64,000 nt of DNA, from assembly GCA_001683735.1 (NCBI GenBank), contig LUGG01000024.1, positions 248,001 to 312,000 of the forward strand, in the 5' to 3' direction. The DNA is from Grifola frondosa. Taxonomy: Eukaryota; Basidiomycota; Agaricomycetes; Polyporales; Grifolaceae. How positions within the stretch are numbered: the stretch's first letter is position 1; the number at the start of each line of letters is the position of its first letter. This document shows positions 1-64,000 of the stretch, piece by piece. Under the pieces are notes generated by a model that saw only the letters and a program-made list of their open reading frames with translations, did no database searches and was not told where the DNA came from. Both the position numbers and the translations under genes were made by a program.

Positions 1-1028
1 CACAGCTTATGTGGCGATACATTAGGCGGCTAACCCAAGCAACATCGTGTTCGCCTTGGTGCGGGACAAGAGCAAGGCTACGCAGTTGATCGATATCGCA
101 GAGGCCTCGAAGAATGTCCACGTAGTCCAGGGAGATGTCGTGGACGCAGCGAGCCTGAAGGTGCGTCTGGCCTTCACGGTGCGCACACTGGTTAAGACAC
201 TCTTCTGTGCAGGCCGCAGCGGACGAAGTCGCCAAGATCACCGGCGGCTCACTGGATATCCTTATCTATAGTGCTGCTCGTACGATGAACGAAACATTCT
301 TCCACACCTTCTTTGAGTAGTAAGTGCGAGATCGATATTGATGATTCCCTCCGTTGCTCACGAACCTTGGTGTGGATCAGCAACAGTTTTGAGGAGCTTG
401 ATGCAGATTTCATTCAAGCAGTTGGTAGCCTCCTATAACACATCTATCGCATACTGATCAGGATAAAACAGTTCAAGGTTAACGTGCTTGGTGTTATACA
501 TACTATCAATACTTTTCTGCCACTGCTACGCAAGGGTAGTGCGAAGAAGATTGTTGTCCTCGGCGCTGGCGCGGGCAACCCTGATTTCGCCTGGAAGTCC
601 CGTTTTGCAGTCATGGCGGCCTACTCAAGCACGAAAGGAGCCTCCGCCGTAGTCGCTGCGAAGTACGCAGTGCTCCTAGAGGAGGAAGGCTTCACTGTAG
701 TCTCGTTGAGTCCCGGGCTGGTCAATACAGCCGACATGAGTTAGCCGTCATTGTTCCGATTCATGGAAACACTTGACTAATCGAAACTACAGGCACCGTT
801 CCTCCGGAGATACTAACCAGGCAGACGGAAGCCATGCTGAAGATGGCGAAGTTCAACCCGGATGTCAAATACGTGGAGCAGTCCCCAGAGGAGTCGGTGA
901 GCAAGCAGCTGAAGATCATCGAGGCTGTCGGCCAGAATGATGCGGGAGGATTGTTATCGCACAGAGGTTTAGACTTGGTGGCAGGAGGCAAAGGCGGACG
1001 TGGATTGGACTTGAGCGTATATGTATGA
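1..1028 (+). CDS. Short-chain dehydrogenase/reductase, 5' end outside window
   Basis: NAD(P)-dependent oxidoreductase of the SDR family; substrate unknown. The first visible exon begins about position 26 after an AG and reads NPSNIVFALVRDKSKA, then VHVVQGDVVDAASLK, the usual Rossmann beta-strand and acidic segment. After an intron starting GTGCGT the next exon has LDILIYSAAR, the SDR NNAG-like strand. FKVNVLGVI follows an intron ending AACAG at 471. The catalytic YSSTK (YxxxK) lies near 628, followed by SLSPGLVNT. The last exon (about 794-1028) ends GGLLSHRG plus a Gly-rich tail. The glycine motif TGxxxGIG lies upstream of the window. No frame break was noticed. Fungal homologues are often annotated as generic NAD(P)-binding proteins; the true substrate cannot be read from sequence. 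Confidence 0.85.
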
Positions 1029-2433
1029 AGGCCGGAAATATGACGGCCCAGTCTTTGTATAGCCAAGGCTTGTCTAAAGCAGTCTTTAACTCCATACATC
1101 AAAAAGGCTATAAAATCAACTGCTCGTGCGCGGATTGTCATGGCGCAAAGAGAATCACAGTCGACGCCACTTGTATTCGATCCAAAATACAGGCGCGAAG
1201 AAAACCGGTTGCGACCTTTTTGTATGGTACAAACTATCCGCTGCAAGCACTGCTACGGCTATCTATAAGTAGAAATGAAGATGCGAAGACCCATGGTACT
1301 CACTACACGTCTTGAAGCTATTTAGAAACAACCTCCTTCCATCGAAACTGTCTGCCTCCACCTCGTCTTCGAACTGCGACTAAACAATTCCAGGGCCGAC
1401 TGTTTCACCTTCACTTTCCCCTTCTCCATGTTTCCTGAACCCCACGGTTTAGAATTCATGGCGAAGGGGAAGGTGAAAGGGAGCGGGAAGTGGCCGGAAG
1501 ATCAACAAGGCCGAAGGGGTTTAAACGGAAGGGGTAAAAGCGATGGGAGTGAAAGGACATGACGCGAAAACTCGTACGCGATACTTATCACATCTTACCA
1601 TCGTAGCGCCACCGACTCCGCGTTCACCGACCAACCCCATGTTCATCGTCTCATGTTCATCGACTATTGATAGTGCCATTGCGAGCAAATCTTGAGGTCC
1701 ACGGCAGTGACCATCCGTCTCGCATATCTGCCACGCCACACATGCCTATGCATGCACGACATGAAAAGGAGTATAACACACAGGACGATGATCTGTGCAA
1801 GCACAGATGCACGCTGAGCTCCACCTCCCCACGAGTCTTATCTTCGTCGCGTGCATAAAACACACCGGGGATGCGGCGATAAACGCCAGTGGGCTACCAC
1901 CACGACGTCCTCGTACGCCCCCATTCGAAGCGAAGCAGTAAACGTCAAATATGAGGGTTAGCCTGGGCTAACCCAGAACCGAATGACGGGGTATATCCGT
2001 GTGGCGTTGTCGTTGGTGGCGTTCGTGTTGAAGTTGAATCTGTACATTGAAGGCCGAGGGCGAACGGTTGCTTCGAGTCCGACGTTGAGAGTTGAGGAAG
2101 TGAGAGGGAATGGAAGAAGCGATGAGGTTTTATACCGCGTAGTTTGAGGGCCGGTCGTTCAACCTCCAAGGCGCCATCGTGGTGCGCCACAAAATGCGTG
2201 ATGGTCATAGGCACGTGTTGATCATGACTCAACATCACTGACAAGTGTGTAAGTGCGTAATATTGTCAGTGTATACTAGCAATACGATGATATACAGCTG
2301 ACGAGGAGCAAACACTCCGCGTAAGGGGTCGGGGTCACAGATGAATGGCTTTAAAGGGAAGCGCCAAAGCTAGTCCGTATTATTGAGTATGTGGGAATTC
2401 CACAAACGTTGAAAAAGCTCACCACTACAACAT
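1029..2433. other. Intergenic, no supported gene
   Basis: Several open frames of 60-100 codons occur on both strands, but none shows a recognisable domain, a convincing splice pattern or a typical fungal start. Around 1420-1500 purine-rich and pyrimidine-rich blocks partly mirror each other (CACCTTCACTTTCCCC against GAAGGGGAAGGTGAA). Nothing functional is claimed. Confidence 0.5.
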
Positions 2434-3686
2434 TCACAGACCCGGCACTGTGTGCTTGCTATCCAGCCCCTCATACAGGCGATCCCTTATCACCCACGGT
2501 GAATCATACCACATGCGCTTTTGAAACACGAGATATTCGACAACCGGCTTCGGGTTAGTGTCAAGACCAGGCACTAAAGCTCCCGTCTTTTTGGAGTGCA
2601 ATTCTAAGCTCTGATCAACAAGTAAGTTGGCGAACACAAATAGCGAAACGTGAACACAAACCTGCATAGTGTCGAATCTAACGAGGGCTTGGACAACCAG
2701 CCGATTACCGATCTTGGGTCCCTCTAGACCAGAATGTCCTTCGGTGGCACGTAAACTCACCACACGACTGGGCATTCGCTCTCCGTGGAGCTTCCAGACG
2801 GAAAGGAATCGAGAATCTTGTTGACGTGCCAACTTAATGTACGCGAGTTGCTGCTCCCCTGTACTGAAAGCCTTGATAGTCTTTTCGTCACGACTAGTCA
2901 TTGGGTTTACGTTGAGTGAGCAAATATCTGTTGTGGTGGTATTATGAACCTACTTTGCAACCGCCTCATTAATATTTTTGTACATGTCAAGAGCCATTTG
3001 CCGGAACGCAAACATCCAGGCATTGTTTGGAGACTGACAAGTAAAGAGCTTCCATGACCAAGGGGATTTGATTTTGACGCCTTGGAAGGAGTTCACTTTG
3101 GCCATCCGATACATGCTGCGAGAAGATGAATAATGGATAACGTATGAGCTACTACAGGAGCATGATACGCACGATCTGATATTGAGAAACCCATTCCTTA
3201 TATTTTGACGCACGAGTCGGAGATGATCTAGTAGTGTTGCATCCTTACGACTCGATTTCCAAGCGGGAACGTGCAAGTCTTCAATCTTATCGCGTGAGGT
3301 CGCATTGCAAACGATGAGCGCAGCCCACAGCTTGACGCACCCATCAAAGCAATAGGCCCAGACCAAATGTCGAGCTCTCCCGTAGATGACATGAGTCGGC
3401 TGTATTCCAAGTTCTTTAATTTCTCCTCAGGAGTTAAAGAGTCTATATCCGCATCTTTCTTCTTGGGTGCGGTCTTCGAAGTTCGCTCGGTCCTCCTGGC
3501 AGGAGCATTACTAGGCTTCGAGGTACCACCTTTTTGATTAGGTTTCTGAAGGAGCGCGTTTGCGGAGGCGTAGCAGCGATGCTGGTATAATGTAGTAGTC
3601 GCAGACCAAGGTCTCCAGATGGCGTCTTTACGCCCCGATGCCCTGAGAACGATGTCCACGCATCTCTGTGACGAGCGAGAAATCAT
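2434..3686 (-). CDS. Mitochondrial mL45/Mba1-like protein with Tim44-like domain
   Basis: Probable mitochondrial protein of the Tim44-like/mL45-Mba1 group, which anchors the mitoribosome at the inner membrane and helps insertion of newly made proteins. The ATG at 3686 opens a basic, Ser/Arg-rich presequence (MISRSSQRCVDIVLRASGRK) as expected for mitochondrial import; a more upstream ATG at 3860 is possible but would run through the MIX17 promoter. The central part has KVNSFQGVKIKSPW; after an intron (about 2895-2949) the Tim44-like fold follows with RVVSLRA, NRLVVQALVRFDTMQ and KPVVEYLVFQKRMWYDSPWV. Another intron splits TMQ from SLE. The middle exon borders (about 3130-3400) are unresolved because two frames look partly coding. 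It is divergent from MIX17. Family assignment rests on pattern recognition only. Confidence 0.65.
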
Positions 3687-3886
3687 GGTCACTGTGTCGG
3701 ACAGTGAGCGGAACCTTCCGGAGGGTTCTAACCCGCCAATGGAAGACCAATGATCGTGTAAGCCCGTCGCACGTGGCACGTTCGGCTTGAAATTGTGCGC
3801 GCGTCGTCGAAGCCAACGGCATTTCTGTCCGCGCAACTCTTGACCACTAACCACCACCATCCCTTCGTCTGCATATATCTTTTAAC
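3687..3886. promoter_or_regulatory. Shared 200-bp divergent promoter of two mitochondrial genes
   Basis: The start codons of the mL45/Mba1-like gene (minus, 3686) and MIX17 (plus, 3887) are only 200 bp apart and face away from each other. With no room for two separate promoters, the interval probably drives both. No named regulatory site was identified. Confidence 0.45.
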
Positions 3887-4547
3887 ATGGCTGTACGTGA
3901 TGTTTGCTCCATTTGCTAAATTTTCTGTTGAAAAGCTTTCGTTCGCAGCGTCAATCTCGTTCTCGTCCTGCCGCTCGCCCTGCCTCCCGGCCTGCTGCTG
4001 CTCCCGCTCCCGCGCAGAGCCGCGGCGCGCACACTGCAGCAGCGCCCTACCCAGGCAGTGCTGCTCCCTCTGCTCAGCATGCGCCCCCAGTTCCCCTCAG
4101 GCTCACGCGCAGACACAGTCTAGCGGACCTGGCATGCTTGCCCAGATGGCTGCTACCGCCGGTTCCGTCGCAGTTGGTTCCACCATTGGCCATGGAATTT
4201 CCAGCATGCTATTCGGTGGATCATCATCTCAGCCTGCGGCTGCTCCTGAGGCGTATGCGCAGCCAGCACAAGCCTCTCCCGTCCAGCAGCAATCTTACCA
4301 GGGACAGGGTATCAGCTGTGAGGTGCAGGCAAAGGGTGAGCGTTGTCAATGTTCATTTCCTCTCGAGTCCGAGTTAACCCCAAGTCGTCACGCACAGAGT
4401 TCACGAAATGCCTCGAGAAGGCAGACCTTCCTTCCTGCACTTGGTACCTTGAGCAGTTGAAGGCGGTGAGTGTTCACACGCTGCGTTGAATTTTCCCGTC
4501 ACTGACGAGTGCTAATATAGTGCCAAGCTGCTGCTGCACCTTACTAA
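3887..4547 (+). CDS. MIX17: MIX17/CHCHD2-type twin CX9C mitochondrial protein
   Basis: Intermembrane-space protein of the MIX17/CHCHD2/CHCHD10 family, imported and oxidised by the Mia40 relay. Exon 1 is only ATGGCT (3887-3892); exon 2 begins 3949 with RQSRSRPAARPAS, an Arg/Ser/Pro/Ala-rich N-terminus. A conserved hydrophobic Gly-rich segment follows (MLAQMAATAGSVAVGSTIGH, then SSMLFGG). The CHCH domain is split by introns 4336-4397 and 4466-4520 and carries both CX9C pairs: CEVQAK-EFTKC and CTWYLEQLKAC, ending AAAPY. The predicted length (about 150 residues) fits the family. The frame changes by one base inside 4084-4096: the N-terminal frame and the MLAQMAA frame meet only if one base is added, most simply at CCCC 4093-4096. 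No plausible intron bridges this gap. Confidence 0.9.
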
Positions 4548-7500
4548 ATCGTTTCTGCGCTCTCGGCACGCATGGGGTGTTGGTATGAACATAGATTGTC
4601 GAATGATTTGCAATGACATGTTCACAATATATCACGGATATCTTCTGTGCTACAAGCCTTCAAACAACCGCTGTCGTAGAAACCCTGAGCACGAGATGCG
4701 TTGCCCCTCGCGTAGTACTATCTTGATAGATTAGATTCGGGTGTTTTGAGCTTGAAATCTTGGGACAACCTTTGGCCTTCAAACGCGAACGAGGGTATGA
4801 CAATATTATCATTAGACGGAGTAAGTAGTCGGAAGTAGTATGGACGACGATAGCCTCATGCTGGACAATTGCTGGAGAGAAGAGCACGTTTCCGCAAAAG
4901 TAAGGGTCACTCTGAACAGGGTGCGGAAGCATGGGGAGAGGTGGAGAAGGGTGGGGGAGGCGGGCTGCGAGAGCTGTCCGAGCCAGGCGACGATCCACGA
5001 GTCGAGTGTCTGTGCTCGATAACCTAACAGAATGCAGCGAGTGCGTGGCATCTCGAAGTACAGAGAATCACATCCATCTCCGTCGAGTTCTAGGGCTAGC
5101 CATCGAGACGGATTTGTTACACTTCGACGAATGAATGGTCCGAAAATAATCCTTCGGAGCGCTGATGGTGGCGCAACTCGGTTTGGAGAATGGTCGACTA
5201 AAAATGTCCGCCGAAACCCAAGCGACTCGCAAGGTCCACAGAGGCGGTCCAAGATGGGTAATAACAAAGAGCTGATAATTATGTGTTAGGTCAGAGTGAT
5301 AAAACCTAATTCCCAGTCGTAATTTACATCATACCGTGGGTTTTCTATTCAGTCGGAAGTCGTTCCGAGAACGCGAAAGCACGAATATCATAATGAGGAG
5401 CAATCCTAGGTGGTGGCCGCAAACCTAGGCCAATACATGTCAGAGGCTGTAAAGAAGTTGTCGGACATCGGAGTTCCTTTCGCTGATAATAATAAGTTAC
5501 CTGCCTGCGGAGGAAAACCTATATGAAGCAAAATGTTTTGGCAATGTGGGATGAGACCAATCGTTGCGCATAGTCGGGAACATTATGGCGCTCCGAGAAT
5601 GATTTCGCCTTGTTACAGTTGCAACTTAGTCTTCCAGAATTTGGGAATAGTCTGAGCAGACATCCCCACGCAAAATGTGTTATGTCGCCTTAGTAGGCTT
5701 TACGACTCGGTCGTGTCTCTCGCAAGAGACAGCGGGTAGCCAAGTTCTGAGAGAAGGTCTGCTATGGAATTGCGGTCAGTTTGGATTCATTGACGTAAGA
5801 CAGAGAGAATTGAGGGCGAGTAACATACCGTACAAAATAACCGATGTCATCTGCGATAACAGCATATGACTGATTTATGGTGCCTCATACCGCCCCAATT
5901 CATCAACCAGAGAAATCAGAGAAAGTACTCTAAGTCCTATTTACGTCCGTACAGTCGAAACAGACGCGCTCGATAGTCCTGTGAACCTTGACGAATCCAT
6001 AACTTTGACTGACATGTCGCACGATGAGGAAGAGGGGCGTTCGGTGGAGATACGCGATTTCGAGCAAATATCCGCACGGCAGAGTCCTGCTGATAACTTT
6101 GATAGCATGATTCAGCATTTTCGAGCTGGCAAATCTGTTACTGAGCGATAATCACATTAACGATGGTTATTTAGAAAAGCAACCTTTCTTTAGGAACTCC
6201 TCACAGTGATAAGTCCTCTAACAGACTGAGACTTGGACGCGTCTGCAGTTCGTACGCAGCATTGTTTTGCGAATCAACAGCTATCCAGAGCCAGCAGCGA
6301 ATCAAAACACAAAACGGTGATCTTGAAGAATCGATTAACGTGGTTTGCACGCACATGGGCACAGAATTGCAGAGGGGAATAAATTACACGTCAAAGAACC
6401 TACGCGCATGCAAATGGTATACGATATACGTCGCAGGTATTACAGGTACTTACAGCTACGCGTCGAGCAGCACTTCGTTTAGGGCCAGCTTTGACGCGTC
6501 GCGACCGGCTCCGAACCGGTCAAACACTACGCATACCCTTTGCCACTGTTCCAGGTGACGGAGTCTCATATCCCATAATGGCTGCAACGGCTAACACCTC
6601 GGGGCAGTTTACGATCATGGTCATATCTCCAATGCAACACGTATAGGTCTCATCTTGTCCAGCCATTTGGACCGTCTATGGGCTATTTTGTGCCAGGACC
6701 TGAATCAATCTCTAGCTTTACGCCTTCGTGCAGTTCCACTCTCAGCAATATACCCTCTCTGGGAGAACATTTGTATTTCGAAAGCCTTGCCAGCCCCGGA
6801 CGCATTGCTTTCATACCGCACGTCATACGACTCTTCTTCTGTCCATGTCATGCATCAATATGCCCTAGAGCCTGGACTCCGGTACGTATATTCATAGTAA
6901 TGCTATGTACACAGCTGTTCACATCGCTTCCATAGACACTACACGTCCCACGCTAACCGGCTAAGAAGTTCTGTCGACAAAACCGACTTGCCGACGACTT
7001 CGATCGAGGAGCTTGTCAATGAGTTGATATTCTCTAATATCATAATCGGAAGTCAAATTGAAGCCAAGGCGTTGACCACGGGGCCTCTATTTTGTGCATC
7101 TTCTTGTTAACACTCGCCGGCAGCGCTGATCATTCTGCGCTCATTCCCACTTCACGCTGATGTTTGTCACGATTCAGACTTCTTACAATTGGTCTATTAG
7201 TTCAAGTCACTTCCTGAGAGGCTATGCGGTGTGTCAGAAACGTGTCTTTTCAGTTGGTCGCTTGATCTTTCACTTTCTAGAAATAGTGGCGACATCCTGG
7301 GTATGCAGGAAGCTGAAACACAGCTAGAAAGCCAAACAGATGGTCACGTTGGTCCAACTTTCATTCACTTCCCACTCGCTTCAATCACAGTCAAGATGTG
7401 GATGGTCTACGCGGTGAAGTCCGGTGATGGAACGCACCCCATAATTAACGGAGTGAGAGACTTTCTCCGAGACAATCTTCTTCTGAGAAGAGCCTCGTGG

Positions 7501-10061
7501 ACTTTCATTGACATAAATATTTTCAGACATGGGAAATGCGACATGTTGCTAGGGACGCGTTTGTCAGTTTTCTCGCGTTTTAGAGTTTATACCAGTAGCG
7601 CCGGCGAAACCGAAGCCGCAATTACCCCGACCTTGCAAAGGTGCTCAATTCTGAACTTTTGACATAGCCACTCGTCTTGTCTTTGGTCCCTGGCTTTCGT
7701 GAATGAGTTCCTGTACGGACTGAGCGGCCCGCCTTCACGTTCTGAAGACCCTCATGACCCACTCCCTTTGTTCCATGGTTTCTCAGGTATCCACTTTTTG
7801 TATTACTATGCATGAGATGCACTGACTTTCCATGTCGCCAACTGTGTTGTCAGATGACTCGAAATCACACGCCAGCTTCAGCAGGCACCTTAACGTCAGA
7901 ATTTTTTAGCGCTCACTCCGTACCTGTTTGACCAATCTCGCCTATGCTACTTGATTATCAGCCTGCCAGTATTTCGTTCTCACGAAGCGACCTGATGACC
8001 AGCTAGGAGTTCGGGAGCACCCGTCGAAGCACTGGTGGCTAGCAGCGCGATGGTCGCGGCTGAAAGGCCTTTTGCCTTGCTGTGGCTTCCGCTCACTTCT
8101 ACAAGTGAAGTCTCTCAGGCGTCAATTTGACTAACTATATCTGGACGACGACTCTCTTTGCTCCAGATATTGGACATAATCCGCCGTAGTCGGAATTATC
8201 CGCATGCCGTGCAACAAATTATACACCTGGATTCCGCAGGCTTTGCGCACAGCGCTGCGGCAACGCACCTGTCGCATCCAATTCGATGTCGCCAGTCACT
8301 CATTGATAACCTTGGCTACACTGAGGATGGATACCGACGGCGGAGTACATCCCGCCTCTCCCCCTGCCATATTCTCATGCAAGGTCTTGTGATGATGGCG
8401 GCGACAGGTCCGATATTCATCCCGGTATTCACTAATTACCAGCGGGACCGAACCGTGTATGCTACGAACGATGGCACCATATTCGACAAAACCTGTCTGA
8501 GAATCACAACGATGCCAAAGTCATTGGTAGCGATAGGAAACCGTGAGTATTATATGTGTCATTGATGTCAGTGTGTTCACTTCTAGTTCATGGAATCATG
8601 TCCTCATCGTCAAACTTTCTTTCGTTGTCGCAACAGAAGGCCCACCCATTGCGACCTCCACTATTTCTTCCGAATGACAGCATCGGACTTTGCTCCGGGA
8701 ATATCCTCAACCAAGAATCACAATCTGGTCAAATGGCGAGCTAGACTTATAGCATTCCAGGCTTATCGCATGATATCATTCCTTGTCGCTGCGCATGCCG
8801 CAAGCTCGAGTCAGTTGGACCTCACCCCCATAATATGCTTGTGCTCCATCGTCCACATGTATGACGGGATGAATCTAATCTGATCGCTGCATCTGTACTA
8901 CCCGCGAACACCGTCAAGTGTCAAATCTCAGCACAGTTTTTGGCAATTCCCATAGGAGACTGCAAAATGCGATCCCGTCGCTCAGGCAACGAAATTTACC
9001 TTTAAATATCTTCCGCGGAAGTTCGACTAGGAAGTTTGACTAGGAATTTGACTATCATCTGCTACTAAAGGGTAAGTATCGCCTTTTAATTACCGCTTTC
9101 CTCAATAAAATTATGCCATAGATAAGTCCCTTGCCACACGGACATAGCGGGAAAATGATCCCGAGAGTTCGGTAACGCTCCGCCGGCGCGTTCAAAATCA
9201 AGAGCTTTCAGATCGTCAGCGCTTACAATCTAATCTAGTCAAGGTTCTGGCAGTGAAAAGATGCCGCAGCCTGAACAAACGAATAGACCGATGTGGCAAA
9301 TGAAGGGGAATGAGAACGCTCACAATTTCTGGGGCCATGATACCGTCTGTGTGGCTGAGTGCCTTTCCTGGAGACTTTGCAACTCTTCGAGAATTGCAGC
9401 TCTCAAGCTTCAAGCCTCGAACATTGAACGCCTGACTACCGGCGTAAAAGCAATTGGATCTCCGGACTTGTGACTTAGATCCTTCCCAAAGATGTCGAGA
9501 AAATCCCCTAGTTCTGACCCAATGAGAACGGAAGGACGGGTCAACCAACCATGCGCACGACAACGAATTGGCCAACCAGAAGCAGGAATCAGACTGATTT
9601 GGTGAGGTGTTTCGGCAAATAATTCGCAGAACATCACTTCTTCTGGACCGATCACGGAGAGCACTATCGGTACCATTTTGGCGGTTCCAAGGCGCCCCTG
9701 CTGAATAAAAGGCTCTCGCTGATGGAAGTGCTACTTTTCAATGTCTGGCCGCTGGGTGCTATCCGCGGTCCGTTCACTCGCATCACGACACAGTATTTGA
9801 GTGTCTGCTTCCTCTATGCTGCATCGACCATATCTTCGTGTTGATCCACTGCGACAAAGAAGGATGCTGCTTCCCGATTCGCCGCCTCCAAGGAAAGCCA
9901 TGACGAGTATCCCCACACATCTGTGTTTCGGTGAGCAAGAGTTTATGTGCATTCAAAAGAGGCGATTGTGGACATAATGGAAGTTCTTCGCAGATAGAAA
10001 TACATGTACGAAGTCCCTGGTGAAGGTCGTTCGTCGGCGAGGCTCCGAGACTGCACGATCG
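4548..10061. other. Gene-poor 5.5-kb stretch
   Basis: Open frames up to 150 codons occur (for example 4812-5267 minus, 7231-7662 plus, 8158-8565 plus, 9216-9575 minus), but none shows a known domain or a chain of splice-compatible exons, and stop codons are frequent. It may be old decayed mobile DNA or a young lineage-specific region; no terminal repeats were found. The right end (about 9700-10060) may hold 5' exons of the arrestin gene that could not be defined. Confidence 0.4.
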
Positions 10062-11518
10062 ATGCCTGTGTTCGGTGATCATGACAAGGTGGCAGGAACT
10101 GTTCTCCTGGATGTGAGGTTTTGTTCGATGCCCGGCCGGTTGGCAATATCTGTCAGTGCCACGTTTGTGTTCTGTCAAATGCCGATCTGACCTCAGAGCT
10201 CTAGATGGAAGGAGCGTTTATATATCTGTCCCAGGAATAGGCATGCAAGAGGGCTCTTCTGATTTGCATCCTTCTGAAAGGCACCGACATGTGTTCTTTT
10301 CTTCGTCGCTTGTTAATCCCGTGGGTGAAGTGGGGAGTCCTCGTTCCGCGACGTCCTTGCGTGAGGCGTTTGCTGCGAGTGTGCGTTCTAAGGGGCGGGA
10401 ACGTCGCCCAAGTCAGGCAGATATGAAGGGTGCTCTCCGGCCTTTCCCTTTTTCCTTCGATATTCCACGACCAAGCGAGGCTGGTCAGGAATTGCCTCCT
10501 ACATTTTCATCCTTGGCAGAAGGAGAAACTGGCCCTCGTGGAAGAGCATGTGTCGAGCGCGCCGAGGTGACGTACAAAATCACAGCAACATGGGAAGCCC
10601 AGCGATGGAAGCAACCGAATACAGTGAGATCCAAGTCACCGGAGATCCTAATGTCAAGATGTTATTCTGACGATATGACTCCACAGACTGGAGGCACCTC
10701 TCATATTCCAACCGGAAGCAGATTTTCAGTCCTTGGATGGACTATCGTTGGAACCTGAATCGTGGCTGGAAGTTCCCTTACGGTCCGATCGGCCAATCCC
10801 GTTGCAATGTGCTGTGAGTTCATTTTCGCTCCAATTTCAGCGAGCACAGCGCTTAACTGTGGGTACTAGGTTACGCTGCCGGATCCCGCAACCTTCTCGC
10901 GTTCAGGATCCATACCGTATTTCGTTGTTTTCACTACAACGCCTCGGTCACCGGCCCTCGCCCGCGAGGTCGCCGCGGATGCCACTATCGCCGTTTCTCT
11001 TCTTCGAGAAGTCAGTATCGATGCCCCTCCCCAGGCCACCCGCCCTCACCTATATCTACTCCGTCCACCTCAAGCGACGAGTCAGACTGCCCTCGCGCGA
11101 CTAAACGACGACTGCTCAAGCGAATGGTAAAAAGCGCTCCGCCAATCCTCTCGCGTAGCCGTGCTAATCTGAGGGAGAAGCCGTTGCCCGACCTGCCCGC
11201 TGCAGGAACCTCGGAAATGCGAGCGCTGCATACGGATGTTTGTATTGGCTTTCCAAAACGCCCACGGTATCCACATCAAAGACACCCTTCTTTAGATATC
11301 CATGCTTCCCTGCCCGACGGCCTTTACAAAGGAAGGATGCAGCTGGACAAGCATATGCTCCCCAATTTTGATTGGGCTGGTCTCCGCGTTAAGGTGAGAT
11401 GCAGCGGCTGTGCGTGGATTTTGGTTAATTCTAACCACATTTGTAGTATTTTCTCGAAATCTCCGTTCTGTTTGGACAAGATGAAATGAGAGCACGCGTT
11501 CCTTTACGCATATCATGA
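10062..11518 (+). CDS. Arrestin-like N-/C-domain protein, 5' end uncertain
   Basis: Alpha-arrestin-related protein; fungal members act as adaptors that bring ubiquitin ligases to plasma-membrane transporters. The first secure piece (from 10062) reads MPVFGDHDKVAGTVLLD and GRLAISV, the start of the arrestin N-domain. After an unresolved junction (10150-10200), RHVFFSSSLVNP is followed by RPFPFSFDIPRPSEAG, ELPPTFSS and EVTYKITATWEA. Exon 10694-10813 gives APLIFQPEADFQSLDG; exon from 10870 gives VTLPDPATFSRSGSIPYFVV, FTTTPRS, EVAADATIAVSLLREVSID. A Ser/Pro linker (STPSTSSDESD) and KPLPDLP lead to the last exon, YFLEISVLFGQDEMRARVPL, ending at 11518. The frame shifts by one base at 11024-11032 (two CCCC runs) between SID and the linker. 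Further 5' exons probably lie upstream of 10062. Confidence 0.75.
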
Positions 11519-12036
11519 ATTATGGTCGTATCGCTGGAAGAATGCCATTGGGCCCACGAACGCTACTCCTATGTACAAATCTCATATCATTTTTTTCAGT
11601 GCCTTCGTGACGCCAGGGTCGTACAGGAAACACTGTTCTTACCCTTGATTATCCTATGCTAGTTCTGCTTGAAAATATGTATAAATATGTATTTCCTTCT
11701 CTACGGCGTAGCTGGCAGAATGACTGTAGCTGTCGCGTAATCCGCGTGTGCCAAATCTGAAGGTCGATGGATCCGTATGTATGGCAACTTGACTTGCAGA
11801 GTGAACGTTTAACCGTGGTGAGGCGCGACGCGTCAGGCATCACATGACCGGCACGATCGCGTCTCCTCGCACTATCGTGCTGCGTGCAGCTCGAACTTTG
11901 CGCGAAGTCTTACCATAACTTTCCGAAAGAAAGTCTCACTGTTCGCCCTTGTCTTCGACTCGTCGCAAAGATCCCGGTCGACGTGGAAAGCTGTCCGCTG
12001 CTGTATCTTCGAACCCAAACTGTATCAAGCTACAAC
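11519..12036. other. Intergenic between arrestin-like gene and VPS16
   Basis: No supported gene. The interval should hold the arrestin 3' UTR and the VPS16 promoter; no clear motif was recognised. Confidence 0.4.
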
Positions 12037-15000
12037 ATGGCGGACCACCCCACTGTGTCATGGGAGGCCATGCAGGACGGAAACGTTTTCTATAAGCGAA
12101 ATCAAGTATACTCGATTTCTGGAAAGCTACCTGATTTGGGCGACTTCTCTATCGCTGGATGCCGTTATGGCGGACCTCTTGGTTGGATCCTCTGGAATAC
12201 CGTCTACGTTACAGCTCTGACCGAATTGCTTCCGCAGCTTTGATGCGCGACACTACAAAGTTGATCGCGTTGGGTCGAGCGACTCCTGCGTTCTCCAAGG
12301 CGCAGATACAGATATATTCCCCGGCGGGAGAGGGCCTCCTGTTACTCAGTGTGATTATCTCAATTCCTATGTTAGATTGAACCGGAAGACTGAATTATGG
12401 AAGCATAGTGGGACCAAGGCAAGATCGTTCGGTTTGGATGGACATCGGATGAACGTCTCGTAGTATTGAATGAGGAAGGTGTATACCGGCTGTACGATCT
12501 CCAGGGAGATTATCAGCAATATTCTTTGGGAAATGAAGCCGGCGAAATGGGAATTGTCGACGCCCGCATACACGAGAATGGCATCGTAGCTTTGACAGGT
12601 TCGCTCACCTTCCTCGAAGTGAAGGATTGGCAAGGCGGTAAACCACTTACGCTCGCTAATCCTGGTATGACTCAATGTTATCCCTAATGTTGTATGTACT
12701 AACATGCCCATAGGATTGTCGCATCCACCGCAGTCATGGACTGTGATACCCCAGACTTGATGATATCCCGACACGTTGAAGTGTTACTTTCTATTGACTC
12801 TACCATCTTCAGCGTCGATAACCTCGAGAACATAGACCAACGAATATCTCGCGGCCCATTCACACATATGTCTCCATCACCGAATGGAAAATCTCTAGCG
12901 CTGCTCACACTTTCTGGGTTGCTTTGGGTTGTTTCAACAGACTTTCAGCGCAGCCTGGCAGAGTTTGATACCACCACGGCAATTGGTGCCCAGGGCGACG
13001 TCCGACAGGTGGAATGGTGTGGCAATGACGCTGTCTTGGTAACATGGGACAAACTTGCACTACTTGTCGGCCCGTTCGGCGATACATTACAGTGAGTGGT
13101 ATACCAGGCCGTATTGTATCATTGACATGAAAGCGGGTGTAAGGTACTTTTACTCGGGGCCAACATTCGCTATTACTGAAACAGATGGCATCCGAGTGGT
13201 AGGCCCTGATACTTGCGATTTCATTCAGAAGGTGCCCGGTTAGTGATTACGCCGCACCCGATACTTGTCCTGACGTATAGTTAACAGAATCTTCTGTATC
13301 TGTGTTCCGCCCCGGATCGACTTCGCCATCCGCAATCCTGTACGATGCTTGGGAGAACTTCTCCCGTCGTTCCCCAAGGCCGATGAGAACATTCGTAGCA
13401 TCCGTCCAGATCTTGCCGCAGCGGTGAATGAATGCATTGATGCCGCCGCACGAGAGTGGGAGCCGTTTTGGCAGCGTCGTCTGCTGAACGTTCGTGTTTA
13501 AGGCCGTCGTCAACGATGCAATTATTCACGTCCCTTTTTAGGCGGCAAAGTTTGGACGAACGTTCTTGGACTTATACGACCCTACAGATTTCGTTCACGT
13601 AGGACAAGCGTTGAAGGTTTTGAACGCGGTGCGTTACTATGAAATTGGGATACCCATATCATATGGCCAGTACGTTGTCATCCATGACTTTGTTGTGCTT
13701 ATCCTCACTTTGCTTAGATATGTCCAAGTCTCACCTGCGCACTTGATAAATCGGCTCACCGCCCGCAACTTGCATCTCCTCGCTCTTCGGATTTCGTCAT
13801 ATCTATCGTTGAAACCTGATCCTGTTCTGAAGCACTGGGCTTGTGCTAAGATTGTTCGATCGAAAGCAACAGCCACAGGAACGGGCAAAAGCGCTGAGCT
13901 GGATGGTGATGATGCTGTTTGCAAACTGATAGTTGAGAAGTTCGAGAAGCTTGGTGGCGGAGATGTGAGCTTCGCCGATATCGCGAAACGCGCTTGGGAG
14001 GTGGGTCGGACCGACTTGGCTACTAAGGTACGTTGATGAAAAAGCATCCTTATCTTTTTTCACATCCCATGGTTTCCAGCTGCTAGACCATGAGTCGAGG
14101 GCATCAGACCAAGTTCCTCTTCTCTTGAGCATGCAAGAAGACCGTTTGGCCTTGACGAAAGCTGTGGAGAGTGGAGATACTGATCTTGGTGCATCCTTTT
14201 ACTCAACACTTCCAGCACGCTATCTGACATTCTATCAGTATACCATGTCTTGCTTCACCTGCACAAGAGGCTACCCCTAGGTTCATTCTTCCGGCTCATA
14301 GAAGAAGGCGGGCCGCGGTTAGCTCTTGCGAGCAAGTTACTTCAAGTGTATGCTCGAGAACAGAACCGGGATATGCTCCGTGACTTTTACTACTCCGATG
14401 ATAGGAGGGTTGAAAGCGCTGTTCTTTGTCTCGAAGAAGCTGCCACATCTCTGGCAAGTCGCACTGAGTCAATGGGGTACGTCTATGCATGTGCTGATGC
14501 GCACTGCAGGATCCTACGGCCAAGATTACATCAATCAAAGCTGCCCAGAAATTTTTCTCCGAAGATAAGGAGCGAAACTTTGAAGCGAAAGTCAGTCGGC
14601 CTTGTTCTGATGAGCTAACCATATATTTATATATCCAGATGATGGATGAGAGTGCAAGACTCCTCACACTGCAGCAGCAACTTGAAAAGGAGGCCGACGG
14701 CAAGATTCCATTCTTTGGTTTAAGCGTCAACGAAACCATCAGAACCTGTCTGATCAACGGAATGTCAAAACGAGCGGACAAGGTCAAATCTGATTTCAAA
14801 GTCCCTGATAAACGGTCCGTTGATTCAGGTTTCATTTTTTTTAAATCAAATCTCTCTCATCATATATTAGCTTCTGGTATGTCAAACTGCAAGCACTGAC
14901 CACCATAAGAGACTTCGAAGGTCTTGAGGCGTTCGCTCGGTCACGACGCAGTCCAATCGGCTATGAAGCCTTCGTTCGTCACCTGGTGGAGAAAGGTCAT

Positions 15001-15256
15001 TCTAAAGAGGCCGTGTCATACGTTGCCCGGTGTGATGCCCCAAAGCGCGTTGACCTCTACGTGGAATGTGGTGAGTGGCGGATGGCAGCTAAGGAGTGCA
15101 AAGAACGAGGCGACAAGGCAAAAATGGAGTATGTATCATTTCGCATAAGCCTGGTCTTCATTCATCTGATGACTTCGAAATAGACAACTCAAGAAATCAT
15201 CTCCGAACTCGTTGATAGCCAGGGAGTTAGATCTGGTAGCAGCTTCGATGAAGTAA
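12037..15256 (+). CDS. VPS16: Vps16, core subunit of HOPS and CORVET tethering complexes
   Basis: Vps16 joins Vps11, Vps18 and Vps33 in the class C core that tethers endosomes and vacuoles before SNARE fusion. The start reads MADHPTVSWEAMQDGNVFYK, and the N-terminal beta-propeller follows (LGDFSIAGCRYGGP, ALMRDTTKLIALGRATP, VRFGWTSDERLVVLNEEGVY, VEWCGNDAVLVTWD). The helical C-terminal half has WEPFWQRRLLNAAKFGRTFL, VSPAHLINRLTARNLHLLAL, LLLHLHKRLPLGSFFRLIEE, GLSVNETIRTCLI, FEGLEAFARSRRSPIGYEAF and ALTTIRDFEG, which belong to the Vps33-binding part. It ends LVAASMK at 15256. At least twelve short introns are implied, one with a GC donor (14454-14509). Two one-base frame breaks sit at CCCC 12749-12752 (before PDLMISR) and CCCC 13372-13375 (before KADENIR); both close if one C is added. 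It is convergent with the SPX-EXS gene, about 170 bp apart. Confidence 0.95.
14454..14509 (+). other. GC-AG intron in VPS16
   Basis: The exon ending EEAATSL and the exon beginning DPTAKITSIKAAQKFF join in frame only if the intron starts at GCAAGT (14454) and ends ACTGCAG (14509). GCAAGT is the usual form of the rare GC-AG class. The 56-nt length matches neighbouring introns. Confidence 0.7.
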
Positions 15257-15423
15257 TTTACAGACGATCACATCCTTCCTACGGTTTTGCATTCTTGCGC
15301 GACGAATTTTCATGATATCTCTAAAATGAATGTCCAAGATGAGGGAGTGAGAAGACGGTAAGCAGAGAAGCAAATCAATCTGAATCAACACATGAAACTT
15401 AGTATATACTGTGAACATAAATT

Positions 15424-18400
15424 CTAGTTCAAATCGATATTTTCGCGTATGACGCCTGAACCACGTCCATGAGGCTTTTGTGCCCTCCTCCAAGACACGC
15501 TAGATATGCTGACGCGGGAGCGCTTGTCTTCGTCGTCGTCGTCGCCGTCGGAATCATGGGACGGGTCGTCAAAGGAGTACGGTAGGGGAACCTCTCTTGT
15601 AACGCGATACTGGTCCACGTTACCGAGATGTTCGTTCTCGAGACGGACTGATAAAACAAAGGAGTGTCATTAATCAAGGACCTTGAAAAGGAAAACGGGG
15701 CACTTACAGAAGTTCCATTGCCATCTTCGAAGCATCTCCAACATTCCGGCGATAAAGGTTCTCAACACAAAATCTGGCCCTCGTTGCGGGATATATAATA
15801 CCCAAATGAACCTGATTAGGATATTTGTGATCTGTAGACGAAGCTCGATCAATTATTTCCACAACGGCCAGGTAATAATCGTACAATCGCTACGTAGTAT
15901 AACTGTAATTGCCACCAATCAATGCTCGATGGTCTATATGTCATTAAAACTCTGAACATACCGGTATACAGTTGGTGTAGAGAAGCTCTGACCGAAGTAG
16001 AGGATAGGTTGCATGTGGACGTAGAACAGACCAATCCATCAGGAAGTCCTTCATGATGATCAACAATCTAATCAATGAAGACATGAATGAGGCTTACCCA
16101 GGATGCTGCATATAGAGAATAGTTCGTAGCGAAGATACACCATACGACAAAGTGGCTGCCACGGCCGCCACCTGAGCAACAATGGATATTTAATGAATGA
16201 AGATAAAATGAATGGGGTAAAAGGACGGACCATGTTCTCTCCACATGAAGTAGAAGAGGTACATTAGAATACCAGATCCATATTTTCCTCCCTGCATTTA
16301 CTTATCACGAAGTGTCATATTTGATATATGCATGAAAACTCACGTTAATCAAGTGGGTAATCAAGCGTGAGTCTACCCAACGCTTCACACTCTGTACAAG
16401 ACGAAAAAGGAGAGGTAGGGAAGCGAGGACGAACGAGATCCCCCATTTTGGCCCGTTTGTACACCGCCGCCACGTCTGATCCATGCCATGACTATATGCG
16501 CATGCAACAAAATATAAGTTTGACAAGGTAAATGTGAGGCTGCAAAATTGGTCTCTAGAGGTCGATTTGAAAATCGTCAGTTACAGATTCTTGCGGAAAT
16601 CAGATACTCTGCGCACCCCATCCAGAAGTCTGTGAACTATTGAAAAATTTTAACGGTCAAAACGGTCATATAGTATGATAGATCACTCACTTCTACTCGA
16701 TGCATTCCAGACGTAAGCAGCTTTATGACGTTTTTGACCAGCCACCACCGTGATGGTCTGAAGAGAATAGGTAGTGGATCAAGCAATACCAGTGCTGTGA
16801 GAGCAAGCCATAACAGCGGCCATGTAGTTGGTGCCACATTGCTGGAACCGATACGAGAGAATGAAAGCCAGAAAGCATAGCAGAGCAAGGATAATAGAAA
16901 AGCAGGTGCCTGTCCGAAGCACACCCGGTAAGTCGACGCACACGTAATTCAGTATTATGAACTATCACATACTTCAAAGTACACGCGGTGATCAAGGCGT
17001 GTTCGTAGGTCAAGTTCTATTTATCATGTAGTGAATACTTTGAGGATGTTGGAACGATTCAAACATACCGAATATGAAAATGTAATTGATTCTAGATCGG
17101 GACCACACGAGAAGATTGATGCCCACCAGGAGAGAAAAGAGCGTAGGAATAAAGAAGATTGCGTATACGAATAGCAAGCCATCCCAGGAAGGAATCGCCC
17201 TTCGAGTATCCTGCTGGAAACCTAAGAACGTTGTACAATAAGAATTGGAAACTTTCCGCGTGGACAGCCTAAACAGGGTGAACATGACTTGTCTCACTTA
17301 CTTTGGTAGATTCCGCCAACTAACGCTGGGACGGCAAGCCCCAGCGTCAATCCGGTCCTAAAAGTACTGAAGTGGTGGCTCTTATGATGGAAACCACCGC
17401 GAAGACGCGCCATCGCTCTCTTCTTATCACCACGAGCTAGATGATTTAATAGAATTGCCGTCACTAGACAAAAGGAGTCGTCATGCAAAGCTCACCAAAT
17501 CGAGCTGCGAATAACTCTTCCATTTCACGAACCATTGCATCGACGCTCTTGCCAGACGCGAAAGCGCTTGGCTCGATCTTCTCGCGAGTGTATGCTTGCT
17601 GAGCCGGTATCTGGAGACGCAATAGCTCGCATCGAAGTAAAATAGATCTCGCACAGGACATACATTTGTGACTTTTTCAAACTTTTTCAGTGCCTTGCGA
17701 AACCCGATCAGGTTAAGGGTCTGTGATTGCAGTGAGCTAATGCGAAGATTGACCATATAATCAATTCCATGTACCCGATAATTGCTTAGAACCTCAAGGC
17801 CGCTGTAAAAGGCTAGTGTTGAGTGGACGACTTGCAGATGAATACGGCCCACGTACCGATAGCATTCCAACACCGCTTTCTTGAGCTGCTTCTTCGCGTG
17901 CTGGTACTCATCCGGGTCGAAATTTGAGCGCAGTTCCTGCATGCTCGCTCTGTATGCTGTGCTTCAATGCGCTCTTTGTGCCCCTACCCTTGAGAATCTG
18001 AATGGGTTTGAGACGGGAAAGCAGAACCCCACGCAAATGACGCCCTAGACCAACGCCAGCGCTCCGCGGTCGAGTGCGCCTCTACTCTCTCAATCTCATC
18101 GACTTCCTTCTGCAACGCTGTATCCTCAGTATGGCGAGAGCATCCAGTGGCTTCCCCATTCGTTCCTTCGATTTCCGGTTCCGTTATACTGGCAGCTTCC
18201 AAAATTCGGACTTTGGGTTCACCGACCGTGGCTAAGCTACGAGTCTGGCGGTGGTTTGCTTGACCATTGCGTGGGGGGAAGCTTCGTTTTTCCTAGCGGA
18301 ACGCCACCGTAGAGAAGGAAGAATCGGGAAAGGAAGGGGAACAGGCATCCATGAGGGCCCAGCGGATGCAATAGGGTGTGCTTCCTACAGCGATTGAACA

Positions 18401-19604
18401 ACAGGTGAGCAGGTTGGTAGATGACAGGTTATGTATCATTACATAAAATGCGCGTCTGTGATCTTGTAGTTCTTGCAGTTGTACTTTGAGTAAATTCGAC
18501 CTGGAGGAAGGTTTTCAAGTTGCACATAAAGGTATAGTGAGAGAAAATATGGAGCTACCTCTCCTTCATGTCTCGCTCGCGCTCGCAGAAAAAACTTTCT
18601 ACCTTATCAAGTTCCGCATCGAGCTTTTCGAAAAAAGCCCGCTGAACCGGAGAAAGTATAGGCATGAGCTCCATTAGAGGGATAACGGTGTTAAGATCCC
18701 ATGTGAAGCGCCGGTTTTCATTGGAATCGTGAGTGGAGGCTGCATGTGGAGCAACACCGGGGACGGTAGACGATATGGAGCGGTCTCGACCGATAATGCT
18801 TGAAAACGCTGTGCTGCGGCGGCGAAGATACGGCACCGCAGTCATTTCTACAGTTGTCGAATGCGGCGGTGGCGGCAGGTGAGTCTTGGAGTCGTCCGTG
18901 ATGTTATCAACATTGTCGTTTTGATTCGATGTGTGCTTCGCAAGATCCAATGTATCATCCCCATGTGGGTGTGCTACGGATGGAAGATCCGGAACGCTGG
19001 GTTCAGGTGAAGGCAAATGCGTTAGAATGGATGAAGAAGTCATCGCAATGCCATGTCGTGAAATCGCATGGTTGTCTGTGGGTTCATCTACGGTGCTGTT
19101 GCTCGTTTGCGGCTCTAAGGCAGAAGGGGAGTGCCCCCGCGTGATTTTGAGGCTTCTCGAGCGCGCCGAATAGCAGTGATACACTTCTTGAGTCCACGGT
19201 AGTCACTAAATATGAAATTAAGTTCGATACTTAGTTCTGAGATGAGTAGAGACAAAATCATCGCGGAAATGTGCTGTGCACGTGCTATGCTGAGAGCACA
19301 ACCATAATACAAGTGAAGCATGGTGCCCATATCGGGGCATTTGGTCGCTATAGCTAGCCTTGACTTGGGGCAGAATTGCGAGTACCAACGTTACCAAGAT
19401 GTTGGAAGAATGCAGCGTACATATATGCCTTTTTCCATTCCGGAGTCTATCAGGGAAGAGATCGTGAAAATATTATCAGTAAAAAAGCTGTCGTGGATTG
19501 GGAAACATACCTGAGTTTCCTCAAGATATCTGGTAAGTAGGTTAAGACATTAGAATTCAAAAATGGGGCAACTTTCAAAAGTCAACTTACCGTGCGAATT
19601 TCAT
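15424..19604 (-). CDS. SYG1: SPX-EXS domain phosphate transporter (SYG1/XPR1 family)
   Basis: Membrane protein of the SYG1/XPR1/PHO1 family, whose members export phosphate and sense inositol pyrophosphates through the SPX domain. Exon 1 is MKFAR (ATG 19604), then YLEETQ, TPEWKKAYI and DYRGLKKCITAIRRAREA: the SPX start. The SPX domain has an inserted low-complexity loop (about 18740-19140), then LMELMPILSPVQRAFFEKL, DAELDKVESFFCERERDMKE, FDPDEYQHAKKQLKKAV and FRKALKKFEKVT. The EXS part follows: RLRGDKKRAMARLRG, HHFSTFRTGLTLGLAVPALV, several membrane segments, and the WRRCTNG loop. The tail EMLRRWQWNF, EHLGNVDQYRVTREVPLPYS ends in an acidic patch at 15424. A one-base break lies at 19126-19138 (G4 and C5 runs) between REASKSRGGTP and SALEPQ. 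A frame change near 17950-18000 may be a very short intron. Confidence 0.92.
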
Positions 19605-20316
19605 AATCAGTCCCTATAGCAATTGATCAATTTAACACAAAAACAGTCTGAAGCCCGTAAGAAGTATAGCTTGGATGGATGATGTAGTAACAGCCCATAA
19701 ACGCCAAACAGACTCGCCGCCAAAAAATCTTAGATACACATAAACCCACGTGGCAGATCGTCGATCAGGCAATTGCATCCAAGTTGCCATTCAGTTTGGA
19801 GAAGAAAGTGGGCCTTTGGTCGCGCCATACGACGTTTACAAGTACTTGGAAGGGGCTACTGAGACTCTGGATCACTGTTATTTCGTCTACGCCCTTAATC
19901 CACACATTTTTTCTTCGACCAATGAAATAAAATAGGTGGGCTTGAGTTAGGTACTCCGCTGAAGCACTAGTCAGTGAAGTTCGAGGTTCCTTGATTTCGC
20001 CACGTCGCAGATGTTGCATGAGATTGATCCTAACATACAAATACTGGATTTTCTTTGTGAGGATCATCTTGCGGGAATGCGGCCGTACGAGGCCTTGTAA
20101 AACAATCACTGATTGCAGCAGCGTATGGTAAGTTGCTAGAACAGCAAATGAAATTGGAAAATTCGGTTGCGTGCACATCAGTTGGTAGAGGCAGAAGCTA
20201 ATACATTCAGTTGCTAGAGATACAGCTTGAGCGAGTACAATACATCTATTAAGCATTACCGGATCAATACTTTCATCTTCCAATAGTTGGCCCAGTCCGA
20301 GCACGCGTCACACTCT
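19605..20316. other. Intergenic; one 179-codon minus-strand open frame of doubtful coding status
   Basis: Between the SPX-EXS start and the GH28 stop there is an uninterrupted minus-strand frame, 20304-19765, starting MLGLGQLLEDESID. It shows no recognised motif and sits where the SPX-EXS promoter and the GH28 3' UTR are expected. It could be an unknown gene or chance. Confidence 0.3.
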
Positions 20317-22334
20317 TCACGCGGAGCTCGGAGCCGTGCAATTGAAGTCGAGCTGCCATCCAAAACACGTCAGCTCGGTGTCATTGAAAGTGGAGAAGAT
20401 AGTATGCGTACCTCAGCCGTGCTGGTGATGTTCTTGCAAATGTACGTAGCGGTACCGTTCGGCGAGGTGAGCTGTGTGCCTGTGCGGTGATATCGGTGCA
20501 GTTCGCAGAGCACTCTAAGTCGACGACCTGCCGCCCTCAGCGCCGGTCGAGGTGCCGGTAACATTGATGTCTACGGGGAACCAATGCGAAAAATAAACCC
20601 CTCGCTCGTAGTGAGGTAGAGATACACGTACAGTGAATATAGAAATGGTCAGGTTGCTGGGGTACTGCGCGCATACAGTAGGATCGGTGGAGTAGCACTG
20701 CGTAGCACATCGCCGTAGTGTCAATCTCACAGATTGTATATGATTACCTAGCTCAGGGCCGCACCTGGTCAATCAGAATAGGGAACGTGACGTTTTGCAC
20801 TGTGCATCGGGTTTGATCAGCGACAACTTTGAAAGATGTGTTTCGAATACGACTTACCGACGAAATCCTGGAATGTGACGTTCTTCACGTATCCAGTGCC
20901 TCCACCAATGGTGCTGTCTACATGATGAAAATGTGTCAGCTCTGCGTGGTTTGCAAAATAGGTAAATACCCACTAGGGCTCGGATTGCCGCCGAACACCT
21001 TGATGCGAGCGCCGTTCTGCGCATTAAGCATGGTAATGTGGTCACCGTGACATTCGCGACGATATCAGTCTCCCCGCGTACTAGTGCATCACGACTCCTC
21101 AGCATTTAAAGAAAGGAACAGCGAGAGAGTGCTACATACCTGACCAAGACTGCCAACAGAGATTCCGTGGGAGCCGTTGCACCACATGTTGCTCACAACG
21201 ATGTTTGTGCTATTCGGCTTGAAGGCTAACGGAATCGCATCGCATAACGTCAGAAAGGTCGAGAAGAAATATCACGACACTAACAAACGCAGTCGTCATC
21301 GTTGTTGACTGTTGAATTCATGACCGTAACAAAGGAGGAGCGATAGATGTCCAACCATCTGCGAGAACATGCGTCAGCTATTGTACTAACAATGTATTAA
21401 TAGACTCGCCTGAGTTAGCCTAGGACTGCTAGAGTACGAAACAGAGCTGATACTTGAACACGAGAAAGATATCAGCACATGTGTGACAAAGATCAAGGCA
21501 ATGCGTACTTGATGTTCCTGTACGTAACATTGGTCTCTGGTACACGAACTGAAGAAAATCATGCTTAGTGGCTTGAAACGTATCTTAATGGATTCCTTAC
21601 GTTGTTCTGCAAATGGAAATGAGAACGACGAAATCAAGAGCAAGAAAAGACACACATACCCAGAAGGCGAACCAATCTGAGTGATATTCTCGACGAGGAC
21701 GTTCGTAGCATTTCCAACTGTGAGTGGCACAGGCCGTGCAAAGGTGGTAGAAGATCCTCCAGCAGTTCCAGTATTCTATCACGCAAAGCTTAAGGGAATG
21801 TAGAGACATGAAGGCGCATATACATACATGGCTGTTGTTCAATGTGTCCCACCAGACTTGACCATTGCCGTCAAGGGTACCTCCTCCATAGAGATGGATA
21901 TTGTTCCCGGATAAAACCAGAAAGTGGTCTACATCGCGATTCGATCAACTAGTGAGAAGGACATGAGATTGGTATACATACGCATTTTGATAAGTGAGAT
22001 ACAAGCTCTGAGGGACCATTTGCGATGTCAGGAGTATATTGCACTAGTAAGACGTAACGGCATTAGTGCGGTACTTCCGATGGCGAAGGAGATTGAAAGG
22101 CTCACCGGTCCGACTCAATGTCTACGTCATTCATCCGTCTGAGTGCAAGGTATCCACCACGTAGTACTTGTCAAGGACAATTGTAGCATTCGAAGAGCAA
22201 TTCCTGAACGCAGCGAGAATGTTTGGTCCGTCGTCCTGGCCGCCCCCAATCGCAGACACAGTGCATGTCTGATTCTTGGGCGCAGCAAGAGCTGCCGCCA
22301 CTAAAAATCCTAGGCACCAGAAGACAGAGTACAT
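20317..22334 (-). CDS. Secreted GH28 pectinase, exo-polygalacturonase-like
   Basis: Glycoside hydrolase family 28 enzyme that releases galacturonic acid from pectin, acting outside the cell. The N-terminus [20 protein letters not shown] is a signal peptide; the mature part begins [20 protein letters not shown]. Beta-helix exons follow: [103 protein letters not shown]. The GH28 catalytic elements are therefore present: NSDGWD (NTD-like), DDDC (DD), GSHG (GHG) and [14 protein letters not shown] with many NxT/NxS glycosylation sites is typical of exo-acting fungal members. The C-terminus [23 protein letters not shown] ends at 20317. Near 20495 and 20530 two one-base frame changes occur that I could not explain by splicing. 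Confidence 0.88.
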
Positions 22335-22740
22335 GATAAGTTACCAGCAGGAAATAACAGGACACAAACGCAGTCCATTTGAGAAACGCACCTGCTTATA
22401 TGCACTTTGGCCATGGCCGACCATGAGCCGTCGGCGTTTGACGGCTCGTTGTGCGGTCCTCGAGGGTGGGTGCTGCGGTCCGGGAACGCTCGGGAAGTCG
22501 AAGACGGTCGGAGGCGTACGATTTTCAAGGCCGAGCATTGGCCATTAATATGTGTCAACTGGTCAGACGGACGCGTCGTTGGCGCCGAGCTGTACTTGCG
22601 CCCGGCGCGCCCTGATCACGTGTGGCGGCTAAAATAAGACCCGAGAACTCTGTTGATCCTCATCGTGGTCGACGTCCGCGTAGCCACAACGTTCAACATC
22701 CAACTTCGTCCGCAGCCAGCACACGCACTGGCAGCTCGCG
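22335..22740. promoter_or_regulatory. Divergent promoter region, GH28 / LSM8
   Basis: About 400 bp separate the two start codons. It is GC-rich near LSM8. No specific operator or TATA box was recognised. Confidence 0.35.
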
Positions 22741-23298
22741 ATGGCTAGCCTCCAAGGCTATGTCGACCGTATGTTTCTTTTTATGTGTGCGAATGACACT
22801 GCGTTAATACGTCTTTTGGTTTAGATCGTGTCCTTCTCATCCTTCAGGATGGTCGTGCAATAGTGGTGCGTTGTACGTTTTCTTCCTACATTGATCCATC
22901 CATTCACGTCTCTTATCTCTATGTGAAATTCCCCGGGACAAACGTCTCACGTGCGGCATTCGCCCTGTCCTCGCTTGTCTGCACCCGTCCCGTTCTCTTC
23001 TTCGGACCGCTTGCATCCCGTGTACAGGGTGTCATGGCTGGTTTTGACCAAAAATCGAATGTCGTTCTTTCCGATTCGAAGGAACGGGTGTATAGCATGG
23101 ATGAGGGCGTCGAAGAGATCCCCCTCGGGCTCTACCTTGTCAAGGGTGATCAGATGTGCGTGTTTTCCATCCACCACTGCCTATGGGCTGCTGAGCATGT
23201 GCTCTAGTGTTTTGATCGGAGAGCTAGACGAAGCAGCCGACCAGGCGGTCGACCTGTCGACAATCCGCGCGGAGCCGCTGCCCCCCATTCATTATTGA
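22741..23298 (+). CDS. LSM8: LSm8, subunit of the nuclear Lsm2-8 ring on U6 snRNA
   Basis: LSm8 replaces LSm1 in the nuclear heptamer that binds the 3' oligo-U of U6 snRNA. The ATG at 22741 starts MASLQGYVD; exon 2 gives RVLLILQDGRAIV (Sm1 motif), exon 3 gives GVMAGFDQKSNVVLSDSKER, then VYSMDEGVEEIPLGLYLVKG and DQ. The last exon gives VLIGELDEAADQAVDLSTI and RAEPLPPIHY, stopping at 23298. The C-terminal IRAEPL is characteristic of LSm8 and separates it from LSm1. Introns are phase 1, 0 and 2 and use GTATGT, GTGCGT and GTGCGT donors. Total length (about 95 residues) fits the family. Confidence 0.95.
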
Positions 23299-24080
23299 GG
23301 ACTTTCCTCGCGGTTCAATATGTGTCATGCTCTCTCAGCGATGCAGGCAAGCACTCTGTGCCCCGCACTCTGGCCGCAGTCGTGCATATCGATCGTGCGG
23401 GTTTCATGTTGGATCCGTCCGGCGAGTATATCGTCCGCGATCGATGCCGTCCACACCTGGCAGGATAGCGATTGCGGTGAATAGAGGAAAAGGACCGTCG
23501 AATTAGGAGGCTCGGGTAGGGCCTTGTATGGCGTGCTGGGGTATCCCTTGTATGCAGAGTTCCCTTATACGAGGCCGTTTGCGGGTGTGATCCAGTTTTT
23601 TCTTCATACCACATCTTAGGATTCAGCTTGGAATGTCAAGGTCAAGGCGAGTCGACAGTCTTGCGACCCAAATATTGGACACGTCGTGTATTGCGCATAT
23701 CTGTGTTCAGCCCCTGCTCTGCGTTCACAGATTGTAGGAAGTATGCAGCACATGAAAGAGAACGATGTAAGCGATTCGTCTCGCTGAGCTGAGATGCTTC
23801 CTTCTTCCCTTCGTTTCTCGGGCTGTGTAATGTAACCACAAGACCAAGGTTCCATCTTCCCCTAACAGTCTTGGTGAGAGTCGGCCCACCTAGTAGTGTT
23901 CCAATTCGGAGCTACGACCGTATTTTGGTTATTCGTCCCCAGGCTACCGATTTTATTGTGATCTTTCATTGTGCTCCTGAGAATAATGTTACAATCTGCG
24001 TTGTGGACCCGCCCTATACTACACTTATGCCTGCATGCACCCACAAGTCTGAGCGCATTCCAATCCATCACCGCGATGGC
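23299..24080. other. Intergenic, convergent gap
   Basis: This lies between the LSM8 stop and the MAT2B-like stop. Open frames of up to 99 codons on both strands show no domain. Nothing supported. Confidence 0.4.
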
Positions 24081-25577
24081 TTATTGCTTCTGATCTAGGT
24101 ATCCAATCCACCACTCTTCAAACGGCGTCCAGCCCAGGCCGCCATACCCCTCCATCAAGTCTTCTGTCTCACGCGTATACAGCTGACAGTCTCGCGGGCG
24201 CGTCGTGGCGTACTGAGCTCCGCGTCTCCACATCAATCATCGATCGAGGAGGGGAGCAAACTCACCTTCGGGGGATCTGTCTCGGGGATGACATGCGTGT
24301 GCGGCACGCCGAGGATGCGCGCAAAGACGAGGCACATCTCGTACTTCGTGAAGGGCTCCCCCGCGGAGTAATGGAGGATCGGCGGGACGATGCGTGAGGG
24401 CGGAAGACCTGATCGACAATGCGTGAGGAACATGCAATCGACTGGGACTAGGTACAGAGAAGCGCATACCCGTGAGGCGCACGAGGAAGTCAGCGATGTC
24501 GACCACGTTCGTGGGATAGCGCGTCGCATAGTGGTCCATCTTGTATTGCTTGCCGCTCTGGTCTGCGACGACGTCGAGCAGGATGTTCACCGCCGTGTCC
24601 GTGTTCTTCGGCGCAGGTCCGTAGCTGGTATAGCCAGGCCTGTTTAGTGCGGATGCTCGCATGCAATCTGAGAGAACATACAGAATAGGTACACGGAGAA
24701 CGATCGACTTGCTACCGGTGACGCCGAGCACGGCGAGCTCGCCGTCGCGCTTGGTCTGGCCATAGAGGTTGAGCGGGTTGGTGCGTGCAGATGGCGTGTA
24801 CGGAGGTGATGTACCGTCAAAAACATAGTCTGCTGTATATGAGTAGTGAATGGCACAGAGAAGAGGGTGGCGGACCAGTGGAAATGTAGACCAAGGTGCA
24901 TTTGAGCGTCTTTGAGAGTTGTGCGAGATGCTCCGGAACGGACGCGTTCAGCTATCACGACGTTCGTGAGCATATTGTCGAATGTCGGACATAGTATAAT
25001 CAGACCTTTCGAGCAGCTTCTGGGTTCTGCGGAATGTTGAGCTCACGAGCAATTGACTTGGTCGTTGCGCACCTTCTCAGCAACGTCCGGTCTTCTCTCC
25101 GCTGCGCAATGGATAATCCCTGCCGCCGTTTGAAATATTCCGATGAGTAATGCAGTCGCCGTGAAGCCACTATACGGTGTACTCACAGTTCGGCTTATAT
25201 TCAAGGAATACGCTTTCGACAACGGAGGAATCAAGAAGGTCCAGCTGCTTCAGCTCATCGGTAGCACGTGAGTGTGCCAGCCCAAGAACAGCGTGTCCTG
25301 TCGACTTGAAGGCAGCGTACACAGCGGACCCTAGCACGCCAGAAGCGCCTAAATGCAACGAGTATTCAGCGATATTGAACAAGGTCTAATTCAAACATAT
25401 TCAATTTGTTCCCTTGCGAGCTTGACCTCACGAGAACAAATAGGTTCATTGAATAAAACGGGCCCACATATCTGCGATGACATTAATTCTCATTCCGAAA
25501 TTCATTGCGGCAGATCAACGGGTCCCACTGATACGTGCATCAAACCATCTCCACTTACCTGTAATTATAACCCGCAT
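24081..25577 (-). CDS. Methionine adenosyltransferase regulatory beta subunit-like (RmlD/dTDP-rhamnose reductase fold)
   Basis: NAD(P)-binding protein resembling MAT2B, the regulatory subunit of S-adenosylmethionine synthetase, and bacterial RmlD; the two cannot be told apart here. Exon 1 is short, MRVIIT (ATG 25577), followed by a 210-nt intron, long for this window. Then ASGVLGSAVYAAF completes the TGxxGxxG Rossmann motif, with ELKQLDLLDS next and HCAAERRPDVAEK. The catalytic YxxxK is YGQTK in NPLNLYGQTKRDGELAVLG. Substrate-loop motifs include KSIVLRVPILY, NILLDVVADQSGKQYKMDHY, ATRYPTNVVDIADFLVRL, PPILHYSAGEPFTKYEM. The end reads CQLYTRETEDLMEGYGGLGW, TPFEEWW. No frame break noticed. Confidence 0.85.
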
Positions 25578-25842
25578 AGAAAGGGCGATCTCTTAAAAAG
25601 TAGAAATCGAGCTGATGGTATCAGTGCGAATTCGACTGGATGCCACATTTGGAGCGATACAATTCATTGTCCGCGGCGCGATCGAGAAAGCCGCACGTGA
25701 CGATGGCGTCCATGACATCATCGATTCCACTCATTCTCCACATCGAATGAGTGTATTCCTCCCTAGGTGCACTTGCATGCACAACTACTTCCTTCCTAAA
25801 CATTTTGCTACGTAGCACACCACAATACTCCTTTTGAGCGGA

Positions 25843-26188
25843 ATGTCGGGAGCAGGAAAGACGTTTGGAACACAATCCCCTCCGCTCGAGGCCACTGGCG
25901 AAGAGCAGCCCATGGGCGTGTCGTCAATTGACGGTGGGCAGCCTGAAGCTGTCCCTGATTCACAGCAGCGGAAGGGTATGTTTATATTCGCAAAACCCGT
26001 TTCATTGCTTTGCCAATTATGAAATTATCCACGTAGAATATTTCCAAGGCCAAGGAATAGCAACTGGAGATGATGACCAGGAGGCCCAGGCGCAGACGAG
26101 TTCGCAAGTAAGTATAGTACGTTGGACGATCGCGCTATGCTGACTTGGTGAATAGGAGTCGAGGGCAGAAAAGATCAAGAAAGATTGA
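25843..26188 (+). CDS. Small hypothetical hydrophilic protein, three exons
   Basis: Not recognised as a named family. The ATG at 25843 opens MSGAGKTFGTQSPPLEATGE; exon 1 ends at GTATGT near 25977. Exon 2 (about 26038-26108) joins in phase as EYFQGQGIATGDDDQEAQAQ. Exon 3 (26156-26188) gives ESRAEKIKKD and stops. All junctions are canonical GT-AG, keep frame and use introns of about 50-60 nt like the neighbours, which supports a real gene of about 80 residues. It is Gln/Glu/Gly-rich with no membrane segment or signal peptide, so probably a soluble disordered protein. Its start lies 266 bp from the MAT2B-like start on the opposite strand, so the two may share a promoter. Confidence 0.55.
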
Positions 26189-26518
26189 GTGGTTAGAATA
26201 GGTCTGTGAGGCACCAAGATGCCAACATATGCAGAGAAGGATAGAAACGTCAAATGAAGTAATTGGTGATTGGTCGAGGAAGTCAAGGAAACAGAGTGTG
26301 TTGGAGCGGCCATGAACAAGTAGGTGTGACTGTCCCGCCCATAATGCAGTAGTGGCAGCATCACAGTCTATGAGGCCTCGAGGACTTGAATATGTATCAA
26401 GACTTAATCAGAAAAGCCCGGAGATTGTGTGTGTAGTCATTTCTGTAGAATTTGTGAGAAGAAAATTGCTCATAGACACCAATAATGGGATTTCTGATAC
26501 TTACAGCTGCGGTGTGGC

Positions 26519-26663
26519 CCGCAAAGAGGACTGTAAACATGTCGCCAAGCTTCGTGTCGTTGAGGCTGTTCTTTCCTTTGGCTTCACTGGAGAAAGTCAG
26601 CCGTGTGGAGAGATGACCAGCAACGAGTTTTTGACTGCTTGCTGCTGAAGCCACTTCCTCCAT
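26519..26663 (-). pseudogene. Possible cytochrome P450 I-helix exon remnant
   Basis: A minus-strand frame starting at 26663 reads into LNDTKLGDMFTVLFAGHTAA, which resembles the P450 I-helix (AGHETT) region, followed by a GTAAGT donor. The ETT acid-alcohol pair is absent, and no ExxR or heme-binding Cys exon was found downstream. It is therefore a fragment at best; chance resemblance is possible. Confidence 0.3.
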
Positions 26664-26872
26664 AGTACTCGCGACTACGGAAATGCCTCATTGATAACGT
26701 GTACTCTGTATTTGTTTCCATTTGATCGCGCGAGATGGCCGTCAAGCACCTGTTTGATCATATGTTGTATCCAAATGCATAAAGATCCAGATAGGAACGA
26801 AACGAGGTGTATGGTCCGCGACCCATGGTCCTTGTGTATATGCAATGTCGTAGTCCAACTCCGGCTTGTAAT

Positions 26873-26907
26873 CCCCCCCCCCCACCCCCCCCCCCCCCCC
26901 CCCCCCC
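26873..26907. repeat. Poly-C tract (C11-A-C23)
   Basis: Eleven C, one A and 23 C in a row form an extreme homopurine/homopyrimidine block. Its true length is probably unreliable in any sequencing method. Downstream the region is intergenic until SEC2. Confidence 0.95.
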
Positions 26908-27410
26908 ATCGTGCTGCTGCCGTCACATATTCCTCCGTGATCAAGTACGCTGCTCCCTGGCGAAGACGTAGGCCCGGGCTCTCTGCTTTAACAAGCGCCG
27001 GATAGGGTCTCTATAGAGTGGATATCCAAGATGCCTTGCAGAACGTGAGGCAACGAAAGGGACTTGTAGAAGGATATGGACAGGGTATAAAACGACAGGT
27101 GCGAGCGTGTGCCGAGGTGAGGAAGTAGCCTCGGCCGAAGCAGTTCGAAGAACAAATTTTGGTACGATCTTTGCTGAGATCGAAACTTTCAAATTCAACG
27201 GTGTTTGTTGACGGTTGTTGTCCAAAGCCTTTGACGCCCGATGACATTAATGCGACAGTGCGTGGCGACCGGCTGTAGACTTCCGATTTCTGTTTGGACT
27301 TTGCCTCCTTGACGGACCTTGCAGAAGCTTGCGGGCACCAAGCTCGATCTGAAGTACGTCTTCCCCTTTCGCCTATGCCGCGGAATTCTTCTAATATCGT
27401 TGCAGGAGAC

Positions 27411-30400
27411 ATGGCGCAGATCTCGCATGGTCCGACGCCATCTGTCGACAGCGAGATGCATGAACTAAATGCGGAGGCAGACCTGTTAGAGCAGAAGACG
27501 ACCATCGTACCGGCAGGCATTAACGGCGAGGATGCCAAGTTGCAGCGTCACAACAGCGACCCAGACGCAGAGGCTATGGTCATCGGTTCTCTGCGCTCGC
27601 AGATCGAGGACCTCATCTCCCAGGTGTCTCAGCTCAACAACAAACTCGTCACCTCATACAACCGTGTTTCCAACCTTGAGGACACTCTGCACGTCACTTC
27701 GGAGAGCTTACGTGCGTCGGAGCTCAAGGTGTCGCAGTTGGAGCTAGAGCGGACGCAGCATCTGTCGGCTCTGAGCACCGGGCTGCTGGTGGAGAAGTCT
27801 CACGTTACGAATGAGCTCACTCGTCTTATGGAGAGGGCGACAGAAGAGGCCGCCCGTCGAGGACAAGCGGAAAGTGCGCGGGCGGAGATCGAGAAGGACC
27901 TAGACGACCTCAGCGCAGGACTGTTCAACCAGGCGAACACGATGGTTGCCCAGGCTCGCATAGGAGAGGCACGCAGCGCACGGAAGCTGCAGGAGACTGA
28001 GATCGCTCTGAAAGGTGCAGAAGAGGTGGTCGGCGTGTTGCAGGAGCAGATGCAGGCTCTTCAGGAACAGAAAGAATTGGCCGACAGGAGGGTTGAAGAG
28101 ATGAGAGTGACGATGGGTAAGGGAAAGTGGGTCGACCGTGTGCCTGACAAGAGCAGATCCAACGCACTCCGTTTGATGTGTATTCATCCTCCGTACCAAG
28201 AGTTCATCCTTTTCGTCTCCCATCTCAGATCTATCCGCCCGGCCGCACCCCAGCCGCCCGCGATGTCGACGTTGTTACCATTACCCTTCCTCGCAAGACT
28301 TGTCACGGAAGACTCGTACGTGATCACTACTGCTGTCGGAACCTCAACAAGTCACCACTGATCCTTGTCCTATTAGCGATCCGACAGTGCGGCTGGACCT
28401 TGCCCCTTCCCTAAACTGGCTGTCTCGAAGATCAGTTCTCGCCGCTATTCACAGTGGCCAGCTGACAGTCGAACCCATGCACACGGCTGCCCTCCTAGAG
28501 GAGCTTGCACCCTCTGCTATACCCGGCAACTCGCATAATACAAACATCCTCTGTGCTCTTTGCGGTGTGCCGATCTTTCCACCTACAAGCAACGAGTCAC
28601 CAAGTTCAACGCCGGTATCGCCCTCTCCAAACTCCATGTCACGAACCAGCACGCAAGGCAATTCGTGGTCCTCGTCTCTGTTTAAGAATTCCCTCGTTCA
28701 GACAATCTCGACCGCCACTCCTTCGAATCTGACCCTCACCTCTACATTTCACCGACATCATACCCAACTTTCGTCATCGCCGATACCCTTGGAACCTCCC
28801 ACACAAGTGTACATATTCCGGCTTGATGCGACGTCGTCCGGTCTGCCCGTGTCGTTGCCTCTCTCCTCGCAACAGCCTGGCACCCCTACCCGCCAGTCGA
28901 CAATATACCCACTATGTGGATCTGGGTGGTGTCTTGCGCGGCTGCGGACGACGTGTTCGCTGTGGGCGTTCGTGCGCACGAGCGTCGTCGAGAAGGTATG
29001 GGAGGAGGCGCTGTATACACCACCACCGTCTGGTATCCCGACGAAGGCAGGCCTGAATGGTATCGAGAAGCGCGACTCCGCGAACTCTGCCTCCGATATA
29101 GACAAGAAGCCGACGCTCCCGCCGCGGAAGTCAAAGATCGGCGCGCTGTGGGGCTCGATGCAAAGGACACTGAGCAGCACCAAGGAGCTCGAGAAACCTG
29201 CCGCAAACCCAGTAGACAGTGAAAAGGTGGAGCCACCGCCGCGAAGGGACTCCATTCTCAGGTCTCTGCCGCCACCGCCGCTGCATCCGTCGTTGTCTTC
29301 TTCAGCACCGAAAGCGCCCTCGGCTGTGCCTCCTCCTTTGCCCAAAAGGAATCGGGACAGAGATGCAAAGCCATTGTCAAGATCATCGACCCCTGACGCC
29401 GCCCAAAAATTAACTGTTGATGGTGCAAGTACAGAGGCAATCGTGCAACCGGATGAACAACCCCACACAGAGATCAGCGTCGAAACTGTTGCAGATGCTT
29501 TGGATCAACCACTAGATGAAGCTCCACACACAGAGATCAGAGTGGAAACTTCCACAGATGCTCTCGCTCAACCACCAATTCCCTTGACACGAGATAACTC
29601 CCACGATGACTTCGCTACACCTATTGAAGAGCTTGCGACGTTCCCAAACACTCCACGGCCCTCTACTCCATCAATAGTCCCTCTCCCTCCATCGTCCCCA
29701 CCCACACCCGAACCTGGGTATGTATCGACACCTCCGGAGACAGCATCGGTTGTTGATGGGTTACCACCATCGGCTTCTCCCACCCCTCCGATTGCAACGC
29801 TTCATCCTGAGGAAGAGAAGGCGCCGTCTCGGACAGTGTCGCCTGTGCCGCCACCACTTCCTCGCCGTGCAGCTGCGCGTAGTGCCCGCCGGATGTCCGT
29901 CGCTGCACCCGCCGCTCCCACACTTTCTACAGCTACCGTGGATGCGGTCCCTGCTCCGGTCCGTGAGGAAGACGAGAGTGGCGAGACCACTGCTGAATCC
30001 TCAGACCCAGCTCTGGCGGCACCAACCGAGCAGACACCAGCGGTGGAGCAGCTATCGGAGTCTCAGGTGTCGCCTGAGGAGGCGCAAGGGGACGACTCAC
30101 CACCTCAATACGAGGAAGGGCAGGACACAACAAAGTCAAATGAGAACCTGCATGCCACAGACGAGAAGCAGCTTTTGGGCGCCTCTATCGAGGTGGAGGG
30201 TGCGTCGCTTGTCGCACCTTCTATCAACGGGATCAAAGACGGAGTGCAAGGTCGGCCGGAATCCGTCCATGCAGGCCCCGAGACCAACGGCATCTTAGAG
30301 GAAGTCGACTCTGTGGCAGAGGTGGATTACGCTGGCTATGTCGGGGACTCGACGTGGGAGGAGCGGACGTGGAAAGAGCTTGTGCGGCTAAGGGAGGAGA

Positions 30401-30432
30401 TGTTTTGGGCGAGGATTGGAGGTGTCCATTGA
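27411..30432 (+). CDS. SEC2: Sec2-type guanine nucleotide exchange factor for the exocytic Rab Sec4/Rab8
   Basis: Sec2 activates Sec4 on secretory vesicles and links Ypt32 and the exocyst. The start used is MAQISHGPTPSVDSEMHEL (27411), just after a possible 3' splice site, so a short upstream exon may exist. The coiled-coil GEF region reads LRSQIEDLISQVSQLNNKLV, TSYNRVSNLEDTLHVTSESL and continues about 200 residues with heptads. After a junction near 28118-28165 come PPYQEFILFVSHLRSIRP and LPFLARLVTEDS, then an intron (about 28317-28378) and DPTVRLDLAPSLNWLSRRSV, LCALCGVPIFP and VYIFRLDATSSGLPVSLPL. The long C-terminal part is Pro/Ser/Glu-rich and probably disordered. It ends STWEERTWKELVRLREEMFW, ARIGGVH. 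The 3' exon is open for 680 codons without a break. Confidence 0.88.
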
Positions 30433-30696
30433 ATGGGCAATTTCAGTTCTGCATAGCTGTAGACGATTCGCAAGTCAATGTGTGATCTATGGTACTCACT
30501 AGTTGTGCTAGGCTTAATATAATATACCTCAATGCTTGAAGCACCATCATACCCCATCACACTGTGGTTGGACATGCACCACTTGGTACGAGTCGCGTAC
30601 TGAGCACTGAGATGTATTAGTATCCATAGAATCGGATACTTGCGACTCGAGTAGAAATACATAGAAGAACCAAAGAAGAGCGTCTTGCCCATTTCA
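30433..30696. other. Convergent 3' gap SEC2 / SPP2
   Basis: Only about 260 bp separate the two stop codons; no other element was seen. Confidence 0.5.
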
Positions 30697-32131
30697 TCAA
30701 CGACGATCCTTGTCCCGACGGCGACTTTCCGAGTCATATCTATCCGCAGAACGTTCTCTGCGTCTATCTCTGTCCCGTTCACGGTCTCTGCGTGATGGGT
30801 CGTAATCCCGGCGATCCTCCTTCCGGCGGTCTCTATCGCGGTCCCTGTCCCGCTCGCGGTCACGGTCATATTCTGTGTCTCGTCTGTCCCTGTCCCGTCT
30901 GCGGTCAGGCGAAGGCGATCTCGACGGTCGCCTTGAAGATCTGCGTGAGGGCGAAGGAGAGCGCCTCCTTGACGAGCTTGTCCCCGACGGCGTGCCCGAA
31001 CCAGAACCCCCACGACTCCCCTCGCGCTCGCTGCCTCTTTCTCCTTCACCCGGTTGTCTCTCCTTCTTGATCACAGGCACATACCTGCGCTCTGGTCTGC
31101 CCTTCCCGCCCTTCTTGCCCTTCGCGAGGGCACTTCCATCGTCGAACACCTCTTTCTCCTTCGCGCCGATGCCCAACAGCGCAGGTCGCGCCTGTGGGAG
31201 CCAAGGCTCAACAAGACCCTTGTTCTTCCTGCTCGCTGCTGTGCCCTCCTTCCAGCCCATTCCGCGCAGCAGAGCCGCACCGAACTGTGACACCGGCACA
31301 CGCTCGTAGTCCTCGAGAGATGCCGGTTCCGGTAATTCTTCGACGTCCTGACGGTATGCATCCTCCTCGGTCGGTGCATGAATAATCTCAATATGCGGTC
31401 CGTCGATATCTGTCTCTCCACCAGACTGTGCGCTCGCGAGAATCGCGCGGAGAGCTTTCTGATCCTCCGTCTCTTCCTCCTTGATAGTGGCTTCAGCGGA
31501 AGCATCAGCGGGTTTCTCCGACTCTACGGGCTCAACAGCCATCGACTCGCCCTCCTCAAGCTTGACGCGCTTCTTGACCTGCAGACCGACGAGATGTGGG
31601 CCAGAGTTGATAGTGTTCGCGCGTGCCCAGCCCACCGACGCTGCCGTCTGCACCAGTCGCCGCCTGCGCGCTCGGAGGAACATACAAAGCCTTTCTCTTC
31701 CGTGCTAGCTCCCGCCAGTCTTTATTTTTGAGTGCGGGAATAATTAGAGGACCCTGTGGGGCCGTCTTTTTCTCATGGAGCCTGCATGATGAGCGGACTG
31801 CTGTGAGTTGAGAATCCACCCATGATGAAGGAAGTGAGAAGACACACCGCTGCACGCCAAATTTGTCAAAGCCCGTTACCAACTCATCCTCAATCACCTC
31901 ATCTTCGTCAGAACTATCGCGTCCTGCGTACATGCGCGACTTTGGCTTGGGTGAGGGTGGGGTGCTGCGAGCTAGGGGACTTCCTGGTGTGCTGCCGCCA
32001 TAGAGATGACGAGGGAGGTTGGAAGCTTTGAGGGAAGAATCTGAGTCTCCGCCTGAAGACTCTGCGAGCGAGGCCGAAGCAGGTCTGCGAATTGTGAAGG
32101 AGACTTTGCTCGGCGCTGTCGAGGACGACAT
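30697..32131 (-). CDS. SPP2: Spp2/GPKOW-type G-patch spliceosome factor
   Basis: Spp2 binds and activates the DEAH ATPase Prp2 for catalytic activation of the spliceosome. The start MSSSTAPSKVSFTIRRP gives the typical short basic segment; an acidic SSDEDEVIEDELVTGFDKFG follows, then an intron and PLIIPALKNKDWRELARKRK, then DGSVGGLGTR. NSGPHLVGLQVKKRV leads to the G-patch SPP2 block, VPVSQFGAALLRGMGWKEG, and GLVEPWLPQARPALLGIGAK. The C-terminal tail has long Arg-Asp dipeptide runs (RDRERDRDRDRDRR), an RD/RS domain that may contact other splicing proteins. Between GLGTR (about 31625) and TINSGP the frame changes at a CGCGCG context; a one-base extra or two-base missing error, or unusual splicing, would explain it. 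Confidence 0.88.
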
Positions 32132-32300
32132 GGTGGTTGGCTTTCAAGCTGATGGCCTCTCTGAGTCGAGCTCCGAGACCGGTTGCCGCGGATAAGTCTG
32201 GCGTGAGAACTCTAAAATTATTCTTGAGAAACGTTATCGACAAGAAGGCGGAAAGTTATTCTGCAGTCACAACCACCGATTTCACAGCTTCTTCCGTTAT

Positions 32301-32842
32301 ATTCACGGTTCTGTCACGCACATTTACTGTTTCGTCACGCCGCCCCCACGCTGGGGTTTACGGTCTCGAAGTAACGCATCACCTGACCGTTCCCAGCGCC
32401 CAAAGCGTGACTGTCCTGCCGTGCAGGTACGCGAGACTGTAAATCCGAGACCGTGAATTTACCCCATCACGCAATATTTTGCGCCCGCTGTCGCGCGGCA
32501 TCCTGCGAAATTCCACCCCCTCCTCAGCTTCATTCTCACTGGTAAATTCACGGTTTCAGCGCGTCAATTTACGGTTTCGCCTCGCGCCTTGGTGGCTGCC
32601 TCGGCGCGAACATGCATTGGCCTCCTTCTCGCCCGTCGTGCCTCATTCTGTCTCAAAAATTTGGATGATCTGTATATAATAGTTCTCTTCTTATTGATTT
32701 CAAAATAAAATTGTATTTTATAATGTGCTTGGGACTGCTGTTTTGAGGCAGTCACAGCTAGGCACTCAAGGCTGGGGCAAGTGACCGCTCCGTGACGTCC
32801 GTGACCCCATGTAACACTCACGGTTTGAGACCGTGAATTTGG
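32301..32842. repeat. Cluster of AAATTYACGGTYTC-type motifs in both orientations
   Basis: The SPP2 / F-box intergenic region holds at least eight related copies: near 32301, 32322, 32355, 32433, 32447, 32543, 32565 and the pair at 32819-32840, where CACGGT and ACCGTG form a small palindrome. Forward copies read like AATTTACGGTTTC and reverse copies like GAGACCGTGAATTT. They could be transcription factor sites or remnants of a mobile element. Confidence 0.6.
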
Positions 32843-32888
32843 CCGAACTCAGCTCTACTTCGCCTTGTGATTTTCAAAGCTCAGGGCC

Positions 32889-33872
32889 ATGTCTGCACAG
32901 CTACTGAGCCACAGGCTATCCCTGGAGCTCTTGCAAGAAGTGAGTGATAAGACGAAATCTCGCAGCGATGCAGAGCTAACCACCTCAATTTACTAGGGTG
33001 AGCCTGTCGCTCACTAACAAGGCTGTCCCTAGATGGAGCTCCTGATTTTCCAAACAGTCTTCCTCTATGCAGCTGAGGACAAACGATCTGTGGCCGCGAA
33101 GCTTTGCCTCGTCTGTCGTACCGCTCGGTCATGGGTGATGCCCATCCTTTACTCCACCGTCGTGCTCCCATCAGCATCCGATATCATTGCTTTCGCAAAC
33201 TCGCTAGCATCACGCTGGATGCAGCCTGATGATATTCTTTTGGAGCCAGCGCCGGCCTCCCTAGTCCGCCACCTGTGGATAGGCCCGATCAGCTGCAGAC
33301 AAGAAAATGATCTATTCTACGCGTCCGACGCGTGGCCCTTCACTCTCGTGCACCGGATCCTGAACATGTGTACCGCACTCCGCTCTCTATCAATCATCAA
33401 CTTGTATGCACAGCTTTGGTACCAACTAGAAGGGCAGGTCCCGCGCACGGTCCAAGCGCTCTGCCTCGGGCCCATTCACGGGCGCATCGACATCAGCGAG
33501 CTTCGCTGCCGCGACGTGCTTCGCAGCATCACGAGCTTCGACACGTACATGGCGGACTGGGAGGTGCATGACATCGTCACCTCTCCGACCATCCGTCGGT
33601 TCTGCCGGTTCTACAGCGAGCCGCGGAAGGTGCAGCTCGCGTTCGAGCAGCTCCCGTGTGTGAGCAAGGCCACTACGCTAGAGCGGATACAGATCGTATG
33701 CTGCGATGAGGACGTCAGGGATGCCGCCCAGGTGCTGGCGCATTTCGCGGATTCACACTGGTGCGATGACCGGCGGATCGTGCTGACGTCGAAGTCGGGG
33801 TTCTTCGGACTGCATCGTGATGGCATCGGGGCACTCTATGAGGACTGGGCAGTTGGACATGGATTGGATTGA
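32889..33872 (+). CDS. F-box-like protein, hypothetical
   Basis: Two exons. Exon 1 (32889-32939) reads MSAQLLSHRLSLELLQE; after intron 32940-33032 exon 2 continues MELLIFQTVFLYAAEDKRSV and KLCLVCRTARSWVMPILYST. LxLELLxE followed by LCLVCRxARxWVxPILYxTV is the degenerate F-box start common in large agaricomycete families. The rest (about 240 residues) has leucine-rich stretches without clean repeats, as usual for these proteins, and ends HRDGIGALYEDWAVGHGLD. Known F-box proteins select substrates for SCF ubiquitin ligases; the target is unknown. Codon use is GC-rich like other genes here and no break was seen. Confidence 0.7.
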
Positions 33873-34054
33873 TTAGCAGCGCGTCGGCGATTCTTCATGT
33901 CATTTTTGCCATAAATCCCCATGGCTGAAATGCGGAAGCAGAATTCAGACTGATGATTGTGCGCAGTTAGCTTTTCTCGCATGCTATCTCCTTAATCTTA
34001 CTGCATGTATGCGGCTGTAGTAGAACTGGGCTGAACAGTAGGGTCTATGGCAGG
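33873..34054. other. Convergent gap F-box / P450
   Basis: Short A/T-richer spacer between two stop codons; nothing seen. Confidence 0.4.
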
Positions 34055-36747
34055 CTATGTCAAGAAATCATCTTCCCGCACTAATCGAACGTCCAGCGGC
34101 ACCTGTGCCGTCATAAAGTCTCCGTGCGGCGGGCGGACCACGGGAACCTGCAGGCCGTTCATCTTCCAATAGATCTCCTTCTTGACTCCGTTTTCGTCGG
34201 CCGCAGACGGAAGAGAGAAGTGCATAGATGACAATAGGGTCGTGAGGATTTGTTCTAGTTCCAAGGGAGGAGATTAAAATGAAGATTGTGCACATAAGCA
34301 GAACAGAGGCAAGCGTACTCATTTCCATTTCGGCGAACTTGAATCCTCTAGGGAGAACAATCATCAGTATCAGCTCGAGAGCCGGTATTGAAACCACATA
34401 CATGCAAGCGCGGCCGCCTCCCAGGAATGTCATCCTAACACAAAATATCAGTTCTGTGTTGCAGAAGAAAACTATCACAACTCACATCGATGCATACACG
34501 CCCGGATACTTTACACCACCTTTATTCCCAGGCGTCCCTTCCACGACATGCGCAAGCTCCGCGTCCTCTCCTAGAATCGTATCCGCATCCTTGCCGAACC
34601 CGATGCGCTCCCCGGACGCACTGAGCCAGCGCTCCGGGCGCCACACCGACGCGTCCTCGCCCCACGCCTCCTTATTGTGGTTTGCGGCGAGGATCGACAT
34701 GATGACCGTTGTATTCTTGGGCACCGCAATTGCGGACACTTCCGCGCCCGACACCGATCGCACAGGGAACTGCAGAGGCAGAGTCGTGTCCTGCCGAGTC
34801 CTACGATGGTAGAAAAGCTCAGCGCAGGCCAGCAATATGAGTCGATGGTGCATACGTTCGGCTTAGCATGGATGTCGGGGATGCACGCGCAGCGTCTCGC
34901 GGAGGACGGCGTCGAGATACGGCAAGCCGACCAATATATCGTAGGGCAGGCTGACCTTCTTCCACTCTTCGCTTTCATCTGTGAACGTGATGCCCTGCGC
35001 AACGGCATAGTCGCGCTTCGCTTGGCGGATCTCGCGGCGGAGGCGCGCCTGCACCGCGGGCTCGCGCGCGAGGATGTACAGCATGCGACATATCGCGGTC
35101 GTGGTCGTCTCGAAGCCTGCAAGGATGAGCGTGCTATCGCGGGTCAGACAAATGTGATAAGGAGAAAACAAGAGACACACTTCATCTGCCCTAGCAATTC
35201 CTCGTCAGTCAGCCTGTCCGCCGAATCGGAGGACGCGTTCGCGCGCACTGCAGCATGTCAGCTCTCCGCACTACCATCATTGCGGACGCGACGCACACAT
35301 GATGCTCATGATGTCCTTGCCCTTCATCCGCGAGCCCAGATCGTCCTCGGACGTCGCCTCGCGGCCATGATGCATCGCCGCCCGCTTCTCAGCGAAGATG
35401 CGTCGGCTTCCGCGGTCCATGACCGCCACGATATCGCGCAGGTCACGCAGGGGCTTGATCGGTAGCCAGTCGACCATCTTGTTCCGCCAATAGAGCGAGA
35501 AGTTGCGCATCACCATGGGCACGAAGGGGCGCAGGAGGAGGATGCGGAGCGCCGCTGGCCTGTAGCAGGGACGACGGGCCAGTCATGAACGCGATGCGCA
35601 GGGAGCAAGAAGAGGCGACGTACGCTAGTCGGCGAATGGCATCGGCGTACTCGTTCGTTTTGCTTGGTTCCAGTGCGTGGAACGTGTATCCCATGCCGGC
35701 CTGGCAAATGTATTCTAGTGTGCCGCGGGCCATCCAGGGCAACAGGTCGATTTCCTTGGAGCCTGCAGCAGGATCCAAAGTGGTATTATCTCGATCCGAC
35801 ACCGTGCAGACGGTGCTCACCGCCGTCAGTTGGGAGTTGCTCCAGAAGGACGGAGAACAACTTGGTCGCAATAGGCTGGATCACGGGGAGCAGCTCTCGC
35901 ATGTTTGCGAGCGAAAAGACGGGGTTCAGCATTTTACGCTGTTTTCTGTGCTGTTCACCTAGTCGGAGCGGATTAACATTCAGCACGAGCAACTGAACAA
36001 TACAAACTATTCACCGAGGGTTGCGATGAGGCCCTCCCCAAAAATTAGTTTGTTCGTCCTGCAGATGAATGAGTGGGCTCGATCAACGTCGGTCATAAGG
36101 ACATGATGCACACATGAGGAACATCTCCGTTTCCTCGTATATGTGTTGCTCTTTGACGACAATATGGTGCAAGGCGCGGGATCCGAGACGTAGAGTTGTT
36201 CGTCCTGGTAGTAAGCCACTGTCAGTTTAAGTGACTCTGCGCTTCACAATAATCTTCTGGAACGAAGTGCACGATCTCGGGAGTGATAGCGCATGATAGC
36301 TGGATGTCGCTATAACACGGTAGCTGTACAAGCAACAGGAAGACAAGGGGATCTTCTCGCCCTCTACTCTTGCTTCGTGTCAGTGGCTATGAGGCCTTTC
36401 TGTCGGGATAAAGATGATCGGGCACATTGTGGCGCTGCATGTATGCAAATCAAAACTTGGATGAGGAAGTTGAACTCACCCGAGAAGTGCATGCACCCTG
36501 ATAACTCCACCATACTTTGCCACCAGCCGCAAGTTGTATTCCAAACCGTCCTGAAAGAGTCTGTGATAGTTTCCTACATAGCAATTGAATCCAGTTCCGT
36601 GAAGCACATGGCGGGTGTACCTTTGAGCCAGTGATCCTTGGCCGGTCCTGCGACGTCTGCGAGGGGAGACTTCGGCTTCGTCAACCGTTTCACTAACCTC
36701 CAGAGAAGCACGGCAACGAAAAACGACCCGAGCACTCGCAGAAACAT
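34055..36747 (-). CDS. Cytochrome P450 monooxygenase, ER-anchored
   Basis: Heme-thiolate monooxygenase; subfamily and substrate unknown. The ATG at 36747 opens an N-terminal membrane anchor MFLRVLGSFFVAVLLWRLVK followed by a Pro/basic stretch KRLTKPKSPLADVAGPAKDH. Later exons have EQHRKQRKMLNPVFSLANMR (C-helix WxxxR equivalent as RKxRKxLNPVF), GTLEYICQAGMGYTFHAL, LLLRPFVPMVMRNFSLYWRN, KGKDIMSIM, the I-helix AGFETTTTAICRMLYILARE, ExxR in LRETLRVHP, PERW in WRPERW, and heme motif FLGGGRAC with its Cys near 34430. It ends VPLDVRLVREDDFLT. Many short introns interrupt it; the junctions followed keep frame. It lies 2.2 kb from the UstYa-type gene, with the seven-helix gene between them, and could serve the same pathway, but nothing in the sequence proves that. 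Confidence 0.92.
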
Positions 36748-37345
36748 TATTTCAGGAAGAATGGAGCCTGCCGATGCCGCCTCGCTGCGGGCAACTATAT
36801 ATACGATGGAGGGCTAATTCGATTTCACAAAATATAGAATGATGGGCAGCCGCCAGCGCTCTTGCACGGCACGCTTCCATGCACCTTTCTGTAGAAAGCT
36901 CATCCGAAAAGATATATCCAAGTTGGCCGTTATCTACGACACAACCTCCATCAGCTTCTTTGTTTGACCCGCGACTGCTACCGAAATTTGCGCGACTTGG
37001 TCTGGGCCGAATCTCGCACCTTTTTCCTGCATTCGACTTGCTGAGGATGTTGCCGACTCGCTCATCGTTTTTATCAGCTCTACTGCCACTGTGGGTGACA
37101 GTTCCATGGCAAGAACACAAACTGTCGTATCGGTGTTGGTTGGAAAGACATGTGCTGCAAGGACACGGGACTCGAGGAGACACCTGGAGACCTGGAGACA
37201 CCTGAAGTAATCAGACGCTCGCTTACCGACGTGAGTGGGCTTCACAGCTTATACACACGTAGCCATATGTACGGCTTGTACCTCGGGACCGTGAGGATAT
37301 CCCACCCTCTTCCTCCCTCCACCAACCTCACTGCTGCAGCCAACG
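36748..37345. other. Divergent promoter region P450 / seven-helix protein
   Basis: About 600 bp without a supported gene. A TATA-like CTATATATACG lies about 50 bp upstream of the P450 start (read on minus, near 36792-36802). A short imperfect tandem of GGAGACACCT/GGAGACCT occurs at 37176-37204. Confidence 0.4.
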
Positions 37346-38614
37346 ATGGCGCTCTCGAACGACATTGCCGCACTGATAGGATTTGGATGCGAGGCGACCT
37401 TCTGGGTGTGTGTTTTGTGATGATTTACACGGCTGTCAGTCTACTAATCCTCCGCTTGCCCATATTCAATTTTGATGTCTCACCGAATTCCGTAATGTGA
37501 TCGGCTGCATGAAGGTGCCTACTGTATCCTCTTCATCGTGTCGATGATGCTCCTCGTGTGGCGCCGCCGCCGAACCCGTGACCTCAACATACCCATCGTA
37601 GTCGCGAATTGCGCTCTTTTTGCTTCTTGTACAGCACACTACGCGCTCGAGTTTAATCATTTCTACACCACTCTCGTGCGTATCCAATTCCATGTTTTGC
37701 GTTGGACAGTTGCATATTGAGTTGTCGTGTCATTTTTAGCAAGCGACAGGCGTTCCTAATTTCGCGAATGAAAACCACACATTATTTGGCGCAGACATTC
37801 TAATTTCTCTCAGCGACCTGTTGGGCGACATGGTCCTGCTATACCGCTGCTGGCTCGTGTGGGGCCAGAATTATTGGATAATCATCCTCCCGTCCCTCAC
37901 TGCCATAGCTGGTTTCGGTACGCATCCTTCCCGATCATCTTAACATGAACGCCTCGTCTAACAAACCTTCGCTCACAGCATGCTTGATGGAGGTCATGCA
38001 CCTCCTATTGAGCATCAACCCCACCGCCCCCGTTGCCCCCGCATCCATCGTGCCGCTCGGCATCGCAGGCTACGCGCTCCCGCTGTGCACGAACGTCATG
38101 ACTACGGCGCTCATCGCGGGCCGCATCTGGTGGTCAACGCGCACGCATGGCCAGCCAGTGCTGCGCAGCACGAAGCGTGCGACGAACGGCGCGATGGCCA
38201 TCGTCGTCGAGAGCGGCCTGCTCTACCTCGTCACGCAGCTCATCTTCGTCGTCCTCTTCGCGATCAAGCACCCCGCGCAGGCGATCGTCGCCGTCATCGC
38301 GGTGCAGATATACGTGCGCGCAACTGCCTTCTTGTGTCATTCTGCTGGGCTGATGTATTCCCACAGGGCATTGCGCCGACGCTGATATCATCCGCGTCGC
38401 GCTTGGGATCTCGTCGGAACAGACTATGAACGATGACTCCGTGAACTCGACGCACATCTCATGGAAACCCCGCATGTTCCCCCGCTCTACCGCAACCGAC
38501 TTTACCTCCATCGCGGCGACCGGATACACAACCGACAGCGGGCCTACGTTTCAAGCAGAGGCCGAATTGCTGCCAATGAAAACGCTGGAAAGCGACAAGG
38601 GGAGTGCCGTCTAG
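37346..38614 (+). CDS. Seven-helix-like membrane protein of an uncharacterised agaricomycete family
   Basis: Polytopic plasma-membrane-type protein; function unknown. Exon 1 reads MALSNDIAALIGFGCEATFW; next exons give AYCILFIVSMMLLVWRRRR, IPIVVANCALFASCTAHYAL, a segment with ADILISLSDLLGDMVLLYRC and WLVWGQNYWIIILPSLTAI, then ACLMEVMHLLLS, IAGYALPLCTNVMTTALIAG, RIWWSTRTHGQPVL and ESGLLYLVTQLIFVVLFAI. The pattern (TM, RR loop, RCWLVWG, GRIWW) matches the many seven-helix proteins seen in mushroom genomes, sometimes called receptor-like. The last exon starts GIAPTL and should continue LGISSEQTMNDDSVNSTHIS but changes frame near 38380-38385; one added base restores it. The join between exon 1 and exon 2 also does not keep frame as given. 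Confidence 0.7.
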
Positions 38615-38961
38615 CTCGACGACGCTGTGTTATTTGTATCTTTAACGCGAGGCGACATGTAAGATGGTGTACAGTATTGGCAGAGGCGCGACGAATCTCA
38701 CGATGGACATAACACTGAATGCATGCATGTGTACGTACTAATGACCGGGCTAATCCCACTTCCTCGCGATGGTGCAATCCGCCCCGCGAATGATCCAGAC
38801 GTGCGCATAGGTGCCGGTGATCGTACGCATCATCCTGCTTCCATCTAGCGAGTGAGACGCGGCCGATCGCATTCGACCTGAATACCGAACCCTAAGTATT
38901 ACCTCCTGCGTCCGACCGCTCCCATACACACGCCTCGCGGACGCGCTATCTAAGCACATGG

Positions 38962-39589
38962 CTATTGCTCGATGTCCGCCGCGGGATGGTCCAGCAGGTA
39001 CCTTCGCACCATCGTCCAATCCTTGCAGCGGTGTACGGACCCGAGCCCGCTCCCCGCATGCTCCCAGCGCCCGCCGATGAACACGGGGTTGTCCGCCTCG
39101 AGCGTCGTGTCCGCGTGGCACAGCACGACCTGGCGCATGTAGCGCAGGCAGTGCTGGATGTGCTGCGCCGCGCCCGTGCGGTTCACGACGTACCCGACGC
39201 GGATGACGTCGAGGCAATGCATCTGATGGATCATGGACAGCAGGAACGTGCGGTTGTTGGGCCCCAGGTCCGTGAAGCCGTCAGAGGGGAAGAGCGTGCC
39301 CCACTCGCCGTCGTCGTACAGCGAGAAGTGTGGCGCGCCGGACTCGAGCACGAGACCGACGGAGGGGAGCTTCAGCGGGAGCTGTGACGGGTAGTCGTCC
39401 CCGAGGTATGCTGTGCGAGAGCGTGAGTGCACCGTTAGCGGTGTGATGTGGGCGTGACGTACTGTATTCGCGTCCGATCGGAAGCAGTTGCTGCAAGAGC
39501 TTCACATTGTACCATGTAACGCTGATGTTCAGCGCGGTGAGGAGGGAAAAAATGAGAATGCATGGAAACAGCATTCCAGACGATGTCAT
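38962..39589 (-). CDS. UstYa-family (DUF3328) oxidase with N-terminal membrane anchor
   Basis: Members of this family install cyclising oxidations in fungal ribosomal peptides (UstYa/UstYb in ustiloxin, PhomYa-type proteins in phomopsin). Two exons: the first (start 39589) reads MTSSGMLFPCILIFSLLTAL, a signal-anchor helix, then LLPIGREY; an intron with donor GTACGT joins to TYLGDDYPSQLPLKLPSVGL. Both signature HxxHC motifs are present, IHQMHCLDVIR and QHIQHCLRYMRQVVLCHAD, about 35 residues apart, as in active members. It ends HRCKDWTMVRRYLLDHPAAD. Length of about 185 residues is at the short end for the family. Neighbours: the LPRPDP membrane protein starts 850 bp away on the other strand and the repeat precursor 1.45 kb away. 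Confidence 0.9.
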
Positions 39590-40435
39590 TGTGGATATCC
39601 AATTTTTGCGGACGATGAGCGAGAGGAAACAATATGGCACCCTGTCGAATTGCAAGTTAACAGGTGGGTAGCGGAGATGCCACTAATTTACCGACCTTTG
39701 CCGCGCCCGTCTAACTAGGTTGTGTCCCAACCACATCCGCATATAAGCGTATATAAGCCCCGAGAACTTTGTAAAGGATAAATGTCATACCTGCCGCTGT
39801 GAGCGTTGCAGACCCCTTCCATTGCATCCATTCCCGATAACGGTCTTGTCTTTTATGTTACTCTGAGGATGATCGGAGCGCCCAGCTAAGGCGCAATTCC
39901 GTCAGAAGTTCCTTTCTATGCGAGCATGAGGTACCGCTCTGGGCGGTCGTCCTTGGATTCATTACTTGCATGGGATTCAGAACCATGGTGTCCCTGAGGG
40001 TATCAAATTCTGGTATCAGCGACATCGTTCCTACTTGACATGAATCACAACGGCTCCAATAGTACCTTGACTTTCATACTCACATTGACACCAATTGCTG
40101 TCGTCGAAATCCAGTTAAATTAGTATAAATCGCCTCCGCATCACCTCATGGCTGTGGCCTTCGGGCTTCCATCATAGAAGATACTTGCGCTATCGAGTCG
40201 AGCCGGTATTGTTCTCAGCCTGGTCCACAATAAGTGGAAGATTGCACAGCAACGCAGTACTCGTGATCATGCGCCGGGCATTCTATCGAACCTTCCTTCT
40301 CCCAACTTATATGTACCCGCAAATTCGCTAGTGCTTTATCCTGTCCGCCCGCATTCATCGGAGCAAGGTAGGTCTTCCTTTGATGACTAGCTGACACTCA
40401 GCGCTGAACAGACCCGGTGTGGGCCAGCTATTCCC
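39590..40435. promoter_or_regulatory. Divergent promoter between UstYa-type gene and small membrane protein
   Basis: About 850 bp without a gene. TATA-like elements: GCATATAAGCGTATATAAGC near 39741-39760 and AGTATAAAT near 40121. No binding site can be named. Confidence 0.35.
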
Positions 40436-40732
40436 ATGTCAGACTACGCCCCACTCAGCCAAGAGGAGGACTACGATAAAGCATCGAGTCCGTCCTCCGA
40501 GAGCATCGAGTCCGCGCCCGCGCCCGCCGCCACGTGGCACGCTCTGAACAAGACGCTAATATGGGGGGCGGTTGTGATGGTACTCCTCGCGGTTAATATG
40601 TTCTGCCTTGCGATCACAACACGACAAGTCAGAGTGGTGTTCCAAACACTGCAGACGCACTTGGACTTTGTGGAAACCAGGGCCTTGCCAAGGCCTGATC
40701 CATTGGATGGCATGGAGCAGCTTCTCAGATAG
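40436..40732 (+). CDS. Small single-pass membrane protein with ALPRPDPLDGM tail
   Basis: A 98-residue protein in one exon. It starts MSDYAPLSQEEDYDKASSPS, an acidic cytosolic-type head with the PLxxEE pattern often seen at the start of UstYa-family proteins. One hydrophobic helix follows (TLIWGAVVMVLLAVNMFCLA), then HLDFVETRALPRPDPLDGM and a short EQLLR end. From memory, an LPRPDP-like motif after a membrane helix recurs in short agaricomycete membrane proteins and near the N-terminus of some UstYa homologues; this could not be checked. The HxxHC motifs are absent, so it cannot be the enzyme alone. It could be a partner subunit, a remnant of a second UstYa gene, or an unrelated small membrane protein. 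Confidence 0.6.
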   Translation: MSDYAPLSQEEDYDKASSPSSESIESAPAPAATWHALNKTLIWGAVVMVLLAVNMFCLAITTRQVRVVFQTLQTHLDFVETRALPRPDPLDGMEQLLR

Positions 40733-40990
40733 ACTGATGAGGGGTGCGACTGGCGTTGGCTGTTGTCGGAGGTGACTGTTGGAAGCGTACATGGCTTACT
40801 CGTTTTGGCTGTATCCGGAATCGCATTGAAATAACTTGGCTTCCATATGATCATCAAAACAGGTGCACATGGTTGCATCAGAATTCGCGAACGTCAATCT
40901 TGTGTAATCCAAAGACCGGGCGGCGCGAAAACTCACTGTCTCAGTAAGGGCAGTCCCCAGTTATCGTCCTATCCTCGGATTGCACCATCG

Positions 40991-40997
40991 TATAAGA
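40991..40997 (+). promoter_or_regulatory. TATA-like box of repeat precursor gene
   Basis: TATAAGA lies 45 bp before the ATG at 41042, which would give a very short 5' UTR, common for strongly expressed fungal secreted-protein genes. Confidence 0.4.
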
Positions 40998-41041
40998 AGT
41001 ACTAGCGAGGTTAGCTCCGCTTCTCAGACCACAGCCATACA

Positions 41042-41844
41042 ATGCGTACTTCACTGTTCGTCTCCGCTCTCTTGGCTTTCTCTGTCGCAGCTGCGCCTAT
41101 TGAGCTTACTGGTAAGTACATACTTGCAACATGTGTCGGAGAATTGTGGCTGATTCGACTACGGTATTCAGCTCGACGACCTGAGGATGGTGCACTCATC
41201 AACAACAACGTCCACCAGAAGATAAACGGTTAGCTCTGGTGACTGTCCCCATGAACGTCGCTCACCAATTCATGCAGGTCGTAACCCGTCCGATGGCGCG
41301 CTCATTAATAATGACATTCACCAGAAGATACATGGTCAGCGCCCTGCCCCGCTTGACTGTTGCATCCACTAATCCTGCATCTGAGCAGAGCGTGCGCCAG
41401 AAGATGGTGCCCTCATACATGATAACGTCCACCAGAAGATCAGTGGTCAGTTGGCAGCGCATCCGGTTCCGACCGACGTATTGACCGCGCATTCATGCAG
41501 AACGCGCAACTGGACCCGGCAAGCTCATTTTACACAACGTGCACCAGAAGATTGGTAGTGAGGCTTCAGCAGCTATTCCATTTATAAGTAGAACTTACTA
41601 GTCTCCCCTCCCGCAGAGCGTGCGCCCGAAGACGGAGCGCTCATCACGCATAATGTGCACCAGACAATACATGGTTTGTCACTGCCGTCTTCCCCAACAC
41701 TAGTAGCTCACACCTCTTGTAGAGCGGGCACCAGAAGATGGTGCGCTAATTAACAATAATGTTCACCAGAAGATCAAAGGTCAGTAATGACACGCCTCCT
41801 GCTGACAGCACCTCACATTGAGCAACGTAGATGATTCTGAATGA
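41042..41844 (+). CDS. Secreted repeat protein, candidate RiPP precursor with one repeat per exon
   Basis: A 140-residue protein in eight exons. Exon 1 (41042-41111) gives a signal peptide, MRTSLFVSALLAFSVAAAPI. Six repeat exons follow: 41172-41228, 41278-41334, 41389-41445, 41501-41554, 41617-41673 and 41723-41779. Five are 57 nt and one is 54 nt, all in phase 1, so each adds one 19- or 18-residue unit. The consensus is ERAPEDGALIxxNVHQKIx; HQ and the closing I are invariant, while the two or three residues after LI and the last residue vary (NNN, NND, HDN, LHN, THN, NNN). Exon 8 (41831-41844) gives DDSE and stop. Unlike known dikaritin precursors (UstA, GigA, PhomA) there are no KR sites between units; only the first unit has RR, others carry a single Arg (ER or GR). 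No Tyr, Phe or Trp occurs in the repeats. Confidence 0.8.
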
Positions 41845-42322
41845 AGTCGGGAGCTTGGTGGAGCTGCGCTGATCTGTCCGCCGCCTGTCTAGGCACGGGT
41901 ATAGTCTTCTTGAGCATCTTGATTATGGCAATATGTTGGGTGCACGTCGTTTTTGCTGTTAACATCAGAAATTGCATGTCATATGTCGTTTTGATAAAAT
42001 CTGAGTCTGCTGGGACATGCCAGGGACATCCGCTGTAAGTGTCCCAGCGCTATTGCAGAAGCTGTCAACATACCTTTGGAACTTTCATTTGTGGATTTGA
42101 TGATTCCAGTCGACGAGAAGACATAGATGGCGAAAGTGGCTGGAGCTCGATTCATCGCAACAACGTGGTCATTGGGCTTCAGCGAATGTCACTTGCACGG
42201 ACCGTGATTTTTGACGCACCTCAGTCGAGCAAAGAAAGGCCCTTAGTACACAACATACATAATTGGGATATTATATCTGTGCAAGTCCGAATAGGAATAT
42301 ATTACCAAGAAGTCCCATACAG
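41845..42322. other. Intergenic, no supported gene
   Basis: Two plus-strand open frames of 65 and 95 codons occur (41841, 42039), without domain or splice support. This is the convergent gap between the precursor and the Cys-rich membrane protein gene. Confidence 0.4.
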
Positions 42323-44006
42323 CTAAGGCTCATAAGGAGGTAGTGTTCCCAAGACAGAGCCATTGGCAATGGACATAGCTCTTTCTTCACCCCGGAAACC
42401 CTGGGAATCACTTTGTGGGGAATCGATGCTACGGGGTACGACCCAGAATGAGGATGTCCCAGCTACACTACTCGATGGTTGCAAAGCGGAATCTGGTACT
42501 AAGAAACGGGTTGTTTCGTTTGCATTCTTCTCTGTCATGACAACCGCGCGTTCCTGTTCTGGCAAGAGGGCAGATTAACCTCGCGGTTCGTAAGGCGGCA
42601 CGGCACAGGAAGTCGTGACTCACCTGGGGGGAAGGGAATGACGGTGGGCGGTTCATCCCTCGTCCCGTAGTAGAAGTCGGTGCTTTCGAGGGACTGACTC
42701 TTCGAATTCCTCCGTAATAGAAGAATAGAAATCAAAACAATGATGAGAAGTCCTAGTCCACCACCAACTGCGCCACCCACAATAGCACCCAGGTTGGATG
42801 TGGACTTCTGGGGCGAGGTGGTGGAGCTGGCCGAAGACGTCGAAGTCACTGTCGCATCCAATGGGATGGGCAATGACGACGATGATGATGACGACCCAGA
42901 CGAAGACGACCCAGACGAAGACGTCGACGTCGACGAAGACGTTGTTGAAGAGGAAGATGTGGTGGTTGAATTTTGGCCCGGACAAAACCCAAATGTGTGG
43001 TTGTTGTTGGCCGCCTGGTCTGCCTCTGCGGCTTCCTTGGAATAGACACTGGAGGCATCAGTTAGAGAACATGAGATATGTGGAGTCTAAGGACATACTA
43101 GAACCTATAGAGAATAGCTATTTAACATAAAGAAACTGCAATAGTAGGAAGACTACTCACCACGATCCATCAGACCAAAAGAGATTATAGACGAAATTGG
43201 CGATGTGCATGTTCTCGTTACAAACCGCGCTGAGAACGCTCGTTGGAAGGCTAAAAAAATCTTGTAAGTACAGCGATATAGCTGAGAATGTGCTGCAAAT
43301 CAGACTGCTTACGATGAATTCGTGTTTGGGCTACACATCGTGCCATCACTCCTAGTGAGATACATTTGATATGCACCAACGCCTGCATGCGTTGTTGGCG
43401 ATATGAAAACTTTGAAGATCGCACACGTACCAGCATCAATCCCGATAGCATTCCCAGGTTGTGTATCCAACTGACAACTGTACCACAGGATTTGTGAATG
43501 CATGTTCAGTCCACGAGAAATGTGCAAATGTACATACTTCATGCAGAGCATACTGAGCGCCCAAGATACCGAGTTGCAACAGCACTCCACTGTCAGGTGC
43601 ATGCAATCATGAGCGTTAGGAGGCTCAATGGATAGATCTAATGCTCACTCTGCTGATCGTCGCAATTGTCTCCGGGGGTATTTGTTCTCATAGTCGGAAC
43701 CTCATCTGAAACCCGAACAAAAACAATATCAGAGAGGTACGAAACATGTAGAACAGAATCCACATACAATCGCGGTTACAAATTTGGCGCAGTCGTTGAT
43801 ACGTTATACCTGATCCAAAAATTTGTTGACAAGTGCAGAGTATCACAGCTGCCAAAGAAAAACTCACAAGGTGACTCTCCCGCAATGCTCACATACCAGT
43901 CCAATTGCGTACTCGCGCAAGTGGTGTTGCCAGTGCCCGCAGTCCCTGAGATCAGAAAAGACAGTAGTGCTGCTACGTACGACCACCGTCGCAGTAGCCC
44001 GTTCAT
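42323..44006 (-). CDS. Secreted Cys-rich ectodomain with single membrane helix, hypothetical
   Basis: Type I membrane protein. The start at 44006, MNGLLRRWSYVAALLSFLIS, is a signal peptide; the ectodomain begins NTTCASTQLDWYVSIAGESP, then exons with QRLRQICN, ECCCNSVSWALSMLCM, CQLDTQPGNAIGIDAGT, AYQMYLTRSDGTMCSPNTNS and WFCPGQN. A Ser/Thr-rich stalk follows and a membrane helix, GAIVGGAVGGGLGLLIIVLI, with a short cytosolic tail ending GSVLGTLPPYEP. The CCC-WALSMLC arrangement and the stalk plus helix recur in a common uncharacterised agaricomycete family; the Gly-rich helix start (VGGAVGGG) resembles Mid2-like sensors. Role unknown; a cell-surface sensor or adhesin is possible. Several exon borders are approximate. 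An acidic-coding run of GAC/GAT triplets (about 42870-42950) on plus encodes the Ser-rich stalk on minus. Confidence 0.65.
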
Positions 44007-44351
44007 CCTCGTCAGTGGTCAGATAGACAGGTTCGTAGAAAGGAGGGGATGGAGACGGAGAACAGGAAGGAAGGAAACGGCGCACGCGTGCTAGAGACTA
44101 TTGTTCGAACTAACCCAGGAACAGATCACTCCTTTGACATGGACTGATCACATTGTAGTGATGGGGTAATTTGCAATAAACACCGCCCATCTCATTTTCT
44201 CCTCGTGGTCGGATATTGGATGACTTTCCGTAAGGATCTACGACTCTACTCGAACGTCCGTAGATTCCATCAGCCGAGATGCCGAGGGCAACCAAGCCCC
44301 GCTGATGCAAAATCACCGTTTCTAAAGCCTTGGCCTGCAAAGGGGGTCGGG

Positions 44352-45328
44352 ACCCCCCTATTAGTCTCGGAACCAGCCGTTCTACCCGGTCGGACCCCCA
44401 ATCGGAGAGCGAAAAACACAAGCACTGACCCGGGTAGAACGTCTGGTGACATTCGTATAGAGGGGGGGGATACCCCAAATTTGTCACGCTCACGTGTAAC
44501 TGACGCGACTCTTGCGCGTCACGTCGCGTCCTCTTTCATACTTAGTAACTAAGACCTCTGCGCGCAATGTCGCACAACAATTCAAATATTTTAAATCTAC
44601 TTTCCTCGCCTAACTGCGGCGACGTACCCGACGACGATGAGTTCGACGACTCTGAATGGGAAACCGAGCAGGAAACCTCTACCAATGAAGAGCTCGCCGA
44701 CGAGAATTAGACCGACCACCAGTGCGAGCCCAGTGAACCGCCACATAAAGCTGGACTCATTGATCTTGCTACGCATCTGGCTGGTCTTGTAGTTGCGCGA
44801 GTTCAGCGCTTTCTCATGCGCCGCCTGAAGTATCGCCGCAGTCTCGATATTCTGCTGCCTGTGGGAATCTGTCGAAGGTGAGTTAGTGGCAGGAGCTGTG
44901 TTCTCAGCAGAACTCGCCGGCTGGTCTCATCGAGTAGATGTTGAGGCGGGCTTAGCTCTTGAAGGGCGGGCAGGCACCATCGTCGCAGTAGGGAACAGGG
45001 AAAAAAATTGTCATTGGGGACATAGCTACAGATGCACATGGAGTTTGAAGCTTGAAGTCGAGTGAGGCAGAGGCTGAACGCGCAAGACCGTTTCGGATGC
45101 GTGAGGTAACGCGTCAGTCACAGAGGTCACTTGCCAAAAATGGGGTATCCCCCCCCCTCTATACGAAAGTCACCAGACGGTATACATATGACTGTGCTGG
45201 TGTTTTTCGCTCTCCGATACCAACTCCGAAGTGACGCGTGGATTATTCCGGTGGCTCTCGGTGGCGCAGCCACTTTCCCTAGCGCAGTCATTATGTATAC
45301 CGTCTGGTTTCGAGACTACCCCCTATAG
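44352..45328. mobile_element. About 1-kb terminal-inverted-repeat element with hairpin-bearing ends
   Basis: Left arm (about 44352-44487) and right arm (about 45137-45328) are inverted copies: TAGTCTCGGAACCAGCCG against TAGTCTCGAAACCAGACGG at the outside, ATCGGAGAGCGAAAAACAC in the middle, and GTCTGGTGACATTCGTATAG plus a G8-9 run then ATACCCC inside. Each arm also folds on itself: left stem CGTTCTACCCGG with CCGGGTAGAACG, right stem CCAGACGGTATACAT with its complement at 45293-45307. No transposase was found, so it is probably non-autonomous. The interior has an acidic 47-codon frame (44567-44710, MSHNNSNILNLLSSPN start) that stays open for about 55 more codons past one TAG. Target-site duplication not clear. 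Confidence 0.7.
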
Positions 45329-45762
45329 CTCTAAAGTCGTCCGCAGACTTGTTTTTTCTCACGAATTAAACCAAATTTGGGGCTAAGTTTAAACTCCGTC
45401 CGCATGATTGTCGGTCGTCACACAGGCCTAAAGGTTGCATGGTTGAGTCGTTGCTGGTTCCCTGTTCACATTTACTCCCATTTTTGATTCTGCATGGTGT
45501 TCATACCAGACTATCCTCTCTACATACTTGTCAGTAGTGTCAATGGAATATCCTTCAGATTATGATACCAACCAAGGGTTTTATGGCAGGGTTCAGCATG
45601 GAAGTTGGGAGCCAATAATACAGGGCAATTTGCTGCTACCAACATCAAATCCCACCAATTTCATATGTCGAAGCCATCTACCTGACCATGGCTATTGAAA
45701 ACCTCAAAGGAATACACTAATATTATTATGTAGTATAATCCTGGTTTACAAGCTCAAGCCAG
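45329..45762. other. Spacer between TIR element and LTR relic
   Basis: A/T-richer sequence with no supported gene or repeat. Confidence 0.4.
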
Positions 45763-45818
45763 TGATGAATGTCCTTGCCCTGCTTCACGGTGATGAATGT
45801 CCTTGCCCTGCTCCACGG
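45763..45818. repeat. Two 28-bp tandem units
   Basis: TGATGAATGTCCTTGCCCTG followed by CTTCACGG occurs twice head to tail with one mismatch (CTTCACGG, CTCCACGG) and directly abuts the relic LTR at 45819. Confidence 0.85.
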
Positions 45819-46287
45819 TGATACGACAGCCTCAGATATGCAAATCGAATCATTTTCACATTTCGAACAGCTGACGATCGCCCAGGCACTCTTCCAGTAG
45901 GATCGTACCTGTGATTACATTGTTGCAGGTCACTTGCACCATATTCCCCAGCTTTCTTGCAACACGCGATTAACCGAACATCAACTATCAATGATTCCAC
46001 TACTCCGTACACCCCAAATTCATGTGATATGTCATTCTTATATTCAAAATCACCTCATGGCAATGTGCGACACATCAAGACACTTGTGACCCAATTGTTC
46101 GGCGTCCTACATGCATCTACCTGGCAGATCACACATGTCAAACTTGATCCCAGTCTTTTCAACTCTTACCCAGCCTCAGATCATTTCCATAACTGATCTA
46201 GCTATGCCACACAACTCCACATGTCAATTCTACATCTCCACTATTGTTTGCGGCACATTCCGGACAGTACTACCGATGCGACACAAC
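45819..46287 (+). repeat. Diverged extra copy of the element A LTR
   Basis: It starts TGATACGACAGCCTCAGATA and follows the whole 46307-46772 LTR block by block (TCGCATTTCGAAC-like, GGATCG, CATTGTTGCAGGTCA, CCTCATGGC, CCAATTGTTCGG, CTTGATCCCAGTC), with many C/T and G/A differences. It is probably an older solo LTR or part of a tandem element. Confidence 0.65.
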
Positions 46288-46306
46288 AGATGCCCCAGAA
46301 GACCGC

Positions 46307-46772
46307 TGATATGATGGCCCTAACTACGCAGATCAAATCGTTTTCGCATTTCGAACCTCTGACGATCATCCAGGAGCTACACTCTATTTCAATAGGATCG
46401 CACCTGCGATTACATCATCGCAGGTCATCTGAACAATAACTCTACGCCTCGTTGCGATGCGCAGCAAGCCGAGCATCACCTACCGATACTTCACATACTC
46501 AATGTTCACGTGATACATCATATTCGAATTCAAATTCACCTCATGGCGACGTGCGACGTGTCAAAAACACTTGCGATCCAATTGTTCGGTGTCCTACATG
46601 CGTATACCTGGCGGATCACACACGTCGAACTTGATCCCAGTCCTTTCGGCTCTTACCCAGTCTCTGATTACTTCCATAACTGATTTAGCTATGCCACGTG
46701 ACTCCACATGTCAATGCGACGTCGCGATTATTGTCTATGGCGCATCCCGGACCATACTACCGGTGCGACACG
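46307..46772 (+). repeat. 5' LTR (start) of Ty3/gypsy element A
   Basis: Begins TGATATGATGGCCCTAACTA and is near-identical to 55571-56037 in the same orientation. The two diverge at 46772 because the downstream copy is cut by a later insertion; the true LTR probably continues right of 46772. Differences seen are scattered transitions. Confidence 0.75.
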
Positions 46773-48199
46773 TTCCCCTTTACAATAAACACCCCGAGAA
46801 GGCCACGCGTCTACTCACGTGTGCCTTTGCATGTTTCGCGTGCCGGTGCAGTGCATGGCTATACATGGCAGGTGTAGCGGTTCAGCCACCATACATTCTG
46901 TATTCCCATTTTCTTGATTTATCATAGCTCACTCGTGTCGCGTTTCATCCCAGACCTTTGACATTATAGCGATAGACCTTTTCCTTACTAGCTAATCGTA
47001 TTTCACAGGATATGTTAGTCGCAAGGCACTTGCGATCGGATTTTGATTCGTACCGAGGTCTTTTTGCGGTTTCAGATACGTAGAATAATTTATAAAAACT
47101 CATGTATAGTACGATACGAACAGATACGAGTTTCCCCCACAAGTTCAGAGTTCAAAATGTCGGCTTCACTTGCGATCGCGCTACTCTTCACTAAAGCTCT
47201 CCTCTCACTGGAAACTGACCGCGATACTGCGACTATACATAAACCATCATAACACTGCGACTTCGAACCTACGATCAAGGAGACCTCTTTAGTTGCGATA
47301 CGCATGTAGTGCACGAGAACCGATATTGCTAAGCATTTACTTTTACCTTGTTCTGCATTTCCCTACCTCAGAAAGTGTGATTCACGTGCGACTCGCGAGT
47401 AACAGTTACACAACTCGGTGCAAGGGACTCTGCGAGAAATCGAGAGCCCATTTGCTATATCTCGTTGCTACTGACTTTACGATCTATAGGATACTATTTT
47501 GTTATTTTATAGGTCAGAGTCGGCAAGAGAGTATCATTTCTGGAGCCCACCGCGAGGGGTTCTTTCGTATCCTTCGCTCAAGGTCCCTACTGGAGTTTTA
47601 GCAGAGAAACCTTGCGATCGCTTCATATCTCTGTATCAACCTTCTTCGAGTTTAGGCACAATTGCGGACGAAACTGTCTACCAGACACCGCTATCCAACT
47701 TAGCCCACTTACATCAGTTCCATCTTCCATCACGTCGCAGTCATCCACCAGAATTACAACTACCTCCAGTAGCAGACGATATTCCAGCCCAGGTCACAAT
47801 GCCTGAATCTCCCACTCCAGCTTCCACACACACTCGGCATCACTTCCACTTCTTCGGCCTAAGACTAGGTGAAGATACTTCTATTCTCGATCGGCGACAG
47901 AGCCGCACGAGAAATTAGAAGAGGAATCGCCTATCATTCCGGAACCATCTCAGTCGCAAACCACAGGCAGGACCTTCCGTCTTCCGGACCTATCACTCGC
48001 AACTATGCGAGACAACAGCAGCGTCGGTCACAATCAACATCTTCTGTAAACCCAGACACTCCTGTATCGCGACCATTCAGCGAGCATCGCGCCCTCCAGT
48101 AGCACCTAGCCAGTCCACCTGCGACAACACAGAACATACCCTCAGCCCCCTATTCCTCAGCCACCTCTTGTAAATCCACCAGCTCCTAACATGGCAACA

Positions 48200-49230
48200 G
48201 CAATGCCCACGTGCGGACATCATACGCACCAGTTTTCGATCCGAAGGAACCGCGAACACTTTTGCGATTTTTGAAGATCTGAATACTCTTTACCACACTG
48301 GACGCCCGACCAACGAATTGAAGAAGGGCACACTGTACGGTATGCACCCATCGACGTCGCGAACATGTGGGATCAATTACCTTCATCGCGGATGCGACAA
48401 AGACGTACGAAGAATGGCGCGAAGAGGTCAAAGCGTTTTATCCTACTGCCGATGCGAACAGGAAAATATACGTTGCAGGATCTTGATTTACTTATAGGAG
48501 AACGATCGCGATTGGGCATTTCTACAGCGGGGATCTGGGAGACTATTATAGGGAGTTTTTCAAGATCACAGAGTTCCTTCGCAGTCGACGAGGCTTTCGA
48601 CAAGTGAAATCGCGAGGACATTTTATAAGCCTTTCACCCAACTCTTGGCAGTCTGTACACTCGCGACTCCAACTAAGTACCCTGACCACAATCCGACGAC
48701 TTCTGGCATTAACATATTTCAGATGCCGCACACTATGTCTACATGGCACCGAGTCGACGCACCAGTGCAGGGTACACCGCAGCGCGACCACATCCACAGC
48801 TTACTGCCAGGCACTATCAAGAAGAAGACTTCACTTCCCTCATCAAACCATCACTCGCACCATCGCACAAGCCTTCGCAACGTCAGCGAACATGGCCTTT
48901 GCTAATGCGCACCACAGACGTCACAGTCTCCAATATTCGAACGCAATCCAAACACGACTTCGGGAGGTTGTCACTACTGCGGAGAATTCGGGCACGTAAT
49001 AGGAGGGTGTCCGAAAGTCCAGGAAGATATTGACATAGGTCGTATTCGTCGCAACATTGAGAACAAGGTAGTCCTACCTTCGGGAGCCTTGTTCCTCGCA
49101 ATGTAACTGGTGCCACCATGCGTGATCGCATCCTCGAATGGCATCGCACGCACCCAAACAATCTCACACGAGGACAACTTAGCTCGAATACGAACCCTCG
49201 GCAGGACAAATGATTTTCGAGATCACTTCT
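48200..49230 (+). pseudogene. Gag remnant of element A with CCHC zinc knuckle
   Basis: Broken frames keep gag-like pieces: IFEDLNTLYHTGRP, LKKGTLYGMHP, then PSSNHHSHHRTSLR-type Ser/Pro linker, and the nucleic-acid-binding knuckle CHYCGEFGHVIGGC (C-x2-C-x4-H-x4-C), followed by PKVQEDIDIGRIRRNIENKV and VLPSGA. At least three frames are needed to follow it, with internal stops, so it is a pseudogene. Such knuckles bind the element RNA for packaging. Confidence 0.65.
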
Positions 49231-49959
49231 AATCCCAGTGTCACATCATCATACCAGCTCACGAGAGAAGATCCATCACAGCCTTGGAGAGAGAATCTTC
49301 GCACTCAGAAAAGGCAAAGAGACCTTTGACGGTGTAGAAATTCCTAGGCACCTTCCAGCGCGACCTCCAATACCGCCTCCAGTCAATCGCTCGATAACCC
49401 TCCTTACCAAACCCACAGAGGCATCGCAGGTTACCAATCCTCCTAGTGTATCAGCACCCGCACCTGCGGCATATCGACACCGTCACCTGCGACAGGTTCC
49501 AGCACCTATCCATCCATATTCGCAAGCTCGCGAGCGACGTATGCTCCGCCGCAGGATCGCAACCTGGGAGTACTACCCAAACCTCCCAAGGACAAAGATG
49601 CAGCTTACAAACATCTGCGCCTGTCCAAGATCCTAGAATAGTGAGGACGTCTTCAATAGGTCCATGAAAGCCCCGCTACTTACGCTGACACCTGAGGAGC
49701 TTTTATCCATCTCTCCAGAAGTCCGCGCGAAATATCGCGATGCAGTAACTCCTCGTCTGCTCAAACCACGGACAAACCATGCGAGCTATGCAGATATAAT
49801 CGAGGACGATACAGATGAACTCCAGACATCGCAATTCCTCATCGCACATTCCTCCTGCATCACAACTAGTCTCTAATGGCCAACCACTGCGACCAGGTGT
49901 CATGGTCGTACCAGACCCTACGAACGTACTTGCTGGTCTCAAACCTGGCGAAACACCGG

Positions 49960-50420
49960 AGGTTTTGACGGTGCAAAGGAGTCGCATGCCCTGCGATCCA
50001 TCAATGGTCTCGTAGACAACAAGGAGGACGTCGAAGGGATTATAGACCCAGGATCGCAAATCATCTCAATGTCGGAGGAAGTTTGTCACGTGCTAGGACT
50101 CATATATGACCCCACCATATGCCTTAACATGCAGTCAGCTAACAGTGAAGTTGATCAGTCTCTTGGCTTGTTCGAAGTCCCTTTCCAGGTCTCCGACATC
50201 GTCCTTTACCTCCAGATCCATGTCATTCGACAGGCCGCATACGACATCTTATTGGGGCGACCATTCGATGTTTTAACGGAGAGTGCGTTCGCAATTTCGC
50301 GAATGAAGACCAAACAATCACGATACACTGTCCGAATACCTATCAGATAGTGACAGTCCCGACGTTGCGACGAGGACCTCCGCGATTCAAAAGGCGATTG
50401 CAACCATTGCGACACCATGA
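49960..50420 (+). pseudogene. Retropepsin (aspartic protease) domain of element A
   Basis: The catalytic loop is IIDPGSQIISMSEEVC with DPGS (50045-50056) in place of the more usual DSGS or DTGA. The fold continues LNMQSANSEVDQSLGLFEVP and ends in the second hydrophobic motif AYDILLGRPF (near 50240-50270). Upstream, ESHALRSINGLVDNKEDVEG is in frame, but it links to the preceding EVLTV frame only if one base is added at about 49971. Downstream coding fades just before the nested LTR. The protease would mature the gag-pol polyprotein. Confidence 0.75.
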
Positions 50421-50516
50421 AACCCATGACCAAAATTTTACAGCGAACTTGAGGATTTGATTTACGATCAAGGAGAGTTGGCTCTAGTTTTGGACTATGA
50501 TACCCAGTTGGCGCGT

Positions 50517-52709
50517 TGTCACGCACCAAACGGGGTTGGTACCTGGACAGGGCCAAAATAACCATCTTTGGCAACCAAGTCAACCGAGTGCCGTAATATG
50601 CACAGCACACGAAGGTCACCATCGGGATCGAGTTTAGACATCATCAATCATGTCAAATCTCCACCCAATCCCACCCAATCGACGCATGCCATGGTGCCCC
50701 ATGGTAATTGATCCTCGGTTCCCCATCCTATTATACGACACACTCGCCACCGGATTCGACCTCATGCCACTGTCCGGATTCGTGCACCTCACAGATCGAT
50801 CCGGAATTACGTTCACGGGCCATATCGACCACATCATCCAGTACCAGGAAACACGAATATTCCTCGCCCTTTCTCACATCGATGGCACCTGCACCATTGG
50901 TTTCACAGTACGATACGAGTACGTTCAGCATTCGCTCGTCTCCTATGCAATGACCTGGTGGCGATATTCCCTATACGCTGTCAGTCCGGATAACGAGATG
51001 ACGAAGCCGGAATCCATGATTTACCCTCTTCACCCGCTTGTAAACGACGACAACCATCGTTAAATCAAGTAGGATGGGATGGGAAAGCATGGAGGGTCAT
51101 GAGGAAAAGGAGTGCGGGAAAGAATCAGGTCAGGAAAGTCAGGAGACAAGGAGTTGGACACAGCGGACATCGCGGAAACAGGAAGAAGAAGATCAGGTTA
51201 GCAAATTCTGGAAGGGACTGGAAGAAAGGCAGAGTCCTGGGAAAGTCTGTACAGCCTTTGAAAAGAGAAGCATGGCAATGGTCACAGGGATACACAGCCA
51301 CAAGCCACCTGAGATGATGTAGAACAGCCTTCAGGAGACTCACAGCCCTGGAACCATAGACCATGTGCTTCTCAAAGTGGCAGACTAACTCCCCCAGATT
51401 TGTAAGGGCCCTACCCTAGATTTGTGATTGCCTTACTAAGGCTGTGCAAATTTATAAGGTAGAGGACCTCCATTAGTCAGGGAATATCTCAAATGGATGA
51501 CAAAGTCTTCAAGGCTATGTACTCTGTGAGAGAAAGGTCCTTGAAATGGAGAAAAGGGCACCTTGGGTTTGTAATCCCCTGCCCCAGATTTGTAAGAGCC
51601 TTACTAAAGCTATGCAAATCTGAGGGCCGGGTGACCTAGGAGAGCTCTGATTGGAGGAAGTCAGAGAGGCAGTGCAGGGAGATGCAGCTGGAACATTCAG
51701 GAAAACACTATGGAAAGGACTGGAAGATTCTAGCACAGTAGTTACCATGGTTTCTTGTGCTTGGAGCCTCCCGGAAAGTGCTGGAACAGTCTGAGAAGAA
51801 GAGTCCGGGGAGAATTCTGGGCCCTCTCAAAAGGTATATAAAGAGCTCCTTTCTTGCCTTAGAGAGGGCAATAGAATTGGATCCAACAGAACTGGATCAG
51901 AGAACTGGATCCACCAGCAGCAGCCAGAAACACAGTCTCCACTGAAATTTGGATCACCCTCCAGATTCCCCCCAGACTCAGCAGACTAGATCACTTGACT
52001 GAGGTATCACAGGGATATCTCATGTCATCACAGGTGTGCACATAGGTGTACACACTCAGCCACACAGACACAGCACTTCCCTAACAAGGAGGACCTCCAA
52101 GGCGGCAAGGATACCATTCTGTATCCCCACCACCCCACTTCACTCCATACCAAATCACACCAGATTTCTACTCTCAAAGTCTCACAGCCAGAAGCAGTCA
52201 TAGTCAGTTGACTTGCTTACCACAGTCCGGACATCACTTCAGGAAACCCCACAACAGAGGTGGGCAAGGTTGAAGTCTTGGTCCCCAGTTTCCAGGTCAC
52301 AGCAGTGCAGCAACCCCATACAGAGGTGGGCAAGGTTGACTGTTGATAGGACAGGAAAGAGAAGTCTTCCTCGGAGGGAGCATCAGCAGAAGAACAGGAG
52401 ACATATCGAGGAGAGGTAGAAGTGACAAACGTACCGGGCAAGTCATCATCGTATCATCGTTAAACATTCACTTGGGATCGTACCTACCTTCGTGATTGTG
52501 ATAACACCCCCAACGGATTCGGCCAGGCCTATAACTGGGAAAGCAGGAAAAACCCGTCAAGCTTGGTGCAGTATAAAATTGATTTCATACCTCGATTCCC
52601 TTCGCGTATATTTCGCCCTGCCACAGATAGATTTTTTTCTATTTTGGTTTGGTGATTATCGAGATCGTTTTATACAGTGGTTACTATCTCACACCACATA
52701 CTCACGACA
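50517..52709 (+). repeat. Solo LTR of gypsy family B nested in element A
   Basis: A 2.19-kb unit beginning TGTCACGCACCAAACG and ending CTCACGACA, near-identical to the reverse complement of 56038-58227. It is flanked by GCGCG on both sides (50511-50515 and 52710-52714; one extra T on the left), which fits a 5-bp target duplication. No family-B coding sequence adjoins it, hence solo LTR. A promoter TATATAAAG lies at 51835-51843. An open frame of 137 codons (50650-51063) lies in its first part. Confidence 0.85.
51835..51843 (+). promoter_or_regulatory. TATA box in family B LTR
   Basis: GGTATATAAAGAGCTCC is kept in both LTR copies (the other at 56903-56911 on minus) and probably marks the U3/R border. 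Confidence 0.6.
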
Positions 52710-52717
52710 GCGCGAAA

Positions 52718-52868
52718 ATCGATCGCAGTCCCACAGGCACTACTAGATATCGATGAAGAGCGTCTGCAAGAAATGCACGAAGTCACATCGCAAGGAGATG
52801 ACGAAGAAATCCATGACGATATGGAGCACGTTGAGGCAGAGGATGAAGAAGATCTTCCTCAAGAATGA
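52718..52868 (+). pseudogene. C-terminal end of element A pol
   Basis: Right of the solo LTR a frame continues with LLDIDEERLQEMHEVTSQGD and DDEEIHDDMEHVEAEDEEDL, ending PQE. This acidic tail resembles the end of gypsy polyproteins and supports that the LTR landed in, or replaced, the pol gene. Confidence 0.45.
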
Positions 52869-53542
52869 ATTTGTGATTAGCTTACTTTCTACTCACCTAT
52901 CAGACATTTTGCATATGCTTATTATTTTTCTGTACTTATAGTGTTTCATGTAAGTCACGATAGTCACTGCGACAGTCGCGCAAAGCCTCACAGGGGTTTT
53001 ACGGCAATGAAGATCAACTGAGCCTTTCCCCTTGTAACATATTTCTTGTTGAGTTCACTCATTTACTTGCGATGATTATAATTGCGTCGCGACTACGATT
53101 CTTACTCAACACTGAGACGATGACTGGGGACAGTCAGAATTTCAGTGAGGAGGAGAAGGTCTTAATGCGATGCAATATGAGCGAGTTTTTGCGACTCAAT
53201 TTTTGCGATTTTACTTTACTTAATTCAAGCAGATATTCGTCTAAGGATTCATTTTCATTTAAATATATCCTACAGATGTACAGAATCAAGGAGACGATGA
53301 CAGCAGACTAAGAAAATTCAAGACACCACGTATCGTACAAACGTGCGACGATAGCTGAAAACGATACCAAGGAGATGCATGGGAAGGGACAGCATACAAC
53401 AAGCAGAAGAAGACAGAGACATGGTCCGAATATCCATGCGATCGAATCGCGAATGCCTCAACCCTTTCTACTACTTGCGACCTCCGCCAGACGATTTCCT
53501 CGATCGATCTAAAAAGAGAAGTTACCAGGTGTCACTTATGAA
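52869..53542. other. Element A 3' non-coding part with first polypurine-like tract
   Basis: TCAGAATTTCAGTGAGGAGG near 53135-53155 nearly repeats the block preceding the 3' LTR at 55549-55570 (CCGAATTTCAGTGAGGAGGA). No gene seen. Confidence 0.5.
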
Positions 53543-55333
53543 CTAGCGAGTATACGCACTTAGGCGAGCAGGACCTGCCCATACATCAGGGTCCCCACCG
53601 GCGTCCTCCACTATCCGGCGCATCTCCTCATTAATACGGAAAATCTCGCTGTCGCGCATGTCGATCTCCATATCGAGAAGGTATCCGCGTTCGCTTAGTG
53701 CACGGTATCGCGTCGCAGCCAGAGGGTCGAAGATGAATGGAGGAGGGGCATGCGGATCGACGAAAATAGAAGACTCTTGATGAGCACCAAATGGACGCGA
53801 TGGCCCAGCCTTGGGAACAGGCGATGGGTTGGCAGATGACAGGAAAAGAGGATCGGGAACAGGAGAAGGTGGAGGGAGAAGACCCGGGACAGGCTCGAAG
53901 ATGGAGTGAGGCGTATCGTCACGCTGAGGAGGAGTGGAGACCTTTGCAGGAGCTTTTTTTGCAGGCTTGCTCTTCTTACTAACTGTCGCAAGATTGATGA
54001 AAGGTGCAGGGGCAGGTATAGGAGCCGATACAGAACCCATCGCAGTGGATGCGCGAGTCGTGCGACAAGAAACAGAAGCCTTTGGAGGCAAAGTCTCGAT
54101 CAGGACGATCAGAAGAGCAGGGAGCATCCTTACTGCAGCAGCGGAAGCAGCCACAGTCACAGAAGCAGGAGCAGGGATGGGGGGCACAGTGGTCTTGCGA
54201 GGAGGAATGCGAATTGTAGGAGAACGGACGGGAGGGACAACTGGCTTGGGCTGAACAGCCGTAGTTGCGATACGATCCATCTTCGCTAGTGCTGGATGCC
54301 GACAAAGACAAATCAAGCAATATCATTACTAGAGAACCGGACTGCGACTTACCAGCAATCCTATCGCATGTCAAGCCTTTCCACTTACAGGCTTTCTTGT
54401 CATGCATGCAGCCCGAACATTTCCTTTCCAGCCCTTTCAGTGCACACAAAAAAGGGCGACCCAATTCGAGGCATCGGTCGCACTATGAGACAAGGGATTA
54501 ACAGAAGAAAAACACTGGCGATCATAGGGATAAAAACATACAGATCCTTCGACGTCACCAACAGCAGTGTTCCGCTTGTTGAGCTTTCCAGTACCACCTG
54601 AAACGTGAAAGTTCCGAAGGACGCCATCGGTCGTCTCTCCGACAAGAAGGGTGAAACCTTTTGCATGCAGTTTCTTCCGTTCAGCTGGGATCATTGCTTC
54701 ATCGAGGATAGTCGTCGGCCTTTCTTCCTCGGACTTTTGAGTCTTACGACGTTTTGTCACAGGCTGACGTGGAGGAGATTCGATTAATTCATCGACTTCT
54801 TCGTCCTCATCCTCCTCCTCTCCCTTCTCAACTTCCCCATCATCCTCAGCGGTTTCAGGCTCATCCCCAAGCATTAATAGTCCAAGTCCCCCACTACCAA
54901 CAGAGGACTCAGTGTCGCCAGTTCCCAAGTGACGCCACAACTCGGCCTCCAGTGCTGAACTAGGGTCAGGACGTCACATGAAATCGCTAGCCCATCCCTC
55001 CCAATCTTCGCGGTAAATACCAGCAAAAGCGCGACCTGCGACGAGCAGCCACTGATTAATAGTGTCTTGTCACGTCTCGCTGGTATCAGCGCGAAGGATA
55101 TTCTATGAACAACAAACGATGAGCATACTTGTTTACGAAGTGCATGAACATAAATTACTTACGATCGCAGTTGCCAATCATTTTCCTTCCGCTTCACGCA
55201 CTCCATCCATCAAGCCAGTCGCAGAGAGCGCAAGAACAGCCACTTCAGCGATTTTTATAGCCCGATCGACAAACGGAGCACGTTTATCAGTAGGAAGACT
55301 GGCGAACAAGTCGGCGGCAGAGCGAGTATCCAT
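53543..55333 (-). CDS. Antisense gene inside element A, Cys-rich zinc-binding-like protein
   Basis: Reading against the element, exons start MDTRSAADLFASLPTDKRAP (55333) and include an acidic block EDDGEVEKGEEEDEDEEVDE, basic KRRKTQKSEEE, the Cys cluster CLELGRPFLCALKGLERKCS and CMHDKKACKWKG, then a Pro/Ala/Ser-rich part and the end RRIVEDAGGDPDVWAGPARL. The spacing C-x8-C-x9-C-x2-C-x6-C suggests metal binding; similar Cys clusters followed by Pro-rich regions occur in proteins near gypsy elements in mushroom genomes. Frames between about 54317 and 54470 join through short introns, and the exons are largely intact although the host element is dead. It could be a captured host gene, an element-encoded accessory protein or a domesticated remnant. 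Confidence 0.55.
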
Positions 55334-55560
55334 GGCGGCAGAGGAGTCAAACGGAAGCAATATGCAGCAAGTATGGAGGGACAAGAGGAAGAGACACAAG
55401 AAAGGTCTTCAGGATGCGTGTGCATTTATTACTAATCGCAGGCGCAACAAGGCACGGTCTCAAAATAGGCGAACTGAACGTCGAAGCACTTGCGACAGCA
55501 GTGGACTTTCTTGTTGCGACGTCACTCTTTTCGCGGACCGAGGACGGTCCGAATTTCAGT

Positions 55561-55570
55561 GAGGAGGAGA
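55561..55570 (+). other. Polypurine tract of element A
   Basis: GAGGAGGAGA sits immediately before the TGATACGATGG start of the 3' LTR, the position of the plus-strand primer in LTR retrotransposons. Confidence 0.6.
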
Positions 55571-56037
55571 TGATACGATGGCCCTAACTACACAGATCAA
55601 ATCGTTTTCGCATTTCGAACCTCTGATGATCACCCAGGAGCTACACTCTATTTCAATAGGATCGCACCTGCGATTACGTCATCGCAGGTCATCTGAACAA
55701 TAACTCTACGCCTCGTTGCGATGCGCAGCAAGCCGAGCATCACCTACCGATACTTCACATACTCAATGTTCACGTGATACATCATATTCGAATTCAAATT
55801 CACCTCATGGCGACGTGCGACGTGTCAAAAACACTTGCGATCCAATTGTTCGGTGTCCTACATGCGTATACCTGGCGGATCACACACGTCGAACTTGATC
55901 CCAGTCCTTTCGGCTCTTACCCAGTCTCTGATTACTTCCATAACTGATTTAGCTATGCCACGTGACTCCACACGTCAATGCGACATCGCGATTATTGTCT
56001 ATGGCGCATCCCGGACCGTACTACCGGTGCGACACGT
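55571..56037 (+). repeat. 3' LTR of element A, truncated by insertion of element B
   Basis: Matches 46307-46772 from TGATACGATGGCCC to GGTGCGACACGT, then stops exactly where the family B LTR begins (TGTCGTGAG at 56038). Confidence 0.8.
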
Positions 56038-58227
56038 TGTCGTGAGTATGTGGTGTGAGATAGTAACCACTGTATAAAACGATCTCGATAATCACCAGAC
56101 CAAAATAGAAAAAAATCTATCTGTGGCAGGGCGAAATATACGCGAAGGGAATCGAGGTATGAAATCAATTTTATACTGCACCAAGCTTGACGGGTTTTTC
56201 CTGCTTTCCCAGTTATAGGCCTGGCCGAATCCGTTGGGGGTGTTATCACAATCACGAAGGTAGGTACGATCCCAAGTGAATGTTTAACGATGATACGATG
56301 ATGACTTGCCCGGTACGTTTGTCACTTCTACCTCTCCTCGATATGTCTCCTGTTCTTCTGCTGATGCTCCCTCCGAGGAAGACTTCTCTTTCCCTGTCCT
56401 ATCAACAGTCAACCTTGCCCACCTCTGTATGGGGTTGCTGCACTGCTGTGACCTGGAAACTGGGGACCAAGACTTCAACCTTGCCCACCTCTGTTGTGGG
56501 GTTTCCTGAAGTGATGTCCGGACTGTGGTAAGCAAGTCAACTGACTATGACTGCTTCTGGCTGTGAGACTTTGAGAGTAGAAATCTGGTGTGATTTGGTA
56601 TGGAGTGAAGTGGGGTGGTGGGGATACAGAATGGTATCCTTGCCGCCTTGGAGGTCCTCCTTGTTAGGGAAGTGCTGTGTCTGTGTGGCTGAGTGTGTAC
56701 ACCTATGTGCACACCTGTGATGACGTGAGATATCCCTGTGATACCTCAGTCAAGTGATCTAGTCTGCTGAGTCTGGGGGGAATCTGGAGGGTGATCCAAA
56801 TTCCAGTGGAGACTGTGTTTCTGGCTGCTGCTGGTGGATCCAGTTCTGATTCCAGTTCTTTGGATCCAATTCTATTGCCCTCTCTAAGGCAAGAAAGGAG
56901 CTCTTTATATACCTTTTGAGAGGGCCCAGAATTCTCCCCGGACTCTTCTTCTCAGACTGTTCCAGCACTTTCCGGGAGGCTCCAAGCACAAGAAACCATG
57001 GTAACTACTGTGCTAGAATCTTCCAGTCCTTTCCAAAGTGTTTTCCTGAATGTTCCAGCTGCATCTCCCTGCACTGCCTCTCTGACTTCCTCCAATCAGA
57101 GCTCTCCTAGGTCACCCGGCCCTCAGATTTGCATAGCTTTAGTAAGGCTCTTACAAATCTGGGGCAGGGGATTACAAACCCAAGGTGCCCTTTTCTCCAT
57201 TTCAAGGACCTTTCTCTCACAGAGTACATAGCCTTGAAGACTTTGTCATCCATTTGAGATATTCCCTGACTAATGGAGGTCCTCTACCTTATAAATTTGC
57301 ACAGCCTTAGTAAGGCAATCACAAATCTAGGGTAGGGCCCTTACAAATCTGGGGGAGTTAGTCTGCCACTTTGAGAAGCACATGGTCTATGGTTCCAGGG
57401 CTGTGAGTCTCCTGAAGGCTGTTCTACATCACTCAGGTGGCTTTGGCTGTGTATCCCTGTGACCATTGCCATGCTTCTCTTTTCAAAGGCTGTACAGACT
57501 TTCCCAGGACTCTGCCTTTCTTCCAGTCCCTTCCAGAATTTGCTAACTGATCTTCTTCTTCCTGTTTCCGCGATGTCCTGCTGTGTCCAACTCCTTGTCT
57601 CCTGACTTTCCTGCACCTGATTCTTTCCCGCACTCCTTTTCCTCATGACCCTCCATGCTTTCCCATCCCATCCTACTTGATTTAACGATGGTTGTCGTCG
57701 TTTACAAGCGGGTGAAGAGGGTAAATCATGGATTCCGGCTTCGTCATCTCGTTATCCGGACTGACAGCGTATAGGGAATATCGCCACCAGGTCATTGCAT
57801 AGGAGACGAGCGAATGCTGAACGTACTCGTATCGTACTGCGAAACCAATGGTGCAGGTGCCGTCGATGTGAGAAAGGGCGAGGAATATTCGTGTTTCCTG
57901 GTACTGGATGATGTGGTCGATATGGCCCGTGAACGTAATTCCGGATCGATCTGTGAGGTGCACGAATCCGGACAGTGGCATGAGGTCGAATCCGGTGGCG
58001 AGTGTGTCGTATAATAGGATGGGGAACCGAGGATCGATTAATGGGGCACCATGGCATGCGTCGATTGGGTGGGATTGGGTGGAGATTTGACATGATTGAT
58101 GATGTCTAAACTCGATCCCGATGGTGGCCTTCGTGTGCTGTGCATATTACGGCACTCGGTTGACTTGGTTGCCAAAGATGGTTATTTTTGGCCCTGTCCA
58201 GGTACCAACCACGTTTGGTGCGTGACA
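56038..58227 (-). repeat. 3' LTR of gypsy element B
   Basis: On minus it starts TGTCACGCACCAAACG (58227), right after the purine-rich GTGGGGCGGA, and ends CTCACGACA (56038). It is the inverted partner of the solo LTR at 50517-52709, with only occasional differences noticed, several of them CG to TG. The 137-codon LTR frame seen in the other copy is shifted here near 58030-58045 by a 2-bp difference. Confidence 0.85.
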
Positions 58228-58377
58228 TCCGCCCCACAGTCGATCCAACCGTCCTCGGTTGTCCAACTTCTCGTCAGGTTCTGTATTGGCTTCTGGTCCT
58301 CTGGCTGACTGGCCAGCTGTCCTCGGGATCTGTGACATCATCGAGTCCCTGATCCTCATCGCTGGATTCTTCATCGG

Positions 58378-59965
58378 CTATTCCTGTCTGGTCTTCTTCG
58401 TCTGGTGAGTCCTTTCCTGCTCCAGATCTTCAAGATTATCCATCGTCGGATGGTATGCTAGAAGTCTGAATGCAGCGACTCCTTCTCGAACTACATCTCC
58501 ATTGAGTTCCTTGAGAATATACGATCCTCCAGCCGTTTGCCTAACCACTTCAAATGGTCCTAGGTATCGCGGCTTGTGTTTTCGATTCATCTCTCGTTCT
58601 ATTTGAGAATTACGCTGCAGGACTAGGTCACCTGGCTGGTAGCTTTCTCTGAACAAGCGATGAGCGAACCGATGCTCAAACTGCTCTTTTGAGGCTAACC
58701 GAGACTTGGTGAGAGCTTGTCTGCTCTGGCCACATCCTCCGGTCGCCTTTCCAACTGTCTGATGCGTAATGCTAGGAGTTCTTCTGGAGGCATGTTCTTG
58801 CGGAACCCTTCCACCATGAAGGTAGCTTCTCGCAAGTCCATAGGAAATACTGGGTGCACTCCATGCAGAAGGTAATAAGGGCTATATCCTGTGGCTCGCC
58901 TAACTGTGACTCGATCGGCAAACAGTGCATGCGGTAGCAGTTCTGGCCAACGAGAGATATTGCCTTGGCATGCTTTCACCAGGGCTTCGCGAATAATGAA
59001 ATGTCCACGCTCCACAACTCCATTGGCTGATGAGTTATATGCAGAGATTCGCACCTGGGGAATGTTATAGCGTCTGGCCAATCTCTCGAATGCTCCCTTT
59101 GTCTCGGATCCATTATCCGTGGTTACTTGACCAACTGCTCCGTATCGGCAAATAATCTGTTCCCAAAAGAATCTGGCACTGCCTCTGAGGATGTACTGTT
59201 TAGCGCTCTTCCTTCTGTGACTCCTGACAAATCATCTCGACATGCAACAATGCAGGTTTTTCTTCCTACAGTTGGCATGAACATGATGTCCAGGTACACT
59301 TTCGTGAACAAGGTTGCAGGCGCCGAGATCCGGGGTGGTATGGCTACTTTCTTGACACTCCGAATCTGGCATTCCCTGCAAGCCTGGACATACTGCCGCA
59401 CATCGGATCGATAGAAGGGCCAGAAGAATCGGAGCTTGACTGTTTCGAAGGTAGAAAACTCTCCTCGATGCCCCAATTCATCATGTGCTTGCTTCAAAAT
59501 CGATAACCTCTCTTTCGCTTCCAACACTACTCTGGTCGGGATTCCATTCTCTTGTTTTCGGAAGAGAAGGTCATCCTTCAGAAAGTAGTGTCGACATTTT
59601 CGAAGGAAGCGTGTTCTTGCTGCTGTTTTGTCAAACTCGGGCAAATCAAAGGTTTCTAAGAAATCCCTGATCTGGCGGAGTCGGACGTCCTGGCTGGTTG
59701 TGGTCGATATGAACACCTGATTCTGTGGTTCGTCTTCTTCGGCATATGGTCCATAAATCTGTCTCCTGTTGCTGCTGGTTGGAAACCCTAAGAATAAGGC
59801 TATGTTGTCCAACCACTCGTCGTCTTCTTCGTCTATCTCTTCTCCTTCTCCGAGAGCTCGCCTAGACAGGGCATCTGGTCCCTGATGCTTGGCTGCTGGT
59901 ACATGTATCAGTTTGAAACTGAACAGTAGGATCCCCTGGATCCACCGATTGATTGTGTAGGTTTG
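58378..59965 (-). pseudogene. Gypsy element B pol fragment: RNase H end, integrase, chromo-like end
   Basis: Reading on minus from 59965: INRWIQGILLFSFKLIHVPA and GPDALSRR close the RNase H domain. The H2C2 zinc module follows (HDELGHRGEFSTFETVKLRF, FFWPFYRSDVRQYVQACREC), then the integrase core with LDIMFMPTVGRKTC, VTTDNGSETKG and NSSANGVVERGHF (D, D and E of the catalytic triad present). The C-terminal end has GDLVLQRNSQIEREMNRKHK, PRYLGPFEVVRQ. Two one-base losses break the frame (about 59175 in the core, about 58717 after RRPEDVARAD). Reverse transcriptase and gag are absent: the element stops abruptly at about 59965. Confidence 0.88.
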
Positions 59966-60062
59966 ATGATGATGATGAGTACTTGTGTGGGTGCAAAATA
60001 TGGGAGGGTCTGGGCTTTTTTAGTTTAGTGTCTTTGTGGACTCGTCTGGAATGAGAAATCCA
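59966..60062. other. Junction sequence beyond the truncated gypsy B
   Basis: ATGATGATGATGAG next to the break is a small ATG-triplet run; sequence beyond it is unrelated to pol. Confidence 0.4.
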
Positions 60063-60763
60063 TCATTGACTCCTTCTTCTAGCTGCTTCCTCCGCACGTT
60101 TCTTCACAGTCCTTTTCTTCATCATCATGACTCGAAGGGATTCTGAATCCCGTCGCACAGATCTCCACATGGGCCTTTGACTAGGTCGATGCTTCTTCTG
60201 CCATGCCCGTTTTCCTGTTGCGCTGCCTAGTTGAGGAGTTGGGGCTGGAGCATATAGTCCATCCTCCAATTCCTCTTCTGCTGTATCTGTTTGTCTGCTG
60301 TCCACTAGAACCTTGGTAGATTCTTTATCAACTGTCTCTGCATGTAGATCATCTGATGGAGTAAATGATTGGGAAAGAGGGTGCTCATAGAAGGTGCTGT
60401 CCATGTTCATCAAAAGTTTGTAATTGGAAAGATGCGTCAATTGCCTCGGATCTGGACTTGGTCATGTACGTCCTGTTCCAATGACTTGAAAGATGTCGGA
60501 ATTGGGTGCAGAAGCTGATGAAGTTGTAGGCCAACGTTAAACGTGGTCCTCAATCTCTCCTTTACCCAGTTCCGCTTCAATCTCCGTCCGGTCGTCAACA
60601 TTTTTGCTATCGTTTCTTTCCTAGTACGAGGCTTCTGAGAACGATAGATTTCCCAATTAGCACTTCTCTTTTCCATCTTCTCCATGGCCTTCATCAGCCT
60701 TTCTGTAAATGCCCGTCGCATGACCGGATTCTGTAGAATCGCATTCAAAGCTGCTGGAGTCAT
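60063..60763 (-). CDS. Unassigned basic protein, possibly retroelement gag-like, frame-broken
   Basis: Starts MTPAALNAILQNPVMRRAFT (ATG 60763), then KAMEKMEKRSANWEIYRSQK and KRNWVKERLRTTFNVGLQLH; a second frame overlaps at 60440 and continues LSNYKLLMNMDSTFYEHPLS, an acidic DTAEEELEDGLYAPAPTPQ and a very basic end KKRTVKKRAEEAARRRSQ. The two frames join only with a shift near 60437. A TATA-like TCTATATAAA lies at 60821-60830 on minus, about 60 bp upstream. I do not recognise the family. Its place next to a gypsy fragment on the same strand makes gag of a related element plausible. Confidence 0.35.
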
Positions 60764-60820
60764 GCTCAGCAGAATAGTCAAAGGGGATAGTGAGTTGATT
60801 TTATCCTAAAATCCTCTCCC

Positions 60821-60830
60821 TTTATATAGA
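60821..60830 (-). promoter_or_regulatory. TATA-like box upstream of the 60763 ORF
   Basis: TCTATATAAAGGGAGAGGAT (minus) precedes the start codon by about 60 bp, a normal distance for a fungal or LTR promoter. Confidence 0.45.
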
Positions 60831-61668
60831 CTTTCTTCCTGCTGAGTAATACTCGTAGTCAGCAACTTTGTGGCTATGCCTGCCTTACAAATTCCTTCTG
60901 GATCCTTCCAGCAGGAACCAGGTTTAGCAGCTAGGCTGTGTGGTGACTCATGCTATGTCTCCACACCGTGTGCTCAAGCTATGCTATACCCTAGTTACCT
61001 GTGGCTGTCCTCTGCTGTCCATGCATCCTGTGTCATTTTCCTGTCTCCTGATCAAATATCAGGGTTCTAGGAAATTTCTGGGGAATTCTAGGCCACAGTT
61101 GCTCATTTCTCTCAGAAATGTGCGATTTTTCCGACCTGAATATCGGATAGATCGCTTCGCAAACTGTTCCGTTGAATTCTACGCCCCAAAAAACGTCTGG
61201 CATGTCTGCGCTTGAAATGTCTCATGGTCCTGCGGCTCGGTTTTTTGAATATCCGTGCTGCAGGAGCCTGCATTTCCTTGAAGTCCTCTGCTCACGTGAC
61301 CGTAAAGTCGCGCGACGCGTCCTCTTGGGCGCTTTTCCTGCTTGTCCTAGACTGGGGTTTCGATAGCGCGCGTCATTTCAGACGCTGGCATCTACTCCCT
61401 CAGTACTTGTGACCTGTGACGTTACCCAGGCGCGCCAATTCGAGCGCTCGGGTTGGGTCCTGCCATTCTGCATGCGCGCTTGTGACTCTAATCAGTCACG
61501 CGCATTGCTGGCTTGACCGTTACGTCCATTGCTTGCAGACTCCGGTCTGCCTCTAATCTGCCTCTATCGCCGATACCCTCTGGCTCGACTTCCTCCTCCT
61601 CTCTCTCTCCCTGCTGCTGCTGCTCTGGTTGTCTGTCTGTCTGTCATGTCCTCCTGCTCATCCCTTGG
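60831..61668. other. Region without supported gene, CpG-rich to the right
   Basis: 60831-61100 resembles LTR-like non-coding sequence; from about 61260 CpG density rises (CGCGACGCG, GGCGCGCC). No domain found. Confidence 0.35.
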
Positions 61669-63515
61669 CTAGACGACGTACGCCTCGTCGGCGACGCTCT
61701 GCGCTCGGTGAGTCTCTGTGTCCTCGGCGTCGTCTCTGTCGGCGATCGCTCGATCCTGCTCCTCAGCTCGTCGGGCGCGCTCTGCCCCGACTCTATCCCT
61801 CTCGCTCTGCCATCTCAGGAGTTCGCTCCGAAACTCCTTCCAATCCGTCATATCTCGCGGACGATGGAGGCGAACGTCTTGCCCACGGCGCTCGGGCTAC
61901 CTGCGCGCGATACGAAGTCACGCGGCGTGTCGGGAGCGGGGTCGGGCTATCTCGTTGAGCAACCCTACGGGTGCCTCGAGTTCTGGTACGTCCTCTTCCT
62001 TCCTCATCCGCGAGTGCTCCTGCTGATCCATCATCAGCAGAGCCATCTCTGTCCATCTCCTCTACGGGTTCTATCCCGTCTGCTGCTGCTCGGGCTCGTT
62101 CAGTTCGAGCGCTGTCAACGACTGCAGGATATGATCCATCGTTCGGGGGCTGCTGGGTGCGTCGTTTCGAGTTGCTTCCTTACTACTGATTCTGTTGCCT
62201 CCTTTCCAGGCTTTTTGTACCTTCTAGGGACCCTTTCTATCCTCGCGCGCACTCTGTGCTCGCGAACGACAGGCTGGATTCGAAGATTCGTACAATACAG
62301 ACATCAGACTGGGTGCTTCTCGAATCACGCGGCTCATCCTTCCCCTTCACATTCCTTGGATCTTCCTGGTCTCTCCGCCGCCAATCCTTCCGTACAACGC
62401 TCGCTTGAATGACGTGACGAGTGCCTTAACGAAGCGTCTCTCGTTAGACCCCCATTCCTCCACCGGTATCCCTAGCAGCGCGTCAAGATTCTCGCGCTCG
62501 GCGGTTTGCAACACCAGCGCTGAATCAGACGGTACGTGCTTCGATCCCGAGGAAGTTAGGTCGGCTAACAGACGTTTCTTCAGCATGCGGCGACGATTAA
62601 AGAGGCGGAACGTACGGCGCGGTTCGCGATAGTCTACGCGCGGCATCGGGCGCAGAACACGCTCTTCTTTACCGGCCATACGCTGCTCCAGGTCGCTGAG
62701 GGATGTAAGCGGCGACATCTGTCGGAGCTCCTCCGACGCACGGTTCTCGACAGCTGTCTCGCTGCTCGAGTATCCGCGCGGCGGTCCCTTTGGTTTCCGC
62801 GGACGCAGTCTCTCCGTCAACACCCTCCAGCCGGCAACTTCTTCTTCTACCAGCTCGGGCAGTGTCTCCTCTCTCTCGCCATCCTTCATCTCCACATCAC
62901 TCGTGAGCTTGCGGCGGCGCGCTTCCTCTTCACTGTCCGTCACTGCTTCCTCGACGACCGTCTCGAGGTACTCGATCCCATCATCCATCGACATAGCGTC
63001 TGCGAGCTCGGCGGCGGTGCAGGCGGCGTCGGTGACTGTGGCATATACTGTGGAGAGGCCGGGTACGCTAACTCGGGCCACCCTCCAAACGGTCTCGCTG
63101 CTGGCGGACGGGCCACGAGAAGCGAGGCGACAAGCGCGCTCTCCCGTCTCTCGTTCCCTCCGCTACGTCTTCCTGCGGGGTCCGAGTTTCTGCGCATCGC
63201 AGGAACCTCTGGACATCCGCGTGGGGCGTCCGGTGTTTCATCAATAAGAAGCACACCGTCCCCTCTGATCACATCAACTGGAGTCCTGAACTCGACATTG
63301 CGTACCACGAAGGCTCGAACCTGAGCGTCGGGCCTCGGGGTAGGCATGGCGGCGATATTCCAGGGTGCTTCGACGTTCGGGAGGTCATAGGCTTCGTTCA
63401 CGATGAGCGCTGACCTTCCGACCCAGCGAAGAGATGGCGTTCGAAGGAGCCTGAGGTGGAAGTCGCGAATCCGCTCCCAGCGCGTTGCGGGAGCCGGCGT
63501 CGCGACAGAGGCCAT
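61669..63515 (-). CDS. Unassigned protein, probably mobile-element associated
   Basis: The likely start is MASVATPAPATRWERIRDFH (63515), preceded by a TATA box (63578-63585, TATAAAAG on minus). It continues RTPSLRWVGRSALIVNEAYD, EFRTPVDVIRGDGVLLIDET and ARPFGG, where the frame changes at CCC 63081-63083; with one base added it continues ARVSVPGLSTVYATVTDAAC. Later pieces are acidic/charged: EEAVTDSEEEARRRKLTSDV, GYSSSETAVENRASEELRQM, and basic RRTFRLFNRRRMLKKRLLAD. Further left on the same strand WKEFRSELLRWQSERDRVGA with a charged coiled-coil may be a last exon ending at 61669; the link from 62347 to it is uncertain. No family recognised. High CpG and position beside gypsy fragments suggest a transposon or gag-like protein. 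Confidence 0.4.
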
Positions 63516-63577
63516 GGCTCTATAGAGGGGAGGACCCATGGTGAGCCTGCTACTTTTCCAGCTCATACTGCTGCTGG

Positions 63578-63585
63578 CTTTTATA
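63578..63585 (-). promoter_or_regulatory. TATA box upstream of the 63515 ORF
   Basis: TATAAAAG on minus, 40-65 bp upstream of two candidate ATGs (63539, 63515). An ATG at 63566 is probably too close to be the start. Confidence 0.45.
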
Positions 63586-64000
63586 CTCCTCCAGGTCCCC
63601 TATGTTTTCCTCTATGTTTCCATCCTCTCCATCTACAGCAGCTTCCTTTTCGGGCGACTCTCTTCACTCGTGATCGGGATCTGTCCTGGTACCCGGGGCA
63701 TATCCCGCGGTTCTTCCATCAGACTCGGACTGTGATGCTCTGGCCCTCCTACTTCCTGCGAGACGCCGCGGCATCGAATTTCGCCTTATTCGGGCAAATT
63801 CTGTGCTGCGCGCTGCCTCGCTCGCGGAGCTGTAGGTCCGCCGAGTGCATTTTCGGAGGTAAGCAGCCGAGTTCCATACTCTGACTCTTCCTTCCGATCC
63901 GCTGACCATCTCTTCTAGTCTCTAGGCCGCGTCGCGCGCCATGGCCTATTGTCCATGCGCTTCTGTGCGGCGCTTCCTTTCCGGCATCCGCGCGCACTTT
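63586..64000. other. Window end, nothing supported
   Basis: Open frames on both strands without domain. It may be the upstream or LTR part of the element that carries the 63515 gene. Confidence 0.35.

Follow-up and report, generated by a model that had tools for sequence, protein, structure and literature searches.

Gene content and setting of the locus

The window analysed here is a stretch of 64,000 nucleotides from Grifola frondosa (maitake), covering positions 248001-312000 of contig C21 (599,788 bp) in a genome of 39 Mb. Three genes are packed into 2.9 kb of this window: one of the UstYa oxidase family (PF11807/DUF3328), one for a small membrane protein, and one encoding six repeats. This three-gene layout, which had been claimed in a sequence-only reading of the same DNA, was confirmed by motifs, an open reading frame (ORF), and an exon model. 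Database proteins from the contig of the locus are named Grifola frondosa A0H81_12664, A0H81_12652, and A0H81_12651. The features are located as follows, in window coordinates.

38962..39589, minus strand: UstYa/DUF3328 oxidase gene, splice model with exons 39463-39589 and 38962-39410 and a 52-nt intron (39411-39462)
40041..44218, no strand: duplicated block, blastn pieces 87-95% identical; the UstYa gene lies outside the block
40436..40732, plus strand: ORF of a small protein of 98 aa with one hydrophobic segment (by eye), ending in ...LPRPDPLDGMEQLLR
41042..41111, plus strand: repeat gene, exon 1, signal-peptide-like start MRTSLFVSALLAFSVAAAPIELT, judged by eye
41172..41228, plus strand: exon 2, repeat 1, 57 nt, (A)RRPEDGALINNNVHQKIN
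41278..41334, plus strand: exon 3, repeat 2, 57 nt, (G)RNPSDGALINNDIHQKIH
41389..41445, plus strand: exon 4, repeat 3, 57 nt, (E)RAPEDGALIHDNVHQKIS
41501..41554, plus strand: exon 5, repeat 4, 54 nt, (E)RATGPGKLILHNVHQKI
41617..41673, plus strand: exon 6, repeat 5, 57 nt, (E)RAPEDGALITHNVHQTIH
41723..41779, plus strand: exon 7, repeat 6, 57 nt, (E)RAPEDGALINNNVHQKIK
41831..41844, plus strand: exon 8, C-terminal DDSE, then stop

The UstYa gene is intact, and its two-exon model encodes 191 aa with one N-terminal hydrophobic helix. Its product matches the PF11807 profile at 58.8 bits, compared to a curated cut-off of 25, and contains HQMHC and HIQHC, the two HxxHC motifs of the copper site, in agreement with the earlier description of a UstYa-family gene carrying both motifs. 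In the related enzyme CctR, the HxxHC motif has been reported to form a copper site with two coppers per monomer, and motif mutants are inactive (PMC12435403). The NCBI model, A0H81_12651, has 227 aa owing to a longer N-terminus and starts upstream near 39827. An AlphaFold2 model built from 20 alignment rows reached a mean pLDDT of 53.9, too poor for a fold search, and no solved structure matched the UstYa profile at E values up to 0.01.

The small protein was recovered on the plus strand as the 98-aa ORF that had been described as a small membrane protein, and its NCBI model, A0H81_12652, is longer at the N-terminus, with 152 aa in all. It matches no Pfam family, and the database search, which gave four candidates, returned only A0H81_12652 itself as a homolog and none outside Grifola. 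A role as an oxidase partner is a guess. The proposal that it is a cut-down UstYa was rejected as a sequence claim, its probability in a comparison of profiles being 0.4%. As for other LPRPDP proteins, the 39 Mb hold one CTN-coded match, the window's own copy (TTG start) falling outside this pattern, and no small membrane protein was seen by eye beside that match.

Several other elements were observed in the window. A cytochrome P450 match (PF00067) at 34866-35204 on the minus strand, ~4 kb to the left of the UstYa gene, may belong to the same cluster, and between the two lies a membrane-protein ORF at 37909-38382 (+) whose DUF6534 match, at 16.4 bits, stays below the cut-off of 28.2. A Ser-rich ORF with one membrane segment at 42538-43086 (-) adjoins the repeat gene, and its stretch is also inside the duplicated block. 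Farther away are a run of ~35 C at 26873-26907 (94% matches) and, at 45834-46530, two diverged copies of one stretch, spaced ~490 bp from each other, which the repeat scan showed to be similar at the protein level on both strands. Two 2.2-kb inverted repeats (50514-52709 and 56037-58227) have more copies on the contig that are 97-99.5% identical, and these are probably recent mobile elements; an ORF with an integrase zinc-binding (H2C2) domain lies near them at 59126-60019.

Exon structure and evolution of the repeat gene

The gene at 41042-41844 (+) consists of eight exons and encodes a 140-aa protein with six repeats, and there is little doubt that it is a real spliced gene. One repeat of 18-19 residues corresponds to exactly one exon, and exons 2-7 all start in phase 1 and keep the reading frame. 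This layout of one repeat per exon, absent from the earlier description, is the surprising part of the locus. A literature search over titles and abstract starts recognised no paper on fungal precursors with one core per exon, and two papers (PMC7329392, PMC6339444) mention neither "exon" nor "intron" in their main texts. The seven introns are GT-AG introns of 49-62 nt, and in all seven a branch-like YTNAY motif begins 16-23 nt upstream of the intron end, a raw count without a chance control. Retention of intron 2, 3, 5, or 7 would introduce an in-frame stop, and that of intron 4 or 6 a frame shift. Retention of intron 1 causes neither, and because the frame is left open, this is the least certain splice. 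The N-terminal MRTSLFVSALLAFSVAAA resembles a signal peptide by eye. A self-similarity scan of 14 residues flags, on the plus strand, all of the six repeats but one, and its block-shuffle control gave no matches (one shuffle per strand, 12 strands). The repeats are thus not a product of chance.

With regard to composition, the RR of repeat 1 is the sole dibasic pair in the whole repeat protein, and residues 19-140 are free of F, W, Y, and C. Both features had been anticipated, as the lack of KR between repeats and of aromatic residues within them, and they are borne out, histidine aside. An Arg is found at residue 2 of every repeat, followed by RP, NP, AP, AT, AP, and AP, that is, by X-Pro in five of six. 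Residues R2, G7, L9, I10, H15, Q16, and I18 are identical in all six repeats, R2 being encoded by four different codons.

Compared among themselves, the repeats show a pooled pS of 0.79, close to saturation, and a pN of 0.21, and the mismatch at codon positions 1, 2, and 3 is 0.22, 0.19, and 0.58, respectively. Because the repeats differ mostly at synonymous sites, the array looks old, with a protein sequence that appears to have been kept by selection, rather than the result of a recent tandem expansion. The introns between repeats have lost nearly all mutual similarity; of 21 intron pairs of the gene compared with 200 shuffles, 19 gave z below 2 and the others 3.1 and 2.5. The constraint extends over most of the unit, with LI, NV, and the final I among the positions concerned, and this would also be expected of a protein that stays intact as a secreted repeat protein at the surface or in the wall, for example as a beta-solenoid or an amyloid-like stack of LIxxNVHQ units. 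The even size of the units and the absence of dibasic sites between them point in the same direction, but the array has six units only and no cysteine, and every unit has a single Arg at the same position, five of the six with a Pro two residues further along. We regard an intact repeat protein as unlikely. The repeat protein is instead probably cut into a small family of peptides.

A second copy of the block is located on the same contig at 323.7-338.9 kb, 11.7-26.9 kb past the end of the window, and is split by inserted DNA. It holds the repeat gene and, in two fragments, the small protein gene, without a UstYa gene. The broken repeat gene lies 46 kb from the window gene; the eight exons of the two copies are 94% identical and the introns 90%. 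It could be supposed that the gene is decaying or not expressed, a relic whose duplicate is breaking down, since the copy has single-base losses (one in exon 1 and two in exon 6) in addition to the insertions that split the block. Nevertheless, the window copy keeps all splice sites and an open frame, and changes between the copies, over the five indel-free repeats, are more frequent at synonymous sites (pS 0.13) than at nonsynonymous ones (pN 0.05), so that a relic appears very improbable. For the small protein, the comparison between copies gave a pS of 0.18 and a pN of 0.08, with 5 of the 98 codons skipped.

Relatives of the repeat gene were sought in 5.8 billion proteins, and none was found outside Grifola among annotated entries of 0.55 to 1.75 times the query length sharing exact 5-mers. 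The sole match at E <= 1 was a garbled 89-aa model of the broken second copy; the intact window gene seems unannotated, because it had no database match of its own. The missing outside relatives weigh little against a link with the UstYa gene, because such a search depends on annotated proteins, and mini-exons readily escape annotation, as happened here. Across the Grifola genome, the DNA pattern N-[VI]-H-Q-x-I gave 11 matches, accounted for by the window gene, the broken copy, and one on contig C3, and a protein search with the repeat likewise gave 11, accounted for by the window gene, the broken copy, and one on contig C2 (E 1.8).

Relation between the UstYa gene and the repeat gene

The UstYa protein has 70 database matches at E <= 1e-5, the gene itself and 69 others. 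Of these relatives, 68, from other Agaricomycetes and from metagenomes, show 46-75% identity over the aligned part, and one at 37% may belong to another group. The best relatives outside Grifola are those of Taiwanofungus (75%), Infundibulicybe (71%), and Gelatoporia (69%), and further ones come from Leucogyrophana, Heliocybe, Auriscalpium, boletes, and others, many of the 70 being metagenome proteins without a species. The putative orthologs in the first three genera are AcW1_002871, BD779DRAFT_228318, and CERSUDRAFT_111944, respectively. Two HxxHC motifs are present in 67 of the 70, and an alignment of 20 of them shows no variation at the motif His and Cys. Since other UstYa stretches of the Grifola genome share 28-35% identity with the locus UstYa, as compared to 46-75% for the outside relatives, its sequence looks like that of a member of one widespread ortholog group. 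A further UstYa match in the genome, at C6:883631-884017, crosses two stop codons (TGA and TAG) and represents an intron or a broken gene.

The proximity of the two genes has to be weighed with some care, as it was the ground on which the locus was chosen post hoc. No repeat array of at least three units was detected around seven other Grifola UstYa loci by a self-similarity scan of 20-50-kb stretches; the stretches on contigs C5, C6, and C7 gave no scan matches, and that at 523-573 kb of C21 gave pairs only, one of which recurs at another place on that contig. UstYa in Grifola therefore does not generally predict a repeat array. The UstYa is widespread in Agaricomycetes, and the repeat is known in Grifola only, as far as annotated proteins were searched. 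Because the second copy, itself decayed, is without UstYa and the seven other loci are without arrays, the functional link comes down to one adjacency. Of the proposal that the locus makes a family of modified peptides, the precursor anatomy beside a UstYa gene is well supported, and the link to the UstYa is this single neighbourhood.

The same observations can be read as describing a precursor of unmodified linear signalling peptides, similar to the alpha-pheromone-like KEPs, beside which the UstYa gene of another pathway lies by chance. The X-Pro that follows the invariant Arg in all repeats but one fits with this, as basidiomycete KEPs with STE13 motifs were reported to yield linear peptides (PMC9769878), and so does the second copy without UstYa. 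A DUF3328 gene has been found near only 103 of 1680 basidiomycete KEPs (PMC7329392), a DUF3328 enzyme is also described as acting on a non-ribosomal peptide (PMC12435403), and the P450 match to the left could mark another pathway. On the other hand, the starts of the UstYa and repeat genes are only 1.45 kb apart, nearer still in the longer NCBI model, in a genome of 39 Mb with at least eight UstYa places, and a DUF3328 gene does lie near 17 of the 76 pheromone-like KEPs of basidiomycetes (PMC7329392). Unmodified linear peptides are thus an explanation that we would not expect to hold but that deserves serious weight.

DUF3328 genes in general are enriched beside repeat precursors, occurring with 22% of 7878 KEPs (PMC7329392). 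Among the 1758 KEPs near DUF3328 genes, 65.6% of the repeats contain Tyr, and two abundant repeat types have His-His motifs instead of Tyr (PMC7329392). The lack of aromatics in the Grifola repeats is therefore a weak objection to modification, because a third of such repeats are without Tyr and the DUF3328 enzyme CctR is reported to hydroxylate a C(sp3)-H carbon (PMC12435403). It is conceivable, at somewhat less than an even chance, that the peptides are modified by the locus UstYa.

Putative processing and comparison with known systems

We favour, tentatively and with confidence a little short of half, the reading that the gene at 41042-41844 is a secreted multi-core peptide precursor with single-Arg cutting and possible oxidation by UstYa. 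The repeat protein would enter the secretory pathway, where a kexin-like protease would cleave each unit close to its start, on the C-terminal side of the invariant Arg. A STE13-like dipeptidyl peptidase could then trim X-Pro and a carboxypeptidase could take the terminal Arg, leaving ~16-residue peptides of type EDGALIxxNVHQKIxE. Finally, the membrane-bound UstYa might oxidise, hydroxylate, or crosslink a side chain within NVHQKI, the conserved half of the unit, the candidate targets being His, Lys, and Ile of the V/I-H-Q-K/T-I part. Among the predicted Arg-cut peptides, computed average masses are, for example, 1804.9 for EDGALIHDNVHQKISE and 1973.1 for APEDGALIHDNVHQKISE. The Grifola genome has a kexin P-domain match and a match to DPP IV, the family to which STE13 belongs. 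Three agaricomycete KEPs expressed in P. pastoris gave products consistent with single-Arg cutting, and XA/XP dipeptides were trimmed from one of them (PMC9769878).

In a wider sense, the locus could represent a fungal precursor class with one symmetrical mini-exon per core, core release by cutting at a single Arg, and an Agaricomycete-wide UstYa as partner, although such a class is at present a doubtful proposition. Genes of this class would escape surveys based on proteins, since exons of 57 nt are left out by gene callers and the search for KEPs presupposes dibasic sites; a precursor with cores in mini-exons and without such sites would go unnoticed in the standard searches. If the class is real, it would help to explain why few basidiomycete precursors have been found beside DUF3328 genes (103/1680, PMC7329392). 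Mushrooms can carry many UstYa genes, with 16 reported in Pleurotus ostreatus (PMC8893723). Exon skipping could also change the peptide mixture, since the six repeat exons are symmetrical and skipping any of them keeps the frame.

The dikaritin pathways of ascomycetes (ustiloxin, phomopsin, asperipin-2a, and victorin) are similar to this locus in having a UstYa with two HxxHC motifs beside a multi-core precursor with a signal-peptide-like start. The six repeats correspond to the several near-identical cores of dikaritin precursors. Unlike these pathways, the Grifola locus is from a basidiomycete, and its cores are on separate exons, without dibasic sites and without Tyr, Phe, or Trp. Dikaritin precursors are described as having dibasic KEX2 sites (KR, RR, or KK) between cores (PMC9769878), and such sites between units, which characterise both dikaritin precursors and KEPs, are absent from the repeat protein. 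A dikaritin cluster has been defined by five genes, including a tyrosinase, a methyltransferase, several DUF3328 genes, and a peptidase or transporter, and clusters without some of the five were later accepted (PMC12048977). The window has one UstYa gene, and none of tyrosinase, methyltransferase, peptidase, or transporter was found by Pfam at E up to 0.1 among 17 neighbouring ORFs of the window and the three locus genes. The designation of a dikaritin-like RiPP locus in the sequence-only reading holds for the way of working, a multi-core precursor beside UstYa, but not for membership, given the absence of dibasic sites.

The KEPs of Agaricomycetes share with the Grifola precursor a signal-peptide-like start, short repeated units, and X-Pro of the STE13 type after a basic residue. 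The Grifola precursor differs from them in having a single Arg rather than KR, RR, or KK and one unit per exon, and its UstYa gene is adjacent, whereas DUF3328 is nearby in 6.1% of basidiomycete KEPs (PMC7329392). CctR of the cyclochlorotine pathway belongs to the same enzyme family as the locus UstYa and has the same copper-binding motif, but its substrate is a non-ribosomal cyclic peptide, and a ribosomal substrate for the locus UstYa is only inferred. Schistosome microexon genes encode secreted proteins from many short symmetrical exons that are not known to be repeats of one core. They are like the repeat gene in these exons and unlike it in belonging to animals, a likeness drawn by description. 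Collectively, the repeat gene works like a dikaritin or KEP precursor but departs from both in its dibasic sites.
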